The translations under genes and the position numbers were made by a program. This document shows positions 1-64,000 of a stretch of DNA of 64,000 nucleotides, in pieces; positions within the stretch are counted from its first letter, which is position 1, and every line of letters begins with the position of its first letter. Below the pieces are notes generated by a model that had not been told where the DNA came from, made no database searches, and saw nothing but the letters and a program-made list of their open reading frames with translations. The DNA is from Streptomyces humicola (GTDB lineage: Bacteria; Actinomycetota; Actinomycetes; Streptomycetales; Streptomycetaceae): the NCBI RefSeq assembly GCF_024436035.1, contig NZ_JANFNG010000014.1, positions 62,001 through 126,000 of the forward strand. The letters are read 5' to 3'.

Positions 1-911
1 CCGTGCTGCCGATGAACACCGGCGCCGAGGCGGTCGAGACGGCGGTCAAGACCGCCCGCAAGTGGGGCTACCGGGCCAAGGGCGTACCCGACGGGCAGGC
101 GAAGATCATCGTCGCGTCCGACAACTTCCACGGCCGCACGACCACGATCATCAGCTTCTCCACCGACCCGGAGGCGCGCGCGGACTTCGGCCCGTACACG
201 CCGGGCTTCGAGGTCGTCCCGTACGGCGACCTGGCGGCGCTCGAAGCGGCAGTCGACCGCAACACGGTGGCCGTACTTCTGGAGCCGATCCAGGGCGAGG
301 CGGGGGTGCTGGTGCCGCCGCCCGGCTATCTCGCGGGCGTGCGGCGGATCACCGCCGAGCAGAACGTGCTGTTCATCGCCGACGAGATCCAGTCCGGCCT
401 GGGCCGTACGGGCAAGACCTTCGCGTGCGAGCACGAGGGCGTCGTGCCCGACATGTACGTGCTGGGCAAGGCGCTCGGCGGCGGTGTCGTGCCGGTCTCG
501 GCGGTCGTGTCGTCGCGGTCCGTACTCGGCGTCTACCGGCCGGGCGAGCACGGCTCGACGTTCGGCGGCAACCCGCTGGCGTGCGCGGTCGCGCTCGAAG
601 TCATCGCGATGCTGCGCACCGGCGAATACCAGCAGCGCGCGGCGGAGTTGGGCGACCACCTCCACGCCGAGCTGAGCGCCCTGGTCGGAGCCGGCGCGGT
701 GGACGCGGTGCGCGGACGCGGCCTGTGGGCCGGTGTCGACATCCACGCGGGCCACGGCACGGGCCGCGAGGTATCGGAGAAGCTGATGGAACGCGGCGTC
801 CTGGTCAAGGACACGCACGGCGCCACGATCCGCATCGCCCCGCCGCTGGTGATCACCAAGGACGACCTGGACTGGGGCCTGACGCAGCTGCGCGAGGTGC
901 TGGGGACGTAG
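1..911 (+). CDS. rocD: Ornithine aminotransferase, C-terminal part (5' truncated by window)
   Basis: This PLP-dependent class III aminotransferase converts ornithine plus 2-oxoglutarate to glutamate semialdehyde and glutamate, linking arginine and proline metabolism. About 302 residues are visible where the family usually has about 400, so the N-terminus lies left of the window. The GTG at position 3 is internal. Readable class III features are NTGAEAVETAVK near the left edge, the cofactor aspartate in IADEIQSGLGRTG, the Schiff-base lysine in VLGKALGGG, and GSTFGGNPLACAVA. The close resemblance to ornithine aminotransferase rather than acetylornithine aminotransferase is a judgement from the motif context (GEAGVLVPPPGYL). 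It ends just before a convergent hairpin shared with the next gene. Confidence 0.9.
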   Translation, partial: VLPMNTGAEAVETAVKTARKWGYRAKGVPDGQAKIIVASDNFHGRTTTIISFSTDPEARADFGPYTPGFEVVPYGDLAALEAAVDRNTVAVLLEPIQGEAGVLVPPPGYLAGVRRITAEQNVLFIADEIQSGLGRTGKTFACEHEGVVPDMYVLGKALGGGVVPVSAVVSSRSVLGVYRPGEHGSTFGGNPLACAVALEVIAMLRTGEYQQRAAELGDHLHAELSALVGAGAVDAVRGRGLWAGVDIHAGHGTGREVSEKLMERGVLVKDTHGATIRIAPPLVITKDDLDWGLTQLREVLGT

Positions 912-969
912 CCCCGGCGCCGGGGCCCGCGGGCTGATCCACGAAGATCGGCCGGACAGGGCCGAGGCA

Positions 970-1018
970 TGCCTGAGGGCCGGTGCGGTTGGCCTGTTCC
1001 CGTGCCGGCTCTCAGGCA
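970..1018. terminator. Bidirectional terminator hairpin between rocD and the FUSC gene
   Basis: Positions 970-983 pair with 1005-1018 in a 14-bp stem containing one G-T pair, with a 21-nt loop. The stem includes the stop codon of the minus-strand FUSC gene. It lies between two convergent genes, the expected place for a shared terminator. A second GC palindrome at 911-926 directly follows the rocD stop. Confidence 0.6.
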
Positions 1019-3333
1019 GCAGTACGACGGGAACGCTCCCCGTCCGTCGGGACGCCGAGCGGGCGGGCGAGGCCGACCACGCCCTCGTCGAGCCGCTGCA
1101 CGTGCCGTAGCACGCGGAAGGCGACCGTGCCCGGTCCCAGCGGCTCCCCCGGGACCAGGGACGCGGCGACGCTCGCACCGGATTCCACCGTTCCGCTCTG
1201 CTCGCCCTCCAAGCGCCCGATGAGCACCCGCAGGTTCCGTTCGATTCGCTCACCCGCCTGGGCGAGCCGCGGATCCGCGGCGATGCGCGTACTGCTCGGC
1301 ACGAGTTCCGCGGTCGCCGCCAGGCTGCGCGCGTGGTAAGCGCACGTCTCCAGTAGCGCCACGATGTAGCGGGCCGTGCGCCTCCGTACCCGCAACGGCG
1401 TGATCGGATGCGTCAACGGCCGTGTGGAGCGCCGGAAGTCGTCGAGCGCGGTATCCAACTCCCGTGCCAGATCGAGCAGATCGGCCTCCGGCGCCTCGGG
1501 CCTGCCGCTGAGCTGATCGACCGCGGCCCGGCTGACGTCGCTGAGCCGGGAGAGCACCTCGCGCAGCTGCTGGTCGGTGCGGTGGTGGGTGCGCACCGGC
1601 AGCACGAGCAGCGCGGCGATCATGCCGCACGCCGCGCCCAGCGCCGTCTCCTCGACCCGCAGCTCCAGCACGGCCAGGCTGTAGGTGTTCAGCAGCGTGT
1701 AGAGCAGGCCGAGCATCGCCGTGATGAAGAACGACATCAGCACATACGACAGCGGCGCGGTGAAGAACGCCCCGAAGACGCAGACCAGAACGAACACGAA
1801 CGCGATCCATGTGTGGTGCCCGACCAGGCCGGCGAGGACGAGGCCCGCCACCACACCGGTGATCGTGCCGAGGACGCGGCGGTAACCCTTGACGAGGATC
1901 TCGCCGGTGGAGGAGGTGTTGAGGAACACCACCCAGCAGGTGAGCACCGCCCAGTACCAACGCTGCGTGGAGAGCAGCTCCCCGCCGGCGATCGCGAGCG
2001 CGGAGCCCACGGTGACCTGGAACGCGGACCGCGTCGTCGGACGGTCGAGCCCGGTGGGTTCCGGCTCTTCCTCCGCCGCCCGCTCCATCGACGCCATGGA
2101 GACGTCCTCGGCCTCCAGCTCCTCACGCGAGCGGATGGTCTCGGGGCTGTCGTCCTCCGACTCCACCTGCAGCCCGTCGAGCGCGACGCGCAGGCCGAGG
2201 ACGGCGCGGGCCGCCTCGCCGATCGCGCGGAACACGTCCTGCACGGCGAGGGAGGCCTGCGGGAGATTCTCGTCGTCGCGGTAGCCGAGCAGGCGGTTGC
2301 GGACGACGGCGAGGCCGGTGCCTCGGTCGTCCGGGGCGGCGCGGGTGATGAGCAGATGCAGTCCGCGCAGGTCGCGGCGGAGCCGGCGGGTCGTCTCGTC
2401 CTCGAACGGCGATTCCGCCGGGGTCGCCGTCGTCGCCGTGGTCCCCGGGGCCGCCGCCGACAGCTCGGGCGCGGGCGGCAGATGGAGGGTAAGGGTGTCC
2501 ACACCCTGGCGATGACGGGACTTCAGCAGCAGGACGCCGAGCCGCTCGGCCGCGATCTCGGCGTCGGCGATGCGGCGTTGCAGCACGGCGGCGGTCGCCT
2601 CGTCGCGGGTTCCGGTCTCGAGGCGGCCCTGGATCATCAGCGCGCACTCGTGGAGGCGAGCGGTCTGCCGTCGCAGGTCGTCGAGAGTCTTATCCGACTG
2701 ATCCCCCGGGGCCCCGGCCTCGCCGACCAGCTCCTCCTGCGCCTGGACCACCTGCGCGAGCCGGGCACGGAAGGCGCGCCGCAGCTGGGAGAGGGTGCGC
2801 TCGGGCGTGGCCGGCACGAGCGCGAAGCGCGCGACGGCCGCGCAGCACACCGCAATGACGAGCGTCGCGTACAGATGCGGGAGCAGCGCCATGCGCGCGT
2901 GGACGAAGAGCGAGACGAAGTAGATCTGGAAGCCGATCAGGCCGAGCGACGTCCCGCGGTCGCCGAACCGCCGCACATAGACGGCGGCGAAGATCAGCGC
3001 GAGGAAGGTGAGGTCCCCGACGATGACATACGGGTCGAGCAGCGCCCCGAGCGTCACGGCGAGGAGCGCGGTGGGCAGCCCGAGCGCAAGGGTGACGGCC
3101 TGGTCACGCGGGAGCGGCTCGGTGATCGCGAACGTCGCCACCATGGCGGCCATGGCACCCGCGACCAGCAGGCTCGCGGGGAGGCCGAACGCGGCAAGTA
3201 CGGCGAGGGTGAGCACGATCGAACCGACGGTCCGCAGCGCCGCCGTCAGCCGCAGCAGCCCCGGATCGGAGGCGGCGTAGCCGTCCCACAGCCGGACCCA
3301 CACCGCGGCGATCCCTTGACGTGCCTTTGTCAT
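1012..3333 (-). CDS. FUSC-family membrane protein (aromatic acid exporter-like)
   Basis: This is a predicted 773-residue inner-membrane transporter of the FUSC / aromatic-acid-exporter superfamily. It carries two blocks of hydrophobic helices, one near the N-terminus and one after about residue 415, separated by a long charged cytoplasmic region. That is the duplicated architecture of the family. The second block contains the characteristic YWAVLTCWVVFLNTSSTGE and KGYRRVLGTITGVVAGL segments. The start is the ATG at 3333 (MTKARQGIAAVW); the frame stays open further upstream but that part is low-complexity and crosses the repeat at 3383-3430. Substrate is unknown. It is divergent from the membrane gene at 3461, so the 127-bp interval should hold both promoters. 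Confidence 0.85.
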   Translation of the reverse strand: MTKARQGIAAVWVRLWDGYAASDPGLLRLTAALRTVGSIVLTLAVLAAFGLPASLLVAGAMAAMVATFAITEPLPRDQAVTLALGLPTALLAVTLGALLDPYVIVGDLTFLALIFAAVYVRRFGDRGTSLGLIGFQIYFVSLFVHARMALLPHLYATLVIAVCCAAVARFALVPATPERTLSQLRRAFRARLAQVVQAQEELVGEAGAPGDQSDKTLDDLRRQTARLHECALMIQGRLETGTRDEATAAVLQRRIADAEIAAERLGVLLLKSRHRQGVDTLTLHLPPAPELSAAAPGTTATTATPAESPFEDETTRRLRRDLRGLHLLITRAAPDDRGTGLAVVRNRLLGYRDDENLPQASLAVQDVFRAIGEAARAVLGLRVALDGLQVESEDDSPETIRSREELEAEDVSMASMERAAEEEPEPTGLDRPTTRSAFQVTVGSALAIAGGELLSTQRWYWAVLTCWVVFLNTSSTGEILVKGYRRVLGTITGVVAGLVLAGLVGHHTWIAFVFVLVCVFGAFFTAPLSYVLMSFFITAMLGLLYTLLNTYSLAVLELRVEETALGAACGMIAALLVLPVRTHHRTDQQLREVLSRLSDVSRAAVDQLSGRPEAPEADLLDLARELDTALDDFRRSTRPLTHPITPLRVRRRTARYIVALLETCAYHARSLAATAELVPSSTRIAADPRLAQAGERIERNLRVLIGRLEGEQSGTVESGASVAASLVPGEPLGPGTVAFRVLRHVQRLDEGVVGLARPLGVPTDGERSRRTAA

Positions 3334-3382
3334 ACCGCTGCCGCGCTCCCGCCCGCGCCCGTGTCCGTCCGCCGGGCACCAG

Positions 3383-3430
3383 GATCTCACGTCCGGCTGA
3401 TCTCGCGTCCGGCTGATCTCGCGTCCGGCT
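3383..3430. repeat. Three tandem 16-bp repeats in a divergent promoter region
   Basis: The unit gatctcgcgtccggct occurs at 3383-3398 (one A-for-G difference), 3399-3414 and 3415-3430. The array lies 50-97 bp upstream of the FUSC start and 31-78 bp upstream of the plus-strand membrane gene. It could hold repeated regulator sites or be a slippage product. Confidence 0.85.
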
Positions 3431-3460
3431 GTTCCATCCGGTGGCCGTAGAGTCCCGTAC

Positions 3461-4387
3461 GTGCTTCTTGGTTTGCTGTGCGCTCTCGGTTCGGCGGTCT
3501 GCTTCGGTACGGCGTCGGTGATGCAGGCTGTCGCGGCCCGCCGCGCGGACACCGGCGACGGCGGGGGCGGGGGCGGCGGCGTCGACGCGCGGCTGCTGAT
3601 GCGTGCGCTGCGGCAGTGGTGGTACATCGGCGGGCTCGGCCTCGACGCCCTCGGCTTCGGGATGGAGCTCGTCGCGCTGCGGCTGGTGCCGATCTACCTC
3701 GTCGGCGCGGCACTGGCCGCGAGCCTCGCGGTGACGGCGGTCGTCGCATCGTGGCTGCTCAAGGCGCGCCTCGGCGGCGCGGAGTGGGCGGCGGTCGGCG
3801 TGGTGTGCGCAGGGCTCGGGCTGTTGGCGGCGGCCTCCGGTGTGGAGGGCCACGGCTCGGGCTCTCCGGCGCTGCGCTGGGGCACGTTGATCGCCGCAGT
3901 GCTGGTGCTCGCGGCCGGCGCGTTCGCCGGGAGGCTCCCGGAGCGGGCGCGGGCAGCGGCGCTGGGGCTGGGCGCGGGGCTCGGCTTCGGCGTGGTGACG
4001 GTCGCGGTGCGGCTGATCCCGGACTTCGCGATCGTGGGCCTGCTCACCAATCCCGCGACCTATGCCGTACTGGTGGGCGGGGCAGCCGCGTTCGCGCTGC
4101 TGACGACGGCGTTCCAGCGCGGCTCGGTGACCGCGGCGACGGCCGGCATGGTGATCGGTGAGACGTTCGGCCCGGCGCTGATCGGGGTGTTCGCCCTCGG
4201 CGACCGCACACGGGCGGGGCTCGCCGGCGTCGCCGTGGCCGGATATCTGCTCGCGGTGCTCGGTGCGCTTGCGCTCGCCCGGTTCGGCGAGGGCGGTGAG
4301 GGCGGTGAGGGCAGCGCGAGCGGTGGAGTCGACGAGGGCGGCGCGGAGACCGGGCCGCCCTCACCGACCGGAGATCACCCGGTGTAG
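3461..4387 (+). CDS. DMT/EamA-like multispanning membrane protein
   Basis: This 308-residue protein has about nine hydrophobic helices and an alternating small-residue pattern similar to drug/metabolite transporter (EamA-like) proteins. Clear segments are the N-terminal LLGLLCALGSAVCFGTASVM and a later block with TTAFQRGSVTAATAGMVIGE, a motif typical of the second half of such proteins. The C-terminus is Gly/Glu-rich and disordered. No Shine-Dalgarno precedes the GTG start at 3461. A tagagt hexamer at 3448-3453 would place the transcription start near 3460, so leaderless translation is plausible. Substrate is unknown. The gene faces the FUSC exporter. Confidence 0.8.
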   Translation: MLLGLLCALGSAVCFGTASVMQAVAARRADTGDGGGGGGGVDARLLMRALRQWWYIGGLGLDALGFGMELVALRLVPIYLVGAALAASLAVTAVVASWLLKARLGGAEWAAVGVVCAGLGLLAAASGVEGHGSGSPALRWGTLIAAVLVLAAGAFAGRLPERARAAALGLGAGLGFGVVTVAVRLIPDFAIVGLLTNPATYAVLVGGAAAFALLTTAFQRGSVTAATAGMVIGETFGPALIGVFALGDRTRAGLAGVAVAGYLLAVLGALALARFGEGGEGGEGSASGGVDEGGAETGPPSPTGDHPV

Positions 4388-4596
4388 CCGCTGAACGTCT
4401 GCCCGAACTGTCCGGGGTTTTGCACGATCGACGAACAGGTGGGCTAGGCGTAGGTCTCCGCACCTCCCGAGCACTCGCTGTCGTCAAGGTGCGCTGCAGG
4501 ATTCACAGCGCGGGAGCATCCGGGTCGTCGCCTGCTGACAAGCCGTCGGACATCGGACGTGACGACGGCTGCGGGGGAACCGGTGGAGCGTCGGCG

Positions 4597-5337
4597 TCAG
4601 GCTCCGATCCGCACGACGGCGATGGTGATGTTGTCCGGGCCTCCCGCCTCCATCGCGGCCTTCCACAGCTCGAAGGCCGCCCTGCCCCCGTCGTGCTCCC
4701 GGAGGAGTTCACTGAGCGCGTCGTCGGAGACGGGGTCGGTGAGACCGTCGGAGCATACGAGGCAGCGGGTGCCCACAGACAGCGGCCGCTCGGCCACATG
4801 CGGATGGACGGGCCGGAACTTGGCGGTGCCGCCGAGCGCCTGCGTCACGATGGGCGTTGTGCGCTGCCCCGGTGCCAGAGGCGGATTGTCGTCCACGCTC
4901 ACCTGGTGCAGCCCGTTCCCGTCGACGTCGAAGACCCGGCTGTCGCCGACGTTGAACGCCAGCATCGCGTCCGGGAGCACGACGACACCGGCGACCGTGG
5001 TCCCCATCCTGCCCAGCCCGGGATACTCGTCGGCCGCCTCGTAGACGGCACGGTTGCACGACTCCAGACCCTCGCGGACCGCCGATGTGCTGTGGAGCGA
5101 ACCGCCGACGCGGGCGAGCCGGCGCACGACCAGCGAGCTCGCCACCTCCCCGCCCGGCTGCCCGCCGAGGCCGTCGGCGACCGCCACGACCAGCGGCGTG
5201 CCGAGCGCGAAGAGCAGGGTCTGCGGATTCTCGGTCACGGAGCTGCACAGGGTCCAGGGCCCGACGACGAGACTGTCCTCGTTGTTCTCGCGCACGAGCC
5301 CCACATGGCTCAAGGCACTCACCGAGATGTACGGCAT
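4597..5337 (-). CDS. PP2C-family serine/threonine protein phosphatase
   Basis: This 246-residue protein is a metal-dependent PP2C/Stp1-type phosphatase that removes phosphate from Ser/Thr, probably opposing Hanks-type kinases. Visible family motifs are SHVGLVRENNEDSLV near the N-terminus (metal-binding Asp), VVAVADGLGGQPGGEVAS, FNVGDSRVFDVDGNGLHQVS, LVCSDGLTDPVSDDAL, and the closing GGPDNITIAVV. There is no membrane anchor or sensor domain. The ATG at 5337 is preferred over an upstream TTG because a ggagg Shine-Dalgarno lies about 11 nt before it. A 16-bp palindrome sits 80 bp upstream of the start. Confidence 0.93.
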   Translation of the reverse strand: MPYISVSALSHVGLVRENNEDSLVVGPWTLCSSVTENPQTLLFALGTPLVVAVADGLGGQPGGEVASSLVVRRLARVGGSLHSTSAVREGLESCNRAVYEAADEYPGLGRMGTTVAGVVVLPDAMLAFNVGDSRVFDVDGNGLHQVSVDDNPPLAPGQRTTPIVTQALGGTAKFRPVHPHVAERPLSVGTRCLVCSDGLTDPVSDDALSELLREHDGGRAAFELWKAAMEAGGPDNITIAVVRIGA

Positions 5338-5416
5338 CGGCGGATCCGCCTCCCGCAACCGCAGGCCGCCCCCGATTTCATTTTGCCGCGCCCCCGAAGG
5401 TTGCCGCAGCGAATCC

Positions 5417-5448
5417 GTAAGTCGAAACTTACCGTTCGTGGGACTTAC
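5417..5448. promoter_or_regulatory. Palindrome plus extra half-site upstream of the PP2C gene
   Basis: The sequence gtaagtcgaaacttac (5417-5432) is a perfect 6-bp inverted repeat with a 4-bp centre, and an additional acttac half-site follows at 5443-5448. It lies about 80-110 bp upstream of the PP2C start in a relatively AT-rich stretch. An operator is the simplest reading; the regulator is unknown. Confidence 0.4.
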
Positions 5449-5501
5449 AAAGATGCCGGTCTCGGCCGGGTCGGCAGCATGAGCTTTCGGCCGGTGATGG
5501 G

Positions 5502-5702
5502 TTACGACAGGCCCGTGACGGGGTTATGACGTTCGCACCGCGAGCAGCGGCAGGGTGGGAAGCGGATCGGGCTGAACTCCTTGGGGAGTTCGCCGGCGCG
5601 CACGACACAGGAGGAGATCTCCACGCGCACGCCGTCGCGGTCGATCCGGTACACACGCAGGGCCATGCGCGGCGCGTCGTCCCGCCGCTCGTCAGCGCTC
5701 AC
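5502..5702 (-). CDS. Small Cys-rich hypothetical protein
   Basis: This 66-residue protein of unknown function starts at GTG 5702, whose bases overlap the TGA of the upstream gene (GTGA), indicating translational coupling. The body, RVYRIDRDGVRVEISSCVV and AGELPKEFSPIRFPPC, is followed by a CRCSRC cluster and a short tail. With the preceding Cys the tail has four cysteines, which could bind a metal such as zinc. The third-position GC pattern supports coding. It is the second gene of a two-gene unit divergent from an XRE regulator; small proteins of this kind are often seen next to XRE/DUF397 pairs in streptomycetes. Confidence 0.65.
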   Translation of the reverse strand: MSADERRDDAPRMALRVYRIDRDGVRVEISSCVVRAGELPKEFSPIRFPPCRCSRCERHNPVTGLS

Positions 5703-5923
5703 CGCGACCACACGTGGCAGGCGTTGATCTCCGTGACCCGCGTGCGCAGTTCGTCCATCGGGCACGCACGGCAGACGTCGGCGAGCCGGGCCCGCCACGT
5801 CGCGCCGCCGCCCGCGACGCGCAGCCGGACCAGCATGTCGTCCACCGCCACGACCACGCCCATGAGGTCCCGCGCCGTGTCCCATACGATCGCGCCCACC
5901 TCCGGGGGCTCTTCCGCCGTCAT
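5699..5923 (-). CDS. Small hypothetical protein (74 aa)
   Basis: This is a 74-residue soluble protein beginning MTAEEPPEVGAIVWD. It looks like a small beta-rich domain (VGAIVWDTARDLMGVVVAVD followed by MLVRLRVAGGGATWRARL) with two cysteines in CRAC. I do not recognise a named family. It is the first gene of a two-gene operon with the 66-residue Cys-rich protein, overlapping it by 4 nt. Its start faces the XRE regulator promoter 135 bp away, so the pair may be part of the same regulatory module. Confidence 0.65.
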   Translation of the reverse strand: MTAEEPPEVGAIVWDTARDLMGVVVAVDDMLVRLRVAGGGATWRARLADVCRACPMDELRTRVTEINACHVWSR

Positions 5924-5938
5924 CCCTGCCGCACCTTC

Positions 5939-5986
5939 CGTGATGTTGCTGTTCGGGTTTGAAGCATCACGGCGTAGGGATACGAT
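5939..5986 (+). promoter_or_regulatory. Predicted promoter and dyad for the XRE regulator
   Basis: TTGAAG (5959-5964) and TACGAT (5981-5986) are separated by 16 nt, a reasonable vegetative-type promoter that would start transcription near 5993. A 7-bp inverted repeat, cgtgatg (5939-5945) and catcacg (5965-5971), brackets the -35 element, so autoregulation by the XRE protein is possible. Confidence 0.45.
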
Positions 5987-6057
5987 TACTAGGGGTGACG
6001 ATATGAGGGCGTCCAGCCTTCACATGGGGGAAGTACGAGCTAAAACCGGGGGGAACG

Positions 6058-6909
6058 ATGCCTGCTCCCAAGCAACTTGACCCGACGGCCTCGCTGGCGG
6101 CGCTCTACGGCGCGAAGGTGCGCAAGCTGCGCATAAAGGCGGGCTGGACACAACGCGACCTCGGCGAGCGCGTGCACGTCGTGTCCAGCCGTATCGCGCA
6201 GATCGAACTCGCCACGGAGAAGGTCCCCGAGAATCTCTCGGATGCGCTCGACGAGGCGCTGAAGGCGGATGGCGACCTGTGCGATCTGTGGTGGCACATG
6301 GTGCGGGAGACGTATCCGAACTGGTCACGACGGTTCATGGAGTTGGAGCTCAAGGCGATAAGCCGTCATGAGTTCGGGCCGGTGATCGTGCCCGGGCTGC
6401 TGCAGACGGAGGCGTATGCACGTGCGGTGCTCCGCGCCGGGCGACCCAATGACGCTGCCGATCTGATCGAGGAGCGCGTCGCGGCCCGATTGAAGCGCCA
6501 GACGATCCTCCACGGTCCGACACCATTGTGCTGGTTCATCCTGGAAGAGACCGTGTTACAACGGCCGGTTGGAGGAGCGAATGCATTGCGCGAGCAGCTC
6601 CAACGACTGCTGAAGGTCGCCCAACTTCCGCACGTGACGATGCAGGTACTCCCGCTGGACACCGGCGCACACGCCGCGCTCGGCGGCGACTTGACGATCC
6701 TGGGATTCGGGAACGGGCCGAACGCGGCCTACGTCGAAGGCTCCTACCGCGGCCAACTGGTCGAGCAGGCAGAGGACGTCGCGGAGTTCGGATACGCGTA
6801 CGATCTGCTACAGGCCCAGGCGCTGACGCCAGAAGCGTCTCTTGCCGTAATCCAGTCGGCGATGGAGGACGTACGAGATGAACAGGCGAGTTCAGCTGGT
6901 AGAGGCTAG
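6058..6909 (+). CDS. XRE-family regulator with DUF5753 domain
   Basis: This 283-residue DNA-binding regulator has an N-terminal Cro/C1-type helix-turn-helix at about residues 15-70 (LRIKAGWTQRDLGERVHVVS, RIAQIELATEKVP) followed by a DUF5753 domain. The DUF5753 signature is clear: FGPVIVPGLLQTEAYARAVL, the RLKRQTILHG region, and the C-terminal FGYAYDLLQAQALTPEASL. A strong ggggggaa Shine-Dalgarno lies 4 nt before the ATG. It overlaps the downstream DUF397 gene by 32 nt. XRE/DUF397 pairs are abundant in Streptomyces; some (BldB/WhiJ-related) affect development, but the target of this pair is unknown. Compare the decayed pair at 23.9-24.6 kb. Confidence 0.93.
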   Translation: MPAPKQLDPTASLAALYGAKVRKLRIKAGWTQRDLGERVHVVSSRIAQIELATEKVPENLSDALDEALKADGDLCDLWWHMVRETYPNWSRRFMELELKAISRHEFGPVIVPGLLQTEAYARAVLRAGRPNDAADLIEERVAARLKRQTILHGPTPLCWFILEETVLQRPVGGANALREQLQRLLKVAQLPHVTMQVLPLDTGAHAALGGDLTILGFGNGPNAAYVEGSYRGQLVEQAEDVAEFGYAYDLLQAQALTPEASLAVIQSAMEDVRDEQASSAGRG

Positions 6910-7090
6910 CTGGCGCAAGTCGTCCTACAGCAACGGCCAGGGCGGAAACTGCATCGAGGTCGCCGACGGCTTCCGCGACGTCGTCCCCGTCCGGGACAGC
7001 AAGGACCCGCAGGGGCCGGCCCTGATATTCGGCGCGGCGGCGTGGGCCGCGTTCACCAACGGAGTGAAAGCAGGGCATTACTATCGGTGA
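6878..7090 (+). CDS. DUF397 small protein (XRE partner)
   Basis: This 70-residue DUF397 protein contains the family landmarks ASWRKSSYSNGQGGNCIEVA, VPVRDSKDPQGPAL and the closing WAAFTNGVKAGHY. The start ATG at 6878 lies inside the end of the XRE gene, so the two are almost certainly co-translated. DUF397 proteins are thought to act with, or antagonise, the adjacent XRE regulator, by analogy with developmental modules of this type. Confidence 0.92.
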   Translation: MNRRVQLVEASWRKSSYSNGQGGNCIEVADGFRDVVPVRDSKDPQGPALIFGAAAWAAFTNGVKAGHYYR

Positions 7091-7099
7091 CGCCCACCA

Positions 7100-7144
7100 A
7101 CGCGTCGGGAAACGTTGACGCGTCGGGATTCTCCGACGTAACGT
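7100..7144 (+). promoter_or_regulatory. Promoter and repeated operator of the ArsR-SRPBCC operon
   Basis: TTGACG (7115-7120) and TAACGT (7139-7144), spaced 18 nt, form a good vegetative-type promoter. An 11-bp direct repeat, acgcgtcggga, occurs at 7100-7110 and 7118-7128 with an 18-bp period and overlaps the -35. That arrangement suits autorepression by the ArsR-type protein. The predicted transcription start near 7151-7152 coincides with a GTG codon. Confidence 0.5.
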
Positions 7145-7151
7145 GGTGGGC

Positions 7152-7469
7152 GTGCCGCCTACAGACGTCTTCAGCGCACTTGCCAATCCGGTGCGTCGCA
7201 AGCTGCTCGATTCGCTACGGGAAGGGCCGCGCGCGGTCAATGACCTCGCCGGTCAGTTCGAGTTGAGCCGGCCGGCCGTGTCAGAGCACCTTCAGGTGCT
7301 CCGGCATGCCCGCCTCGTACGGGAGGAGCCAAGGGGTCGCCAGCGCTACTACCACCTTGAGCCCGATCCCCTCGTCGAGGTGCGCGATTGGCTGCATCCG
7401 TTCGAGCACTACTGGCGTGAACGGATGCGCTCACTTCGTGACCTGCTCGATGAGGAGAACAACCCATGA
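7152..7469 (+). CDS. ArsR-family winged-helix repressor
   Basis: This 105-residue ArsR-like regulator has one winged helix-turn-helix: VFSALANPVRRKLLDSLREG, the recognition helix SRPAVSEHLQVLRHARLV, and the wing EEPRGRQRYYHLEPDP. It lacks the Cys metal-binding motif of ArsR/SmtB, matching the SRPBCC-associated subgroup. I chose GTG 7152 because it coincides with the predicted transcription start (leaderless); GTGs at 7143 and 7146 in the same frame are alternatives. It overlaps the downstream SRPBCC gene by ATGA, so the two are co-translated. Confidence 0.88.
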   Translation: MPPTDVFSALANPVRRKLLDSLREGPRAVNDLAGQFELSRPAVSEHLQVLRHARLVREEPRGRQRYYHLEPDPLVEVRDWLHPFEHYWRERMRSLRDLLDEENNP

Positions 7470-7888
7470 CACAGCCGACACAGGCCGCCGTCATCCGGTG
7501 TGACCAGTTTCTGGGCCATCCGCCGGCCACGGTGTGGAAGGCGCTGACCGATCCAGAGCTGCATGCCCGCTGGTGGGCGGCGGGCGACGTACGACCGGTC
7601 GTCGGCCACCGCTTCACCCTCGACATGGGGCATTGGGGGCAGCAGCCGTGCGAGGTGATCGAGGTCGAGCCGGAGCGGCTGATCCGATACAGCTTCGCGG
7701 AGGGCTCGCTCGACACGACGATCACCTGGCGGCTCGAAGCGGAGGGCACCGGAACGCGCCTCTTCCTCGAACACGCCGGATTCGATCTCGACTCCCCGAT
7801 GGGCAAGAAGGCTTTCGAGGGGATGGGCGGGGGCTGGCCGGGCGTCGTGCGCGGACTCGGCAAGCTGCTTGACGAGCATGCGTGGTAG
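7466..7888 (+). CDS. SRPBCC / AHSA1-like domain protein
   Basis: This 140-residue protein has the START-like SRPBCC fold of the AHSA1 (activator of Hsp90 ATPase homologue) group, a hydrophobic ligand-binding cup. Indicators are HPPATVWKALTDPELHARWW, the mid-protein VIEVEPERLIRYSFAEG, TTITWRLEAEGTGTRLFLEH and the terminal helix GGWPGVVRGLGKLLDEH. Pairing with an ArsR-type repressor through a 4-nt overlap is a common arrangement in actinobacteria. The ligand is unknown. Confidence 0.88.
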   Translation: MTQPTQAAVIRCDQFLGHPPATVWKALTDPELHARWWAAGDVRPVVGHRFTLDMGHWGQQPCEVIEVEPERLIRYSFAEGSLDTTITWRLEAEGTGTRLFLEHAGFDLDSPMGKKAFEGMGGGWPGVVRGLGKLLDEHAW

Positions 7889-7910
7889 CGGACTGACATA
7901 GCGTCAGGCA

Positions 7911-7955
7911 GAGCCCGGCCCCCGGTCCTGACGACTCAGGGCAGGGGCCGGGCTC
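7911..7955. terminator. Strong bidirectional terminator
   Basis: gagcccggcccc (7911-7922) pairs perfectly with 7944-7955 (12 bp). A second hairpin, cctga (7927-7931) with tcagg (7936-7940), is nested in the loop. It lies between the convergent SRPBCC and chaplin genes. Confidence 0.75.
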
Positions 7956-7976
7956 AATCCGCGAGGTGCCCTCGGA

Positions 7977-8213
7977 TCAACCGTTGACGCAGGGGTGGCC
8001 GAACGCCGGGTTGAGCGCGCCGATAACGTTGACGGTGTTCCCACACACGTTGATCGGGAGGTTGATCGGCACCTGGGCCAGGTTTCCAGAAATGAAACCG
8101 GGCGAATTATTCGCCGTACCGGTCCCGGTGGTGTCATTGCCCTGGGCCGCGGCCGTTCCGGCGCCGACAGCGACAAGACCGGCTGCGGCAACAGCGATGA
8201 TGAGAGAACGCAT
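7977..8213 (-). CDS. Short chaplin (secreted hydrophobic surface protein)
   Basis: This 78-residue protein has a signal peptide (about residues 1-23, ending AAA) and one chaplin domain filling the mature protein: NSPGFISGNLAQVPINLPIN, then VCGNTVNVIGALNPAFG and HPCVNG. The two conserved cysteines (VCGN, HPCV) that form the intramolecular disulfide are present. Short chaplins assemble into amyloid fibrils on aerial hyphae and spores and lower surface tension during aerial growth. There is no sorting signal, so it would be non-covalently anchored, unlike long chaplins. It stands alone here, without rodlins or other chaplins. This gene is strong evidence for a Streptomyces-type host. Confidence 0.95.
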   Translation of the reverse strand: MRSLIIAVAAAGLVAVGAGTAAAQGNDTTGTGTANNSPGFISGNLAQVPINLPINVCGNTVNVIGALNPAFGHPCVNG

Positions 8214-8316
8214 GAATGCCTCCTAGGCGTGGACGTGGTGATCGCATCCATGCCACGCCGGAGGGGAAGCCGGACAGTTGGTATGACGGATTCACCCCAT
8301 CGGACTTGCGGATCAC

Positions 8317-8826
8317 TCAGTCGGAGTGACGCTGCGTCGGAGACATGCGCGTGGCGATGCTGATGCGGTTCCAGGCGTTGATCGTGACGCAGCTGGCGAT
8401 CAGGCGGGGAAGCTCGTCCGCGTCGAAGAGGCCCGCGGCCTCGTCGTAGACGTCGTCCGGGACTCCGCGCTCGCCCAGGCGGGTAATGGCCTCGGAGAGG
8501 GCGAGGGCGGCGCGCTCCCGCGCGGTGAAGAAGGGGGTGTCGCGCCAGACGGAGACGCCGAAGAGCTTCTGCTCGGACAGGCCGATGGCTCGGGCGTCTC
8601 GCGTGTGCATGTCGACACAGAAGGCGCAGCCGTTGATCTGCGAGGCGCGGATCTTGACCAACTCCTTCACTGCCGGATCCAGGCCCGAGGAGGCCGCCTC
8701 CTCCAGGGCGCACATGGCCTTGTAGAAGTCGGGGAGGCCCGTGATCAGGTTCATCCGCCGGGGCTCGGCGGGGACCAGTGCCTCGTCGGCCTTCTCCGTG
8801 TTCTCTGTGTTCGCTGCGATCGTCAT
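8317..8826 (-). CDS. Carboxymuconolactone decarboxylase / AhpD-family protein
   Basis: This 169-residue alkylhydroperoxidase-like protein has the AhpD core KELVKIRASQINGCAFCVDM. The CAFC pair is the redox or catalytic cysteine motif, and the following HTRDARAIGLSEQKLFG is typical. ERAALALSEAITRL and the C-terminal VTINAWNRISIATRM complete the fold. Such proteins are stand-alone peroxidase-like enzymes in actinobacteria. The start is 50 bp from the divergent MocR regulator, which probably controls it. Confidence 0.9.
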   Translation of the reverse strand: MTIAANTENTEKADEALVPAEPRRMNLITGLPDFYKAMCALEEAASSGLDPAVKELVKIRASQINGCAFCVDMHTRDARAIGLSEQKLFGVSVWRDTPFFTARERAALALSEAITRLGERGVPDDVYDEAAGLFDADELPRLIASCVTINAWNRISIATRMSPTQRHSD

Positions 8827-8847
8827 GATGACCAGGCTAGGGCCGTA

Positions 8848-8867
8848 GTGGCCCCGTCGTGTGGTCC
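8848..8867. promoter_or_regulatory. Candidate MocR operator in the 50-bp divergent interval
   Basis: Two copies of GTGGYCC occur at 8848-8854 and 8861-8867, 13 bp apart, between the divergent AhpD-like and MocR starts. MocR regulators commonly bind short direct repeats in such intervals. The assignment is by position and repeat only. Confidence 0.35.
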
Positions 8868-8876
8868 ACTTGAAGC

Positions 8877-10313
8877 ATGAACGAGCGGGCCAATCCGGGA
8901 CTCGACCTTCACCTGGACCTCGCGTCGGACCTCACTTCCGGGGGTGGCGTGCGCGCGGGGCTCGAGGTGGCGTTGCGCGAGGCCGCTCGGGACGGGCGGC
9001 TCGCGCCCGGCACCCGGCTGCCGTCGTCGCGGGTGCTCGCACGTGATCTGGGAATCGCCCGGAACACGGTCGCCGATGCCTACGGGCAGCTGGTCGCCGA
9101 GGGGTGGCTGACGGCGCGACAGGGGTCGGGCACACGGGTGGCGGCTCCGCCGGTGCCCACCTCCAGGCGCTCATCGCCGAAGGACATGTCCCCGTTCCCG
9201 GACACGGTGGCCGCCGGCGAGCCGCGGTTGCCGTACGACCTGAGGCCGGGTTCGCCGGATGTGTCGGCGTTTCCTCGCGCGGCGTGGGGTGCGGCGGCGC
9301 GCCGGGCGCTCATGGCGGCGCCCAACGAAGCGTTCGGGTACGGCGATCCCCGGGGGCGTATCGAGGTGCGGGAGGCGCTCGCCGCCTATTTGGCGCGAGT
9401 GCGTGGCGTGCGGAGCGAGCCGGGGCTGATCATGGTGTGCAGCGGGTTCATGCAGGCGACGGGGTTGCTGGCGCGGGCGCTGCGGGCGCTCGGCACGCGG
9501 CGGATCGCGGTGGAGGAGTTCGGCTTCCCCGTCACCCGGACGATCCTGCACCGGTCGAGGCTGGAGGCCGTGCAGCTGCCGGTGGACAGGGGCGGGGCGC
9601 AGGTGGGCCTGCTCGGCAATGGGGTGAGCGCCGGCGCGGCGCTGCTCACGCCCGCGCATCAGTTCCCCACCGGCGCCGCGCTGCCGCCGGAACGGCGTAC
9701 CGCGGCGGTGGCGTGGGCGCGGCGCAGTGGCGGTGTGGTGATCGAGGACGACTACGACGGCGAGTTCCGCTACGACCGACAACCGCTCGGCGCACTCCAG
9801 GGGCTGGATCCCACGCATGTGGTGTATGCGGGGACGGCGAGCAAGAGCCTGGCTCCCGGGCTGCGGCTGGCGTGGCTGGCGCTGCCGCCGCGGCTGCTGG
9901 AGCCCGCGGTGGAGGAGAGGCGTCTGGCCGACCGTCAATCGTCCGTCGTCGACGAGTTGACGCTCGCCGAGCTGATCACCTCGGGTGCGTACGACCGTCA
10001 TGTGCGCCGGATGCGGCTGCGCTACCGGCGTCGTCGTGATCGGCTCGTCGCGGCCCTCGCCGAATGCGCCCCCCGGGTACACGTGTCGGGGATCGCGGCA
10101 GGACTGCATGCGGTGGTGGAGCTGCCGCCAGACGGTCCGGCGGAGGCGGAAGTCGTCGAGCGCGCGGCCCGGCGCGGTCTCGCACTCGCGCAGATGGGGC
10201 TGTTCGGGGATTCGCGCGGGTCGGCGCTGGTCGTCGGCTACGGGACACCGCCCGAGCACGCCTTCGCGGGGGCGCTGGAGCGGCTGTGCGAGGTGCTCGC
10301 CGAGGAGGCCTAA
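8877..10313 (+). CDS. MocR-type regulator (GntR HTH fused to class I aminotransferase domain)
   Basis: This 478-residue MocR/PdxR-like regulator has an N-terminal GntR winged helix (about residues 15-85: LEVALREAARDGRLAPGTRL, then ARDLGIARNTVADAYGQLVA). A fold-type I PLP-dependent aminotransferase domain follows from about residue 120. The cofactor region is visible: VVIEDDYDGEFRYDRQP, and the Schiff-base lysine in YAGTASKSLAPGLRLAW. It senses a PLP-linked ligand and acts as an activator or repressor. It is divergent from the AhpD-like gene, its most likely target. Confidence 0.93.
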   Translation: MNERANPGLDLHLDLASDLTSGGGVRAGLEVALREAARDGRLAPGTRLPSSRVLARDLGIARNTVADAYGQLVAEGWLTARQGSGTRVAAPPVPTSRRSSPKDMSPFPDTVAAGEPRLPYDLRPGSPDVSAFPRAAWGAAARRALMAAPNEAFGYGDPRGRIEVREALAAYLARVRGVRSEPGLIMVCSGFMQATGLLARALRALGTRRIAVEEFGFPVTRTILHRSRLEAVQLPVDRGGAQVGLLGNGVSAGAALLTPAHQFPTGAALPPERRTAAVAWARRSGGVVIEDDYDGEFRYDRQPLGALQGLDPTHVVYAGTASKSLAPGLRLAWLALPPRLLEPAVEERRLADRQSSVVDELTLAELITSGAYDRHVRRMRLRYRRRRDRLVAALAECAPRVHVSGIAAGLHAVVELPPDGPAEAEVVERAARRGLALAQMGLFGDSRGSALVVGYGTPPEHAFAGALERLCEVLAEEA

Positions 10314-10318
10314 GAGTT

Positions 10319-10520
10319 CGTCGCAGGTCGGACGTCCTCACCGGCGGCGCGCACGTCGATCCCTCCGATCCCGGCTATGCGGCGGCGATCGCGACCCTAC
10401 CGGCGCGCGGTGAGCGACGATCCCGGGGTGAGCGTGGACCTTTCGGGTGCTGCGCCGGTCGTCCGCCTCGACCTGACGACGGGCCGGCCCACGCAGACGC
10501 GCACCGTCACCCTCTGCAGG
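10319..10520 (+). pseudogene. Possible gene remnant with a frameshift
   Basis: Between mocR and the lyase, one frame reads SDVLTGGAHVDPSDPGYAAA with high third-position GC. Around 10400-10410 the coding-like signal moves to another frame reading YRRAVSDDPGVSVDLSGAAP, then VVRLDLTTG, to a TGA at 10518-10520. Removing one C near 10402 would join them into ...AAIATYRRAVSDD.... There is no start codon upstream. I read this as the 3' end of a lost gene; the family is not recognised. It could also be fortuitous GC-rich sequence. Confidence 0.35.
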
Positions 10521-10546
10521 TGACGATACGCGCCGGCGGCCGGCAG

Positions 10547-11407
10547 TCAGTGCTGCACGCCGGTGGAGAGGGTGAAGTCGGCGAAGTAGGAGTGCGTGGT
10601 GGTCTTCGGGCCCCAGCTGGTGTCGTGGCCGCCGTAGAAGGTGGAGAAGAACACGCCGCTGAACGGGATGGAGGAGATGCCGTCGGCGACGCCGGTGCCG
10701 TTGTAGACCTGGCTGCCGTCGAACCACACGGTGATGTCGCCCGTGGTGCGGTCGACCAGCTGTTCGACGATGTGCCAGGCGCCGTCGGCGGGCCACTTCC
10801 AGTCACCGAGGCCGAGGTCGACGCCGTAGCCGGTGGGGCCGGAGTCGGTGGGGGTGTAGAGATAGATCTCGCCGTTGTCGGGGGCGGGGCTGGTGCCCCG
10901 CCACATGTAGCGGGTGGAGAAGCCGTTGCCGTGGTTGCCGCCGGACTCCTGACCGATCTGGCCGCCGTAGATCCCGGGGAGCTTGCCGGCCTTGCCCCAG
11001 TCGTAGCCGGTGGGGAACTTCAGCGCGTACTTCAGGTCGAGGGTGGGGGAGTTCGCCAGGCTGCTGAGGCCGAGCGAGCTGAGCCGGGTGTAGAACTGCC
11101 CGCCGCCCGGATTGGGGCAGTCGGTGCAGGAGTTGGCGGACGAGCCTGCGCCGTAGGTGACTTCGAGGGCTGAGCCGTCGCCGGGGGCCCCGGCGCCGGA
11201 GACCTCCTTCAGGTCGGCCGAGCCCCACGAGCCGGTCGAGGTGTAGCCCCAGGCGGACTTCCACGACGAGGACGCGTAGCCGCTGAACTGGCCGGTCCAG
11301 GCTGCGGACGCGGCCTGGACCGGCGCGGTCGTGGCGGCCGTCAGCAGGAAGGCGGCGGCCGCGCCCGCTAACAGGGCCTTGCGGATGCGAGAGGGTCGTA
11401 TGACCAT
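10547..11407 (-). CDS. Secreted polysaccharide lyase (PL14/PL20-like)
   Basis: This 286-residue protein has a signal peptide (RKALLAGAAAAFLLTAATTA, cleavage around AASA) and a beta-jelly-roll catalytic domain. The segment KYALKFPTGYDWGKAGKLPG followed by IYGGQ closely resembles the substrate-cleft strand of alginate/glucuronan lyases of families PL14 and PL20, which cleave uronic-acid polymers by beta-elimination. Two cysteines in CTDC probably form a disulfide. The ATG at 11407 has an aaggag Shine-Dalgarno 7 nt upstream; an upstream in-frame start would disrupt the signal peptide. No transporter or other sugar enzyme is adjacent, so the substrate cannot be inferred. Confidence 0.78.
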   Translation of the reverse strand: MVIRPSRIRKALLAGAAAAFLLTAATTAPVQAASAAWTGQFSGYASSSWKSAWGYTSTGSWGSADLKEVSGAGAPGDGSALEVTYGAGSSANSCTDCPNPGGGQFYTRLSSLGLSSLANSPTLDLKYALKFPTGYDWGKAGKLPGIYGGQIGQESGGNHGNGFSTRYMWRGTSPAPDNGEIYLYTPTDSGPTGYGVDLGLGDWKWPADGAWHIVEQLVDRTTGDITVWFDGSQVYNGTGVADGISSIPFSGVFFSTFYGGHDTSWGPKTTTHSYFADFTLSTGVQH

Positions 11408-11521
11408 GAGAGCTCCTTCACCTTCACGTACGTGAACTATGGACATGGACATGAAGCACTGTCAGGTGAAGGTAGCGCTCAGCTCTCCACCGGTCCATAC
11501 ATGTGCATACGTTGGTCCGGA

Positions 11522-12514
11522 CTACTTCGGGATCCACGCCCGCCAGACGTCCGGGTGCTCTTCGACCCACTTCTTCGCGGCCGCGTCCGCCGACATCCCG
11601 TCCTGGGCGATCATCTGCGAGACCTGGTTCTGCTCGTCCTTGGTCCAGCGGAAGTTCTTCAGGAACTGGGCCGCCTTGCCGCCCTTCTTCTCGAAGTCGG
11701 CATTGAGGTACTTCTGCAGCGGGGTCGTCGGGTACGCGCAGTCGATCTCCGCAGCCGGCTTGGCCGCGCACTGGGCCGTGTACGGCGGCAGCTTCACCTC
11801 GACCATCGGCACCACGTTGAACAGCCACTGCGGTTCGTACCAGTAGGTCAGGAAGGGCTTCTTCTCCTTCGCGAACTGCTTGATCTGGGTGATCTGCGCG
11901 GCCTCGGAACCGGCGAAGACCGGCTGGTAGTCGAGGTGGAGATTCTTCACCAGCGCCTTGTCGTTGGTGACGTACGACGGCGAGCCGTCGAGCAGCTGCC
12001 CCTTGCTGCCGCTCTCCGGAGTGCGCAGCACCGAGGCGTACTTGTTGAGGTTCCTCCAGTCGAGGACGTCCGGGTGCTGGTCGGCGAAGTACTTGGGGAC
12101 GTACCAGCCGATGTGGCCGGTGACACCCTCGCCGCCCGCGGAGACGATCGTCTTCTTGTTCTGGACGTACAGCTGCTCCTGTTGCGGGTGCCCCCAGTCC
12201 TCGAGGATCGCGTCCACCCGGTCCTGGCTGAGCGCGTCCCACGCCGGGACCTCGTCCACCTGCACCGTGTCGACGTGATAGCCGAGTTCGTGCTCCAGCA
12301 GATACTGCGCGACGGCGGCGTTCGCCTCGGAGCCCACCCACGACTGGACCGACAGGGTGACGGACTTCGCCCCCTGCGCGTTCGCGAACGGCGAGGTCTG
12401 CTTCGTCATGTCGGCCGCGCCGCAGCCGGTGACGGTGAGCAGGCCGACGGCTGCGGCGAGCGCACACAACACGCGCGTACGAGTCATACGGGTCCTACGG
12501 GTCACACGGGCCAT
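11522..12514 (-). CDS. Glycine betaine/choline-type ABC transporter substrate-binding lipoprotein
   Basis: This 330-residue OpuAC/ProX-type binding protein delivers quaternary-amine osmolytes to the adjacent permease. It has a basic N-terminus, a hydrophobic stretch and the lipobox LTVTGC, so it is a lipoprotein. Family features include SVQSWVGSEANAAVAQYLLE, the VDAILEDWGHP segment and the Trp/Tyr-rich pocket candidates GHIGWYVPKYF and TYWYEPQWLF, consistent with an aromatic cage for a trimethylammonium group. It is the last gene of the betB-betA-ATPase-permease-SBP operon, 3 nt after the permease stop. Confidence 0.93.
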   Translation of the reverse strand: MARVTRRTRMTRTRVLCALAAAVGLLTVTGCGAADMTKQTSPFANAQGAKSVTLSVQSWVGSEANAAVAQYLLEHELGYHVDTVQVDEVPAWDALSQDRVDAILEDWGHPQQEQLYVQNKKTIVSAGGEGVTGHIGWYVPKYFADQHPDVLDWRNLNKYASVLRTPESGSKGQLLDGSPSYVTNDKALVKNLHLDYQPVFAGSEAAQITQIKQFAKEKKPFLTYWYEPQWLFNVVPMVEVKLPPYTAQCAAKPAAEIDCAYPTTPLQKYLNADFEKKGGKAAQFLKNFRWTKDEQNQVSQMIAQDGMSADAAAKKWVEEHPDVWRAWIPK

Positions 12515-12517
12515 GGG

Positions 12518-14509
12518 TCAGCGCTCCTTCCCGGCCTGGTCGGACGAGGGCTGGGTGACCCGGTCGAGCATCAGCCCCAGGCAGACGATCGCCGCGCCCG
12601 CGACCAGGCCGGTCGCCAGGTCGCCCTGGGCCAGCCCGTAAACGACGTTGTAACCGAGCGCACCGCCGCCGACCATGCCGCCGATGATGACGACGGCGAG
12701 CACCAGCACCACACCCTGGTTGACGGCAAGCAGCAACGCGGGCCGCGCGAGCGGGAGTTGGACCTGCCGCAGCTGCTGTGCGCCGCTCGCGCCGAGCGAG
12801 CGCGCCGCCTCCAGCGCCGCCGGGTCGACCTGCCGCAGCCCCTGCGCCGTGATGCGGATGACAGCGGGCAGTGCATACGCGACGGCCGCGGCAACGGCGG
12901 GCGCACGGCCCGCGCCGAAGAGCGCCACCACCGGGATCAGATAGACGAACTGCGGCATCGTCTGAAGGACGTCGAGCACCGGGCGGATCAGCGCCTCGAC
13001 GCGGCGGCTGCGCGCCGCTGCCACCGCAACGGCGAAGCCGAGCGCCAGGGTGACCGCGACGGCGGCGAGCACCTGCGAGAGCGTGTCCATCGAGATGCTC
13101 CACACGCCGAGCACTCCGATCACCGCCATGGACACGGCCGCCGTCAGCGCCGTGCGCCAGGTCCCGATCAGCCACGCGAGCGCGGCGACGATCAGCAGTA
13201 CGGCCCACCACGGCAGCGCCGTCAGTCCGCTGCGCAGCGGGTCGAGGATCCAGGTGGTGAAGTGCCCGGCCCAGTCGGCGGTGCCGCCGATCACCGGCAC
13301 GCCCGAGTACAGGTGCGAGGTCATCCAGCCGACCGCGCTGTTGACGGGCGCCGCGATGGTGACCATCCAGCTGCCCGGCCACGTCAACGAGGACGCGGCG
13401 CGCCCGGCGGCCACGGCCGCGGCGGTGACGGCCGCGACGCCCGCCCACGCCTGCCACCCGTACGACCAGCGGGGCCCGCTCGGCTCCTCGCCGATACGCG
13501 TGCCCGCGGCGGCCGTCGTGCGGTCCATGACGACGGCGAGCAGCACGATCGGGATGCCGGCGGCGAGTGCGCTGCCGACGTCGACTGTGGACAGCGCCTG
13601 GTAGACACGGTCACCGAGGCCGCCCGCGCCGATCACGGAGGCGATGACGGCCATCGACAGCGCCATCATGATCGTCTGGTTGAAGCCGAGCAGCAGTTCG
13701 CGGCGCGCGAGCGGCAGCCGTGCGGTCAGCAGCCGCTGGCGCGCGGTGGCGCCGAGCGAGGTGACGGCTTCGAGCACGCCGTGGTCCGCGTCGCGCAGAC
13801 CCAGTGCGGTCAGCCGCGCCATCGGCGGGGCCGCGTAGACGACGGTCGCCAGGACGGCGGCGGGCACCCCGATGCCGAAGATCAGCACCACGGGCAGCAG
13901 ATAGGCGAAGGCCGGCAGCACCTGCATCGTGTCGAGGACGGGGCGCAGCGCGCGATACGTACGCTCCGACAAGCCGGCGGCGAGGCCGAGCAGCGCACCG
14001 ACAACGACGGAGGCGGCGACGGCGGCGGCCATCAGCGCGAGCGTCTGCATCGTCGGCACCCACATGCCGAGCACCCCGCACACGGCGAACGAAGCGAGCG
14101 CGGTAAGCGCGACACGCAGCCCCGCGACCCGCCAGGCGAGCAGCGACGCGGCCGCGGTCACGCCCGTCCAGCCGAGTGCGAGCAGCAGCAGATAGACGGC
14201 GCGCACCGCGACGATGACGCCTTCGCTGATCCAGCCGAAGAAGTAGAGGAAGAGCGGGTGGGTGTCGCGGTTGTCGATGATCCAGTTGCTGGCCTGGCCG
14301 AGCGGCCCGGACAGGTCGACGGTCAGGGCGCCCGGCCAGGCACCGCTGCCCCAGCGGGACGCGGCGAACGGCACCAACACGGCGGCGATCATCGCGAGCA
14401 GCAGCAGTTTGCCGAGCCCGCGGCGGCCCGTCAGCGCACGCCACAGCGCGTTACGGGCAGGGGAGGTCGCGGTGGCCGCCATATCGGTGGCGGTTGCACT
14501 CGAAGCCAT
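12518..14509 (-). CDS. Fused double-domain glycine betaine ABC permease
   Basis: This 663-residue membrane protein carries two complete BPD_transp_1 permease domains in tandem. The ATPase-contacting EAA loops appear twice, as EAVTSLGATARQRLLTARLP and EAARSLGASGAQQLRQVQLP, each followed by a matching segment ending IGAGGLG or VGGGALG. OpuAB/ProW-type systems normally use a homodimer of one-domain permeases; here duplication and fusion make a single-chain transporter. The start ATG 14509 overlaps the TGA of the ATPase gene by one base. It is the central membrane component of the osmolyte importer. Confidence 0.93.
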   Translation of the reverse strand: MASSATATDMAATATSPARNALWRALTGRRGLGKLLLLAMIAAVLVPFAASRWGSGAWPGALTVDLSGPLGQASNWIIDNRDTHPLFLYFFGWISEGVIVAVRAVYLLLLALGWTGVTAAASLLAWRVAGLRVALTALASFAVCGVLGMWVPTMQTLALMAAAVAASVVVGALLGLAAGLSERTYRALRPVLDTMQVLPAFAYLLPVVLIFGIGVPAAVLATVVYAAPPMARLTALGLRDADHGVLEAVTSLGATARQRLLTARLPLARRELLLGFNQTIMMALSMAVIASVIGAGGLGDRVYQALSTVDVGSALAAGIPIVLLAVVMDRTTAAAGTRIGEEPSGPRWSYGWQAWAGVAAVTAAAVAAGRAASSLTWPGSWMVTIAAPVNSAVGWMTSHLYSGVPVIGGTADWAGHFTTWILDPLRSGLTALPWWAVLLIVAALAWLIGTWRTALTAAVSMAVIGVLGVWSISMDTLSQVLAAVAVTLALGFAVAVAAARSRRVEALIRPVLDVLQTMPQFVYLIPVVALFGAGRAPAVAAAVAYALPAVIRITAQGLRQVDPAALEAARSLGASGAQQLRQVQLPLARPALLLAVNQGVVLVLAVVIIGGMVGGGALGYNVVYGLAQGDLATGLVAGAAIVCLGLMLDRVTQPSSDQAGKER

Positions 14510-15555
14510 CAGGCAGCCGCTCCGGTGAGAGGAAGCCCCGCGACCACCGCGAGGAGCCGCTCGTGGTCGACGACGCCGAGGCAACGGCCGCCGTCGACGA
14601 CGCGCGCCGGGCCACCGGTCCGCGCCACGGCCTCGATCGCGTCGCTGACGAGCGTGGAGGGCGCGAGCGCGGGACCGGCGTCCGCCTCGCCCGCGTCCGC
14701 GGGACGCATCGCGCGGCGCACGGTGAGCACCTGCTCGCGCGGCACGTCCCGGACGAAGTCGCGTACGTAGTCGTCCGCCGGCGAGCCGACGATCTCCTCG
14801 GGCGTGCCGCACTGCACGATCCGGCCGTCGCGCATCAGCGCGATCCGGTCGCCGATGCGCAGCGCCTCGCCGAGGTCGTGGGTGATGAAGACCATGGTGC
14901 GGCCCTCGTCGTGGTGCAGCCGCACGACCTCTTCCTGCATGTCGCGGCGGATCAGCGGGTCGAGAGCGCTGAACGGCTCGTCGAAGAGGAGCACTTCGGG
15001 GTCGACGGCGAGCGCGCGGGCGAGGCCGACGCGCTGCTGCTGGCCGCCGGAGAGCTGGCCGGGGCGGCGGCCTTCGAGTCCGGCGAGGCCCACCTTCTCC
15101 ACCATCTCGGCGGCCCTGGCGCGTCGTTGGGCCTTGCCCGCGCCCTGGATCTCCAGGCCGTATGCGACGTTGTCGAGCACCGTGCGGTGCGGAAGCAGCC
15201 CGAAGTGCTGGAAGACCATGCTCGCCCGGTGGCGGCGCAGGTCGCGCAGGCGGGCGCGGTCCATGGAGCGCACGTCCTCACCGTCGATGGCGATCTCTCC
15301 CGCGGTGGGCTCGATGAGGCGGGTCAGGCAGCGTACGAGGGTGGACTTGCCGGATCCCGACAGGCCCATCACGACGAAGACCTCGCCCGCCAGGACGTCG
15401 AAGGAGACATCACGCACGGCGACGGTGCAGCCGGTGTTCTTGCGCAGCTGATCGGCGGTCAGGTCGGCGGCGTCGCTGCCGGGTACGCGGTCGGCCTTGG
15501 CCTTCGGCCCGAAGACCTTCCACAGGTTGTGCACGGAGAAGACGGGCGCGCTCAT
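14509..15555 (-). CDS. Glycine betaine ABC transporter ATP-binding protein
   Basis: This 348-residue OpuAA/ProV-type ATPase has Walker [10 protein letters not shown], the Q-loop [20 protein letters not shown], signature [15 protein letters not shown], Walker [14 protein letters not shown] and the switch His in [10 protein letters not shown]. After about residue 260 there is a CBS-like tail ([20 protein letters not shown]), the module that senses ionic strength in OpuA homologues. The start MSAPVFSV overlaps the upstream GMC gene by ATGA, so translation is coupled. Confidence 0.95.
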
Positions 15556-17093
15556 CGGGCCCCACCCCCTTGGGCCGGGGCCCCGCCGAGCAGTTCGGCG
15601 GCCTTCTCCCCCACCATAAGCACGCCGATCATCGGGTTGACGGCCGGCATCGTCGGGAAGACGGACGCGTCCGCGATGCGGATGCCGTCCAGGCCGCGGA
15701 TGCGCAACTGTGGGTCGACGACGGCGAGTTCGTCGTCGGCGGCGCCCATCCTGCACGTACCGGCGGGGTGGTAGACGGTGTGCGCGACCTTGCGGGCGTA
15801 CTCGGAGATCTCCTCGTCGGAGGTGATCTCAGGCCCCGGGCACACCTCGCGCTTGAGCCAGCCCGCCAGCGGCTGCGCCTTGGCGATCTCGCGGGCGATG
15901 CGGATGCCGTCGACGAGGGTCCGGCCGTCGTAGTCCTCCTCGTCGGTGAAGTACCGGAAGTCGAGAGCGGGCTTGACCGACTGGTCGGCGCTGGTGAGGT
16001 AGAGGCGGCCGCGGCTGCGCGGCTTGGGGATGTTCGGGGTCATCGACACGCCGTGCTCGGGCCGCTGGTAGCCGAGGCGCTCGGGATTGTCGGTGAAGGG
16101 GATCTGGTAGAAGTGGAACATCAGGTCCGGGCCCTTGGAAGCGGGGTCGCGCCGGATGAACAGGCCCGCGTCGGAGTCCATCGCGGAGTTGTCGGGGATC
16201 GGCCCGTCGGTCTCCCAGACGATCACCGACTCGGGGTGGTCGAGCAGGTTCTCGCCGACGCCCGGCAGATCGTGGACGACGGGAATGCCCAGCGCCTCCA
16301 GGTCCCGCTTCGGGCCGATACCGGAGTGCATCAGCAGCCGCGGGGTGTCCACCGCGCCCGCGCAGACCAGGAGTTCACGGCTCGCTCGGACGAGGACCTC
16401 CTCGCCCTCCTTGGTGCGGACGTGCACGCCGGTGGCCCGGTTGCCGTCGAGTTCCAGCTTGTACGCCCAGGTCTCCAGCATCAGATGCAGGTTGGGGCGG
16501 TCGAGGAACGGGTGGAGGTAGGCGACGGAAGCGGACGAGCGCTTGTTGTTCTCCGGGTGGTAGGCGAGGTCGAAGAAGCCGACGCCCTCGTGGAACGGTT
16601 TGGCGTTGAACCCCTCGACCCGCGGCACACCGGTCGCGGCCTGCGCCGCCTCGACGAAGTCGCGGGCGACCGCGTTACGGTCCTTCTCGTCGACCGGGAC
16701 GATGTTGTTGAGCAGCCGGTCATAGTACGGGTCCATGCGGACCGCGTCCCAGCCCTCGGCGCCGGCCGCCGCCCACTCGTCCCAGTCGGACGGCAGGGGC
16801 TTGAAGCTGATCAGCGTGTTGTGCGACGAGCAGCCGCCGAGCACGCGGGCGCGGCTGTGCCGGATGTGGGAGTTGCCGCGCGGCTGCTCGGTGGTCGGGT
16901 AGTCGTAGTCGAGCTCGCTGCCGAGCAGGCCCATCCAGCGGCGGAGGGTGAGCACTTCCGGGCGGTCGACGTCCGACGGTCCGCCCTCGATGACGGCGAC
17001 GCGTACCCCCGGGTTCTCGGTGAGCCGGGAGGCGATCACCGATCCGGCGGTGCCGCCGCCGATGACGACGTAGTCGTAGACGTGCTGGGACAT
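15552..17093 (-). CDS. betA: Choline dehydrogenase-type GMC oxidoreductase
   Basis: This 513-residue flavoenzyme begins with the FAD dinucleotide fold [19 protein letters not shown]. It continues with the GMC signatures [20 protein letters not shown] and [18 protein letters not shown], and ends with the catalytic-His region [15 protein letters not shown] and [13 protein letters not shown]. Choline oxidation to betaine aldehyde is inferred from the adjacent betaine-aldehyde-type dehydrogenase and betaine transporter; the family also contains other alcohol dehydrogenases. The ATG at 17093 (MSQHVYDY) fits the family N-terminus. It is the second gene of the operon, 52 nt after betB. Confidence 0.88.
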
Positions 17094-17145
17094 GCGCTTG
17101 GTGCTCCTGGTGCTTGAGTGTGCTCGGTGCAGCGAAACGGACAGG

Positions 17146-18648
17146 TCAGCCCTTGAACCAGCGCACGGGCTGCGGCGCGAGGTTCTGGTAGACGTGCTTG
17201 GCCTCGCGGTACTCGTCGAGGCCCGACGGGCCGAGCTCGCGCCCGATGCCGGACTTGCCGAAGCCGCCCCACTCCGCCTGCGGGAGGTAGGGGTGGTAGT
17301 CGTTGATCCACACCGTGCCGTGGCGCATGCGCTTGGCGACGCGGCGGGCGCGGCCGGCGTCGGCGGTCCACACGGCGCCCGCGAGGCCGTACTCGGTGTC
17401 GTTGGCCAGCGCGACCGCGTCCTCCTCGGTGCGGAAGGTCTCAACGGTCAGGATCGGCCCGAAGGTCTCCTCGCGCACCACCCGCATGTCGCCGTGGCAG
17501 TGGTCGAGGACGGTCGGCAGGTAGAAGTAGCCGGTGGCGGGGCGGGTGCTGCTGGGCTCGGGGCGGCAGCCGCCGGCGCGCAGCGTCGCGCCCTCGGCGA
17601 TGGCGTCGGCGACGTAAGCCTCCGTCTTGGCCAGCTGCTGGGCGGAGACGAGGGGGCCGCACTCGACGCCCCCCTCGGTGCCGCGGCCGAGGCGTATGAG
17701 CGCGGCGCGGCGGGCGAGCTCGGCGACGAAACGGTCCCGCACCGACTCCTCGATGATCAGGCGCGAGCCCGCCGAGCAGACCTGGCCACTATGGATGAAC
17801 GCGGCGTTGAGCGCCTGGTCGACGGCGGTCTCGAATCCCTCTTCGGTGGCGCACGCGTCGGCGAAGACCACGTTGGGGTTCTTGCCGCCGAGCTCCAGGG
17901 CGACCTTCTTGACGGTGGGCGCGGCCGCGGCCATCACCTTCGTACCGCTGGCGAGGCCGCCGGTGAACGAGACGAGGTCCACCTCCGGGTGTTCGGCGAG
18001 ACGTGCGCCGACGGGGTCACCGGGACCGGTGACGACGTTGCCCGCGCCCGCCGGAAGGCCGGCCTCCGCCAGCAGCCGCATCAGGTGGACGGTGGACAGA
18101 GGGGTGATCTCGCTGGGCTTGATGACGAAGGTGTTGCCCGCGACGAGCGCCGGGGCGATCTTCCAACTCGCCTGCAGCAGCGGGTAGTTCCACGGGGTGA
18201 TCAGCGCGCACACGCCGACCGGTTCGTACACGACGACGCTGTGGACGTCGTCGGTGCCGGCGTCGACCACGCGGCCGCCGCTCTCGTTGACCGCGAGGTC
18301 GGCGAAGTAGCGGAAGGCGTTGGTCACGTCGTCGACGTCGATACGGCCCTCCTCCAGCGTCTTGCCCGTGTCGCGGCTCTCGGTGAGCGCGATGGCCTCA
18401 CGGTCGCGCTGCAGCAGGTCGGCGACGCGGCGCAGCAGCGCGGCGCGCTCGGCGACCGGCCGCCGCGGCCAGGGGCCCTCGTCGAAGGCTCGGCGGGCCG
18501 CGGCGACGGCGGCGTCCGTGTCCTCCTTGCCGCCCTCGGCGACGACGGCGAACGTCTTGGCGTCGGCGGGGTCGAGGATCTCCCGCTGGGCGCCGGATGC
18601 GGCCGTACGCCACACCCCGTCCACATGAATGGTCTCGGCTGCCGACAC
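17146..18648 (-). CDS. betB: Betaine-aldehyde dehydrogenase-type ALDH
   Basis: This 500-residue NAD(P)-dependent aldehyde dehydrogenase has the Rossmann entry ITPWNYPLLQASWKIAPALV, the general-base Glu in VALELGGKNPNVVF, the nucleophile Cys in GQVCSAGSRLIIEES, and the C-terminal GGFGKSGIGRELG. In this operon it most likely oxidises betaine aldehyde to glycine betaine. I start at GTG 18648 because aagggg lies 6 nt upstream; a TTG 39 nt earlier is an alternative without a good Shine-Dalgarno. It is the first gene of the operon, so the promoter and any osmotic control lie in 18649-18757. Confidence 0.9.
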   Translation of the reverse strand: MSAAETIHVDGVWRTAASGAQREILDPADAKTFAVVAEGGKEDTDAAVAAARRAFDEGPWPRRPVAERAALLRRVADLLQRDREAIALTESRDTGKTLEEGRIDVDDVTNAFRYFADLAVNESGGRVVDAGTDDVHSVVVYEPVGVCALITPWNYPLLQASWKIAPALVAGNTFVIKPSEITPLSTVHLMRLLAEAGLPAGAGNVVTGPGDPVGARLAEHPEVDLVSFTGGLASGTKVMAAAAPTVKKVALELGGKNPNVVFADACATEEGFETAVDQALNAAFIHSGQVCSAGSRLIIEESVRDRFVAELARRAALIRLGRGTEGGVECGPLVSAQQLAKTEAYVADAIAEGATLRAGGCRPEPSSTRPATGYFYLPTVLDHCHGDMRVVREETFGPILTVETFRTEEDAVALANDTEYGLAGAVWTADAGRARRVAKRMRHGTVWINDYHPYLPQAEWGGFGKSGIGRELGPSGLDEYREAKHVYQNLAPQPVRWFKG

Positions 18649-18669
18649 TTTCGTCCCCTTCTCGCCCGG

Positions 18670-18697
18670 TTGCACACTGCCGTTCAACGAACTGCAA
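18670..18697 (-). promoter_or_regulatory. Nested inverted repeat in the betB leader
   Basis: ttgca (18670-18674) pairs with tgcaa (18693-18697), and inside it gttc (18682-18685) pairs with gaac (18689-18692). It lies 22-49 bp upstream of the betB GTG and would suit repression of the osmoprotectant operon. No betI-like regulator gene is in the window. Confidence 0.35.
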
Positions 18698-18757
18698 ACG
18701 ACAGCAAAAGTGAGCCGTGCCCGGAAGAGGAAGCCTTATGCGTTTTTGATAAACAAA

Positions 18758-18797
18758 TGTGGCCCGGCTCACGCCGGTTGGCGTGAGCCGGGCCACA
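18758..18797 (-). terminator. Intrinsic terminator of mdh
   Basis: An 18-bp perfect stem, 18758-18775 with 18780-18797, has the 4-nt loop ggtt. On the minus strand the stem is followed by a T-rich tract (atttgtttatc), giving a textbook intrinsic terminator after mdh. It insulates the betaine operon downstream. Confidence 0.88.
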
Positions 18798-18812
18798 CAG
18801 GAGCTTTCGCGA

Positions 18813-18850
18813 GCTTGGCGCGGCAGGCTTGGCGCGGCAGGCTTGGCGCG
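18813..18850. repeat. Tandem 14-bp repeat after mdh
   Basis: gcttggcgcggcag occurs at 18813-18826 and 18827-18840, with a third partial copy at 18841-18850 that abuts the mdh stop codon. It lies in non-coding sequence before the terminator. Confidence 0.8.
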
Positions 18851-18851
18851 C

Positions 18852-19880
<1,029 letters not shown>

Positions 19881-19902
19881 CTATAGGACCGTAACCTCCC
19901 GC

Positions 19903-20100
19903 TCACGTCAGGGGCGGCAGCATCATCCTCAGCCGCACTCCCGGCGCCGGTGGCACGGCGGCGACCGTGCTGCCGTGGGTCTCGGCGATCTGGCGGACGA
20001 TGGCGAGACCGAGGCCCGAACCGGGCAGCGAGCGCGCCGCCGGGGAGCGGCAGAAGCGGTCGAAGACATACGGAAGGTCCGCCTCGGTGATCCCCGGGTG
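19903..20100 (-). pseudogene. C-terminal remnant of a sensor histidine kinase
   Basis: About 64 codons encode the end of a HATPase_c domain: ITEADLPYVFDRFCRSPAAR (F box), then SLPGSGLGLAIVRQIAETHG (G2 box), then a normal C-terminus. Everything upstream (sensor, HisKA, N box) is missing, and sequence before 20100 is unrelated. No response regulator is adjacent. This is a deletion relic of an EnvZ/MprB-type kinase. Confidence 0.75.
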
Positions 20101-20260
20101 ACGAGGCCGGTCAGCTCGCCAGCCTGACGGCGCGCGTCCTTCGACGCATACGTGCGCTCCTTCCGCTCGTCGCGCCGGGGTCTCGTCCCGGCGCGTGAGC
20201 ATCAAGGAATCGCGGCAGCCTCAGCGCAGGTCTCGCGCAACCTTACGATCCCTAGAACGA

Positions 20261-20298
20261 CTCAGAACGGCCAGGGCGCCTCAGAACGGCCAGGGCGC
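20261..20298. repeat. Perfect 19-bp tandem duplication over a stop codon
   Basis: ctcagaacggccagggcgc is present twice back to back (20261-20279, 20280-20298). The second copy encodes the last codons and TGA of the small membrane gene at 20281; the first copy would put the same stop context just outside the gene. It looks like a recent slippage duplication. Confidence 0.9.
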
Positions 20299-20505
20299 CG
20301 CCTGCCACTGCAGGCAGCCCGTACCACCGAGGAAGACGACGGCCACCGCGGCGGCGGCGACGGCGCGCCGGCGACGCGCATGGCGCTCAGCGAGCACCGG
20401 ATCCACGGGCTCGGACGAGTGGTATGAGCCGTGCGGGTCGTCGCGGTCCGTCAGTGCGGTGGGCCCGCCGGCTAAGTCCCCCGGTGCATCGTTCCTGCTG
20501 TGCAT
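20281..20505 (-). CDS. Small single-pass membrane protein
   Basis: This 74-residue hypothetical protein has an acidic soluble N-terminus, a basic HARRRRA patch and one hydrophobic helix (VAAAAVAVVFLGGTGCLQWQ) near the C-terminus. The ATG at 20505 is preferred because agggggag lies 7 nt upstream; another ATG at 20529 is in frame. GC3 bias supports coding. Function is unknown. It sits between folD/DUF3017 and mdh on the same strand. Confidence 0.6.
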   Translation of the reverse strand: MHSRNDAPGDLAGGPTALTDRDDPHGSYHSSEPVDPVLAERHARRRRAVAAAAVAVVFLGGTGCLQWQAAPWPF

Positions 20506-20665
20506 GCTCGCGCTCCCCCTACGAGACATGTCCCCTCCCCGTCAATCCCCGTTGAGCGCCGTTCCCCGTGACGGGCGCTACAACCTCCCTACCCAATGCG
20601 CTGCGGCAGCGGGCAGGAGGGAGGGCAGTTTCGGCCAAACCGGGCAGCGGTCAGCCGGGCAGCAG

Positions 20666-21139
20666 TCAGCCGCGGCCGACCGTGTACCGCACGATGCTGT
20701 CGAGGAACGGGACGTGCACGATCGGATCCGGCTGCACCATCAACGACAACAGGATGATCGCGACCCCGGCCACGCCGTAGGTGATCAGGTCCGTGAAACG
20801 GCTGCGCACCGCGAGCATCCCCACCGACGGCAGCAGCCAGCGCAGCGCAGCGCCGAGCAGCATGAACACGCCGACGACGATCAGCCCGGCCCGGAAGCCG
20901 CCCGCCGCGGTGATCGCCAGGCCCAGCCCCACCCCGCCGAGCACCGTCAGCAGCGGCCACTGACGCGCCGGCGCCGGGTGCGCGCCCCCCACGGCACGGC
21001 CCCCGCCCTCGGGCCGGGCGGTGTCCCGCGTGATCTCGGGGAACCGGCTGCTGGGCGCGTGTGAACCACGCGGCCCGGGAGACGCGCCATTCACACGCGC
21101 GCCGCCGTCCGGCGCGTCCGGCGTGGTCTGAGCTCCCAT
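20666..21139 (-). CDS. DUF3017 membrane protein
   Basis: This 157-residue protein has a disordered Pro/Gly-rich N-terminus followed by three hydrophobic helices (WPLLTVLGGVGLGLAITAAG, LIVVGVFMLLGAALRWLLP, LITYGVAGVAIILLSLMV). That layout and the position immediately downstream of folD (22-bp gap) match the DUF3017 family of actinobacteria. Function is unknown. Confidence 0.85.
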   Translation of the reverse strand: MGAQTTPDAPDGGARVNGASPGPRGSHAPSSRFPEITRDTARPEGGGRAVGGAHPAPARQWPLLTVLGGVGLGLAITAAGGFRAGLIVVGVFMLLGAALRWLLPSVGMLAVRSRFTDLITYGVAGVAIILLSLMVQPDPIVHVPFLDSIVRYTVGRG

Positions 21140-21161
21140 GGGTCGGCTTCTCCTCGTCCTC

Positions 21162-22028
21162 TCAGCCTGCAGCGGCCGCCGCCTGCCGCTCGGCGGCCTC
21201 CACGACGTTCTGCAGCAGCAGCGCCCGGGTCATCGGCCCCACGCCGCCCGGATTCGGCGAGATCCACGCGGCGACCTCGGCGACACCCGGGTGCACGTCG
21301 CCGAGGATCTTGCCGTGCTCGTCCCGGCTGACGCCGACATCGAGCACGGCCGCGCCCGGCTTGACGTCCTCCGGCTTGATCAGGTGCGGCACACCGGCCG
21401 CAGCCACGATGATGTCGGCCTGGCGCAGCTGCGCTGCCAGGTCCCGGGTGCCGGTGTGGCAGAGCGTGACGGTGGCGTTCTCACTGCGCCGGGTGAACAG
21501 CAGGCCGATGGAGCGTCCGACGGTGATGCCACGCCCCACGACGACCACGTGCGCCCCGTTGATCGTCACGTCGTGGCGGCGCAGCAGCTCGACGATGCCG
21601 TTCGGGGTGCACGGCAGCGGCCCCGGCTGGTTGAGCACGAGACGGCCGAGATTCATCGGGTGCAGTCCGTCGGCGTCCTTGGCCGGATCCATCAGCTCCA
21701 GGACACGGTTGGCGTCGATGCCCTTGGGGAGCGGGAGTTGGACGATGTAGCCGGTGCAGGCCGGGTCCTCGTTGAGCTCCCGCACGATGGCCTCGATCTG
21801 CTCCTGCGTCGCGTCACCCGGCAGCTCCCGCTGGATCGACGCGATGCCGACCTGAGCGCAGTCACGGTGCTTGCCCGCGACGTAGATGTGGCTGCCCGGG
21901 TCGTCGCCGACCAGTACGGTGCCGAGGCCGGGCGTGATGCCCTGGGACTTGAGCGCCTCCACGCGGGCGGCGAGCTCGGACTTGATCGCTGCGGCAGTGG
22001 CCTTGCCGTCGAGAATCTGGGCCGTCAT
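21162..22028 (-). CDS. folD: Bifunctional methylenetetrahydrofolate dehydrogenase/cyclohydrolase
   Basis: This 288-residue FolD oxidises methylene-THF to methenyl-THF and hydrolyses it to formyl-THF, supplying one-carbon units to PurN and PurH encoded at 29-31 kb. Motifs present are [49 protein letters not shown], and the NADP-binding [17 protein letters not shown]. The start [12 protein letters not shown] is the family N-terminus; upstream in-frame sequence is not conserved-looking. Confidence 0.96.
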
Positions 22029-22136
22029 GCCTCCATCCTCCCGGATGCGGGCGGGAACGTCCCAATCAGGTCCCGGCCGCCATGATCGGACATGATCAAA
22101 TACGCATTTCCCGCATAGCGGCTGCACAGCGACGAC

Positions 22137-22275
22137 TGTGACCGGCGGTATCTGGACAGGACGGCCGCGGGCCCTGGACGATGAGCCGGCCGGAAGGCTG
22201 GGTCAGGGGGGAACGAGTCGTCCTGGAGCGCCAAGGATCCGGCTCGAGAGAAGTACACCGCAGAAGGACATCCAC
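22137..22275 (+). promoter_or_regulatory. 5' leader of the first RDD gene (duplicated at 23054-23195)
   Basis: The leader begins gtgaccggcggtatctggac and continues through a ggacgatg segment and a gaacgag segment to gaaggacatccac before the start. The second RDD gene has the same blocks in the same order (gtgaccagcggtatctggac, ggacgatggg, ggaacgag, gaaggaatcgac). The promoter region was therefore copied along with the coding sequence. Confidence 0.6.
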
Positions 22276-22938
22276 GTGAGCTACCCGCCTGGCCCTCCCG
22301 GCCCGCAGAACCCGTACGGCTACCCGCAACAACCCCAGCAGCCGGCTGGCCCGCCCCAGCCTCAGCCTCAGTACGGCTACGCCTACGGCTACGGCTACCC
22401 GCAGCCCCCGGGGTATCCGCAGCCGCCGGGCTACCTGCAGCCCGGCACCATGCCGAGATCCTTCTACGCCAGTTGGGGCGCCCGAGTCGGCGCGTTCCTC
22501 ATCGACTGGCTCATCGTCGGCCTCGTCCCGACGATCATCGGCATCATCGGCTACGTCCAGTTCATCGCGAAGGCCGTCCACAACGTGCAGGCCTGCCAGG
22601 ACCAGGGCGCCACCACCTGCCCCGCCGCGGCCCACCTCGGGCTCGGCACCATGCTCCTCCTCTACGGCGCCTCGCTGCTGGGCTTCGCAGGCCAGCTGTG
22701 GCTGTCCTATCGCGAGGGCAAGACGGGCTGCACGCCGGGGAAGAAGGCGCTCGGCATCAAGCTGGTCCGCGAATCGACCGGCCAACCCGTCGGCTTCGGC
22801 ACGGCCTTCGGCCGCCGCGTGCTGCAATTCGTCGACGCGCTCCCCTGCTACCTCGGCTTCCTGTGGCCGGCCTGGGACGCCAAGCGGCAGACCTTCAGCG
22901 ACAAGATCCTTAGCACCATCGTCGTCAACACGCGGTGA
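22276..22938 (+). CDS. RDD-family membrane protein (first paralog)
   Basis: This 220-residue protein has an N-terminal Pro/Gln/Tyr-rich cytoplasmic segment (repeats of YGYP and PQQP, residues 1-55) and a C-terminal RDD domain with about three membrane helices (FLIDWLIVGLVPTIIGIIGY; MLLLYGASLLGFAGQLWLSY). The domain-defining GKKALGIKLVRESTGQPVGF and the end KRQTFSDKILSTIVV are typical. The start is GTG 22276, with gaagga 8 nt upstream. The function of RDD proteins is poorly defined; some are ion transporters. Confidence 0.88.
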   Translation: MSYPPGPPGPQNPYGYPQQPQQPAGPPQPQPQYGYAYGYGYPQPPGYPQPPGYLQPGTMPRSFYASWGARVGAFLIDWLIVGLVPTIIGIIGYVQFIAKAVHNVQACQDQGATTCPAAAHLGLGTMLLLYGASLLGFAGQLWLSYREGKTGCTPGKKALGIKLVRESTGQPVGFGTAFGRRVLQFVDALPCYLGFLWPAWDAKRQTFSDKILSTIVVNTR

Positions 22939-22961
22939 CACCGGCGCACAACGGGAGACAT

Positions 22962-22994
22962 CTGCGGTGACGTGCCACGCCGACGTCACCGCAG
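22962..22994 (+). terminator. Terminator after first RDD gene
   Basis: ctgcggtgacgt (22962-22973) pairs perfectly with 22983-22994 across a 9-nt loop. It separates the two tandem RDD genes, so each should have its own transcript. Confidence 0.7.
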
Positions 22995-23195
22995 TCACGC
23001 CCCGATAACACTACGCCCCGTCATATCCCGCAATTGGCCCCATAGTGGCGGGTGTGACCAGCGGTATCTGGACACGGGCTGTGTGGTACTAGGACGATGG
23101 GTCGGTCGGGCCGCGGGGGGCACGGGGGTGGAACGAGCCCTGGATCTCCGGACACGGTCCGGCTCGTCCCACATCAACCGCTCGAAGGAATCGAC

Positions 23196-23855
23196 GTGAG
23201 TTACCCGCCCGGCCCACAGGACCAGAACCCGTACGGCCAGCAGCAGCCCGGCTTCGGCCAGCCCCAGCAGCCGCAGCAGCCCCAGTACGGCTACCCGCAG
23301 CAGCAGCCGCCTGCCCAGCCCCAGTACGGCTACCCCCAGCAACAGCCGGGCCAGCCGCAGTACGGCTACCCCCAGCAGCAACAGCAGCCGGGCTACGCCC
23401 AGACCCCGTACCCGCAGCAGGCCGGTTACGGCTACGGCCAGCCGGGCGCCGGCGCCCCCGCCGAGTACGCGGGATGGTGGCAGCGCTTCGGCGGATACTT
23501 CATCGACGCCATCATCGCGGGCGTGCCGGCCGGAATCATCAACGGCATAGCCACGGCCACAAACACCGCGGCTCTGTCGATCGTCGCATACCTCGTCTTC
23601 ATCGGGGTCTGGGTGTTCCACATCTACCGCGAGGGCACCACCGGCCAGTCGATCGGCAAGGGCGCGGTCAACATCCGCCTCGTGCGCGAGTCCGACGGCC
23701 AGGTGCTCGGCTTCGGCTTGGCCTTCGGCCGCAAGATCGCCCACATCCTGGATGCGCTTCCCTGCTACCTCGGCTTCCTGTGGCCGGCCTGGGACGCGAA
23801 GAAGCAGACCTTCGCGGACAAGATCGTCAAGACGATCGTCATCAAGTCGCAGTGA
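23196..23855 (+). CDS. RDD-family membrane protein (second paralog)
   Basis: This 219-residue paralog of the preceding gene has a longer Gln-rich repeat region (multiple PQYGYPQQQ units, residues 1-85) and an RDD domain with [40 protein letters not shown] and [20 protein letters not shown]. The last 45 residues are nearly identical to those of the first paralog ([19 protein letters not shown]). The GTG start at 23196 has gaagga 7 nt upstream. Tandem duplication with divergence mainly in the N-terminal repeats is evident. Confidence 0.88.
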
Positions 23856-23884
23856 TTCGAGCGACTTGGATGCCGTGAGAGGAG

Positions 23885-23920
23885 GGCCGCACGCACCTGC
23901 CGGAAGCCGGACGTGCGGCC
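23885..23920. terminator. Bidirectional terminator
   Basis: ggccgcacg (23885-23893) pairs with cgtgcggcc (23912-23920), followed on the plus strand by ttctt. It lies between the second RDD gene and the convergent DUF397 remnant. Confidence 0.75.
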
Positions 23921-23935
23921 TTCTTGCGTCTCGCG

Positions 23936-24130
23936 TCAGACCGACGCGTAGGCAATGAACGCGGCCCAGGCGCCCGGTCCGAACGAGAGTGAGGGTCGCG
24001 TGACGTCCTTGGAGTCCCGGACGTGGATGGTGTGGGGGCCCGCGGCGACCTCGACGCAGTCGCCGCCCTGGGCTCCGCTGTAGCTCGACTTGAACCACTG
24101 CAGTTCACCAGGACCGTGTATCGCCTGCAG
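23936..24130 (-). pseudogene. DUF397 gene lacking a normal start (likely frameshifted)
   Basis: The frame encodes a full DUF397 core: LQWFKSSYSGAQGGDCVEVA, then GPHTIHVRDSKDVTRPSLSF and GPGAWAAFIAYASV. However, between the upstream in-frame stop and this core there is no ATG, GTG or TTG. An ATG at 24138 (MST...) lies in a different frame and would fit only after a 2-nt deletion or 1-nt insertion is undone. CTG at 24130 is the only plausible alternative start. It lies next to a decayed XRE partner, so inactivation is likely, but a CTG start cannot be excluded. Confidence 0.7.
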
Positions 24131-24134
24131 GTGC

Positions 24135-24640
24135 TCATCGCTCTCCTGCCAGTTCCTCGATCAGCCTGCGGGATTCCCTGGTCGTGAGTGCCTGAGCCCG
24201 GATGACCCCATAGCGGCGGTCCAATACGCTCACCTCGTCAGGCTTCGAGACGAGTTCACTGGTCCCCTGTCCCTCGATGTACGCCAACTTCCGCCCCTCA
24301 GGGGTGTCCAGCAGGACCATCGGGCCGTCGGAACCGGGATGCACCTCGCAGTCGAGTGGCATCACCTGAATTGCGATGTGCCGAAGCCGCGAGATGTCGA
24401 GCAGCTGACGAAGTTGCGCTCGATGCACGTCCCGCCCGCCGATCGTGCGCAGGATGGGCGCCTGATCGACGACAAAGCCCAATACCGGCAGAGGCTTTCG
24501 CGTCAGAAGTGCGACTGCCGCCCCAGCCGGGCTGCGGCCTGGCGCTCGATCTCGTCATCGTCCAGCGGTGGACAGTATCCGGCGATCACCGCCCTGGCGT
24601 ATGCCTCCGCGTGCGACACAGCCGGTACAACGCCCGCACA
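24135..24640 (-). pseudogene. Decayed XRE/DUF5753 regulator (HTH lost, frameshifted)
   Basis: Two frames together encode a DUF5753 domain. The first (24640-24503) reads VPAVSHAEAYARAVIAGY then CPPLDDDEIERQAAARLGRQ and stops at TGA 24505-24503. The second resumes as LLTRKPLPVLGFVVDQAPIL and runs through GGRDVHRAQLRQLLDISRLR to LTTRESRRLIEELAGER. The N-terminal helix-turn-helix is absent. It corresponds to the intact XRE gene at 6058 and abuts the damaged DUF397 gene, as in functional pairs. Confidence 0.8.
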
Positions 24641-24712
24641 TCACCGCACAGCTACGGTCTGTCACCATCCGATCACTACGCAGGCTAGTCTCGCGACGGC
24701 ATGGTTCAAGCC

Positions 24713-25091
24713 ATGAACGACGAAACTCCACCCCTCGCCCCCCTACCGTCCCGAATGGGTCCCGACGGACGGTCATTGCCTGCGTCGCGCAGGCATGCAG
24801 TTCGACGCCGTACGGGTCGCCGGCGTACGCGGTGAGGAGGTGGCCGAGGAGCTCATCACCGCCACGCACGCCAACGCAGGTCCCATCGTCTGCGAAGCAA
24901 GCGGCTTTAGGCGGATGTACTTTCTCCTCGCGCCGGGAACGGCCGCCGACCGCCGCTGGCCGCCCGGCATCCAGCGCTTCGGATCGGCGCACGGCATCGT
25001 CGCGTACGTCGGCATCCCCGCCCTGAGCGGCGGCACATGGCCGCTCTTCGCCCTGCTGAGAGCAGCCATGCCGGAAGAGGACTGGCTGTGA
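24713..25091 (+). pseudogene. Frameshifted hypothetical gene (intact tail from ATG 24795)
   Basis: ATG 24713 opens with MNDETPPLAP. The continuation YRPEWVPTDGHCLRRAGMQF lies in another frame, entered at a six-C run near 24738-24743; removing one C would restore a single protein of about 125 residues. From ATG 24795 the frame is open for 98 residues (FDAVRVAGVRGEEVAEELIT, FRRMYFLLAPGTAADRRWPP, GTWPLFALLRAAMPEEDWL). The protein resembles small hypothetical proteins found beside XRE/DUF397 loci in streptomycetes. Either the gene is broken, the run is a sequencing error, or a shortened protein starts at 24795. Confidence 0.65.
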
Positions 25092-25400
25092 ACCGGCCGC
25101 CGCGGTGAAGTGAGAAAACTTCAGGCATGAGACAGAGAAATTGTGAAGGTACGTGCGCTTGTCACCGGCACGCACCAGTCGGCGTAGCGCACCGCACCCT
25201 ACACACCCGCGCGAGCTGCCGCACACAGCACAACAATCATGCAACCGTCACAGGCCGGAGGTAGTACCTCTTCAACTGCAAGTACTACGATGGCCAGTTG
25301 TGACACCGACGGGATCAAGCCACCAGCGGGCAGCACGGTCAAATGCGTCGGATGTATCAAACCACTGACAGTGGCCACTGCGAGCGGATTGGTTACGGGG
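25092..25400 (+). promoter_or_regulatory. 309-bp leader of the type VII-like cassette
   Basis: There is no supported gene here. It is less GC-rich than its surroundings. It holds an inverted repeat, gtagtac (25261-25267) with gtactac (25282-25288), and a perfect dyad, ccactgacagtgg (25362-25374), 27 bp before the first start codon. These are candidate regulatory sites for the cassette. Confidence 0.35.
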
Positions 25401-25694
25401 ATGGCAGACCTCAAGGTCTCCTATGACTGGCTCAGTCAAACGACGTCAAATCTCAAGGCGATCCAGAACGAGCTGCAGAACACCGGGGAGCACCAAAGCG
25501 AAATCAAGGGTGCTCTCGGCTCCGGTGATATCGCGCACGCGATGGACGACTTCGCCAACAACTGGGACAACCACCGTCGCAAGATTCTCGACAAGGTCCA
25601 GGCGTTGGGAGAGATGTCCGAGAAGACGATGGAAGCATTCACCGACGTGGACAACAAGCTCAAGCACGGCCTCGACGGGCATGGCAAGAAGTAG
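25401..25694 (+). CDS. WXG100-like small helical protein
   Basis: This 97-residue, wholly alpha-helical protein starts MADLKVSYDWLSQTTSNLKA. It has no signal peptide, cysteines or classic W-x-G turn. The length, helix-turn-helix profile and the segment FANNWDNHRRKILDKVQALG resemble WXG100/ESAT-6-type partners encoded ahead of larger type VII substrates in actinobacteria. The ATG at 25401 is chosen because upstream in-frame sequence is unlike a protein. It is the first gene of a four-gene unit, 54 nt before the next gene. Confidence 0.75.
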   Translation: MADLKVSYDWLSQTTSNLKAIQNELQNTGEHQSEIKGALGSGDIAHAMDDFANNWDNHRRKILDKVQALGEMSEKTMEAFTDVDNKLKHGLDGHGKK

Positions 25695-25748
25695 CCGACG
25701 GCTGCCAGTCTTCGATACGGACATCCAGAACTGCGAGGAGCCAAGAGC

Positions 25749-27128
25749 ATGGGTAGGCCGCCGGACTACGAGTGGGCTGTACTGGGCGAGGGCCAGGATC
25801 CGATTCCGGGGGATCCACAAGAGGTGCGCGACGAGTCGAACCGCCTGGGCCGCATGGCGCAGACGCTTCGCGACCAGATCGGGCTGCTGAAGAAGATCCA
25901 GGGCGACGAGAACCTGAACGTCGGCAAGTACGCCGACAAGATCCGCAGCACGGCCACCGAGCTCACCGGGGATCTGGAGAAGGTGGCCACGCGCTACGAG
26001 TCCGTGGCGACCTACCTCGGGAACTGGGCCAGCGATCTGGAGTACTCCCAGTCGGAGTCGCTGAGGGCTCTCGCCAAGGCCCAGCAGGCCGCGCCGACGG
26101 CGAATGCGCCTGAGATGAAGCCGGCCCCGGGATCGCCTCAGCCGAAGCTCACGCCGCAGCAGGAGCAGCAGCAAGCGGCCGCGCAGAAGGCGAAAGAGGC
26201 TGCCCAAGGAGAGATCGCTGACGCCAAGCGGCAGTTGGACAACGCTAAGAACCATCGCGATGACCGTGGCCGCTACTGGATGCAGAAGATAGAGGACTCC
26301 GACCACGACGACCTGAAGGACGGGTTCTGGGACGGCGTCTCCAACTGGATCCATGAGCACGCCGGTTTGATCAAGCTGCTGGCGGATGTGTGCACGTGGA
26401 TCGTCACGGGGCTCGTCATTCTTTCCCTGCTTATCCCGGGACTGGACATTGCGACGGGAATCCTGGCCGGATTCATGATTGCGGCCTTGGTAGGCCATAC
26501 CGCCTTGGCTCTCAACGGTGACGGTTCTTGGACAGATGTCGCCATGGACGTCTTCGCGCTCGCGACGCTGGGCGCCGCCTCCTGGGCGAAGGGAGCTCTT
26601 GAGGGAAGCGCGGATCTCGCTACCGGCCTGGGCAAGGTGCTGGGCGACGGCTCCGAGGTGGAGGAGGGCGGCGAAGCTACGGCCAAGCTGGCGGCAGACG
26701 GTGCGGATCCCGCAGAAGAGGCTTCACAGGGATTCGCCAGTCGGGCGTGGTCCGCTGTCTCGGACTGGGGCAAAGCGGTTGGCGAGAAGTTCATGGCCGG
26801 CGGCGAAAAGGACGTCGTCGAGAACATGGAGAAGATCAACAATTTCGCCGAACAGTTCCCCAACACCAGGCTTGGCGCGAACATCGTCCAACGCGCCGGC
26901 GGTCTGGTGAACGCAGTCCGCGTGATTAACGGCAGTGCCAACATTGCCGACCAGTTCGGCCACTGGGCCGGAGGCAGTGACGCGATCAACTTCATCGGAA
27001 ACCTCGCGCACGGCCACGGCTTTGAGGACGGCGACATCTTCCGGCCGATTACGGAAGGCGACACTTCGCCCTCCTGGGGCGCGTTCAACGACTTCAAAGA
27101 AATGACGACCGCAGGGATCGGTTCATGA
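25749..27128 (+). CDS. Putative type VII-secreted / LXG-like membrane-associated protein
   Basis: This 459-residue protein begins with an ESX-like helical domain (residues 1-115) starting PPDYEWAVLGEGQDPIPGDP and containing NWA at 92-94 and YSQSE (99-103), a match to the YxxxD/E secretion motif. A Gln/Ala-rich coiled linker (115-170) follows, then two hydrophobic helices (209-230, 232-255) and a helical C-terminal region with GANIVQRAGGLVNAVRVING. No recognisable nuclease or ADP-ribosylating toxin domain is visible at the C-terminus. The architecture matches proteins annotated as putative T7SS-secreted in Streptomyces. The stop overlaps the next start by ATGA. Confidence 0.7.
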   Translation: MGRPPDYEWAVLGEGQDPIPGDPQEVRDESNRLGRMAQTLRDQIGLLKKIQGDENLNVGKYADKIRSTATELTGDLEKVATRYESVATYLGNWASDLEYSQSESLRALAKAQQAAPTANAPEMKPAPGSPQPKLTPQQEQQQAAAQKAKEAAQGEIADAKRQLDNAKNHRDDRGRYWMQKIEDSDHDDLKDGFWDGVSNWIHEHAGLIKLLADVCTWIVTGLVILSLLIPGLDIATGILAGFMIAALVGHTALALNGDGSWTDVAMDVFALATLGAASWAKGALEGSADLATGLGKVLGDGSEVEEGGEATAKLAADGADPAEEASQGFASRAWSAVSDWGKAVGEKFMAGGEKDVVENMEKINNFAEQFPNTRLGANIVQRAGGLVNAVRVINGSANIADQFGHWAGGSDAINFIGNLAHGHGFEDGDIFRPITEGDTSPSWGAFNDFKEMTTAGIGS

Positions 27129-27766
27129 CCGAGAGGCAGGAGCGCCGCCCGGCACAGAGGCCGCCCGGCCCTGTGTCCGGCTACCGGCTCGTCGTACCGA
27201 ACGAATGGCACAAGGTTCCGGTCCGAAGCGGTACTGACAAGGCGATCGCCGCTCTGCTCGACAAGGCCTTCGCCAAGCACAGCCGGGACGAGGTCGCGCA
27301 GTACCGGCGTGAGCTGGAGGCCCGGCTCAAGAAGACGATCCGGCAAGCTCGCGAAAACGCCGGCGTGGACGTATTCTTGCCGCTCGGTCATCGCGAGCGG
27401 AATCTGCCGGCCTCGTTCCTCATCTCCTACGTGGAGTTCGGAAAACTCGACGCGCCCAATCCCGAGCAGGTATTGGCCGAGGTGTTGTCGACCACTGAGG
27501 GCGCAGTACCGATCGAGCTCGACGGGTCCCATGGTATGCGGACGGAACGGGTGTATGACCCTGATCCCGGACGCAACGTGGAGTATCCGTCGCGCCGCGT
27601 CGAGTACATTCTGTCAGTGCCCGGAACGGCCGACAGCTGGCTCGTCTCATCCTTCTCGACGTTCGGGGAAGGCAACCCCGACGATCAGGTGTCGAAGCTG
27701 CTCTGCACGCTGTTCGACGGGATCATGAGCACGTTGCGGTGGCAATACAGACAGGAGGCTGCGTGA
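27125..27766 (+). CDS. Hypothetical T7-cassette partner A (Mog1/PsbP- or LpqN-like fold?)
   Basis: This 213-residue soluble protein has no signal peptide or helix long enough for a membrane. It opens with a Pro-rich segment and GYRLVVPNEWHKVPVRSGTD, the type of 'VP-x-x-W' entry seen in LpqN/Mog1-PsbP-like domains. A charged helix with LEARLKKTIRQARENAGVDV follows, then beta-strands ending VEYILSVPGTADSWLVSSFS and a terminal helix. It overlaps the preceding gene by 4 nt and the following gene by 4 nt (GTGA), so all are co-translated. A chaperone or immunity role is conceivable but not shown. Confidence 0.6.
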   Translation: MTERQERRPAQRPPGPVSGYRLVVPNEWHKVPVRSGTDKAIAALLDKAFAKHSRDEVAQYRRELEARLKKTIRQARENAGVDVFLPLGHRERNLPASFLISYVEFGKLDAPNPEQVLAEVLSTTEGAVPIELDGSHGMRTERVYDPDPGRNVEYPSRRVEYILSVPGTADSWLVSSFSTFGEGNPDDQVSKLLCTLFDGIMSTLRWQYRQEAA

Positions 27767-28398
27767 GCTTCGATCAACGCAAGTCAACGGACAACTGGGC
27801 CGAGGTCGGCTGGGACCGAGAGGTATGGATCCCGGTTCCCCTCAGCTTCCAGGGCACAAAATGGCCTGACGCTGCCGAGTGGGCCACCGACTGGGCGGGT
27901 GAGCGCGTCATGCGTGCCCACGGCGAGCTGACCAAGAAGTTGATGAAGAAGGAGGTCGTGCCTCGCGCTCAGGCCCTGGTCCGCGGACGCGCCGAGATCG
28001 CCGGCAACGTGGCCGCGCACAAGATCTACTTCCACTGCCCCGACACGACGAAGACTCCCGTAGCCACCTTCATCGGCTTGTGGAAGTGCCAGGGGACAAG
28101 AGAGGAAGCGCTCCAGTTCTACGGCTACTACGGCACCAAGTCGGCTACGATCCAGCCGGAAGCTGAATGGTTCAAGACGGAGGCACTCGGGACGGGTATC
28201 AAGGCCCATTGGACCGGCGTCACCGGGCCCGGACAATATTGGCAGGCCGACTACGCCTTCCGTGACGACGAATTCGACACCGATGTACAGGTCTTCATGA
28301 TGGCGTGGGACCAGCAGCGCTTCGCGGAAGTCGTTCCCGACCTGGACAACCTTGTCCGTTCGATCCGCTGCGTCCCCTCCTCCAGCAAGAGCAACTAG
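27763..28398 (+). CDS. Hypothetical T7-cassette partner B
   Basis: This 211-residue soluble protein starts at GTG 27763 (aggagg Shine-Dalgarno 5 nt upstream), overlapping the stop of partner A. It has strands around REVWIPVPLSFQGTKWPDAA, KIYFHCPDTTKTPVATFIGL and YWQADYAFRDDEFDTDVQVF, and ends with a helix VVPDLDNLVRSIRCV. The strand order and the closing D-x-x-V-x-S-I-R helix resemble partner A, so the two may share a Mog1/PsbP-like fold. Function is unknown. A strong terminator follows. Confidence 0.6.
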   Translation: MSFDQRKSTDNWAEVGWDREVWIPVPLSFQGTKWPDAAEWATDWAGERVMRAHGELTKKLMKKEVVPRAQALVRGRAEIAGNVAAHKIYFHCPDTTKTPVATFIGLWKCQGTREEALQFYGYYGTKSATIQPEAEWFKTEALGTGIKAHWTGVTGPGQYWQADYAFRDDEFDTDVQVFMMAWDQQRFAEVVPDLDNLVRSIRCVPSSSKSN

Positions 28399-28406
28399 TT
28401 GGTGGC

Positions 28407-28442
28407 CGGTTGCGGGGACGTGACACTGCGTCCCCGCAACCG
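28407..28442. terminator. Strong terminator ending the type VII-like cassette
   Basis: Bases 28407-28420 pair with 28429-28442 (14 bp, no mismatch) across the 8-nt loop tgacactg. It separates the cassette from the convergent PH-domain gene. Confidence 0.85.
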
Positions 28443-28467
28443 ACTCGTGACTTCTGGGCCTCAGCCC

Positions 28468-28890
28468 TCACCCGATGTGCGCCCTAACGAATTCCTGGAT
28501 ATGGGCGACCTTCGCGCGGTATTCCGGGTCGGTCGAGAACCCGCCGCTGATCGGGGCACCCAGCTTGAACGGCCTGCCGTGGTGCTTGTACACCATGAGG
28601 ACCTGGCCTGACTTCGGATCGAGCTTCACCTCGCGTACCTGGTCCCACGTCACCTTGTGCCGGTAAATGCCCCGCTTCGAGTGGATGCCCGTTTCGTCGA
28701 AGGTCGAGTACGAGCCGAACATGACGACGAAGTATATGACGAACAGCATCACCGCGAAGAACACGAACGGCACCGCAACGCCGAGTGCGCCGAAGCCGCC
28801 CGCAATCACGGCGATCAGCAGCAGGACCCCGACACCGATGATCGGCGTCCACGCCTGCCGAGTCGGGAGGGTGAAACGGAGAGCGGTCAC
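28468..28890 (-). CDS. PH-domain-like two-TM membrane protein
   Basis: This 140-residue protein has two adjacent membrane helices (ALGVAVPFVFFAVMLFVIYF is the second) followed by a bacterial PH-like domain: FDETGIHSKRGIYRHKVTWD, QVREVKLDPKSGQVLMVY, and a C-terminal helix KVAHIQEFVRAHIG. It is a typical actinobacterial bPH membrane protein. Its role is unknown. It is convergent with the type VII-like cassette and may be unrelated to it. Confidence 0.75.
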   Translation of the reverse strand: MTALRFTLPTRQAWTPIIGVGVLLLIAVIAGGFGALGVAVPFVFFAVMLFVIYFVVMFGSYSTFDETGIHSKRGIYRHKVTWDQVREVKLDPKSGQVLMVYKHHGRPFKLGAPISGGFSTDPEYRAKVAHIQEFVRAHIG

Positions 28891-29028
28891 GACGACACCT
28901 TCTTGTCAGGATCTGGTCTCTGCAGCGGCATAACGCTCCCAAAGCCTGACAAGGGTTCGCAACCGAAACCGTGAGTGGCCGATGGGCAGTTGAAGGGGAA
29001 TCTGTGAAGGCTTCAGGCTCAAGGACAA

Positions 29029-29062
29029 AGGCCGCGCCTCCGCTCTCGCGGCGACGCGGCCT
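29029..29062 (-). terminator. Terminator of purNH
   Basis: aggccgcg (29029-29036) pairs with cgcggcct (29055-29062). On the minus strand it lies 19 bp after the purH stop and is followed by ttgtccttg. Confidence 0.6.
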
Positions 29063-29080
29063 CCGCCCTCCCCGGTGCGG

Positions 29081-30658
29081 TCAGTGGAAGAAGTGCCGCG
29101 TGCCCGTCAGGTACATCGTCACGCCCGCCTTCCTCGCGGCCTCGATGACCTCCTCGTCGCGGACCGAACCGCCGGGCTGGACGACGGCCTTCACGCCCGC
29201 CGCCGTCAGGACCTCCAGCCCGTCGGCGAACGGGAAGAACGCGTCCGATGCGGCGAACGAGCCCGCCGCGCGCTCAGCGCCCGCGCGCTGGACCGCGAGC
29301 CGGGCCGAGTCGACGCGGTTGACCTGGCCCATGCCGACCCCGACCGTCGCGCCATCCTTCGCGAGCAGGATCGCGTTGGACTTCACCGCCCGGCAGGCGC
29401 GCCAGGCGAAGGCCAGTTCGCGCAGGCCCGCCTCGTCGAGCGCGTCGCCGCTCGCCAGCGTCCAGTGGGCAGGGTCGTCGCCGTCCGCCTGGAAGCGGTC
29501 CTTGGCCTGGACGAGCATGCCGCCCTCGATGCGGCGGAACTCGCGCCGCTCGCACGGCTCGCCCGGGCAGCGCAGCACGCGGATGTTCTTCTTGCGGGCC
29601 AGCACCTCCACCACGCCGTCGTCGTACTCCGGGGCGACGATGACCTCGGTGAAGATCTCGGCGACCTGCTCGGCCATGGCCACGCTCACCGCACGGTTGA
29701 CGGCGATCACGCCGCCGAACGCCGAGAGCGAGTCGCAGGCGTGCGCCTTGCGGTGGGCCTCCGCCACATCCGCGCCGATTGCGATGCCGCACGGGTTGGC
29801 GTGCTTGATGATCGCGACGCACGGCTCGTCGTGGTCGTACGCCGCACGGCGCGCGGCCTCGGTGTCGACGTAGTTGTTGTACGACATCTCCTTGCCGTGC
29901 AGCTGCTCGGCAGTGGCGAGGCCGCCCCAGCGCCACGAGGTGTCGGTGTAGAGGGCGGCCGGCTGGTGCGGGTTCTCGCCGTAGCGGAGCACCTGCTTGC
30001 GCTCGAAGGCGCCGCCGAAGAAGGCGGGGAAGCCGGTGCCTTCATCCGTCGGGGCGTAGCCGCTCGCCTCGAACCAGCCGGAGACCGCGACGTCGTACGC
30101 CGCCGTGTGCTGGAACGCTTCGGCAGCGAGCCGCTTGCGCTGCTCCAGGGTGAAGCCCCCGTCCGCGGCCGCGCCCAGCACCTCCTCGTACCGCTGGGGG
30201 TTGACGACGACGGCGACCGACGGGTGGTTCTTGGCGGCGGCGCGGACCATCGACGGGCCGCCGATGTCGATCTGCTCGACGCACTCGTCGGGCGAGGCGC
30301 CGGAGGCGACGGTCTCACGGAAGGGGTAGAGGTTGACGACGACGAGCTCGAACGGTTCGACACCCAGCTGGGCGAGCTGCTCACGGTGGGCGTCGAGGCG
30401 CAGGTCGGCGAGGATGCCCGCGTGGATCTTGGGGTGGAGCGTCTTGACGCGGCCGTCGAGGCACTCGGGGAAGCCGGTCAGGTCCTGCACCTGGGTGACG
30501 GGCACCCCGGCGTCCGCGATCCGCGCGGCCGTGGACCCCGTGGAGACGAGCTCGACCCCGGCCGCGTGCAGCCCTCGGGCCAGCTCCTCCAGGCCGGTCT
30601 TGTCGTAGACGCTGACCAGGGCCCGGCGGATGGGCCGCTTCGTGGATTCGGGACTCAC
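29081..30658 (-). CDS. purH: Bifunctional AICAR transformylase / IMP cyclohydrolase
   Basis: This 525-residue PurH performs the last two steps of IMP synthesis. The N-terminal IMP cyclohydrolase domain (residues 1-200) shows [36 protein letters not shown] and [20 protein letters not shown]. The AICAR transformylase domain has [27 protein letters not shown] and [12 protein letters not shown]. The GTG start overlaps the purN stop (GTGA), so the two purine enzymes are translationally coupled. Both use formyl-THF from the FolD pathway encoded 7 kb away. Confidence 0.97.
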
Positions 30659-31308
30659 GGGACGATGACCTTTCTTCCCTCAATGCGGTAGCCGTCGCGG
30701 GCGAGGCGGCCCACGACTTCGACGAGCAGCCGTCGCTCGACTTCCTTGATGCGCTCGTGCAACGTGGTTTCGTCGTCCTCGTCGCGGACGTCGACCACGC
30801 CCTGCGCGATGATCGGACCGGTGTCGACGCCGTCGTCGACGAAGTGGACGGTGCAGCCGGTCACTTTGGCGCCGTAGGCGAGGGCGTCCCGGACGCCGTG
30901 CGTACCGGGGAAGCTCGGCAGCAGCGCCGGGTGTGTGTTGATGAACCGGCCGCCGAAGCGGTTCAGGAACTCCTTGCCGACGATCTTCATGAAACCGGCC
31001 GAGACCACGAGATCCGGTTCGTAGGAGGAGACGGCGTCGGCGAGCGCCGCGTCCCACGCCGCACGGCCACCCTTGTCCTCGTAGTCCTTGACCCGGCGTA
31101 CGAAGACCGGCAGCCCGGCGCGGCGCGCCCGCTCCAGACCGGCGATGCCGTCCCGGTCGGCCCCCACGGCGACGACCTCGGCCCCGTAGCCGGGGTCGGC
31201 GGCGATGGCGTCGAGCAGCGCCTGGAGGTTGGTGCCCGAGCCGGAGACGAGGACGACGAGGCGGGCAGGGCGAGAAGGAGGTGCGGGGGGAGTGGAGGCG
31301 GGGGCCAC
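30655..31308 (-). CDS. purN: Phosphoribosylglycinamide formyltransferase
   Basis: This 217-residue GAR transformylase transfers a formyl group from formyl-THF in purine synthesis. Motifs are [40 protein letters not shown], the catalytic segment [20 protein letters not shown] and [21 protein letters not shown] start at GTG 31308, which gives the family's usual length. An ATG at 31365 is in frame but falls inside the predicted -10 element. It overlaps purH by 4 nt. Confidence 0.94.
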
Positions 31309-31360
31309 GGCGGGGTTCTTTCTCGCGGTGGTTTCGCGGGGGTTGAGGGGGCTGGGGCCG

Positions 31361-31388
31361 ATCATATTGTGTGGTCGTACAAACCAAG
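31361..31388 (-). promoter_or_regulatory. Predicted purN promoter
   Basis: On the minus strand TATGAT (31366-31361) is a near-consensus -10 element. A weak CTTGGT (31388-31383) lies 16 nt upstream. Transcription would start near 31355, giving a leader of about 45 nt before GTG 31308. Confidence 0.4.
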
Positions 31389-31473
31389 GGGTCAGGAAGA
31401 TCCAGGGAACCCTACGAAGGAGCCGACCGTCAGCAACGATACCGGCACCACGCCACGCCCCCGTAGGGACGGG

Positions 31474-31501
31474 TGGTGCACGCTGCCGGTAGCGTGCACC
31501 A
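31474..31501. promoter_or_regulatory. Perfect 11-bp inverted repeat upstream of a membrane gene
   Basis: tggtgcacgct (31474-31484) pairs exactly with agcgtgcacca (31491-31501) around the 6-bp centre gccggt. It ends 32 bp before the ATG at 31533. It could be an operator or an RNA hairpin in the leader. Confidence 0.55.
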
Positions 31502-31532
31502 TCAGGGGACTTGTACAGCTGATGGCAAGGGG

Positions 31533-32411
31533 ATGACGCAGACAACCATGAGCAGCGGCCGCATCACGATCATGCGCGTCCCGGGGGCGGCTTCTTCCGT
31601 CTCCCCGGTCGGCGTACCAGCGGCGGCGCTGCGCGAGCAACGCACCCCGCCCCCGCCCAGCGACACCGTCGGCAGAGCCGGCACCGCCGGCGACGACGAG
31701 CACAACCCGTTCGCGCCACCGGCCAAGGACTCCCCCGACCGCCCATGGCAGCCGCGGCTTCCCGCCGACGACGGCGGCGACCGCTGGAGCAGCAACCAGC
31801 CGCCCGAGCACCGGCCGCAGCCGCCGCGCGGTGGCCCCCGCCAGCAGCCTCCGTCCGGTCCGGGTGGCGGCTCCTCGGGCCCCGGCGGCGGGATGGGGCC
31901 GCGATTCGACGTGACCGATCCGGTGCAGCGGCGCGCCCGCTACGCGCTGCTCGCCGGCATGTGGGGGCTGTTCTTCGGGCTGTTCAGCCTGCCGGAGGTG
32001 GCACTGCTGCTGGGCGCGCTCGCGCTGTACTGGGGGATCAGTTCACTGCGCGCCCAGCCGAAGGACGACGGCTCCGGGACGGCAACGGGTGCGGCGCGTT
32101 CCCAGGTGCTGGCCGCGATGCAGCCGGGGCCGCCGCGCGACGAGGCGCCGGCCACGGGCCGTCCCGCCGCCCCGTCATCGTCCCCGTCCCCGTACGCGCG
32201 GGACCAGCGCAATCCGCAGTTCACGGCGGCGGTGAGCGGGATCATCGCGGGCCTTGTCGCACTGGCGATCGTGGCGGTGACCTTCACCTTCCAGATCGTC
32301 TACAAGGACTACTACAACTGCGTCAACAACGCGCTGACGCAGCCTGCCCGCGAATCCTGCAACAGCCTGCTTCCGAAGCAGCTGCAGTCCGTCCTCGGCG
32401 TTCAGGACTGA
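31533..32411 (+). CDS. Hypothetical membrane protein with Pro-rich N-terminus
   Basis: This 292-residue protein has a long disordered Pro/Gly-rich cytoplasmic segment (residues 1-125). Two adjacent hydrophobic stretches follow (YALLAGMWGLFFGLFSLPEV, LLLGALALYWGISSL), then a linker and a final helix FTAAVSGIIAGLVALAIVAV with an extracytoplasmic tail holding two cysteines. No named family is recognised. The start is uncertain: ATG 31533 has purines immediately before it rather than a spaced Shine-Dalgarno, and ATG 31548 is possible. It is divergent from purN and overlaps the next, convergent gene by 10 nt. Confidence 0.75.
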   Translation: MTQTTMSSGRITIMRVPGAASSVSPVGVPAAALREQRTPPPPSDTVGRAGTAGDDEHNPFAPPAKDSPDRPWQPRLPADDGGDRWSSNQPPEHRPQPPRGGPRQQPPSGPGGGSSGPGGGMGPRFDVTDPVQRRARYALLAGMWGLFFGLFSLPEVALLLGALALYWGISSLRAQPKDDGSGTATGAARSQVLAAMQPGPPRDEAPATGRPAAPSSSPSPYARDQRNPQFTAAVSGIIAGLVALAIVAVTFTFQIVYKDYYNCVNNALTQPARESCNSLLPKQLQSVLGVQD

Positions 32412-34033
32412 GCGTCCACCGACTCGCTCGCGTTGTCGGCCGCGTTGTCACTCGCATGGCCCGCGGTGCGCGGCGCGGGCATCGCCTGCACGCCCGCCTG
32501 CGGTGGGCTGTCGGCCGGTGGCTCCGGCGGGTGCTTGACCCGAGCTCGCGCCGCAGGCGCGGGCCTGGGGCCGTGCAGCCGCCACAGGCTCGCGCCGACC
32601 GCCCCCGGCACGGCGACGAGCGCCGTCCAGCCGAGCGCCGCGGCCCCCGTACGCCACCCTGTCGGGCCGAAGTCCGCGAGCATCCCGGTGCCCATCGGCC
32701 CGGCGGCGTACAGCGTGACGAGCGTCGTCAGCACACCGCACCCCACCGACCCGAGTGCGGCGGCCGCGGCCGTACGCCGAACCGTCCAGCGGTGCAGGTC
32801 GGCGCGGTCGGCCACGTACCACGCGACGACGGTCCCGGAGGCGAACGGCACGGCGAGCACGAGCCAGCCCAGCCAGGTCACCGGGGTGGCGGCGACGTGC
32901 CCGGTGGGCGCGGGCAGGGCGGTGAGCAGCGGGAAGTCGGGGATCCTGGCGGGGTAGCCGTGCGCGCCTGTCGGTGATACGACGCTGCCCACGCCGACCG
33001 AGAAGCCCGGCCCGAGCGCGTACGAGGCGGCCCACACGGCGGCGTTCGGCGTGAGCGCGGCGGCCAACAGCAGGACGGCAAAGCGGTCCGAGACCGACCG
33101 GCTGAGCCGGACGATGGATTCTCCCGCAGCCAGCCCGTGCCACAGCATCGCCACCGCGGTGAGCAGCGCGCCGCCGGCGATGAGCACGGCCACGCCGACG
33201 ACCGAGGCCCGGACCGCGACGCCGAGGGCGCCGCCGAGCGCGTCGTCGAGGATCTCGCGCGAGACGGGCAGCCGCAGCCGGGAGGTGCCCACCCCGGCGC
33301 CCGCGGCGACGACGGCGAGCAGCGGGACGAACAGCAGCGCGGAGGGCGGGGAGCTGCGCAGGGTGCCGTTCATGGTGACGAGGACGGCGACGAACGCGAC
33401 GAGCAGATATCCCGCGACGAACCAGCCGGCGACCGCGACCGGTCCGAGCGGTTCCTCCTCGTCGGATTCTCCAGGCTCTCCTGACACTCCGAATACTCCG
33501 GACGCTCCGGATACTCCGTCGGCGACGGCCCGTACCGCCGCACGCGCCTCCTCGGCGGCGTCGACAGCGTGTGCGGTTGCCCGGTAGACGAGCCAGGCGG
33601 GAAGGGCCGTCAACAGCAGCGGGGTCACACCGATCGGCACGGTGGCACCGGTGAGGGCGTCGGTGCGCAGCAGGTCGGCGCCGTGCGCGAGCAGCCACAG
33701 GGCGGCGGCCACGTGCAGCGCGGCATTCGGGCCGCTGTCGGCGTACGGCGAGGTGATCCACAAGAAGAGCACGACGACGGCGAAGACGCCGAGCCCGAGC
33801 CCTGCCGCCACCACGCCGCCGAGCATCGCGGAGGCGACCTCGGGGGCGCGCCTGGCGAGTTCGGCGCGCCGGGGGCCGAGGGAGAGCCAGAAGAGCCGGA
33901 GCAGCCGGAGCATCGACGTCGACGGTGACATCGACGGCTGCGTCGACGGTGGTGCCGACGGCTGGGCGTTCTGCCGTTCTGTCGCCCGGGGCGCTTCGGC
34001 GGCACCATCGGGTGCTTGGGTCACATCGGTCAC
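32402..34033 (-). CDS. DUF6350 (PerM-like) multispanning membrane protein
   Basis: This 543-residue protein has about ten hydrophobic helices, disordered termini and a Gly/Ser/Glu-rich loop (residues ~165-190). The order of segments (SAMLGGVVAAGLGLGVFAVV; GVTPLLLTALPAWLVYRATA; NAAVWAASYALGPGFSVGVG; FPLLTALPAPTGHVAATPVT) is that of the actinobacterial DUF6350 family, which includes the mycobacterial cell-division protein PerM. The start is uncertain (GTG 34033 or 34024). It lies downstream of the sucCD terminator on the same strand. Confidence 0.78.
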   Translation of the reverse strand: MTDVTQAPDGAAEAPRATERQNAQPSAPPSTQPSMSPSTSMLRLLRLFWLSLGPRRAELARRAPEVASAMLGGVVAAGLGLGVFAVVVLFLWITSPYADSGPNAALHVAAALWLLAHGADLLRTDALTGATVPIGVTPLLLTALPAWLVYRATAHAVDAAEEARAAVRAVADGVSGASGVFGVSGEPGESDEEEPLGPVAVAGWFVAGYLLVAFVAVLVTMNGTLRSSPPSALLFVPLLAVVAAGAGVGTSRLRLPVSREILDDALGGALGVAVRASVVGVAVLIAGGALLTAVAMLWHGLAAGESIVRLSRSVSDRFAVLLLAAALTPNAAVWAASYALGPGFSVGVGSVVSPTGAHGYPARIPDFPLLTALPAPTGHVAATPVTWLGWLVLAVPFASGTVVAWYVADRADLHRWTVRRTAAAAALGSVGCGVLTTLVTLYAAGPMGTGMLADFGPTGWRTGAAALGWTALVAVPGAVGASLWRLHGPRPAPAARARVKHPPEPPADSPPQAGVQAMPAPRTAGHASDNAADNASESVDAQS

Positions 34034-34145
34034 ATCAGCCCATGCTGCCAATAACGTCCGTTCAGCCCCGGGAGCGGACGAATGGTCGTCGTGTCGCGGT
34101 GAGGCGCCACCCAACGGCGCGCAGCAAACCCTGCAAGCGCAGCAA

Positions 34146-34193
34146 AAGGGCGCGGGCCTGGATCCCTGGCCAGGGATTCAGGCCCGCGCCTTT
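34146..34193 (-). terminator. Long intrinsic terminator of sucCD
   Basis: A stem of more than 20 bp, essentially 34146-34169 with 34170-34193 and only G-T mismatches, is followed on the minus strand by cccttttgct. It is placed 36 bp after the sucD stop. Confidence 0.88.
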
Positions 34194-34228
34194 CTTTCGT
34201 ACCGTTTCGTACCGTTCTGCGCCTGCGG

Positions 34229-35113
34229 TCAGCCGCCGAGCGCGGCCCGTGCCAGGCGCGCGGTCTCGGACGGCGTCTTGCCGACCTTGACACCCGCGGC
34301 CTCCAGGGCCTCCTTCTTCGCCTGGGCGGTGCCGGACGAGCCGGAGACGATCGCGCCGGCGTGGCCCATCGTCTTGCCCTCGGGGGCGGTGAAGCCTGCG
34401 ACGTAGCCGACGACGGGCTTGGTCACGTGCTCCTTGATGTAGGCCGCCGCGCGCTCCTCCGCGTCGCCGCCGATCTCGCCGATCATCACGATCAGGTCGG
34501 TCTCGGGGTCGTCCTGGAAGGCCTTGAGGCAGTCGATGTGGGTGGTGCCGATGATCGGGTCACCGCCGATGCCGACCGCCGACGAGAAGCCGATGTCGCG
34601 CAGCTCGTACATCATCTGGTAGGTCAGCGTGCCGGACTTCGACACCAGGCCGATGCGGCCCGGCTTCGTGATGTCCGACGGGATGATGCCCGCGTTGGAC
34701 TGGCCGGGGGTGATCAGGCCCGGGCAGTTCGGGCCGATGATGCGGGTCTTGTTGCCCTTGGCGCCCGCGTACGCCCAGAACGAGGCGGTGTCGTGCACCG
34801 CGATGCCCTCGGTGATCACGACGGCGAGCGGGATCTCGGCGTCGATCGCCTCGATGACCGCGTCCTTGGTGAACTTCTCCGGCACGAAGATGACGGTGAC
34901 GTCGGCGCCGGTGGCCTCGATGGCCTCCTTGACGGTGCCGAAGACCGGGATCTCCTGGCCGTCGAAGTCGACCTTCTGGCCGGCCTTGCGCGGGTTGACG
35001 CCGCCGACGATGTTGGTGCCGGAGGCGAGCATCCGCCGGGTGTGCTTCTGGCCCTCGGACCCGGTCATCCCCTGGACGATGACCTTGCTTTCCTTGGTGA
35101 GGAAGATAGCCAT
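34229..35113 (-). CDS. sucD: Succinyl-CoA synthetase alpha subunit
   Basis: This 294-residue alpha subunit makes succinate plus ATP/GTP from succinyl-CoA in the TCA cycle. [20 protein letters not shown] is the family start. The CoA-binding Rossmann region, [20 protein letters not shown], and [20 protein letters not shown] are present, the last with the His that is transiently phosphorylated (GHAGAI). It lies 20 bp after sucC. Confidence 0.97.
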
Positions 35114-35133
35114 GGCTTTGGTGACCTCGTCCC

Positions 35134-36309
35134 TTACTTCGCAGCAGCCAGCTCGGCGGCCCGCTCGGCCGCGCCGTCCATGGTGTCCACCTGCTCGACG
35201 AGCGGGTGGTTCGCGTCGGTGAGGATCTTGCGACCCAGCTCCGCGTTGTTGCCGTCGAGCCGCACGACCAGCGGCTTGGTGACGTCCTCGCCCTTGGACT
35301 TGAGCAGCTCCAGGGCCTGCACGATGCCGTTGGCGACCGCGTCGCACGCGGTGATGCCGCCGAAGACGTTGACGAAGACGGCCCGGACGTCCGGGTCGCC
35401 CAGGATGATCTCCAGGCCGTTCGCCATGACCTCGGCGGAGGCGCCGCCGCCGATGTCCAGGAAGTTGGCCGGCTTGACGTTGCCGTGCTTCTCGCCGGCG
35501 TAGGCCACGACGTCCAGGGTGGACATGACCAGGCCGGCGCCGTTGCCGATGATGCCGACCTCGCCGTCGAGCTTGACGTAGTTCAGGCCCTTGGCCTTGG
35601 CCGCAGCCTCCAGCGGGTTGGCGGCGGCCTTGTCCTCGAGCGCGTCGTGCTCCGGCTGGCGGAACGCGGCATTGGCGTCGAGCGAGACCTTGCCGTCGAT
35701 CGCGAGGACCTTGCCCTCGGGGGTCTTGGCGAGCGGGTTGACCTCGACGAGCAGGGCGTCTTCCTTGATGAAGACGGTCCACAGGCTCTTGAGGATCTCG
35801 ACGAGCTGGTCGTGCAGCTCGGCCGGGAACTTGGCGGCCTCGACGATCTCGCGTGCCTTGGCGTCGGTGACGCCCTCGTTGGCGTCGACCGGGACCTTGG
35901 CGAGGGCCTCGGGCTTGGTCGCCGCGACCTCCTCGATCTCCATGCCGCCCTCGACGGAGGCCATGGCGAGGAAGGTGCGGTTGGCGCGGTCGAGGAGGAA
36001 GGAGACGTAGTACTCCTCGGCGATGTCCGCCGTCTGGGCGAGCATCACCTTGTGGACCGTGTGGCCCTTGATCTCCATGCCCAGGATGGCGGTGGCCTTC
36101 TCGACGGCGTCGTCGGGGCTGTCGGCGAGCTTCACGCCGCCAGCCTTGCCACGTCCGCCGGTCTTGACCTGGGCCTTGACGACGACCCGGCCGCCGAGAC
36201 GCTCGGTCACCTCGCGCGCGGCCTCGGGGGTGTCGATGACTTCACCGCTAAGCACCGGTACACCGTGCTTGGCGAAGAGATCCCTCGCTTGGTACTCGAA
36301 CAGGTCCAC
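35134..36309 (-). CDS. sucC: Succinyl-CoA synthetase beta subunit
   Basis: This 391-residue ATP-grasp beta subunit pairs with SucD. Motifs are [20 protein letters not shown] at the start, [40 protein letters not shown], and [21 protein letters not shown] take GTG 36309 with aaggga upstream; the open frame continues upstream but is not protein-like. Confidence 0.97.
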
Positions 36310-36546
36310 GCGCGTCCGTCCCTTTGCTTCTTTTGGAGGGGTTGTTGTCTGCGTGGGCGTGCCGTGACGTGATGGGCGACGGCGTGAGGACGCGATCCTG
36401 CGATCCTGCGGGGGCGCACACGTCCGCCTAGTACGCGGCATGTCCGCATCGCAGGTTATCCCTGCCCACCGCAAGGATCTAAATTCCAGATCACACCACG
36501 GCGGTGAGAACGGTCACAGAGGCGGCTGACAGCACTGCATCACGGC

Positions 36547-36960
<414 letters not shown>

Positions 36961-37293
36961 CACTGCCTCCATGCCTTGCCATGTCATGCGATGCCATCGG
37001 GCTCAAGCGTGAACGAACGTTATCTCCAGCATCCCCTACTCGGCAGTTTCACGGCGTAGAGGGAGGGGGAAATCACATGTGGGACACACATTCGCGACGC
37101 GTTCGACCCGTATACCCCTCCCGTTTTCCCGCGGCGACGGTACGGGCGGCAGGCGGACCGGTCGTGGATAGGTGGATAAGAAGAGTGCCGCCAGGGAGAG
37201 CCGCCGGCACGGCCAGACGTCGCTTCTGACCGGCCGCCCAGCAGGGCACGCGGGGGACAGGGCCGTCTCCTGCGTGCCGCAAGGAGGTGGGCC
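36961..37293. other. 333-bp divergent intergenic region
   Basis: It lies between the B12-binding gene and the lipase gene. I see no supported coding sequence. It contains a relatively AT-rich patch at 37010-37090 and ends with the gcaaggaggtg Shine-Dalgarno of the lipase gene. No clear hairpin or repeat was noticed. Confidence 0.5.
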
Positions 37294-38169
37294 ATGGGTG
37301 CCCTGTCCTTCACCAGCACCGCCGTCACCAGCGCACTGCGCGGGCTGCAGCACACCACCGACCTGATCCGCGCCACCAGCCTTGAAGTGACGATCCTGGC
37401 CGGGCACCTTCTGCTCTACCCGACCGGTGTCCTGCAAGAGCGGCTGGGCGAGGAATACGCCAAAAGGGTGATGCCGCAGCAGCAGGACGGCTCACCTCAG
37501 TCCTCGCCCACCAGCCGCCGCGTCCACGCGGCGGCCGACGGCATCCACCCGCCCGTTCTGCTGCTGCACGGCTTCGTCGACAACCGGTCGGTGTTCGCGG
37601 TGCTGCGGCGCAGCCTGCGGCGCAGCGGCTGGGAGCACGTCCAGGCCATCAACTACTCGCCGTTGACGAGCGACATCCGCCGGGCGGCGGAGATGCTGGG
37701 GCGCCATGTGGAGCAGGTTTGCGAGCAGAGCGGCCATCGGCGGCTCGACATCGTCGGGCACAGCCTCGGCGGTCTGATCGCGCGCTACTACGTGCAGCGC
37801 CTCGGCGGGGACGCGCGGGTGCGCACCGTCGTCACTCTCGCCGCACCGCATTCCGGTACGCGGGCGGTGCCGCTGGCGAGCACTCACCCCATCGTCCGGC
37901 AAATGCGTCCGAATTCCGAACTGATAGCCGAGCTCGCACTGCCCGCGCCGGGCTGCTCGACGCGGTTCGTCGCTTTCTGGAGCGGCGTGGACCAATTGAT
38001 GGTGCCAGTGGAATCGGCCCGGCTCGAACACTCGGATCTGATCTCGCAGAACATCGAGGTGCGCGGGATCGGACATCTGGCCATGCCGGTCAACGGGGCG
38101 GTGGCTACCGCGGTACGCCAGGCGCTGCAGGGCGGCGCACCGGCCGCGAGCACGGTGGACGCGGCATAG
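37294..38169 (+). CDS. Alpha/beta-hydrolase lipase/esterase
   Basis: This 291-residue EstA/LipA-type hydrolase has PPVLLLHGFVDNRSVFAVLR (oxyanion-hole HG), the nucleophile elbow DIVGHSLGGLIARYYVQRLG, VVTLAAPHSGT, and a late GIGHLAMPVNG containing the candidate catalytic His. The Asp is likely in WSGVDQLMVPVES. There is no obvious signal peptide; a hydrophobic stretch at residues 28-45 could tether it. A ggaggtg Shine-Dalgarno precedes ATG 37294. Confidence 0.88.
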   Translation: MGALSFTSTAVTSALRGLQHTTDLIRATSLEVTILAGHLLLYPTGVLQERLGEEYAKRVMPQQQDGSPQSSPTSRRVHAAADGIHPPVLLLHGFVDNRSVFAVLRRSLRRSGWEHVQAINYSPLTSDIRRAAEMLGRHVEQVCEQSGHRRLDIVGHSLGGLIARYYVQRLGGDARVRTVVTLAAPHSGTRAVPLASTHPIVRQMRPNSELIAELALPAPGCSTRFVAFWSGVDQLMVPVESARLEHSDLISQNIEVRGIGHLAMPVNGAVATAVRQALQGGAPAASTVDAA

Positions 38170-38170
38170 C

Positions 38171-38257
38171 TCCTGCGTTCTCCAGTCCTGCGTTCTCCAG
38201 TCCTGCGTTCGTCAGGCCTGCGTTCGTCAGGCCTGCGTTCGTCAGGCCTGCGTTCGG
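38171..38257. repeat. Six-copy 15-bp tandem repeat
   Basis: Units of tcctgcgttctccag (twice), tcctgcgttcgtcag, gcctgcgttcgtcag (twice) and a 12-bp partial unit run without gaps from 38171 to 38257, just after the lipase stop. Step-wise variation along the array suggests successive duplications. It does not fold into a strong hairpin. Confidence 0.92.
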
Positions 38258-38361
38258 CGACGCTCGCACACCTACCCGAAAGAGCGCGACAATTGTCGCC
38301 GCGCATTGGCCGTGGATAAGGTCGCCATTCGTTCTCTGCGAAAGAGGAACTGGAGAAACTG

Positions 38362-39123
38362 GTGGTGGACCGACGCCGTCGACGCCGATATCCGGCGACT
38401 CGCGCCGCGATGCTGACCGTCGCCGCGCCGTCCGTCGCCGTCATGGGGGTCGCAGCGGCGGCGGCGAGCAGCGTCGCCGCCGGACACAGCCCGGCCGGCA
38501 TCCGTCTCACGGACGGCCTCCTGAGACGGACACCGGACGAAGGAGGCGCGACGGCGTCCCCGATCCCGGCGCCCCGGGCCGGGCAGGAACTCGCCCGCGC
38601 CGAACGGCGCGCCGCCGATGCCGCCGCGCGCGCGAGCCACGAGCGGATCAGCCTGGAGCTGAAGCAGCGTCAGGCTGAGGAGGCCAGGCGCAGGGCGGTG
38701 GCAGCCGCGCGCCGCGAGACACTGCGCGCCAAGTTCGTCCTGCCGGTGGCGCAACGCGGCCTGAGCGCCTACTTCGGCCAGTCCGGCATCAACTGGATGT
38801 CCATCCATACCGGGATCGACTTCCCCGTCAGCCAGGGCACCCCCGTACGGGCGACGACCGACGGCACCGTCCGCACGCTGTGGAATCCGTGGTACGGCAA
38901 CATGGCGATCGTCACCGCGCCCGACGGCACCCAGACCCTGTACTGCCATCTGAGCGGCACCAGGGTCCGCTCCGGCTCGGTCAGGGCCGGAACCGTCATC
39001 GCCTACTCGGGCAACACCGGCAACACCACAGGGCCGCACCTGCACTTCGAGGTACGGCCCGGCGGCGGCCAGCCGATCGACCCGCTGCCCTGGCTGCTCA
39101 GCCACGGTCTCGACCCGCGCTGA
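38362..39123 (+). CDS. M23-family peptidoglycan endopeptidase
   Basis: This 253-residue protein has a basic start and a hydrophobic segment (AAMLTVAAPSVAVMGVAAAA) acting as signal or anchor. An Ala/Arg/Glu-rich coiled coil follows (residues ~70-120), then a LytM/M23 domain. Zinc ligands are visible in HTGIDF (His149, Asp153) and in HLHFEV (His228), with YCHLSG nearby. It probably cleaves peptide cross-links in the cell wall. It is convergent with pcrA. Confidence 0.9.
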   Translation: MVDRRRRRRYPATRAAMLTVAAPSVAVMGVAAAAASSVAAGHSPAGIRLTDGLLRRTPDEGGATASPIPAPRAGQELARAERRAADAAARASHERISLELKQRQAEEARRRAVAAARRETLRAKFVLPVAQRGLSAYFGQSGINWMSIHTGIDFPVSQGTPVRATTDGTVRTLWNPWYGNMAIVTAPDGTQTLYCHLSGTRVRSGSVRAGTVIAYSGNTGNTTGPHLHFEVRPGGGQPIDPLPWLLSHGLDPR

Positions 39124-39141
39124 GGCCGAGTCAGCGCCTGC

Positions 39142-41559
39142 TCACAGCTTTTCGACGGGTGCGTAACGCAACAGCAGCCGCTTCGGCTTCTCGTCGCCGA
39201 AGTCGATCGTCGCCTCCGCGTTGTCCCCGCTGCCCTTGACCGCGACGACCGTGCCGAGGCCGAACGAGTCGTGAGTGACCCTGTCCCCGACGGCGAGCGC
39301 GACCACCTCACGCTCCGTCGCCCTCCTCGCGGCGAACCCGGACGGCCCGGCGGGCCCCTTCCTGCCCACCGCCGTGACTGCCGAGGCAGCAGAGGCCGAT
39401 GCCGACGGGCTGGTCCCGCCCGTGCGCCTCCAGTCGATGAGCTTGTCGGGGATCTCCTCCAGGAAACGCGACGGCGGGTTGTACGACGGCTGGCCCCAGG
39501 CGCTGCGCATCGTCGAGCGCGTCACGTACAGCCGTTCCCGCGCCCGCGTGATGCCCACATACGCAAGCCGCCGCTCCTCCTCCAGCTCCTTGGTCTGGCC
39601 GAGGGAGCGCATGTGCGGGAAGACGCCGTCCTCCAGACCGGTGAGGAACACCACCGGGAATTCCAGGCCCTTGGCGGTGTGCAGCGTCATCAGCGTGATG
39701 ACACCGCCGCTCTCCCCCTCCTCGTCCTCGTCAGGGATCTGGTCGGAATCGGCGACGAGGGCGACGCCCTCCAGGAAGTCGGCGAGGGAGCCCTCCGGAT
39801 GCTCCTGCTCGAATTCCAGGGCGACCGCGGCGAGTTCCTGCAGGTTCTCGATCCTGGTCTCGTCCTGCGGGTCGTGGGACGCCTGCAACTCGGCTAGATA
39901 ACCGGTCCGTTCGAGCACCGCTTCCAGGACGGTCGCGGGTCCCGCGCCCGACTCGACGACCGTACGCAGCTCCTCCAGCAGCTCGTTGAAGCGGCGCACC
40001 GCGTTGACCGAACGGGCCGCCATGCCGTACGCCTCGTCGACGCGGCGCAGCGCCTGCGGAAAGGTGATCTTCTCGCGCAGGGCGAGCGCCTCGATCATCG
40101 CCTCGGCGCGCTCGCCGATGCCGCGCTTGGGCACGTTGAGGATGCGGCGCAGCGGCACGCTGTCCTCGGGGTTGGCCAGTATCCGCAGGTAGGCGAGGAC
40201 GTCGCGGACCTCCTTGCGCTCGTAGAAGCGCACGCCGCCGACGACCTTGTAGGGCAGGCCGACGCGGATGAAGATCTCTTCGAAGACACGGGACTGGGCG
40301 TTGGTGCGGTAGAAGACGGCGACGTCCGAAGGCTTGGCCTCGCCCGCGTCGGTGAGCCGGTCGATCTCCTCGGCGACGAACTGCGCCTCGTCGTGTTCGG
40401 TGTCAGCGACATAGCCGGTGATCACCGAGCCGGCGCCCGCCTCGGTCCACAGGTTCTTCGGTCGCCGGCTGGTGTTGCGTTCGATGACGGCGTTGGCGGC
40501 GGAGAGGATGTTCTGCGTGGAGCGGTAGTTCTGCTCGAGCAGGATCGTGGTGGCGTCCGGGTAATCCTCTTCGAACTGGAGGATGTTGCGGATGGTCGCG
40601 CCGCGAAAGGCGTAGATCGACTGGTCGGCGTCGCCGACGACGCACAGCTCCGCCGCCTCGTCGCCGGTGCCCACCAGCTCCCGTACCAGGGTGTACTGGG
40701 CGTGGTTGGTGTCCTGGTACTCGTCGACGAGGACGTGGCGGAAGCGGCGGCGGTAGTGCTCGGCGACGTCGGGGAACGCCTGGAGCAGGTTGACCGTCGT
40801 CATGATCAGGTCGTCGAAGTCGAGGGCGTTGGCCTCGCGCAGCCGGGCCTGGTAGAGGGCGTAGGCCTCGGCGAGCTTCTTCTCGAAGACGTTCTCGGCC
40901 TGGGCGGCGAAGGTCTCCTCGTCGATCAGCTCGTTCTTGAGGCCCGAGACCTTGGCGCTGAAGGACTTCGGCGGGAACTGCTTGGGGTCCAGGTCCAAGT
41001 CGCGGCAGACCAGGGCCATCAGCCGTTTGGAGTCGGCGGCGTCGTAGATCGAGAAGCTGGAGGTGAAGCCGAGCTTCTTGCTCTCCCGGCGCAGGATCCG
41101 CACGCACGCGCTGTGGAAGGTCATCACCCACATCGCGGCGGAGCGCGCGCCGACGAGCTGTTCGACGCGCTCCTTCATCTCGCCCGCGGCCTTGTTGGTG
41201 AAGGTGATGGCGAGGATCTGGCCGGGGTGGACGCGGCGGGCGCCGAGCAGGTGGGCGATGCGATGGGTGAGCACGCGGGTCTTGCCCGAGCCTGCGCCGG
41301 CGACGATGAGCAGTGGCGTGCCCGAGTGCACGACGGCGGCGCGCTGCTGCTCGTTCAGCCCTTCGAGCAGCTGCGCGGGGTCGACGGCGGGGCGCGCGGC
41401 GCCGTCACGGTAGTACGGGTCACGGCGCGCGGGCGCGCCGAACCGGCCCTCGAAGAGGTCGTCGGGCATGTGCCCCGCCGGGTGTTCGTCGGGCGGCGGA
41501 GGCTCCTCGCCGGGCGGTTCGAGGTCGGCCAGGAAGCTGTCGTCGAAGAGGCTGCTCAT
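39142..41559 (-). CDS. pcrA: ATP-dependent DNA helicase, UvrD/PcrA family
   Basis: This 805-residue superfamily 1A 3'-5' helicase acts in repair and replication restart. Motif I GAGSGKTRVLTHRIAHLL begins near residue 88; Ia LAITFTNKAAGEMKERV, II LVDEYQDTNHAQY, III GDADQSIYAFRGATIRNI, IV LEQNYRSTQNIL, V LMTLHTAKGLEFPVVFLTGL and VI VGITRARERLY are all intact. The C-terminal Tudor-like domain (VGDRVTHDSFGLGTVVAVKG) matches PcrA, which contacts RNA polymerase. It begins with an acidic Pro-rich extension. Confidence 0.97.
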   Translation of the reverse strand: MSSLFDDSFLADLEPPGEEPPPPDEHPAGHMPDDLFEGRFGAPARRDPYYRDGAARPAVDPAQLLEGLNEQQRAAVVHSGTPLLIVAGAGSGKTRVLTHRIAHLLGARRVHPGQILAITFTNKAAGEMKERVEQLVGARSAAMWVMTFHSACVRILRRESKKLGFTSSFSIYDAADSKRLMALVCRDLDLDPKQFPPKSFSAKVSGLKNELIDEETFAAQAENVFEKKLAEAYALYQARLREANALDFDDLIMTTVNLLQAFPDVAEHYRRRFRHVLVDEYQDTNHAQYTLVRELVGTGDEAAELCVVGDADQSIYAFRGATIRNILQFEEDYPDATTILLEQNYRSTQNILSAANAVIERNTSRRPKNLWTEAGAGSVITGYVADTEHDEAQFVAEEIDRLTDAGEAKPSDVAVFYRTNAQSRVFEEIFIRVGLPYKVVGGVRFYERKEVRDVLAYLRILANPEDSVPLRRILNVPKRGIGERAEAMIEALALREKITFPQALRRVDEAYGMAARSVNAVRRFNELLEELRTVVESGAGPATVLEAVLERTGYLAELQASHDPQDETRIENLQELAAVALEFEQEHPEGSLADFLEGVALVADSDQIPDEDEEGESGGVITLMTLHTAKGLEFPVVFLTGLEDGVFPHMRSLGQTKELEEERRLAYVGITRARERLYVTRSTMRSAWGQPSYNPPSRFLEEIPDKLIDWRRTGGTSPSASASAASAVTAVGRKGPAGPSGFAARRATEREVVALAVGDRVTHDSFGLGTVVAVKGSGDNAEATIDFGDEKPKRLLLRYAPVEKL

Positions 41560-41769
41560 CGTCGTACGAGTCTAGGCCGCCGGACCGACAGCTCGCGGGG
41601 GTCGCCGGAAGACGGCGCCCGACGAGCAGCCGTAGCGGCCGGCGTGAAGATAACAAAGCGGTTTCGGACATATCACGCACCAGGCTTCACACGAGCCACA
41701 CACGTTCGCTAGCGTGCTCGACCAGGCGCCCGTCCCCCAGTTCGGCGACCAGGGCCGAAACGGACGCCT
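41560..41769. other. Divergent promoter region between pcrA and the riboswitch
   Basis: This 210-bp stretch should hold the pcrA promoter (minus) and the promoter for the riboswitch transcript (plus). A comparatively AT-rich patch around 41647-41680 (gataacaaagcgg and catatcacg) is the likeliest promoter zone. No gene is supported. Confidence 0.4.
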
Positions 41770-41910
41770 CCGCCTAATCCGGCCTGGCCGGAGCCGGGGA
41801 CCCACCAACCTTTGGGGTGAATCGGTCCGAACGGGCGTCCGCACGGACGTCCGTCGCGACTGGAGGGCAGCCTTCCGAAGCCCTAACCCGACAGCTAACC
41901 CGGTAGGCGG
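41770..41910 (+). ncRNA. ydaO-yuaA type cyclic-di-AMP riboswitch
   Basis: The leader of the NlpC/P60 gene contains the conserved ydaO landmarks in order: cgcctaatccgg, gagccggggaccca, tttggggtgaatcgg, agggcagccttccgaagccc, then cccgacagctaacccggtag. P1 is formed by ccgcct (41770-41775) and aggcgg (41905-41910). Such riboswitches bind c-di-AMP and switch off expression of cell-wall hydrolases and osmolyte genes. In streptomycetes they precede rpf and NlpC/P60 genes. Here the aptamer ends just before the Shine-Dalgarno of the hydrolase. Confidence 0.93.
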
Positions 41911-41916
41911 TCCACG

Positions 41917-41930
41917 GAAGGAGCGCCTTC
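41917..41930 (+). promoter_or_regulatory. Hairpin over the Shine-Dalgarno of the NlpC/P60 gene
   Basis: gaagg (41917-41921) can pair with ccttc (41926-41930) around the loop agcg, covering part of the ggaaggag Shine-Dalgarno immediately before ATG 41931. This could serve as the expression platform of the c-di-AMP riboswitch. The stem is short, so the regulatory role is inferred from position. Confidence 0.4.
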
Positions 41931-43016
41931 ATGGCGTCGCATCGCAAGCCGCGCACTCGCACCCTGTCGCCGTCGGGCCCGCGCGCCGTCGTGGGAGTCA
42001 CCTCCGCCGCACTCGCCACGATGACCCTGCTGAGCGAGCACGCCTCCGCCGCGACGACAGCGCAGCAGCCGTCCATCCAGGAGGTGCAGAGCCAGGTCGA
42101 CTCGCTCAACCAGCAGGCCGAGGAGGCCACCCAGAAGTACGACCAGGCACAGGAGCAGACCGCCGCGGCGCGGCAGAAGGCCGACGCCCTCCTCACCCAG
42201 GTCGCGCAGAACGCTGAGCGGCTCAACCAGTCCCGGCGCGTGCTGGGCCAGTTCGCGGCCGAGCAGTACCGCACCGGCGGCCTCGACCAGACGGCCGCCG
42301 TCTTCCTCGCCTCCGACCCTCAGCAGTACTTCGAGCAGCAGCACATCCTGGGCAGGATGACGGCCCAGCAGCAGCAGGTGCTCACCACCTTCGAGCAGCA
42401 GCAGGCCGCCGCCGCCAAGCAGCGCACGCAGGCCGCCGACAGCCTGCAGCAGCTGAGCAGCGCGCAGCAACAGCTTGCCGCCGACAAGACCACCGTCCAG
42501 CAGAAGCTGACCCAGGCGCAGACCCTGCTCAACAGCCTCACCGCGCAGCAGAAGGCGCGGCTCGAAGCCCTCCGCAAGCAGCAGGAGGAGGAGGCGGCGC
42601 GCAAGGCCGCCCAGCTGGCCGCCGAGGCGCAGGCCAACGCCGCCAAGAACGCCGACAGCTCCTACACCGCCAAGGCCGCAAAAGCGATCGCGTTCGCCAA
42701 GGCCCAGCTCGGTAAGCCGTACGTGTGGGGCGCGACCGGGCCGGACTCCTTCGACTGCTCGGGCCTGACCCAGGCCGCCTGGGGCGCCGCCGGGGTGTCA
42801 CTGCCCCGCACGACGTGGGACCAGGTCGACGTCGGCACCCGGATACCGATATCGGACGTGCAACCGGGCGACCTGATCTTCTACAACAGCTCGATCGACC
42901 ACGTGGCGATGTACATAGGCAACGGACAGATCATCCAGGCCCCGCACACGGGGGCGGTCGTCGACATCCAGCCGATGACGGAGATGCCGATATACGGTGC
43001 GACCCGCCCCGCATGA
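41931..43016 (+). CDS. Secreted NlpC/P60 peptidoglycan hydrolase with coiled coil (riboswitch-controlled)
   Basis: This 361-residue RipA-like endopeptidase has a signal peptide (residues 1-41, ending ASA). A long Gln/Ala-rich coiled coil (45-235) is followed by a C-terminal NlpC/P60 domain, KPYVWGATGPDSFDCSGLTQ. Catalytic residues are Cys276 (DCSG), His324 (DHVAMYIG) and His339 (APHTG). It hydrolyses D-Glu-mDAP type bonds in peptidoglycan stem peptides. The coiled coil probably auto-inhibits or binds an FtsEX-like partner, by analogy with related proteins. Its leader is a c-di-AMP riboswitch; the paralog at 43590 has none. Confidence 0.95.
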   Translation: MASHRKPRTRTLSPSGPRAVVGVTSAALATMTLLSEHASAATTAQQPSIQEVQSQVDSLNQQAEEATQKYDQAQEQTAAARQKADALLTQVAQNAERLNQSRRVLGQFAAEQYRTGGLDQTAAVFLASDPQQYFEQQHILGRMTAQQQQVLTTFEQQQAAAAKQRTQAADSLQQLSSAQQQLAADKTTVQQKLTQAQTLLNSLTAQQKARLEALRKQQEEEAARKAAQLAAEAQANAAKNADSSYTAKAAKAIAFAKAQLGKPYVWGATGPDSFDCSGLTQAAWGAAGVSLPRTTWDQVDVGTRIPISDVQPGDLIFYNSSIDHVAMYIGNGQIIQAPHTGAVVDIQPMTEMPIYGATRPA

Positions 43017-43031
43017 CTCATCCCCCCGGCC

Positions 43032-43385
43032 TCACGTCCACAGCACGGCGATGAAGATGTTGGCGGCGGTGAGCCCGCCGATGGCGGCGACGACGCCCGT
43101 CTCCACCGTCTCCTCGTCGCGCTTGACGTAGGCGAGACCGAGGATCACCACGAGGATCGCGGCCTTGATGCCGATCTTGATGGTGCTCAGCTGGTGGTGG
43201 CCGGCCTGGTTGAGGCCGACCAGCACCAGACCGGTGGCGAGCATCGTCCAGGCGCCGTGCAGCATCGCCGGCACGATCCGCGCCTCACCGTTGCGCATGG
43301 CCGTCATCTGGGTGAGGAACCCGCCGAGGAGTGCGGCGATGCCGATGATGTGCAGGCCGACGAAGAAGTTGATGAGCACGTCCAT
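43032..43385 (-). CDS. Small four-helix integral membrane protein
   Basis: This 117-residue protein has four hydrophobic helices: VLINFFVGLHIIGIAALLGG, AMLHGAWTMLATGLVLVGLN, GIKAAILVVILGLAYVKR and GVVAAIGGLTAANIFIAVLW. No family name is recognised with confidence. It resembles small actinobacterial membrane proteins of unknown function. ATG 43385 is chosen; an upstream GTG/ATG extension is not protein-like. It is convergent with the first NlpC/P60 gene. Confidence 0.8.
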   Translation of the reverse strand: MDVLINFFVGLHIIGIAALLGGFLTQMTAMRNGEARIVPAMLHGAWTMLATGLVLVGLNQAGHHQLSTIKIGIKAAILVVILGLAYVKRDEETVETGVVAAIGGLTAANIFIAVLWT

Positions 43386-43589
43386 GGGCGCGAGCCTAAT
43401 CAGCCCATAGCACGGTTCATCACTCGGGTGGGCCTTCACCGCCTATGCACGCATACGCAACGATCACGTACGGTCACTGGACGATCGCTTACGGGCAATC
43501 CCGCTCGATGCCCCGCGCCGCGGTGACGCGCGGGTCTACCGTCCCTCACCAAAGCCGCCTCCGCGGCCCCGGGAGGGAGCAGTCGCCCC

Positions 43590-44654
43590 GTGGCACCCAT
43601 GCGAAAACCGCGAGAACCGCGAGAACAGCGGGAACAAGGCAAGCACCGAAAACCCAAGGAACCGCGGCCCCACTTCCGTACCGCCGCCACCCTCGCGATG
43701 GCGGGCACGGCGACGGCCACCGTCTTCGCCGAATCCGGCCACGCCGCGGCCCGCCCCACCCCCGAGCAGGTCAGAAGCGAGGTCGCCGACCTCTACCGCC
43801 AGGCGGAACAGGCCACGCAGCAGTACGACGGCGTCACCGCCGACGCCGCACACGCCCGCATCGAGCTCGCCGCGCTCCAGGACGAACTCGCCCGCCGCAC
43901 CGAGGCGTTGAACCACAGCCGCGACCGGCTCGGCACGCTCGCCGACGCCCAGTACCGCTCCGACGGCATCGACCCGGCGATGCAGCTCATCCTCTCCTCC
44001 GATCCCGCCCAGTACCTGGAGCGGGCCGGCCTGCTCAGCCGCGCCGACGCCACCGAGGCCGGCGAACTCACCGCCCTCGCCGAACAGCAGCGCGCCACCC
44101 AGCAGTTGCGGGAGGAGGCCGCGGCCGATCTGGCCGCGCTCTCCGCCGACCAACGTGCCCTGGCCGCCGACAAGAACGCGGTCGACAGCAGGCTCGCCGG
44201 CGCCCGTCACCTCCTCGACGAGCTCTCCCCCGGACAGGCGGCTGCCGTCGCCTCCGCCGGCAGCGTCGCCCACCCCCTCACCGTCGCCGACGTCCACGCT
44301 CCGGACGCCCGCGCCGCCCAAGCGGTCGCCTTCGCCTTCGCCCAGCTCGGCAAGCCGTACGTATGGGGCGCGACCGGCCCCGGCGCCTACGACTGCTCCG
44401 GCCTCGCCCAGGCCGCCTGGGCCGCCGCCGGCGTCTCCCTCCCCCGCACCACGTACAGCCAGATCAACGCCGGCACGCGCGTTCCCGAATCGCAGCTGGA
44501 GCCGGGCGACCTGGTCTTCTTCTATGCGGGCGTCAGCCACGTCGGCATCTACATCGGCGACGGCGAAATCATCCACGCCCCACACCCCGGCGCCCCCATC
44601 CGCATCGCGCCCCTGTCCGAAATGCCCTTCGCGGGCGCGACGCGGCCCGCATGA
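43590..44654 (+). CDS. Secreted NlpC/P60 peptidoglycan hydrolase with coiled coil (second copy)
   Basis: This 354-residue paralog of the gene at 41931 has a highly basic start (KPREPREQREQGKHRKPKEP), a hydrophobic signal segment, a coiled coil (residues 60-220) and an NlpC/P60 domain with KPYVWGATGPGAYDCSGLAQ. Catalytic residues are Cys269, His317 (SHVGIYIGDG) and His332 (APHPG). GTG 43590 follows gggaggga; ATG 43599 is an alternative. The 150-bp upstream region lacks the ydaO motifs, so regulation differs from the first copy. Confidence 0.94.
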   Translation: MAPMRKPREPREQREQGKHRKPKEPRPHFRTAATLAMAGTATATVFAESGHAAARPTPEQVRSEVADLYRQAEQATQQYDGVTADAAHARIELAALQDELARRTEALNHSRDRLGTLADAQYRSDGIDPAMQLILSSDPAQYLERAGLLSRADATEAGELTALAEQQRATQQLREEAAADLAALSADQRALAADKNAVDSRLAGARHLLDELSPGQAAAVASAGSVAHPLTVADVHAPDARAAQAVAFAFAQLGKPYVWGATGPGAYDCSGLAQAAWAAAGVSLPRTTYSQINAGTRVPESQLEPGDLVFFYAGVSHVGIYIGDGEIIHAPHPGAPIRIAPLSEMPFAGATRPA

Positions 44655-44733
44655 CCTGCGGCTCTTCGGGCCGGGCTCAGGATGAGGACACCACCGCGTT
44701 GCCCGCGCCTGCAAGGATCATGCCCGCAGCCCG

Positions 44734-46395
44734 TCAGTCCGCGTAGGCGGGAACCCACTGCGCCGCCTCGACCGCCGCGCGCAGCTCCGACTCGGACGCC
44801 TTCGGCGCGACCCCGTCCTCGACCGCCGCAAGCGCCGCCGCCGCCGCGATCTCCCGGGCCGCCTCCCGCATCCCCGTCAGCGGCGGCAGCAGCGGCACGA
44901 GGCCGTCGGCGCCGGCCGCGCGCGTCGCGCACTCGCCGACGGCGCGGGCCGCGGCCACCAGCATCCGGTCGGTGACCCGGCTGGCCCTGGCCGCCGTCAC
45001 CGCAAGGCCGATGGCCGGGAAGACGTACACGTTGTTCGCCTGCGCCACCGGCACCTCGCGCCCGTCCACCTCCACCGGCGGGAACGGCGAACCGGTGGCG
45101 ATCAGCGCCTTGCCGTCCGTCCACCGCGCCAGGTCCGCGGGCTCGGCCTCGGCGTGCGACGTGGGGTTCGACAGCGGGAAGATGATGGGCCGTTCGGATG
45201 ACGAGGCCATCTGCCGCACGATCTCCTCGGTGAACGCGCCATGCGCCGTGGAGAGCCCGATCAGTGCCGTCGGCGCGACCTGCCGCACGACCTCGGCGAG
45301 TCCCGTGCCGTTCCAGCCGGCGGCCTCACCGTCGTCGCGCGCGTACACCCGCTGTTCGTCCGTCAGATCGGTACGCGAGCGCACCAGCAGCCCGTTCACG
45401 TCGACGAACCAGAAGCGGGATGCGGCGTCCGCCTCCGAAAGCCCCTCGTCGACGAGCGCCGTACGGATCATGTCGGCGACGCCGACGGCCGCGGAGCCCG
45501 CCCCGACCACCACGAACCGCTGGTCGGTGAGCGCGGTGCCCGCGACCGAGACCGCGGTGGTGAGCGCGCCGAGCGCGACGGCCGCGGTGCCCTGGATGTC
45601 GTCGTTGAAGGTGAGCAGCCGGTCCCGGTAACGGGTGAGGATCGGTCGGGCGTGGACGGTCGCGAAGTCCTCCCACTGCAGCAACGTGCCCGGTAGCTCC
45701 GCCTCGACCGCCGAGACGAACGCCTCGACCAACTCGTCGTAGTCGGCGCCGGTCAGCCGGTGCTCCCGCCTGCCGAGGTAGTGCGGGTTTGCGAGCAGCT
45801 CCTCGTTGTCGGTGCCGACGTCGAGCAGGATGGGGAGGGTGCGGGCGGGGTGGATGCCGCCGATCGCCGTGTAGAGGCTGAGCTTGCCGATGGGGATGCC
45901 CATGCCTCCGACGCCCTGGTCACCGAGGCCGAGGATGCGCTGGCCGTCGGTGACGACGATCACGTCCACCTCCGGGTGCGGACGGTTGCGCAGGATCTCC
46001 CGGAACCGGTGACGGTCCTCCCAGGAGAGGAAGAGCCCACGCGGCCTGCGGTAGATCGCACTGAAACGGCGGCAGGCCTCCCCGACGGTCGGCGTGTAGA
46101 CGATGGGAAGCATCTCCTCCAGATGCTCGGTGATCAGGCGGTAGAAGAGCACCTCGTTGGTGTCCTGGAGCTGGCGCAGGTAGATGTGCCGGTTGAGCGG
46201 CTTGTCGTAGTTGAGGAAGGCGGCGTAGGCGCGGTCGGCCTGCTCGTCGAGGGTCTCGACGGCTGGCGGCAGCAGCCCGTCGAGGCCGAGTTCGTCGCGT
46301 TCCTGACGGTTGAAGGCCGTGCCCTTGTTGAGCAGCGGGTCGGCGAGGAGCGCGGCGCCTCGGGCGCCGGTGGTTTCGGGCCGGTAGGTCATCAC
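44734..46395 (-). CDS. NAD-dependent malic enzyme
   Basis: This 553-residue malate oxidoreductase decarboxylates malate to pyruvate. Large-subunit-type features are RLITEHLEEMLPIVYTPTVG, the substrate loop TDGQRILGLGDQGVGGMGIP (GDQGVGGMG), FNDDIQGTAAVALGALTTAV, the Rossmann motif VVVGAGSAAVGVADMIRTAL and FPLSNPTSHAEAEPADL. Length and motifs fit the NAD-type ScfA/MaeA group rather than the 400-residue NADP MaeB group. The GTG at 46395 is followed directly by ATG; either could initiate. It is divergent from a truncated LysR gene. Confidence 0.94.
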   Translation of the reverse strand: MMTYRPETTGARGAALLADPLLNKGTAFNRQERDELGLDGLLPPAVETLDEQADRAYAAFLNYDKPLNRHIYLRQLQDTNEVLFYRLITEHLEEMLPIVYTPTVGEACRRFSAIYRRPRGLFLSWEDRHRFREILRNRPHPEVDVIVVTDGQRILGLGDQGVGGMGIPIGKLSLYTAIGGIHPARTLPILLDVGTDNEELLANPHYLGRREHRLTGADYDELVEAFVSAVEAELPGTLLQWEDFATVHARPILTRYRDRLLTFNDDIQGTAAVALGALTTAVSVAGTALTDQRFVVVGAGSAAVGVADMIRTALVDEGLSEADAASRFWFVDVNGLLVRSRTDLTDEQRVYARDDGEAAGWNGTGLAEVVRQVAPTALIGLSTAHGAFTEEIVRQMASSSERPIIFPLSNPTSHAEAEPADLARWTDGKALIATGSPFPPVEVDGREVPVAQANNVYVFPAIGLAVTAARASRVTDRMLVAAARAVGECATRAAGADGLVPLLPPLTGMREAAREIAAAAALAAVEDGVAPKASESELRAAVEAAQWVPAYAD

Positions 46396-46511
46396 GTGGT
46401 CCCATGGTTCGTTGCGTCAGGCAGTCGGGCATACGGACGGTCAGGCAGTCAGGCAGTGCCGTCTCCTCTCGATCCTCCGCCAATCCCGTTCCATGCGTCC
46501 AATACCGGTGA

Positions 46512-47024
46512 CGAAGCGACACGTTGCGTGCGGGCACCGTCGACCTGGCGCTCACCGCCCCGCAACCGCGCGAACCGCGCGCCCGCGCACTGCGCTGGCG
46601 ACGCCTGCTCACCGAGCCGCTCGGCCTCGCCGTGCCACCGGACCACCGCCTCGCCGGCCGCAAGCGCGTCCAGCTGGCGGAGCTCGCCGACGAGCCCTTC
46701 GTCGTGCTGCGCTCCGGCATGGGCCTGCGCACCATCGTCGAGGAGGCCTGCCGCACGGCCGGCTTCACGCCGCGCATCGCGTTCGAGGGCGACGAGGTCG
46801 CCACGCTGCGCGGCCTGATCGGTGCGGGACTGGGGGTCTCCCTGCTCCCAGCCCATCACACCGAGGAGCCGCGCCGCGGCGAGCGCGCGCACCTGATCTC
46901 TGTCGTCGCCCCGGTCTGCACTCGCGAAATCGGCCTGGCCTGGCTCGCCGACCGCCTCCTGCCCCCGGCCGCGCGCGCCTTCCGCGACCACGTCCTGCGC
47001 ACCCGGCCGCCCCGTGCCCCGTAG
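46512..47024 (+). pseudogene. LysR-family regulator lacking its DNA-binding half
   Basis: The frame encodes most of a LysR substrate-binding domain (AGTVDLALTAPQPREPRARA, EPLGLAVPPDHRLAGRKRVQ, FEGDEVATLRGLIGAGLGVS) to a normal C-terminus. The N-terminal HTH and first part of the effector domain are missing, and an in-frame TGA lies at 46509-46511. A TTG at 46524 is the first start-like codon. Full LysR proteins are about 300 residues; about 166 remain. It sits divergent to malic enzyme, the usual position of its regulator. Confidence 0.8.
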
Positions 47025-47048
47025 GCATGGGCGGGTCGGGGCACGCTC

Positions 47049-47744
47049 TTAGTACGGGCCGTTGACGTTGTCGATCGAACCGTAGACGTGGTACGCGTAG
47101 TTGCACGCGGCCGTGATGTTGGCGACCGGGTCGACCAGGTTCCAGGACGTGCCGGGCACGTGGTAGGCGTTGAACGTCGGCTGGATGACCTGCAGCAGAC
47201 CCTCGGAGGGCGTGCCGGCGGCGGCGTTGGAGTCCCAGTTGTTCACGGCGTTCGGGTTGCCGGACGACTCACGCATGATGTTGCGGTAGATGCCGTTGTA
47301 GCTGCCCGGTATGCCGTTCTGGGCCATGATCGCCAGCGACTGGCGGATCCAGCCGTCCAGGTTGTTCGGGTACGTCGTGGAGCTGGCCGTCTGAGCGGTG
47401 GCCGTGGACGAGGAGGTCTTGGCCACGGCGGGGGTGGCGGTCGCGGTCGCGGTCGATCCGGACGGCGAACCGGAGGGCAGGTTCAGCACCTGGCCCGGCT
47501 GGATGATGTACGGGCTGGTGAGGTTGTTCGCGCTGGCGAGAGCCTGCCAGCCGCCGGCCACGTGCTCGGCGTTGGCGATGGACGTCAGGTTGTCACCGGA
47601 CTGGACGGTGTAGGTGCTGGGGCTCGCGGCCTCGGCCGTCCCCGTCGAAACCACGCCGGTCAGTGCGAACGTACCGATGGCGACGGCGCAGCCGGTGGAG
47701 ACCAGACGCGTACGGGTCAGGCGGTTGAAGGCAGCAATAGGCAT
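47049..47744 (-). CDS. Secreted LysM-transglycosylase
   Basis: This 231-residue protein has a signal peptide (residues 1-39, ending AEAA), one LysM domain (TYTVQSGDNLTSIANAEHVA, IIQPGQVLNLP), an Ala/Thr/Ser linker, and a C-terminal lytic-transglycosylase/lysozyme-like domain: IYRNIMRESSGNPNAVNNWD with the catalytic Glu in RESSGNP, and SEGLLQVIQPTFNAYHVPGT. It resembles Streptomyces secreted SLT proteins related to Rpf-type hydrolases. It is preceded by a long AT-richer leader region. No riboswitch motif was found there. Confidence 0.92.
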   Translation of the reverse strand: MPIAAFNRLTRTRLVSTGCAVAIGTFALTGVVSTGTAEAASPSTYTVQSGDNLTSIANAEHVAGGWQALASANNLTSPYIIQPGQVLNLPSGSPSGSTATATATPAVAKTSSSTATAQTASSTTYPNNLDGWIRQSLAIMAQNGIPGSYNGIYRNIMRESSGNPNAVNNWDSNAAAGTPSEGLLQVIQPTFNAYHVPGTSWNLVDPVANITAACNYAYHVYGSIDNVNGPY

Positions 47745-48152
47745 GGAGCGGACCTCTTCCGGGATTTGGTTGGCCGCAGTTGCCGTGTCCTATCGGCAAA
47801 AGATCCGCATTTCGGATAGCGGTGCGCTGCGGCGTGGACATTCTTAGCCGCTGGGAAATACGTCGACAATTGCCGATTTACTAAGCCGCCTAGTGGCGAG
47901 CCGGGCGATGTGGGACTTTGGTCCTGAACTGAGGGTGTCAAGGACACATAAGCCCACTAGAGCGCTTCGTAAGTGATTTACGCCCTATGTCGCACACCAC
48001 ACCGCAGAGCGACATAAATAGGACATGCCAAGACGAGGGCCAGCCTCCGCCGACTTCTCACATTGGCGGTGATTACCCACCTAATGACACAGAAAGGAGT
48101 TACAAGACTCAAAGGCATTTACTGCCCTAAACCGGACATACGGGTGCCATGC
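47745..48152 (-). promoter_or_regulatory. Long leader/promoter region of the LysM-transglycosylase gene
   Basis: These 408 bp contain no supported gene and are clearly less GC-rich than the rest of the window. They hold a 15-bp dyad, cgtaa-gtgat-ttacg, at 47968-47982, and a TTGACA on the minus strand around 47937-47942. The c-di-AMP riboswitch core was looked for on the minus strand and is absent. Confidence 0.45.
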
Positions 48153-48215
48153 TCAGCGGATGTGCTCCTTGATCTTCTCCGCCTCCAACGTGATCCCTGC
48201 GAGCGGCACCACTAA
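48153..48215 (-). pseudogene. Possible short C-terminal gene remnant
   Basis: A 20-codon minus-strand stretch reads VVPLAGITLEAEKIKEHIR to a TGA with high GC3. It looks like a protein C-terminus, but it is bounded upstream by a stop after a few codons. Too short for any family assignment; chance is possible. Confidence 0.25.
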
Positions 48216-48371
48216 GCCGCTCTACGCGCACACACACGTCGACAGGCCGCAGGCACGGTGAACGCGGCCGACGCACCGGAGTTGTCGCGTGCTCCGACAG
48301 GGCCGCCGCGCGTTCGAACGGCATCTCGCGGCGCTCACCGCACTTACCGAACAGGGCCGCGCACACCAGGA

Positions 48372-48401
48372 TCAAGCACACAAGGCTCAAGCACACAAGG
48401 C
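48372..48401. repeat. 15-bp tandem duplication upstream of the methyltransferase gene
   Basis: tcaagcacacaaggc occurs twice in tandem (48372-48386, 48387-48401), 25 bp before the start codon at 48426 and just upstream of the Shine-Dalgarno. Confidence 0.85.
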
Positions 48402-48425
48402 TCAAAGGGAGTGAAGGAGGGTTCC

Positions 48426-49136
48426 ATGGTGTCCACGGCGCCGTACAACGAGATCGCCCACTGGTACGAGCAGGAGTTCCTCCGCAGCCAGGAGGACGAC
48501 CCGATCGGGGTCCACCGCGTGCTGCGGCAGCTGCTCGGTGAGGGCGCGGGCAGTTGCCTCGAGATCGGGTGCGGGACAGGGATTCACGCGAGCCGGCTGC
48601 GCGCGTTGGGCTGGGATCCCGTCGGGGTGGATCTGTCCGACGGGATGCTGCGGTACGCCCGCGGACGGCTGCCCGTCGCACAGGCGGACGCCGAGCGGCT
48701 GCCCCTGCGGGACGCGTCCGTGCCCGCCACGGTCGCGGTAGTGGCACACACCGACATGCCGGGGTACCCGGCCGTCGTGTGGGAGGCGGCGCGCGTCCTG
48801 CGGACCGGCGGGGTGTTCGTGCACGTCGGCGTGCATCCCTGCTTCTGCGGCGGGTTCGCCGACCGCGGCGATCCCGACGCCGTCGTCGTCCGGCCCGGCT
48901 ACCTCGACGGCCACTGGACGAAGGAGTCCTGGACGGACCACGGGCTTCGCGCCAAGGTCGGTGCCGCGCACTGGCCGCTGCCGGAGCTGATGCACGCGTT
49001 CCTCGATGCGGGGCTGACGCCGGAACGGTTCGCCGAGGGCGGCGGACCTACCCCCACCGTTCTCGGTCTCAGGGCGCGCAAGTTCACACCAGACGCCGTG
49101 CCGTCGCCCACCGTGTCAGCTCGTGCCGGTTGCTGA
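48426..49136 (+). CDS. SAM-dependent class I methyltransferase
   Basis: This 236-residue methyltransferase has motif I SCLEIGCGTGIHASRLRALG, acidic loop VGVDLSDGMLRYARGRLP, and post-I QADAERLPLRDASV, as in Methyltransf_11 enzymes. The substrate is unknown. ATG 48426 has gaaggagg 5-6 nt upstream. Its last 53 nt overlap, on the opposite strand, the 3' end of the response regulator gene. Confidence 0.9.
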   Translation: MVSTAPYNEIAHWYEQEFLRSQEDDPIGVHRVLRQLLGEGAGSCLEIGCGTGIHASRLRALGWDPVGVDLSDGMLRYARGRLPVAQADAERLPLRDASVPATVAVVAHTDMPGYPAVVWEAARVLRTGGVFVHVGVHPCFCGGFADRGDPDAVVVRPGYLDGHWTKESWTDHGLRAKVGAAHWPLPELMHAFLDAGLTPERFAEGGGPTPTVLGLRARKFTPDAVPSPTVSARAGC

Positions 49137-49794
49137 GCTGCAGCTTCCGCAGCACCGCCGAGACATGGCTCTCGACCGTCTTCACGGAGATGAACAGCTG
49201 CTTGGCGATCTCCTTGTAGGCGTAGCCGCGCGCAATGAGCCGCAGCACCTCGCGTTCGCGCTGCGTCAGGCGGTCGAGGTCCTCGTCGACGGGCGGGGCG
49301 TCGGTCGAGGCGAAGGCGTCGAGGACGAAGCCCGCGAGGCGCGGGGAGAAGACCGCGTCGCCGTCGGCCACGCGGAAGATGGAGGTGACGAGGTCCGGGC
49401 CGGTGATCGTCTTGGTGACGTAGCCGCGGGCGCCCCCGCGGATCACGCCGATCACGTCCTCCGCCGCGTCCGAGACCGACAGCGCCAGGAAACGGACCGG
49501 GTGTTCGGCGTCGCCGGTGAGCGAGGCGCAGCGGCGCAGCACCTCGACGCCCCCGCCGCCCGGGAGGTGGACGTCGAGGAGGACGACGTCGGGGCGGGTG
49601 GCGGTGACGACGGTGACCGCCTGGTCGACGTCGGCGGCCTCCCCGACCACGTCGACGCCGCTCGTCCCCGTGTCGCCGATCTCGGCCTGTACTCCGGTGC
49701 GGAACATCCGGTGGTCGTCGACGAGCACCACCCGCACCTGACGCCGAGTCTGCTGTTCAGCCTGAGCCTGATCCGTGTGCTCGTGCTCGGTCAT
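49084..49794 (-). CDS. NarL/LuxR-family response regulator
   Basis: This 236-residue regulator has a receiver domain (VRVVLVDDHRMFRTGVQAEI; phospho-Asp in VVLLDVHLPGGGG; GARGYVTKTITG) and a C-terminal LuxR helix-turn-helix (LTQREREVLRLIARGYAYKE, KQLFISVKTVESHVSAVLRK). Its start overlaps the kinase stop by ATGA, so they are a cognate pair. Likely targets include the divergent PspC/LiaF-like gene 1.4 kb away. Confidence 0.94.
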   Translation of the reverse strand: MTEHEHTDQAQAEQQTRRQVRVVLVDDHRMFRTGVQAEIGDTGTSGVDVVGEAADVDQAVTVVTATRPDVVLLDVHLPGGGGVEVLRRCASLTGDAEHPVRFLALSVSDAAEDVIGVIRGGARGYVTKTITGPDLVTSIFRVADGDAVFSPRLAGFVLDAFASTDAPPVDEDLDRLTQREREVLRLIARGYAYKEIAKQLFISVKTVESHVSAVLRKLQLSNRHELTRWATARRLV

Positions 49795-51059
49795 GCCGTC
49801 GCCCTCTCCATCTCCAGCTCCACTTCGGTGCCCCCGCCCGGCGCGGCGCGCAGGGACGCCTTGCCGCCGTTGCGCTGCATGCGGCCGATGATCGATTCCC
49901 GTACGCCCATGCGGTCGTCCGGCACCTGGTCGAGGTCGAAGCCGGGCCCCCGGTCGCGCACCGAGACGAAGACCTTGGCCTCCTCCACCTCCGCGTACAC
50001 CTGGACCGCTTCTGCGGCGGTCCCGGCTGCGCTGCCACCGTACTTGGCCGCGTTCACCATCGCCTCACGCGCGGCCTGCATCATCGCGTAGAGAGGGTGT
50101 GCGTCGAGCGGGCAGTCGCCGACGCACACCACCTCCACCGGGACGCCGTGCGCGTCCTCGACCTCGGCGGCCGTTCTGCGTACCGCCTCGGCGAGCGTGT
50201 TCGGCTCGTCCTCCCGGCCGTTTCCCTCGGGCCGGTAGAGCCACGCGCGCAGCTCGCGCTCCTGCGCGCGCGCCAGGCGTGCGACCTCGCGCGGGTCGTC
50301 GGCGTTGCGCTGGATCAGGGTGAGGGTGTGCAGTACGGAATCGTGCACGTGGGCGGCGACTTCGGCGCGCTCCTGCGCCCGGATCCGCATCATCCGCTCC
50401 GCCGACAGATCCTGCGTCATGCGGACGAGGTACGGGCCGGCGAGGAGCGCGATGCCGACGAGTACGGCGAGCGACGCCTGCAGCATCGAGCCCAGCTCCT
50501 TCGTGGAGCCGCGCAGGAGAAGGATGCCGGTGACGCCGGCGCACACCAGGATCACGCCCGCCGCACCGCGTGCGATGGGCAGGAACCGTTTGCTGCGGCT
50601 CATCTCGACCCAGCGGGCGCGCCGCGCGTTGTCGGCCTGCCGCCACACCAGCGCGACACCGGCGCCGATCAGCAGCGTGGGCCAGATGTAGGCGTTCGCC
50701 GCTCCACCGGCGGTGAGATTCCTGACGAGCGCTCCGGCGGCGGCGACCATCGCGATCAGGGCGATGACCTGGCCCCGGTCGGGCCTGCGCAGTCGGCGGC
50801 CGCGGGCGGCCTCGGTCGCCGTGACCCCGCCGACGCCGAGCGGGACGACGAACCAGAAGATCGCGTAGAGCAGGATGCCGAGCCCCTGGATGGTGGCGAG
50901 GCCGACGAACACGATCCGCACCCACGACACCGGCAGCCCGAGATGCCCGGCGAGGCCGCGCGCGACGCCGCCGCACATCCGCCCCTCGGAGCTGCGGTAG
51001 AGCCGGCGCCGCGGCGGCGCGTCGTCGAAGTCGAGCGTGGGCATGGCTCCGATCGTCAC
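49791..51059 (-). CDS. PspC-domain sensor histidine kinase
   Basis: This 422-residue kinase has an N-terminal PspC domain (RRRLYRSSEGRMCGGVARGL, with membrane helix IQGLGILLYAIFWFVVPLGV), further membrane helices to about residue 210, then a HisKA_3-type segment AEVAAHVHDSVLHTLTLIQR with the phospho-His in HDSVLH. The HATPase domain follows: MMQAAREAMVNAAKYGGSAA (N box) and RDRGPGFDLDQV. PspC suggests sensing of envelope or membrane stress. GTG 51059 is the first start; ATG 51044 is equally possible. Confidence 0.93.
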   Translation of the reverse strand: MTIGAMPTLDFDDAPPRRRLYRSSEGRMCGGVARGLAGHLGLPVSWVRIVFVGLATIQGLGILLYAIFWFVVPLGVGGVTATEAARGRRLRRPDRGQVIALIAMVAAAGALVRNLTAGGAANAYIWPTLLIGAGVALVWRQADNARRARWVEMSRSKRFLPIARGAAGVILVCAGVTGILLLRGSTKELGSMLQASLAVLVGIALLAGPYLVRMTQDLSAERMMRIRAQERAEVAAHVHDSVLHTLTLIQRNADDPREVARLARAQERELRAWLYRPEGNGREDEPNTLAEAVRRTAAEVEDAHGVPVEVVCVGDCPLDAHPLYAMMQAAREAMVNAAKYGGSAAGTAAEAVQVYAEVEEAKVFVSVRDRGPGFDLDQVPDDRMGVRESIIGRMQRNGGKASLRAAPGGGTEVELEMERATA

Positions 51060-51170
51060 ATGCCCGGGGCTCGACCTGCATCAGGGTCGGCCCCGAGGAG
51101 TCCCTGACAGGGCAGGCTCAGGGTCACGCCAGGGTGGACACGGTATCGGCGGCCCGCGCCGCCCGTCACC

Positions 51171-52631
51171 ATGGGAGACATGACGGAGGGCATGACGGGC
51201 GACGGGACGGCCGAGGACGGGGCGCCCGGGGACGCGCGGCCGGGGCTGACGCGCAGTCCCCGGCAGAAGGTGGTCGGCGGCGTGTGCGGGGGCCTGGGCC
51301 AGTACCTCGACCTCGATCCGGTGATCTTCCGCGTCGTCCTCGCGGTACTCGCGCTGACCGGTGGCGTCGGCCTGATCGCCTACGGGATCGGATGGCTGCT
51401 GATCCCGATGGACGGCGAGGAGGAGACCGAGCTGCGCAGGTTGCTGTCGGGACGGGTCGACGGGCCCGGTCTGACCGCGGTGCTGTGCGCGCTCGTCGGC
51501 TCGGGCCTCTTCCTGTCGACGATCGACAACAGCAGCAACGAGGTGTTCTCGGCCTGCCTGGTGGGGGCGACCGCGGCGGCCGTCTACTGGTCGCAGCAAC
51601 GCCGTCGCCAGGTCCGTGCCGGCCATGCGGACCGCGAGGCGTCCTACGCGAACGCCTCCGCCACGACGTCCGACGCCCCGCCGGCCGCACAGCCGCCCCC
51701 GGCGGATGCGACCACGGCGTCGTGGTGGCGAAGCACCCCCGGCCGCACCGGGCCCGGCACCGGCACCGGCTACCTCTGGGGCCCCGAGGAGGTCGCGGGC
51801 GACGCATCGGGCGACGCCACGACGTGGCCGGCCGATGCGCCGTACGACGGCCGGCAAGGGCGGCCACCCCGCGCCCGTGATCGGGACCGTGGCCGTGACC
51901 GTACCCGCCCCCCGTACGCGCCTCCCGTGCCGCGCGAGCGGTCGTCCTTCGGGGTGGTCACCTTCCTGTTCGCGCTCGCCGCCGCGGCGGTCGCCGTCGC
52001 CGTCTCCTGGCACCACCACCCGCTCGGCACGACGCTGCAGACCGGTCTCGTCGCCGCGCTCGGCGTGTTCGGGCTCGGGCTGATCATCAGCGCGTTCATG
52101 GGACGCCGCAGCGGCGGCACCGTCGTCCTCGCGCTGCTGACCACGATGCTGCTCGCGGGCGCGGCAGCGCTTCCGACCTCGATCGGCACCGACTGGCGCC
52201 CGACCATCGTCCGGCCGGCCACCGCCTCACAGGTGCTGCCGCAGTACAAACTCCGGCCGGGCGACGGCCGGCTGGACCTCAGCGGCCTCGACCTCAAGGG
52301 CTCCACCGTGACGAGCTCCGTGGAGATGGGCGCCGGCCGTCTGCTGGTGCTCGCGCCGCAGAACGCCACCGTGCAGGTGAATGCCAAGGTCGGCGTCGGC
52401 GACCTCGACTTCCCCGAACTCGGGCCGCACGACATCACGGTGAAGCCGGGCATCCGGCGCTCGGTGACGCTCTACCCGCCGGCCGGCACGAAGTCCGCCG
52501 GCACCATCACCCTCGACCTCAAGCTCGGCATCGGACAGGTGGAGGTGGAACGTGGCCCGCTCCCGGCAGTCCCCGCAGCCCCGGCAGGCCCGGCAGCCCC
52601 GAGGACCTCGGCAGCTCAGCACAACCCGTGA
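51171..52631 (+). CDS. PspC / LiaF-like membrane protein
   Basis: This 486-residue protein has an N-terminal PspC domain (LTRSPRQKVVGGVCGGLGQY, LIAYGIGWLLIPMD), extra hydrophobic helices and a Pro/Arg-rich disordered middle (150-260). More helices follow, and then a beta-helical toast-rack-like C-terminal domain (SSVEMGAGRLLVLAPQNATV, VGVGDLDFPELG). That layout is typical of LiaF/YvqF-type modulators of three-component envelope-stress systems. It is divergent from the PspC-kinase and response regulator, with 111 bp between the start codons. Confidence 0.9.
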   Translation: MGDMTEGMTGDGTAEDGAPGDARPGLTRSPRQKVVGGVCGGLGQYLDLDPVIFRVVLAVLALTGGVGLIAYGIGWLLIPMDGEEETELRRLLSGRVDGPGLTAVLCALVGSGLFLSTIDNSSNEVFSACLVGATAAAVYWSQQRRRQVRAGHADREASYANASATTSDAPPAAQPPPADATTASWWRSTPGRTGPGTGTGYLWGPEEVAGDASGDATTWPADAPYDGRQGRPPRARDRDRGRDRTRPPYAPPVPRERSSFGVVTFLFALAAAAVAVAVSWHHHPLGTTLQTGLVAALGVFGLGLIISAFMGRRSGGTVVLALLTTMLLAGAAALPTSIGTDWRPTIVRPATASQVLPQYKLRPGDGRLDLSGLDLKGSTVTSSVEMGAGRLLVLAPQNATVQVNAKVGVGDLDFPELGPHDITVKPGIRRSVTLYPPAGTKSAGTITLDLKLGIGQVEVERGPLPAVPAAPAGPAAPRTSAAQHNP

Positions 52632-52863
52632 GCTGCGCGTGTTCCGGCCGTCGGCGCTCATCGCGGGGCTGGTCTTCCTCGCCGTCGCGGCAGGCTTCGG
52701 CCTGGACGCGGCGGGCGCCTGGCATGCCCCGCTGGTCCTCCTGCCGCCGGTCGTCGGCGGCGGGCTCGCACTCGCGGGCGTTGCCGGGGTGATCAGCCGA
52801 TCGGCAGAGCGCCGTAGGAGGCGTGCTGCGCCGGCCGACGGCGACCCCGGCGCCGGGAGATGA
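52552..52863 (+). CDS. Small two-helix membrane protein overlapping the PspC gene
   Basis: This 103-residue protein starts at GTG 52552, inside the last 80 nt of the PspC/LiaF-like gene, with gtggaggtgg as Shine-Dalgarno. It has a very basic N-terminus (SRQSPQPRQARQPRGPRQLS) and two helices (LIAGLVFLAVAAGFGLDAAG; LVLLPPVVGGGLALAGVAGV). Long co-directional overlap suggests coupled translation with the PspC gene. Its 3' end overlaps the convergent DoxX gene by 71 bp. Function is unknown. Confidence 0.75.
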   Translation: MARSRQSPQPRQARQPRGPRQLSTTRELRVFRPSALIAGLVFLAVAAGFGLDAAGAWHAPLVLLPPVVGGGLALAGVAGVISRSAERRRRRAAPADGDPGAGR

Positions 52864-53332
52864 GCCGGTCGATCGACAGCTGCGGCGCACCGCCGATCAC
52901 CAGCGGCAGCCAGGCCATCAGGTAGGCCAGGTCGTTGCCGTAGTAGTACGGGTGCGTCGCCCAGCTGACCGTCAGCCACAGACTCAACGAGATCAGTGCA
53001 CCACCGAACGCCGCGATCCGCGTGAGCAGGCCCACGAGCGTGCCGAGCCCCACCGCGAGCTCACCAAAGGCGATGGCGTAGCCGACGGCGCTCGGGTCCT
53101 TCAGCGCCAGGGTGACCATGGCGGGTATCGCGGCGCTGCTCTGCACCGCGTGGAGCGAGGCGGTGATCGAGTCCGGGCCGTTGCCGTGGAAAAACGACGA
53201 CGTGGTGAGCTTGTCGAGTCCGGCGTAGACGAACGTCACTCCGAGGAAGATGCGCAACGGCAGGAGGGCATAGCGGGCGGCGCTCTCGCGCACGCCCACC
53301 CGAGCTCCGGGCATCACACCGGTTCCAGACAT
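52793..53332 (-). CDS. DoxX-family membrane protein
   Basis: This 179-residue DoxX protein has four helices: LLPLRIFLGVTFVYAGLDKL (family start), GYAIAFGELAVGLGTLVGLL, ALISLSLWLTVSWATHPYYY and DLAYLMAWLPLVIGGAPQLS. Some DoxX members act in redox or thiosulfate metabolism; the role here is unknown. ATG 53332 has gaaggag 6 nt upstream. The basic tail overlaps the convergent small membrane gene. Confidence 0.9.
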   Translation of the reverse strand: MSGTGVMPGARVGVRESAARYALLPLRIFLGVTFVYAGLDKLTTSSFFHGNGPDSITASLHAVQSSAAIPAMVTLALKDPSAVGYAIAFGELAVGLGTLVGLLTRIAAFGGALISLSLWLTVSWATHPYYYGNDLAYLMAWLPLVIGGAPQLSIDRLISRRRGRRRPAQHASYGALPIG

Positions 53333-53442
53333 CGCGATCTCCTTCGCTCGTCGCCGCCCCCCTTCGTTCCCGTGCGATCGTATGCCTGTCGTACGGCCCT
53401 GCAGAAGCATCAGAAGCGTCGCCGAGACGCCTTCGGACGCGT

Positions 53443-54276
53443 TCAGTTGAACAGGTCGGGCTCGCTGCGCGTGATCTGCTCGTACAGCGGCTGATAGTTG
53501 ATCCATGCCACGAGGTCGTTGCCCAGCTGGTCGCGGGTGTGGAGCGCGTTCTCGTGGGTGATCGGGACGGGCTTCCCCGCGGCTTTCGCCGTCAGCTGCA
53601 CCTGGCACGAACGCTCCATGGTGATGAACCACCACGCCGCCGCGTCCACGGAGTCGCCGACCGTCAGTAGGCCGTGGTTGCGCAGGATGACGGCCTTGTG
53701 CGGGCCGAGCGCCTCGGCGATCCGGCGGCCTTCCTCCTCGTCCACCACCACGCCCGTGTAGTCGTCGAAGAGCGAGTGGTCCTCGTAGAAGGCGCACACG
53801 TCCTGGGTGATCGGTTCGAGCAGCTCACCGAGGGCGGACAGGGTGCGTCCGTACGTGGAGTGGCTGTGCGCGGCGGCGATCACGTCGGGGCGCGCCCTGT
53901 GGACCTGCGAATGGATCGCGAACGCGGCCTGGTTGACGTGGTAGCGGCCCTCGACGACCTGCCCCGCGTGGTTGACGAGGATCAGGTCGCTGACGGTGAT
54001 GTGCTTGAAGGACATCCCGAAGGGGTTGACCCAGAAGTGGTCGGTGAACTCCGGGTCGCGCGCGGTGATGTGGCCCGCGACGCCCTCCTCGAACCCGAAC
54101 CGGCCGAAGAGGCGGAGCGCGGCGGCAAGGCGTTCCTTGCGGTGCTGTCGCTCGGCCGCGACGTTGTCGAACGACGGCGGCATGGCGAAGTGGAGTTGGT
54201 CGGTGGGTATCGGCTGTGGCGGGGTCAGGGGGGCCGTCGCCCCGCTGCGCGAGCGGCTGATGTCACTGTCGTCCAT
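53443..54276 (-). CDS. Class II aldolase/adducin-family protein
   Basis: This 277-residue protein has the class II aldolase/adducin fold. The zinc ligands are probably the histidines in AAAHSHSTYGRTLSALGELL and the later NHGLLTVGDSVDAAAWWFI. FGFEEGVAGHITARDPEFTD (substrate loop) and VNPFGMSFKHITVSDLILVN match the family. It probably acts on a phosphorylated or hydroxy-acid substrate; no pathway genes are adjacent. The start is uncertain because ATG 54276 lacks a clear Shine-Dalgarno. Confidence 0.88.
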   Translation of the reverse strand: MDDSDISRSRSGATAPLTPPQPIPTDQLHFAMPPSFDNVAAERQHRKERLAAALRLFGRFGFEEGVAGHITARDPEFTDHFWVNPFGMSFKHITVSDLILVNHAGQVVEGRYHVNQAAFAIHSQVHRARPDVIAAAHSHSTYGRTLSALGELLEPITQDVCAFYEDHSLFDDYTGVVVDEEEGRRIAEALGPHKAVILRNHGLLTVGDSVDAAAWWFITMERSCQVQLTAKAAGKPVPITHENALHTRDQLGNDLVAWINYQPLYEQITRSEPDLFN

Positions 54277-54334
54277 GCATCGGAAGCTACCGGTGAGTAC
54301 CGGCGAAGGCCAGGCCCTTACCGGGGTTCTTCCC

Positions 54335-54640
54335 TCACGGCCCGTGGAAGTACGCCGTGCCCGGCTGGAGCCCTCCGGTCTGCGCGAACAGCTGCGGGAC
54401 GGTAACCAGGAAGCGCCGTGTTGTGGTGCTTCCAGTCCCGCGGAATCGGCGTTCCGCGCGGAGGGGCCGTCGTCGAAGGTGAGTGCCGCGCACTTGGACA
54501 CCAGGCAGTCGGGCCGCGCGCGGGGGCTGTCGCGTGCGCGGAGGCCGCGAGCGCGACGGAGCCCGTGATCGTGACGGCGGCAACCGCGGCCGCCGTCACG
54601 GCACTTCGCCGTCCCGTCCTCGCAGGCAAAGCGCACCACC
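54335..54640 (-). pseudogene. Polysaccharide deacetylase remnant
   Basis: Three frames together recall a secreted NodB-type deacetylase: a signal peptide (RRSAVTAAAVAAVTITGSVA, ending SAHA), then KCAALTFDDGPS (the catalytic TFDDGP at 54480-54463) in a second frame, then the C-terminal FLVTVPQLFAQTGGLQPGTA to the stop at 54335 in a third. The intervening catalytic core of about 130 residues is deleted and at least two frameshifts are present. The gene is dead. Confidence 0.75.
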
Positions 54641-54724
54641 GCCTCGCCGCAGCCCCCTTGCGGGCGTGTGGGCGCTGCTGCCCGCAGCGAGCGCGGAAAC
54701 AGCACGTCCGTGGCAAAGAATCCC

Positions 54725-55321
54725 TCAGAGCTGGTCGATCTCCGTCAGATCGATGTCGATGGTGAAGGGGGCGCTGAGCTTCAGATGGGTATGGTGCATG
54801 CCGCTGAAGATGTAGGACTTCGTCAGCGGGTCCAGTTCGTAGACGTAGACCACCGGCCGGTCGTCCTCTCCGGTCATCTCCACCCGCCAGAAGTGGGGGA
54901 TGCCCGCGGCTGCGTACTTGTGCGGCTTGGTGTCCCGGTCACGAGACTCCGAGTCGGGCAAGACAACCTCGGCAGCGAGCAGCACATCTGCGGCCTGGAA
55001 GTGCGTCTGCTTTTGACCGGCCACCGCTTCGGCACGCACGACGCAGATGTCCGGCTCGGGACCGTTACGTTTGTCGATCACCACGGTCATCTCGCGCCGT
55101 ACCCTCAGCTCGGGCGGCACGGTCCGGCGCAAACCGTTGACCAGCAGGTCGATGGAAATGCTGTGAAAGGTGCGCTGCGGGCTCACGAAGACAAGGCTCC
55201 CGTCGATCAACTCGGTGTGCGACGGGAGATCAGGCAGCGTGAACAGGTCATCCACGGTGTAGCCGTCGGGCGGCGGCACAGGCCACCTAGCGGCAGCAGT
55301 GGTCAGCGGCTCGGCGGTCAT
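54725..55321 (-). CDS. Uma2 family (DUF820) nuclease-like protein
   Basis: This 198-residue protein has the PD-(D/E)XK-like Uma2 fold: YTVDDLFTLPDLPSHTELID (Glu), PEPDICVVRAEA (Asp), VLLAAEVVLPDSESRDRDTK (Glu/Val/Ser-Lys), and HKYAAAGIPHFWRVEM. Such proteins are widespread in Streptomyces and cyanobacteria; the biological role is unknown. ATG 55321 has ggagg 4 nt upstream. Confidence 0.9.
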   Translation of the reverse strand: MTAEPLTTAAARWPVPPPDGYTVDDLFTLPDLPSHTELIDGSLVFVSPQRTFHSISIDLLVNGLRRTVPPELRVRREMTVVIDKRNGPEPDICVVRAEAVAGQKQTHFQAADVLLAAEVVLPDSESRDRDTKPHKYAAAGIPHFWRVEMTGEDDRPVVYVYELDPLTKSYIFSGMHHTHLKLSAPFTIDIDLTEIDQL

Positions 55322-55435
55322 GGTTCCTCCCATGGACGGGATCCTTCACCGTACGGACAGCGTACCGAGCACAAACGACAACGCCGCCGCCCAAACGAAT
55401 GAGCGACGGCGTGTTCGTTGACGCGTTCGGGAGGG

Positions 55436-57031
55436 CTACTCCCATTCGATCGTGCCCGGGGGCTTGCTCGTCACGTCGAGCACGACCCGGTTGACCTCCG
55501 GGACCTCATTCGTGATCCGCGTCGAGATCTTCGCCAGCACGTCGTACGGCAGCCGCGACCAGTCCGCCGTCATCGCGTCCTCCGACGAGACGGGACGCAG
55601 CACGACCGGGTGGCCGTAGGTGCGGCCGTCGCCCTGGACGCCGACCGAGCGGACGTCCGCGAGCAGCACCACCGGGCACTGCCAGATGTCGCGGTCGAGG
55701 CCGGCCACGGTCAGCTCCTCGCGCGCGATGGCGTCGGCCTCACGCAGCAGGTCGAGACGGTCGCGGGTGACCTCACCGATGATGCGGATCCCGAGGCCGG
55801 GGCCCGGAAACGGCTGGCGCCAGACGATCTCGGAGGGCAGCCCGAGCTCCTCGCCGACCTTGCGCACCTCGTCCTTGAACAGCTTGCGCAACGGCTCGAC
55901 CAGCCGGAACTGCAGGTCCTCCGGCAGCCCGCCCACGTTGTGGTGCGACTTGATGTTGGCCGTGCCGGTGCCGCCTCCGGACTCCACGACGTCCGGGTAG
56001 AGGGTGCCCTGCACGAGGAAATCGACGGCCTCGCCGTGCGCCCCCGCGTCGGCGACGACCTCGCTCGCGGCCTGCTCGAAGACCCGGATGAACTCCCGGC
56101 CGATGATCTTCCGCTTCTCCTCGGGCTCGGTCTTGCCGGCGAGCGCGTCGAGGAAGCGCTTCTGCGCGTCGACGACCTTGAGCTGGACGCCCGTCGCGGC
56201 GACGAAGTCCTTCTCGACCTGCTCCGCCTCGCCCTTGCGCAGCAGTCCGTGATCGACGAAGACGCAGGTCAGCTGCGAGCCGACGGCCCGCTGGACGAGG
56301 GCCGCGGCGACCGCGGAGTCCACGCCGCCGGACAGCCCGCAGATCACGCGCTTGTCGCCGACCTGCTCGCGGATGGCGGCGATCTGCTCCTCGACGACGT
56401 TGTGCGTCGTCCACGTCGGCTCCAGGCCCGCGCCACGGTAGAGGAAGTGCTCGAGCACCTGCTGCCCATACGAGGAGTGCAGCACCTCGGGGTGGTACTG
56501 GACGCCGTAGAGCTGCTTCTCGTCGCACTCGAAGGCCGCGACCGGCGCCCCCTCGGTGGCGGCGGTGACGACGAACCCCTCGGGCGCCGCCGAGCAGGCG
56601 TCGCCGTGCGACATCCACACCGGCTGTTCCTCGGGGGTGCCCTCGAAGAGCGTCGAGCCCGGGCGGGTGACGGTCAGCGGCGTACGGCCGTACTCCCGGC
56701 CACCGGTGTTGGCGACGGTGCCGCCGAGCGCCTGGGCCATGATCTGGAAGCCGTAGCAGATACCGAGAACCGGCACCCCGGCCTCGAAGATCTCACGGCT
56801 GAGCGCCGGCGCGCCCTCGGCGTAGACGGAAGAGGGTCCGCCGGAGAGGATGATCGCCTTCGGCCTCTTGGCGAGGATCTCGGCGACGGGCATGGTGCTG
56901 GGCACGATCTCGCTGTAGACCCGGGCCTCGCGCACGCGTCGGGCGATGAGCTGGGCGTACTGAGCCCCGAAGTCGACGACCAGAACGGTGTCGACGTGGG
57001 AAGCGGGAGCGGCGGGGGTCGCTGATGCCAC
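55436..57031 (-). CDS. guaA: GMP synthase (glutamine-hydrolysing)
   Basis: This 531-residue enzyme converts XMP to GMP. The class I glutamine amidotransferase domain has [37 protein letters not shown], the nucleophile Cys in [14 protein letters not shown], and the YHPEV His. The ATP-PPase domain has [17 protein letters not shown] (P-loop). The C-terminal domain includes [16 protein letters not shown] and ends [12 protein letters not shown] 57031 has ggaagg 7 nt upstream. It is divergent from the chorismate mutase leader. Confidence 0.97.
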
Positions 57032-57132
57032 GGGCGGCCTTCCGGCGTGAGAAGAGGGGTCTCTGCCGATTCTACCGGCGTGCGTATGCAGTCCCGTCGG
57101 CAGAGTCGGCTGACGCATGCATAATGGGTCCC

Positions 57133-57213
57133 ATGTTCCGCAGCACACACAGCGCGCACTTCGCGTTTACCTATGGCACCGGCTGGTCCGGCTGCCATGG
57201 TCGTGCTGTCTGA
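57133..57213 (+). CDS. Aromatic-rich leader peptide (attenuator control)
   Basis: A 26-codon frame starts [10 protein letters not shown] and contains the dense aromatic run FAFTYGTGW. Phe appears three times, and Tyr and Trp once each, followed by TGA at 57211-57213. A CATAAT at 57120-57125 would start transcription at about 57132, making the ATG leaderless. It is followed by a strong terminator-type hairpin and then the chorismate mutase gene. This is the layout of ribosome-mediated attenuation, here responding to aromatic amino acids, which chorismate mutase helps make. There is no protein homology to cite; support is positional and compositional. ATG 57124 is an alternative start. Confidence 0.6.
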
Positions 57214-57233
57214 GCGGACGAACTCCAGACACC

Positions 57234-57273
57234 CACAGGCGCCCCGGACCGGTTTCGGTCCGGGGCGCCTGTG
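57234..57273 (+). terminator. Attenuator terminator before chorismate mutase
   Basis: A 17-bp perfect stem, 57234-57250 with 57257-57273 (loop ggtttc), lies 20 bp after the leader-peptide stop and 48 bp before the chorismate mutase start. There is no long U-run, as is common for terminators in this group. It is the candidate terminator arm of an attenuator; the antiterminator partner was not unambiguously identified. Confidence 0.75.
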
Positions 57274-57320
57274 TCGTCCGTCCGGACCGTTCGGGGCCAC
57301 CACCCCAGGAGCTACGGATC

Positions 57321-57629
57321 ATGAGCACACCCACCACGGCGACCACTACGGCCGCCTCGGCGGACACCGGTGCGCGGACGGACGAGGCCGCGGCGACGAT
57401 CAGCAGCGCGCGCGATCGCATCGACGATCTGGACCGCAGGATCATCGGCCTCGTCCGGCAACGCATCGCCGTCTCCGACTCCATCCAGCAGACCCGGATC
57501 GCCTCGGGCGGGCGACGCGTGAACCTCTCCCGCGAAATGGAGATCATCGGCGCCTACAGCGCGCAGCTCGGCAAGCCGGGAACGGCGCTGGCGATGACGT
57601 TGCTCGAACTGTGCCGAGGCCGCGTGTGA
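57321..57629 (+). CDS. Chorismate mutase (AroQ type)
   Basis: This 102-residue all-helical AroQ-fold enzyme converts chorismate to prephenate for Phe and Tyr synthesis. After a Thr/Ala-rich start the core is DRIDDLDRRIIGLVRQRIAV (the catalytic Arg is in this helix), the SDSIQQTRIASGGRRVNLSR segment with further active-site Arg/Lys candidates, and the final helix. The ATG at 57321 has aggag 9 nt upstream. It is preceded by the attenuator-like leader. Confidence 0.92.
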   Translation: MSTPTTATTTAASADTGARTDEAAATISSARDRIDDLDRRIIGLVRQRIAVSDSIQQTRIASGGRRVNLSREMEIIGAYSAQLGKPGTALAMTLLELCRGRV

Positions 57630-57659
57630 TAACCCGTTCGAGGGTCGTCACCCGTACGG

Positions 57660-57995
57660 CGCCGTGACCGGCCCCGAGAGGCTTCGTTGGACCGTATGTC
57701 CGTCCCAGCCAGGGGCGGTCAGGATTGATTACCACGCGTGGAGACCACCCAGACGCAGCTGGGTGGGTCACCGGGGCGATGAGACGTGCCTTGGACGCAC
57801 GTCGTGGGACCTCGCCCCGGTGTGCTGTGACCGGTCAGCAGGGGACAGCAGCCCGGTCACGCCGAGAAAAATGGCGGTCGGTCCTAGGGACGCCTGGGGC
57901 CGGCCGCTCTGCGAGGGTTGCGCGGCGAAGCGGGATGTAGTGCACCCTACCCACCCTCACCACCGGACGCGGACACCCAACCCCCATTCGGGTGA
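57660..57995 (+). other. Highly structured non-coding interval after chorismate mutase
   Basis: This is a 336-bp stretch with no convincing protein but several nested inverted repeats: caccggggcga (57769-57779) with 57812-57822, enclosing gacgtgc (57783-57789) with gcacgtc (57797-57803); gtgaccgg with ccggtcac around 57827-57866; and gaccaccca with tgggtgggtc around 57742-57768. A structured RNA is possible. Open frames here lack typical codon bias. Confidence 0.45.
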
Positions 57996-58000
57996 GTCGA

Positions 58001-58135
58001 CTGTGACTTCCCGCGACGGCGCTCCCCCCGGCACCGTCGCTCCCTGGCACCGGCGCCGCCCTGACGCCGCGTGCCGACGCGAAGGGCCCCGCGGACGACG
58101 CCGCCTTCACGGCGCCTGCGGGGCCCTTCTTGTGC
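58001..58135 (+). ncRNA. 6C-like small RNA (two C-rich-loop hairpins plus terminator)
   Basis: Hairpin 1 is gcgacgg (58013-58019) with ccgtcgc (58034-58040), and its loop carries six consecutive C (58024-58029). The linker tccctgg leads to hairpin 2, ggcaccggcg (58046-58055) with cgccg and gtgcc (58065-58069, 58071-58075), loop ccgccctga. A strong terminator stem follows, gaagggccccgc (58081-58092) with 58118-58129 and ttcttg after it. Two adjacent hairpins with C-rich loops are the definition of the actinobacterial 6C RNA motif; its function is unknown. Confidence 0.65.
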
Positions 58136-58391
58136 CCGGGTCGCCGGGGTGGACACCCGATCACTCCTGTGATGATGGTCACTTAAATATCGGCGGCCCG
58201 CGGGCAACTGTCCGATTCCGACATGGTCTGCACCTGTCGGCGAGGTCCGTTGGTGAATCCGGCCCGGGTAAACGCTCTCCACACAGCGATCACATAGCCA
58301 TACGATCAGCGCCTGCCGCACCGCGCACCCCCACCGCGACGGCCTCTCGCTTTCTTTTTCACTTCAGCTTTTCTGGCCCAGAGAGGTCTCC

Positions 58392-59363
58392 ATGAAGCTT
58401 CGCCGTGCCTTGGTGACGGTCGCGACGACCGCAGCCATCGCCCCCGCCGCGCTGATGGCAGCGCCGGCGGCCTTCGCCGACGCCTCGGCGTCTCCGACCG
58501 CCACGGCATCCGCAACCGCGTCGGACTCGCCGACCCCGTCGTCGGCGCCCACCACGTCGGCGCCCAGCGCGTCCGCGACCGCCACCACCACCCCGACGGC
58601 GTCGCCGACCGCGAGCCCGAGCCCGACCGGTACGGCGACCAGCACGCCGACGCCTCAGCCTTACCCGACGACCTTCTGTGACCCGAGCTACAAGTCCGCG
58701 GTCCAGACCTCGATCAGCGGCCTGCCTGGGAAGATCGTGGCGGGCAGTGGATGGCACAAGTTCTCGATCACGGTGACCAATCCCTCGAACAACACGATCA
58801 AGGAAATCGGCCTGGCCGCAGGAATCACCGGCACGGACGCCCGAAACCCCTTGCCGCTCAGCCAGGTCGAGCTGCAGGCCTACGACGAGAACACCCACCA
58901 GTGGTTCGACGTCACGGACGACGGCCAGACTGCTGCAGGCGCTCTCGGCGGGGGCAACCTGCCTGGTCAGACGGCTTGGGAGTTCCCCGTGCGCCTTGAC
59001 GTCAAGTCCAGCGCGCAGATCGGCAAGAGCCTGGCCGTCGGCATCGCCGGCTACCCCGACACGAACAACGACTGTGTCGTAAAGAGCGAAGTCGACTACG
59101 GAATCCAGATCGTGGCGCCCGGCACCAGCACCACTGGCAGCAAGCCGGTGGAACAGACCGGCGGCGAGATTCCGGTCTCGAAGAGCAGCTCCAGCAGCAC
59201 GTCCAACACGGTGGTCCCCGCCGCCGACCTCAGCGGCTCGCTCGCGCACACCGGTGCGCCGTCGCAGCTGCCGATGATCGCCGGCATCGGCGGTGCCGCC
59301 ATCGTGGCCGGCGCCGGGGCGATGTTCGTCGTGCGTCGTCGTAAGGCCGGTTCCGCCGCCTGA
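58392..59363 (+). CDS. LAXTG sortase-anchored surface protein
   Basis: This 323-residue secreted protein has a signal peptide (RRALVTVATTAAIAPAALMA, ending AFA), a Ser/Thr/Ala/Pro-rich linker (30-90), and an Ig-like beta domain (ISGLPGKIVAGSGWHKFSIT, VELQAYDENTHQWFDVTD). It ends with LAHTG, a hydrophobic helix PMIAGIGGAAIVAGAGAMFV and RRRK. LAXTG is the class E sortase signal that anchors long chaplins and other Streptomyces surface proteins. Agaggtctcc precedes the ATG. The ligand or role is unknown. Confidence 0.92.
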   Translation: MKLRRALVTVATTAAIAPAALMAAPAAFADASASPTATASATASDSPTPSSAPTTSAPSASATATTTPTASPTASPSPTGTATSTPTPQPYPTTFCDPSYKSAVQTSISGLPGKIVAGSGWHKFSITVTNPSNNTIKEIGLAAGITGTDARNPLPLSQVELQAYDENTHQWFDVTDDGQTAAGALGGGNLPGQTAWEFPVRLDVKSSAQIGKSLAVGIAGYPDTNNDCVVKSEVDYGIQIVAPGTSTTGSKPVEQTGGEIPVSKSSSSSTSNTVVPAADLSGSLAHTGAPSQLPMIAGIGGAAIVAGAGAMFVVRRRKAGSAA

Positions 59364-59383
59364 CGCGGAACACCGAACGCAGA

Positions 59384-59414
59384 AAGGGCCCGCATCCCCA
59401 GGGTGCGGGCCCTT
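59384..59414. terminator. Bidirectional terminator
   Basis: aagggcccgca (59384-59394) pairs with 59404-59414, giving 11 bp between the convergent surface-protein and GMC genes. Confidence 0.7.
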
Positions 59415-59424
59415 CGCTGTGAGG

Positions 59425-61257
59425 TCAGTCCCCCTTCGGCGGGACCGGCGGGACCGGGAGCACCAGCGTCGCGTAGGCGTGCTTCGGGACCACCTGGTTC
59501 TTCGGCTCGACGGGCGCGAGCCGGACGTACGCCTCGCCCTGCGCGGGCCGCGCGTCCTCGTCGCCCTTGTTGGGCCACAGCGCCATCGCGCGCTCCGCCT
59601 GGGCGGTGATGGTCAGTGCCGGGTTGACGCCGAGGTTCGCGGAGACCGCCGAGCCGTCCACGACGTGGATGCCGGGGTGCCCGTACAGGCGGTGGTACGG
59701 GTCGATGACACCGTGCTCCGGGTCCGCGCCGATCGGGCAGCCGCCGAGGAAGTGCGCGGTCATCGGGGTGTCCATGATCTCGCCGATGCTGCTTCCGGCG
59801 AAGCCGTTGATCTCCTCGGCGAGGACACGCGCCGCCTCCGCGCCCTCGGGGATGTACGTGGGGTTGGGCGCACCATGTCCCTGACGTGCCGTCAGCAGGC
59901 CCTTCCCGAGCCCCTTCGGCTTCAGGTACGTGGTCAGCGAATTGTCGTGCGTCTGCATCACCAGGCCGATGATGGTCCGCTCCGACCAGCGCCGGTTGGA
60001 GAGCGACCGCAGCGTCAGCGTCGGGTGCTTGACGCTGTTGGCGACGTACGACAGCCAGCGCGGCGCCCGCCCGCCGTACGGCACCTGCAGCACCGACAGC
60101 GCGCCCATCGCGTTGGAGCCCTTGCCGTAGCGGACCGGCTCGATGTGGGTGGTCTCGTTGGGGTGGACCGAGGAGGTGATCGCGACACCCTTGGTGAAGT
60201 CGGCCCTCGGCCGGCCGTGCGCCTTGCGGTAGCGGCGGTCGTCGGTCTGCGCCCCGACGAGCGCCTCGGAGTTGGTGCGGGTCAGCTCACCGAGCCGCGG
60301 CGACATCCCCGGCAGCTCGCCCCGCTCGCGCATCGTGTGCAGCAGCGTCTGCGTCCCGTACGTACCGGCCGCGACGACGACCTGCCGGGCGCGCAGGACG
60401 CTCGGGCGGGCCCTGCGGCGGTTGTCGGTGGGCACGGTGGCCACCTTGTAGCCGCCCTCGGGGTCCTCGGTGAGGCCGACCACGGTGGTCATCGGGTGGA
60501 TGACGGCGCCGGCCTTCTCGGCGAGGTAGAGATAGTTCTCGTTGAGCGTGTTCTTGGCACCGTGGCGGCAGCCGGTCATGCACTCGCCACACTCCAGGCA
60601 GGCTCGGCGCGAGGGTCCCGCACCGCCGAAGAACGGGTCCGGCACCTCCTCGCCCGGCTTCGCCGTCACCGAACCGGACCCTTCCCCGCCGCAGGCGTCC
60701 TTGCCGTCGCCGAAGAAGACGCCGACCGGCGCGAGGTGGAAGGTGTCGCCGTACCCCATCTTCTCCGCCGTGGCCTTGAGATGGACGTCGGAAGGGGTGA
60801 GGGTGGGGTTGAGCCGGACGCCGAGCATGCGCTTGGCCTGGTCGTAGTAGGGCGCCAGCTCCTCCTGCCAGTCGGTGATCCCGCCCCACTGGCGGTCGGT
60901 GAAGAAGGGTTTCGGCGGAACGTAGAGGGTGTTGGCGTAGTTGAGCGATCCGCCTCCGACGCCCGCGCCCGCCAGCACGAGCACATTTCCCAGCAGATGG
61001 ATGCGCTGGATCCCGTAGAGGCCGAGCGCCGGTGCCCACAGGAAGTTGCGGATGTCCCAGGAGTTCTTCGGCAGCGTGTCGCGGCTGAACCGGCGCCCTG
61101 CTTCGAGCACGCCGACGCGATAGCCCTTCTCGGTGAGCCGGAGGGCGGAGACCGATCCGCCGAAACCGGATCCGATCACGATCACGTCGTAGTCGTACCC
61201 GTCGTCCCCGTGCTCCCCGTCGTCCCCGTTGCCGTTCTGGTGTTGCTCCTCGGACAC
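59425..61257 (-). CDS. GMC-family / cholesterol oxidase-like flavoprotein
   Basis: This 610-residue flavoenzyme has the FAD-binding YDVIVIGSGFGGSVSALRLT, LVLAGAGVGGGSLNYANTLY, VVAAGTYGTQTLLHTMRERG, and the late FLGGCPIG and DGSAVSANLGVNPALTITAQ. It also carries CLECGECMTGCRHGAKNTL, four cysteines of the kind seen in a subgroup annotated as cholesterol-oxidase/GMC oxidoreductases. The substrate is not evident. It starts at GTG 61257, 45 nt after the aldehyde dehydrogenase stop, probably in the same operon. Confidence 0.85.
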   Translation of the reverse strand: MSEEQHQNGNGDDGEHGDDGYDYDVIVIGSGFGGSVSALRLTEKGYRVGVLEAGRRFSRDTLPKNSWDIRNFLWAPALGLYGIQRIHLLGNVLVLAGAGVGGGSLNYANTLYVPPKPFFTDRQWGGITDWQEELAPYYDQAKRMLGVRLNPTLTPSDVHLKATAEKMGYGDTFHLAPVGVFFGDGKDACGGEGSGSVTAKPGEEVPDPFFGGAGPSRRACLECGECMTGCRHGAKNTLNENYLYLAEKAGAVIHPMTTVVGLTEDPEGGYKVATVPTDNRRRARPSVLRARQVVVAAGTYGTQTLLHTMRERGELPGMSPRLGELTRTNSEALVGAQTDDRRYRKAHGRPRADFTKGVAITSSVHPNETTHIEPVRYGKGSNAMGALSVLQVPYGGRAPRWLSYVANSVKHPTLTLRSLSNRRWSERTIIGLVMQTHDNSLTTYLKPKGLGKGLLTARQGHGAPNPTYIPEGAEAARVLAEEINGFAGSSIGEIMDTPMTAHFLGGCPIGADPEHGVIDPYHRLYGHPGIHVVDGSAVSANLGVNPALTITAQAERAMALWPNKGDEDARPAQGEAYVRLAPVEPKNQVVPKHAYATLVLPVPPVPPKGD

Positions 61258-61302
61258 TGCGGCCAGCCTCTCTTGTCGACGTGTCGGGTCAGCGGTCAGC
61301 GG

Positions 61303-62943
61303 TCAGCGCAGCCGGACGGCCTTCATGGCGCGCAGGCTGCGGCTCATGAAGGCCGCATACTTCGCGTCGTCCATCCCGAATGCGGGCGCGAGCGGCATCA
61401 CCCGCTGCGAGGCCACCGTCTGGGCCTCGGTGTACTTGAGGATCCCCTCGGAACCGTGCCGGCGGCCGAGGCCGGAATCGCCCATGCCGCCCATGGGTGC
61501 CTGGACGCTGCCGTAGGCGGCGGCGTACGCCTCGTTGACGTTGACCGTGCCTGAACGCAGCCGTGCGGCGACGGCCCGGCCGCGCCTGCCGTCCTTCGTC
61601 CAGACGCTGGCGTTCAGGCCGTACGGAGTCGAGTTGGCGCGCTGGATCGCCTCGTCCTCGTCGTCGAACCGGTAGACGGAGACCACGGGACCGAAGGTCT
61701 CCTCCGTGCAGACGGCCATCGGCGGCTCGACGCCGTCGAGAATGGTCGGCTCGTAGAAGAGCGGGCCCACGTCGGGACGCGGACGTCCGCCCGCCAGGAC
61801 GGTCGCGCCCTTGGCCACGGCCTCGTCCACGTGCCGGGTCACCGTCTCCAACTGCCGTTCCCCGACCAGCGATCCCATGTCGGCGCCGTAGGCGAGGCCC
61901 GAGCCGAGGCGCAGCGCGCGCGTGCGCGCGGCGAACTTCGCGAGGAATTCGTCCGCGATCGAGGAGTGCACGTAGAGCCGCTCGATGGAGATGCACAGCT
62001 GGCCGGCGGAGGCGAAGCAGGCGCGGACCGCGCCCTCGGCCGCCTTGTCGAGGTCGGCGTCGCTCAGCACGAGCATGGCGTTCTTGCCGCCGAGTTCGAG
62101 CGAGCAGCCGACGAGCCGGGCGGCGGCGCGCTGCGCCACGTCACGGCCGGTACGGGTGGACCCGGTGAACGACACGTAGTCGGCGAGCTCCACGACCGCC
62201 GGGCCGACGACCGGCCCCTCACCCAGCACGACCTGCCACACGGCCGGCGGCAGCCCGGCCTCGATGAGCTGCTCGCGCGCCCACAGGGCGGTGAGCGCCG
62301 TCTCGGTGTCGGGCTTCATCACGACGGCGTTGCCGGCGGCGAATGCGGGCAGTGCGTCGCCGACGGACAGTTCGAAGGGGTAGTTCCACGGCGCGATCTG
62401 CCCCACGACACCGCGCGGCTGACGCAACTCGGTGACCTTGGTGAGCACGGGCACGGTACCGGTGTGGCGCCTGGACCGCAGATACGCGGGGGCCTTGCGC
62501 CCGTAGTGCCGTGCGGCGACGGCGACGGCCTGCAGCTCCTCGTGCGCGTGCAGCCGCGTCTTGCCCGTCTCCAGCTGGATGAGGTCGAGCACCTCGGACT
62601 GGCGGCGCATGATGAGGTCGTGGAACCGCAGCAGGACGGCTGCGCGCTGTCGAACGGGCGTGGCCGCCCAGGCCCGCTGCGCCTCGCGTGCCGCGTCGAA
62701 CGCGACGGCGACGTCCTCGGGGCTCGCCTCGGGCAGATCGGCGAGCTTCTCCTGAGTGAAGGGTGTGTGGTTCGCGGTGCGCCCGCTCCCTACGACGCCA
62801 CGCGTGAGCCGCGCGACCAGCTCGGGCGTGATCACGTCCCGCGCTCCGCGCCCGCCGGCCGGTGCCACGGGGTTGCGTCCGTCGGCCCCGTCGTGGCTGC
62901 TGCGGCTGTCCTGAGTGGCCTGAGTCTCCTGCGCGTCCGTCAT
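61303..62943 (-). CDS. Succinate-semialdehyde dehydrogenase-type ALDH
   Basis: This 546-residue NAD(P)-dependent aldehyde dehydrogenase shows GVVGQIAPWNYPFELSVGDA, the general-base Glu in CSLELGGKNAMLVLSDADL, the nucleophile Cys in ASAGQLCISIERLYVHSSIA, and GGMGDSGLGRRHGSEGILKY. It resembles GabD2-type succinate semialdehyde dehydrogenases, though specificity is inferred. An acidic low-complexity N-terminal extension of about 40 residues precedes the domain. ATG 62943 is the in-frame start used; a weak Shine-Dalgarno is present. Confidence 0.88.
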   Translation of the reverse strand: MTDAQETQATQDSRSSHDGADGRNPVAPAGGRGARDVITPELVARLTRGVVGSGRTANHTPFTQEKLADLPEASPEDVAVAFDAAREAQRAWAATPVRQRAAVLLRFHDLIMRRQSEVLDLIQLETGKTRLHAHEELQAVAVAARHYGRKAPAYLRSRRHTGTVPVLTKVTELRQPRGVVGQIAPWNYPFELSVGDALPAFAAGNAVVMKPDTETALTALWAREQLIEAGLPPAVWQVVLGEGPVVGPAVVELADYVSFTGSTRTGRDVAQRAAARLVGCSLELGGKNAMLVLSDADLDKAAEGAVRACFASAGQLCISIERLYVHSSIADEFLAKFAARTRALRLGSGLAYGADMGSLVGERQLETVTRHVDEAVAKGATVLAGGRPRPDVGPLFYEPTILDGVEPPMAVCTEETFGPVVSVYRFDDEDEAIQRANSTPYGLNASVWTKDGRRGRAVAARLRSGTVNVNEAYAAAYGSVQAPMGGMGDSGLGRRHGSEGILKYTEAQTVASQRVMPLAPAFGMDDAKYAAFMSRSLRAMKAVRLR

Positions 62944-63026
62944 GTCCGCGAGATTACGACCCCGACGAGCTCTTGTGTACCCGTCGGTAACCCCTTTTCG
63001 CCTCCCTCTTGCCTCCGCCCCGGGAT

Positions 63027-64000
63027 TTACGTGGTGCCGAGCCCCCGCAGCGCGTCGCCGATCGCCCGGTGGAACGTCGGGTACGCCCAGATCTGCTCGC
63101 GCAGCACCTCCAGCGGGACGCGCCCGTGCACGGCGACCGCCAGCGCGCCCAGGATCTCCCCGCCGTACGGGCCCGCCGCCGTCGCTCCGACCAGCGTGCC
63201 GCTCGTCTCGTCCGCCACGACCTTGATGAAACCCTCGTTGCCCACCCGGTGCACATAGCCCCGGCTGCTGCTCGCCAGGTCGGCGTATCCCGTCCGCACC
63301 GCGAGCCCCTTGCCGCGCGCCTGCGCCTCCGTGAGCCCGACCGCGCCCACCTCCGGATCGGTGAAGGTCACCCGCGGTACCGCGTGGTACGAGGCCACCG
63401 CCCCGCCTTGGCCGAGAATCCCGCGGACGACGATCTCCGCCTGGTACATCGACATGTGGGTGAAGGCTCCCTTGCCGGTGGCGTCGCCCAGCGCCCATAC
63501 CCCGGGACGCCCGCCGACCGGCGGTACGACGCGCAGCCTGTCGTCGACGGGCAGCGCCCGCAGATCCGGGTCGACGTCGATGGCGACCGCGCCGAGTCTG
63601 GCCAGATCGGTGCGGCGTCCGGTGGCGACGAGCAGCCGTTCCGCGGTCAGGCGTTCGCCGCGTTCGCAGTTGGTCGTGAAGCCGACGCCGTCCCGGTACG
63701 CCACGGAGCCGACCAAGGCGCTGGTGTGCACGTCCAGGCCGTCCTCGGTGAGCACACGCAGCAGCAGCTCATGGGCCTCCGGCTCCTCGCCGGGCAGCAG
63801 TCGTGGCATGCCTTCGACGATGGTGACGGCGGTGCCGAACCGGTTGAAGGCCTGACCGAGCTCGAGCCCTATCGCGCCTCCGCCGATCACCAGCAGCGAG
63901 CGCGGCACTTCGGCGGCCTCGATCGCCTCGTGATTGGTCCAGAAGGGGGTCCCGGCCAGGCCCGGGATCGGCGGCACGGCGGGTTCGCTGCCCACGGCCA
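63027..64000 (-). CDS. FAD/NAD-dependent disulfide reductase-type oxidoreductase (5' truncated)
   Basis: This is the C-terminal part (about 324 residues) of a lipoamide-dehydrogenase/mercuric-reductase-like flavoprotein; the N-terminal FAD domain with the redox cysteines lies beyond the window. Visible are GSEPAVPPIPGL at the edge, the NAD-binding VIGGGAIGLELGQAFNRFGT, VWALGDATGKGAFTHMSMYQ (flavin-contact GD), the dimerisation domain VPRVTFTDPEVGAVGLTEAQ and the C-terminal YPTFHRAIGDALRGL. The usual HPT near the C-terminus is replaced by YPTFH, so lipoamide specificity is unlikely. Confidence 0.9.
   Translation of the reverse strand, partial: AVGSEPAVPPIPGLAGTPFWTNHEAIEAAEVPRSLLVIGGGAIGLELGQAFNRFGTAVTIVEGMPRLLPGEEPEAHELLLRVLTEDGLDVHTSALVGSVAYRDGVGFTTNCERGERLTAERLLVATGRRTDLARLGAVAIDVDPDLRALPVDDRLRVVPPVGGRPGVWALGDATGKGAFTHMSMYQAEIVVRGILGQGGAVASYHAVPRVTFTDPEVGAVGLTEAQARGKGLAVRTGYADLASSSRGYVHRVGNEGFIKVVADETSGTLVGATAAGPYGGEILGALAVAVHGRVPLEVLREQIWAYPTFHRAIGDALRGLGTT

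Follow-up and report, generated by a model that had tools for sequence, protein, structure and literature searches.

The leader of Escherichia coli pheL-pheA combines Phe codons with a terminator. Its leader peptide precedes a chorismate mutase/prephenate dehydratase, and the system is controlled by charged tRNA-Phe (PMC11802643). The aroR-aroF system of Corynebacterium glutamicum, as the account of Neshat et al. 2014 in PMC11802643 has it, possesses Phe-Tyr-Phe leader codons, and its transcription rises on limitation for Phe and not for Tyr. Eight attenuators were described in Streptomyces lividans, with chorismate mutase not among them (PMC8079986), and a study of 2005 saw no conserved RNA structures upstream of the Phe/Tyr operons of Actinobacteria (PMC1262725). 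Attenuator-like anatomy in Streptomyces would not by itself prove attenuation, because mutations of the leader codons of S. coelicolor ilvB, a leader of similar appearance, left regulation unaffected according to the mention in PMC1262725. For Streptomyces or mycobacteria, no report of an attenuator on chorismate mutase was found in the open literature; an earlier report may exist.

The window, i.e. the whole stretch of 64 kb of DNA that was analysed, contains a unit which is very probably a ribosome-mediated transcription attenuator of the classical type, tuning chorismate mutase to charged tRNA-Phe and probably tRNA-Tyr. A leader ORF with the signature of translation, conserved Phe/Tyr codons, a terminator and an antiterminator that excludes the terminator are all found in the sequence. 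The sequence-only reading had placed a 26-codon aromatic leader, a CATAAT and a hairpin ahead of an AroQ chorismate mutase, and had proposed an attenuator that senses all three aromatic amino acids; the arrangement is borne out, as are the elements of an attenuator, and the sensing of Trp is not. The features are collected in Table 1.

Table 1. Features of the predicted attenuator unit and its target gene (positions in the window).
Feature	Position	Strand	Description or basis
-10 element CATAAT	57120-57125	+	ends 7 nt before leader ATG; family consensus CATACT
Leader peptide ORF	57133-57213	+	sequence reading; GC-by-codon-position coding signature in 108 relatives
Putative sensor codons TTC GCG TTT ACC TAT (Phe-Ala-Phe-Thr-Tyr)	57160-57174	+	conserved core F-x-F-[T/S]-Y
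Hairpin P1 (1:2), ACC-AUGGCA-CCGG / CCGG-UGCCAU-GGU	57169-57201	+	5' strand holds Thr-Tyr codons
Antiterminator strand (region 2), GGUCCGG C UGCC AU GG	57185-57200	+	P1 3' strand; pairing permutation and Fisher tests
Small hairpin P2, GUCUG 57208-57212 / CAGAC 57226-57230	57208-57230	+	spans leader stop codon
Terminator hairpin (3:4), 18 bp, loop GUUU	57234-57273	+	arms 57234-57251 / 57256-57273; 5' arm is region 3
Stand-alone AroQ-type chorismate mutase, 102 aa	57321-57629	+	NCBIfam equivalogs NF005894, TIGR01808; PDB 2qbv

The leader ORF comprises 26 codons, from the ATG at 57133-57135 to the TGA at 57211-57213. The transcript is predicted to begin at this ATG and hence to be leaderless: the -10 element is the sole sigma-70-like site in the 5 kb scanned, and a -10 hexamer lies 6-7 nt ahead of the start codon in 106 of 108 relatives, in agreement with the leaderless translation suggested earlier. 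Over both strands of the 64 kb, only one leaderless ORF carries at least three Phe/Tyr/Trp residues in 5 codons, and it is this leader. The fixed rule (a leaderless start and at least three Phe/Tyr/Trp within five codons), applied in 80 relatives to 829 kb-strand of sequence surrounding the gene, gave 89 matches at the leader, overlapping start choices being counted, and 2 elsewhere, namely L068's own variant leader and one unrelated ORF. The 201-nt RNA of the unit folds into much more structure than its shuffled versions do (z = -6.8). The gene guaA, beside which the unit had been placed, is divergent (minus strand) and lies outside it, and chorismate mutase stands alone downstream; the unit thus serves chorismate mutase only.

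The target gene product scores 121.9 bits against NF005894 (cut-off 73) and 61 against TIGR01808 (cut-off 52.15); its Pfam CM_2 score is slightly below the cut-off. Its top PDB relative is 2qbv, Rv0948c of M. tuberculosis (E 1e-13). No Rfam family scores above gathering at the window leader or in ten related loci; the scores of P11, F6 and Ms_IGR-5 were rejected as all far under gathering, and a minus-strand match at 57228-57322 was dismissed as the palindromic hairpin read in reverse. Elsewhere in the window, a c-di-AMP (ydaO/yuaA) riboswitch is situated at 41761-41924 on the plus strand (71.2 bits).

The leader and its hairpins are conserved in 80 named Streptomyces loci, and the leader is present at all Streptomyces loci that have sequence upstream of the chorismate mutase gene. 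Among the Streptomycetaceae, the unit was parsed through an F-x-Y motif in 108 of 110 loci, a search that demands Phe at codon -2 and Tyr at codon 0, so that neither column can vary among the 108. One of the two unparsed loci (L035) ends at a contig end; the other, L143, retains Phe and has lost the Tyr codon. Codon -4, which the motif leaves unconstrained, encodes Phe or Tyr in 94 of the 108 leaders. The Phe at codon -2 is encoded by TTT in 108/108 and the Tyr by TAT in 107/108; in four genes of the window TTT accounts for 1/35 and TAT for 3/41. We also note that the leaders of Streptomycetaceae use the rare TTT for the second Phe and TAT for the Tyr although TTC and TAC dominate in genes, and that TTT occurs in the leaders of other families too. 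Trp is found at codon +4 in 11 of the 108 leaders. As read from these alignments the unit is a Phe/Tyr device and not a three-aromatic one, because Trp is not conserved; the expectation that aromatic codons and stem would persist across Streptomyces thus holds for the Phe/Tyr codons, with the exception of L143, and for the hairpin.

GC contents at the three codon positions of the leader are 0.59/0.46/0.96 (108 relatives, from the start codon to five codons before Tyr), a pattern as expected of a translated ORF of high GC content. The frame is kept to the Tyr codon and can shift afterwards while the RNA sequence is conserved, as in L003, L006, L009 and L013, where the leader ends in LPWSCCLS[N/H] rather than SGCHGRAA. 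This suggests that what counts is the codons as far as Tyr and the RNA pairing beyond it.

A covariance model of the unit, R1, was run on 298 genomes of the family and matched 252 of them, in 17/17 genera; this count is a ceiling for complete units, as the weakest matches can be bare hairpins. Hairpins of this kind, lacking an aromatic leader, were rejected at L085 (the second R1 match in the window's own genome) and at the weak L214, L215 and L218. Of 25 genomes picked for a weak or absent R1 match, 7 encode a homolog of the chorismate mutase (P0001) and 18 do not (E 1e-5), and one of the gene-bearing genomes, G004, has a weak R1 match immediately upstream of chorismate mutase. Genomes with weak or no match thus mostly lack the gene, which indicates that leader and gene go together.

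The terminator hairpin is perfect and begins 20 nt past the leader stop codon; the sequence-only reading was right about the perfect stem, and its figures of 17 bp and 48 bp before the gene are corrected to 18 bp and 47 nt (from the hairpin end to the ATG at 57321). All parsed Streptomycetaceae loci have a strong GC-rich hairpin right behind the leader. Changes on both sides are seen among the relatives in 5/16 pairs of the terminator and in 3/5 pairs of P2 (GCUUG/CAAGC, GCUCG/CGAGC), of which the window holds a compensated form, GUCUG/CAGAC in place of GCUUG/CAAGC. P1 is nearly invariant among the relatives and its own covariation support is small. For P1, P2 and the terminator together, 95.3% of cells are paired, and 9 pairs show two-sided changes versus 3.0 in shuffles. 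Between the terminator and the ribosome site of chorismate mutase, many Streptomyces carry another conserved inverted repeat, which is GC-rich and weaker (CCGG..CCGGGG; 57276-57300 in the window).

The Phe/Tyr codons are placed at the base of P1, whose 3' strand can alternatively join the terminator's 5' arm in a putative antiterminator, for example as GGUCCGG:CCGGACC (window), GGUCCG:CGGACC (L075) and AACCCGG:CCGGGUU (L141). When each distinct arm class is represented by a single locus, region 2 pairs with region 3 of its own locus at -23.98 versus -21.88 kcal/mol for swapped partners (permutation, p = 5e-5; p = 0.0065 with an alternative choice of representatives), and a G to A change in the terminator arm accompanies a C to U change in region 2 in 5/7 versus 12/101 (Fisher p = 0.00095), all p values being uncorrected for shared ancestry.

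The proposed mechanism would operate as follows. With RNA polymerase starting at the leader ATG, the leaderless 5' end would be loaded with a ribosome immediately. If Phe- or Tyr-tRNA is scarce, the ribosome would stall at TTC, TTT or TAT and mask P1 on its 5' side; the 3' strand (GGUCCGGCUGCC..GG) would be set free to pair with the terminator's 5' arm, allowing readthrough into chorismate mutase. If both are ample, the ribosome would get to the stop codon within P2 and the terminator would form. Without translation, P1 would form and sequester region 2, making termination the default. We infer termination and stalling in vivo, as well as which amino acid matters most.

Folding with a masked ribosome, an equilibrium sketch with an assumed footprint of 29 nt and the polymerase just beyond the terminator loop, was carried out on the 108 loci, in a few of which the terminator hairpin is mis-assigned. 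Without a ribosome, the expected antiterminator pairs have a median of 0.66. This median rises to 13.7 when a ribosome occupies the first Phe codon and to 14.2 when it occupies the second, and it is 10.6 for a ribosome at the Tyr codon and 10.0 for one at the stop codon; the stall at the second Phe codon exceeds the ribosome-free state in 105 of 108 loci. The contrast is smaller for the window alone, with 8.0 pairs free, 15.9 stalled and 12.5 at the stop codon. In this model the on-state is strongly backed and the stop-codon state partly so; the amino-acid-rich state is modelled as less clean than that of E. coli trp, because a ribosome at the stop codon lowers the antiterminator pairs and does not remove them. 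The footprint geometry points to Phe as the sensed amino acid. Sensing of Trp is unlikely, as by this geometry a ribosome stalled at the Trp codon of the window would cover region 2, and starvation for Trp should not activate the gene.

Intrinsic termination at the hairpin is not certain because the U tract is weak, both in the window (TCGTCCGT) and in the relatives (mean 3.4 T in 8 nt). The stall at the leader, by altering RNA structure, might instead set the output through access to the chorismate mutase ribosome site or through Rho. Such translational or Rho-assisted attenuation would fit the weak U tracts, the mycobacterial cys leaders without a visible terminator (PMC1262725), whose control has been termed translation attenuation (PMC13236596), and a mycobacterial leader, L220, for which a strong terminator hairpin is not obvious. 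We consider it rather unlikely in view of the GC-rich hairpins with compensatory changes in all parsed Streptomycetaceae loci and of the position of the window hairpin, which stops short of the chorismate mutase ATG and leaves its ribosome site clear.

Leaders of this kind are also seen outside the Streptomycetaceae. In a sample of class-level orthologs of the gene (n = 20), each with 800 nt upstream, a 9-45-residue leaderless ORF bearing the motif F[FWY]?Y was found in 16/20 on the sense strand and in 0/20 in the antisense control. Of the four negatives, L203/L238 has an RFYP leader on inspection and the other three, from genera of family f4, have none. In several outgroups the automatic assignment of terminator and antiterminator is poor, and it is the leader rather than the full switch that is seen there. 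One locus of family f4, L219, encodes an ortholog of Rv0948c (PDB 2qbv, E 8e-40) behind the leader VLSWQRRFFYGYRSAVPVGI, which ends in a stop codon; a leaderless FFYG leader precedes the Rv0948c-type chorismate mutase in the mycobacterial loci L219-L221.

The cross-family comparison bears on nascent-peptide arrest, in which the FTYG peptide would sense a ligand or stall by its sequence and not via tRNA charging. FTYG is almost invariant in the Streptomycetaceae, as such a peptide might be; against this, only the aromatic residues are shared across families (FFYG, FYYG, FFYA, SFYG, RFYP), the Gly after Tyr is a GGC within P1, the number of codons preceding Tyr varies from 8 to 15, and the gene product makes the precursor of Phe and Tyr. 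We regard peptide arrest as highly improbable. About equally improbable is a hairpin that only terminates an independent small RNA or small-protein transcript, with chorismate mutase having its own downstream promoter: leader and hairpin could form a short stand-alone transcript, but the 5 kb scan found a single promoter-like site (weak evidence in a GC-rich genome), genomes without this chorismate mutase gene are mostly without the unit, and the alternative pairing is conserved.

R1 also matches, with E down to 6.5e-9, upstream of a DAHP synthase in family f17 whose N-terminal part is NF006421-like. The leaders read MQRNFWRFYGYRP...ALR and stop, or near variants, at 8 loci and MRTAWSFWYGDGPVRTDRLHALR and stop at 2 loci; they are leaderless, carry Phe, Trp and Tyr, and are followed by a GC-rich hairpin. 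The loci are L204-L213 (e.g. L205, 976-1170), with the motifs NFWRFY or WSFWY. Folding with a masked ribosome gave no stall-dependent contrast for these f17 DAHP synthase leaders, and we infer the mechanism of this unit from its anatomy. Sequence similarity suggests, short of proof, that this unit and the one on chorismate mutase share an origin. In the genome of the window, a scan for leaderless ORFs with 3 aromatic residues found no like leader before the class II DAHP synthase genes, prephenate dehydratase or the second chorismate mutase. The chances appear evenly balanced that a single cassette of ancient origin, a leaderless aromatic attenuator, is used for the shikimate pathway throughout Actinomycetes, orthologs of Rv0948c included, with Phe and Tyr codons on chorismate mutase and Phe, Trp and Tyr codons on the f17 DAHP synthase; the codon set would track the place of the gene in the pathway, and a nearly obligatory rare TTT would sensitise the leader.

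A unit of this kind would fill a gap stated in 2005, RNA control of the Phe/Tyr genes of Actinobacteria (PMC1262725). In antibiotic producers, a simple point of control over the Phe/Tyr branch is predicted, which would be useful for making aromatic-derived compounds, and in mycobacteria the leader is offered for direct testing.

The type of switch is classic, and it probably occurs on chorismate mutase in Streptomyces and many other actinomycetes. The sequence-only reading had expected a distinct case; with Phe attenuators already described for pheA of E. coli and aroF of C. glutamicum (PMC11802643) it is not an isolated kind, and no report of the actinomycete chorismate mutase unit was found in the open literature. 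Like pheL-pheA, it has a leader peptide ahead of a chorismate mutase-containing enzyme; unlike pheL-pheA, to which its sequence is unrelated (as compared via Rfam only), it is leaderless, precedes a stand-alone chorismate mutase and conserves Tyr too. With aroR-aroF it shares an actinobacterial leader with Phe/Tyr codons, whereas aroR-aroF controls DAHP synthase in Corynebacterium, and chorismate mutase is not named as a target in the relevant account of PMC11802643. Within the same genus, the trpL, leuL and ilvL of Streptomyces resemble it in that their leader peptides are leaderless and GC-rich hairpins come next (PMC8079986, PMC1262725), and differ from it in serving other amino acids and genes.
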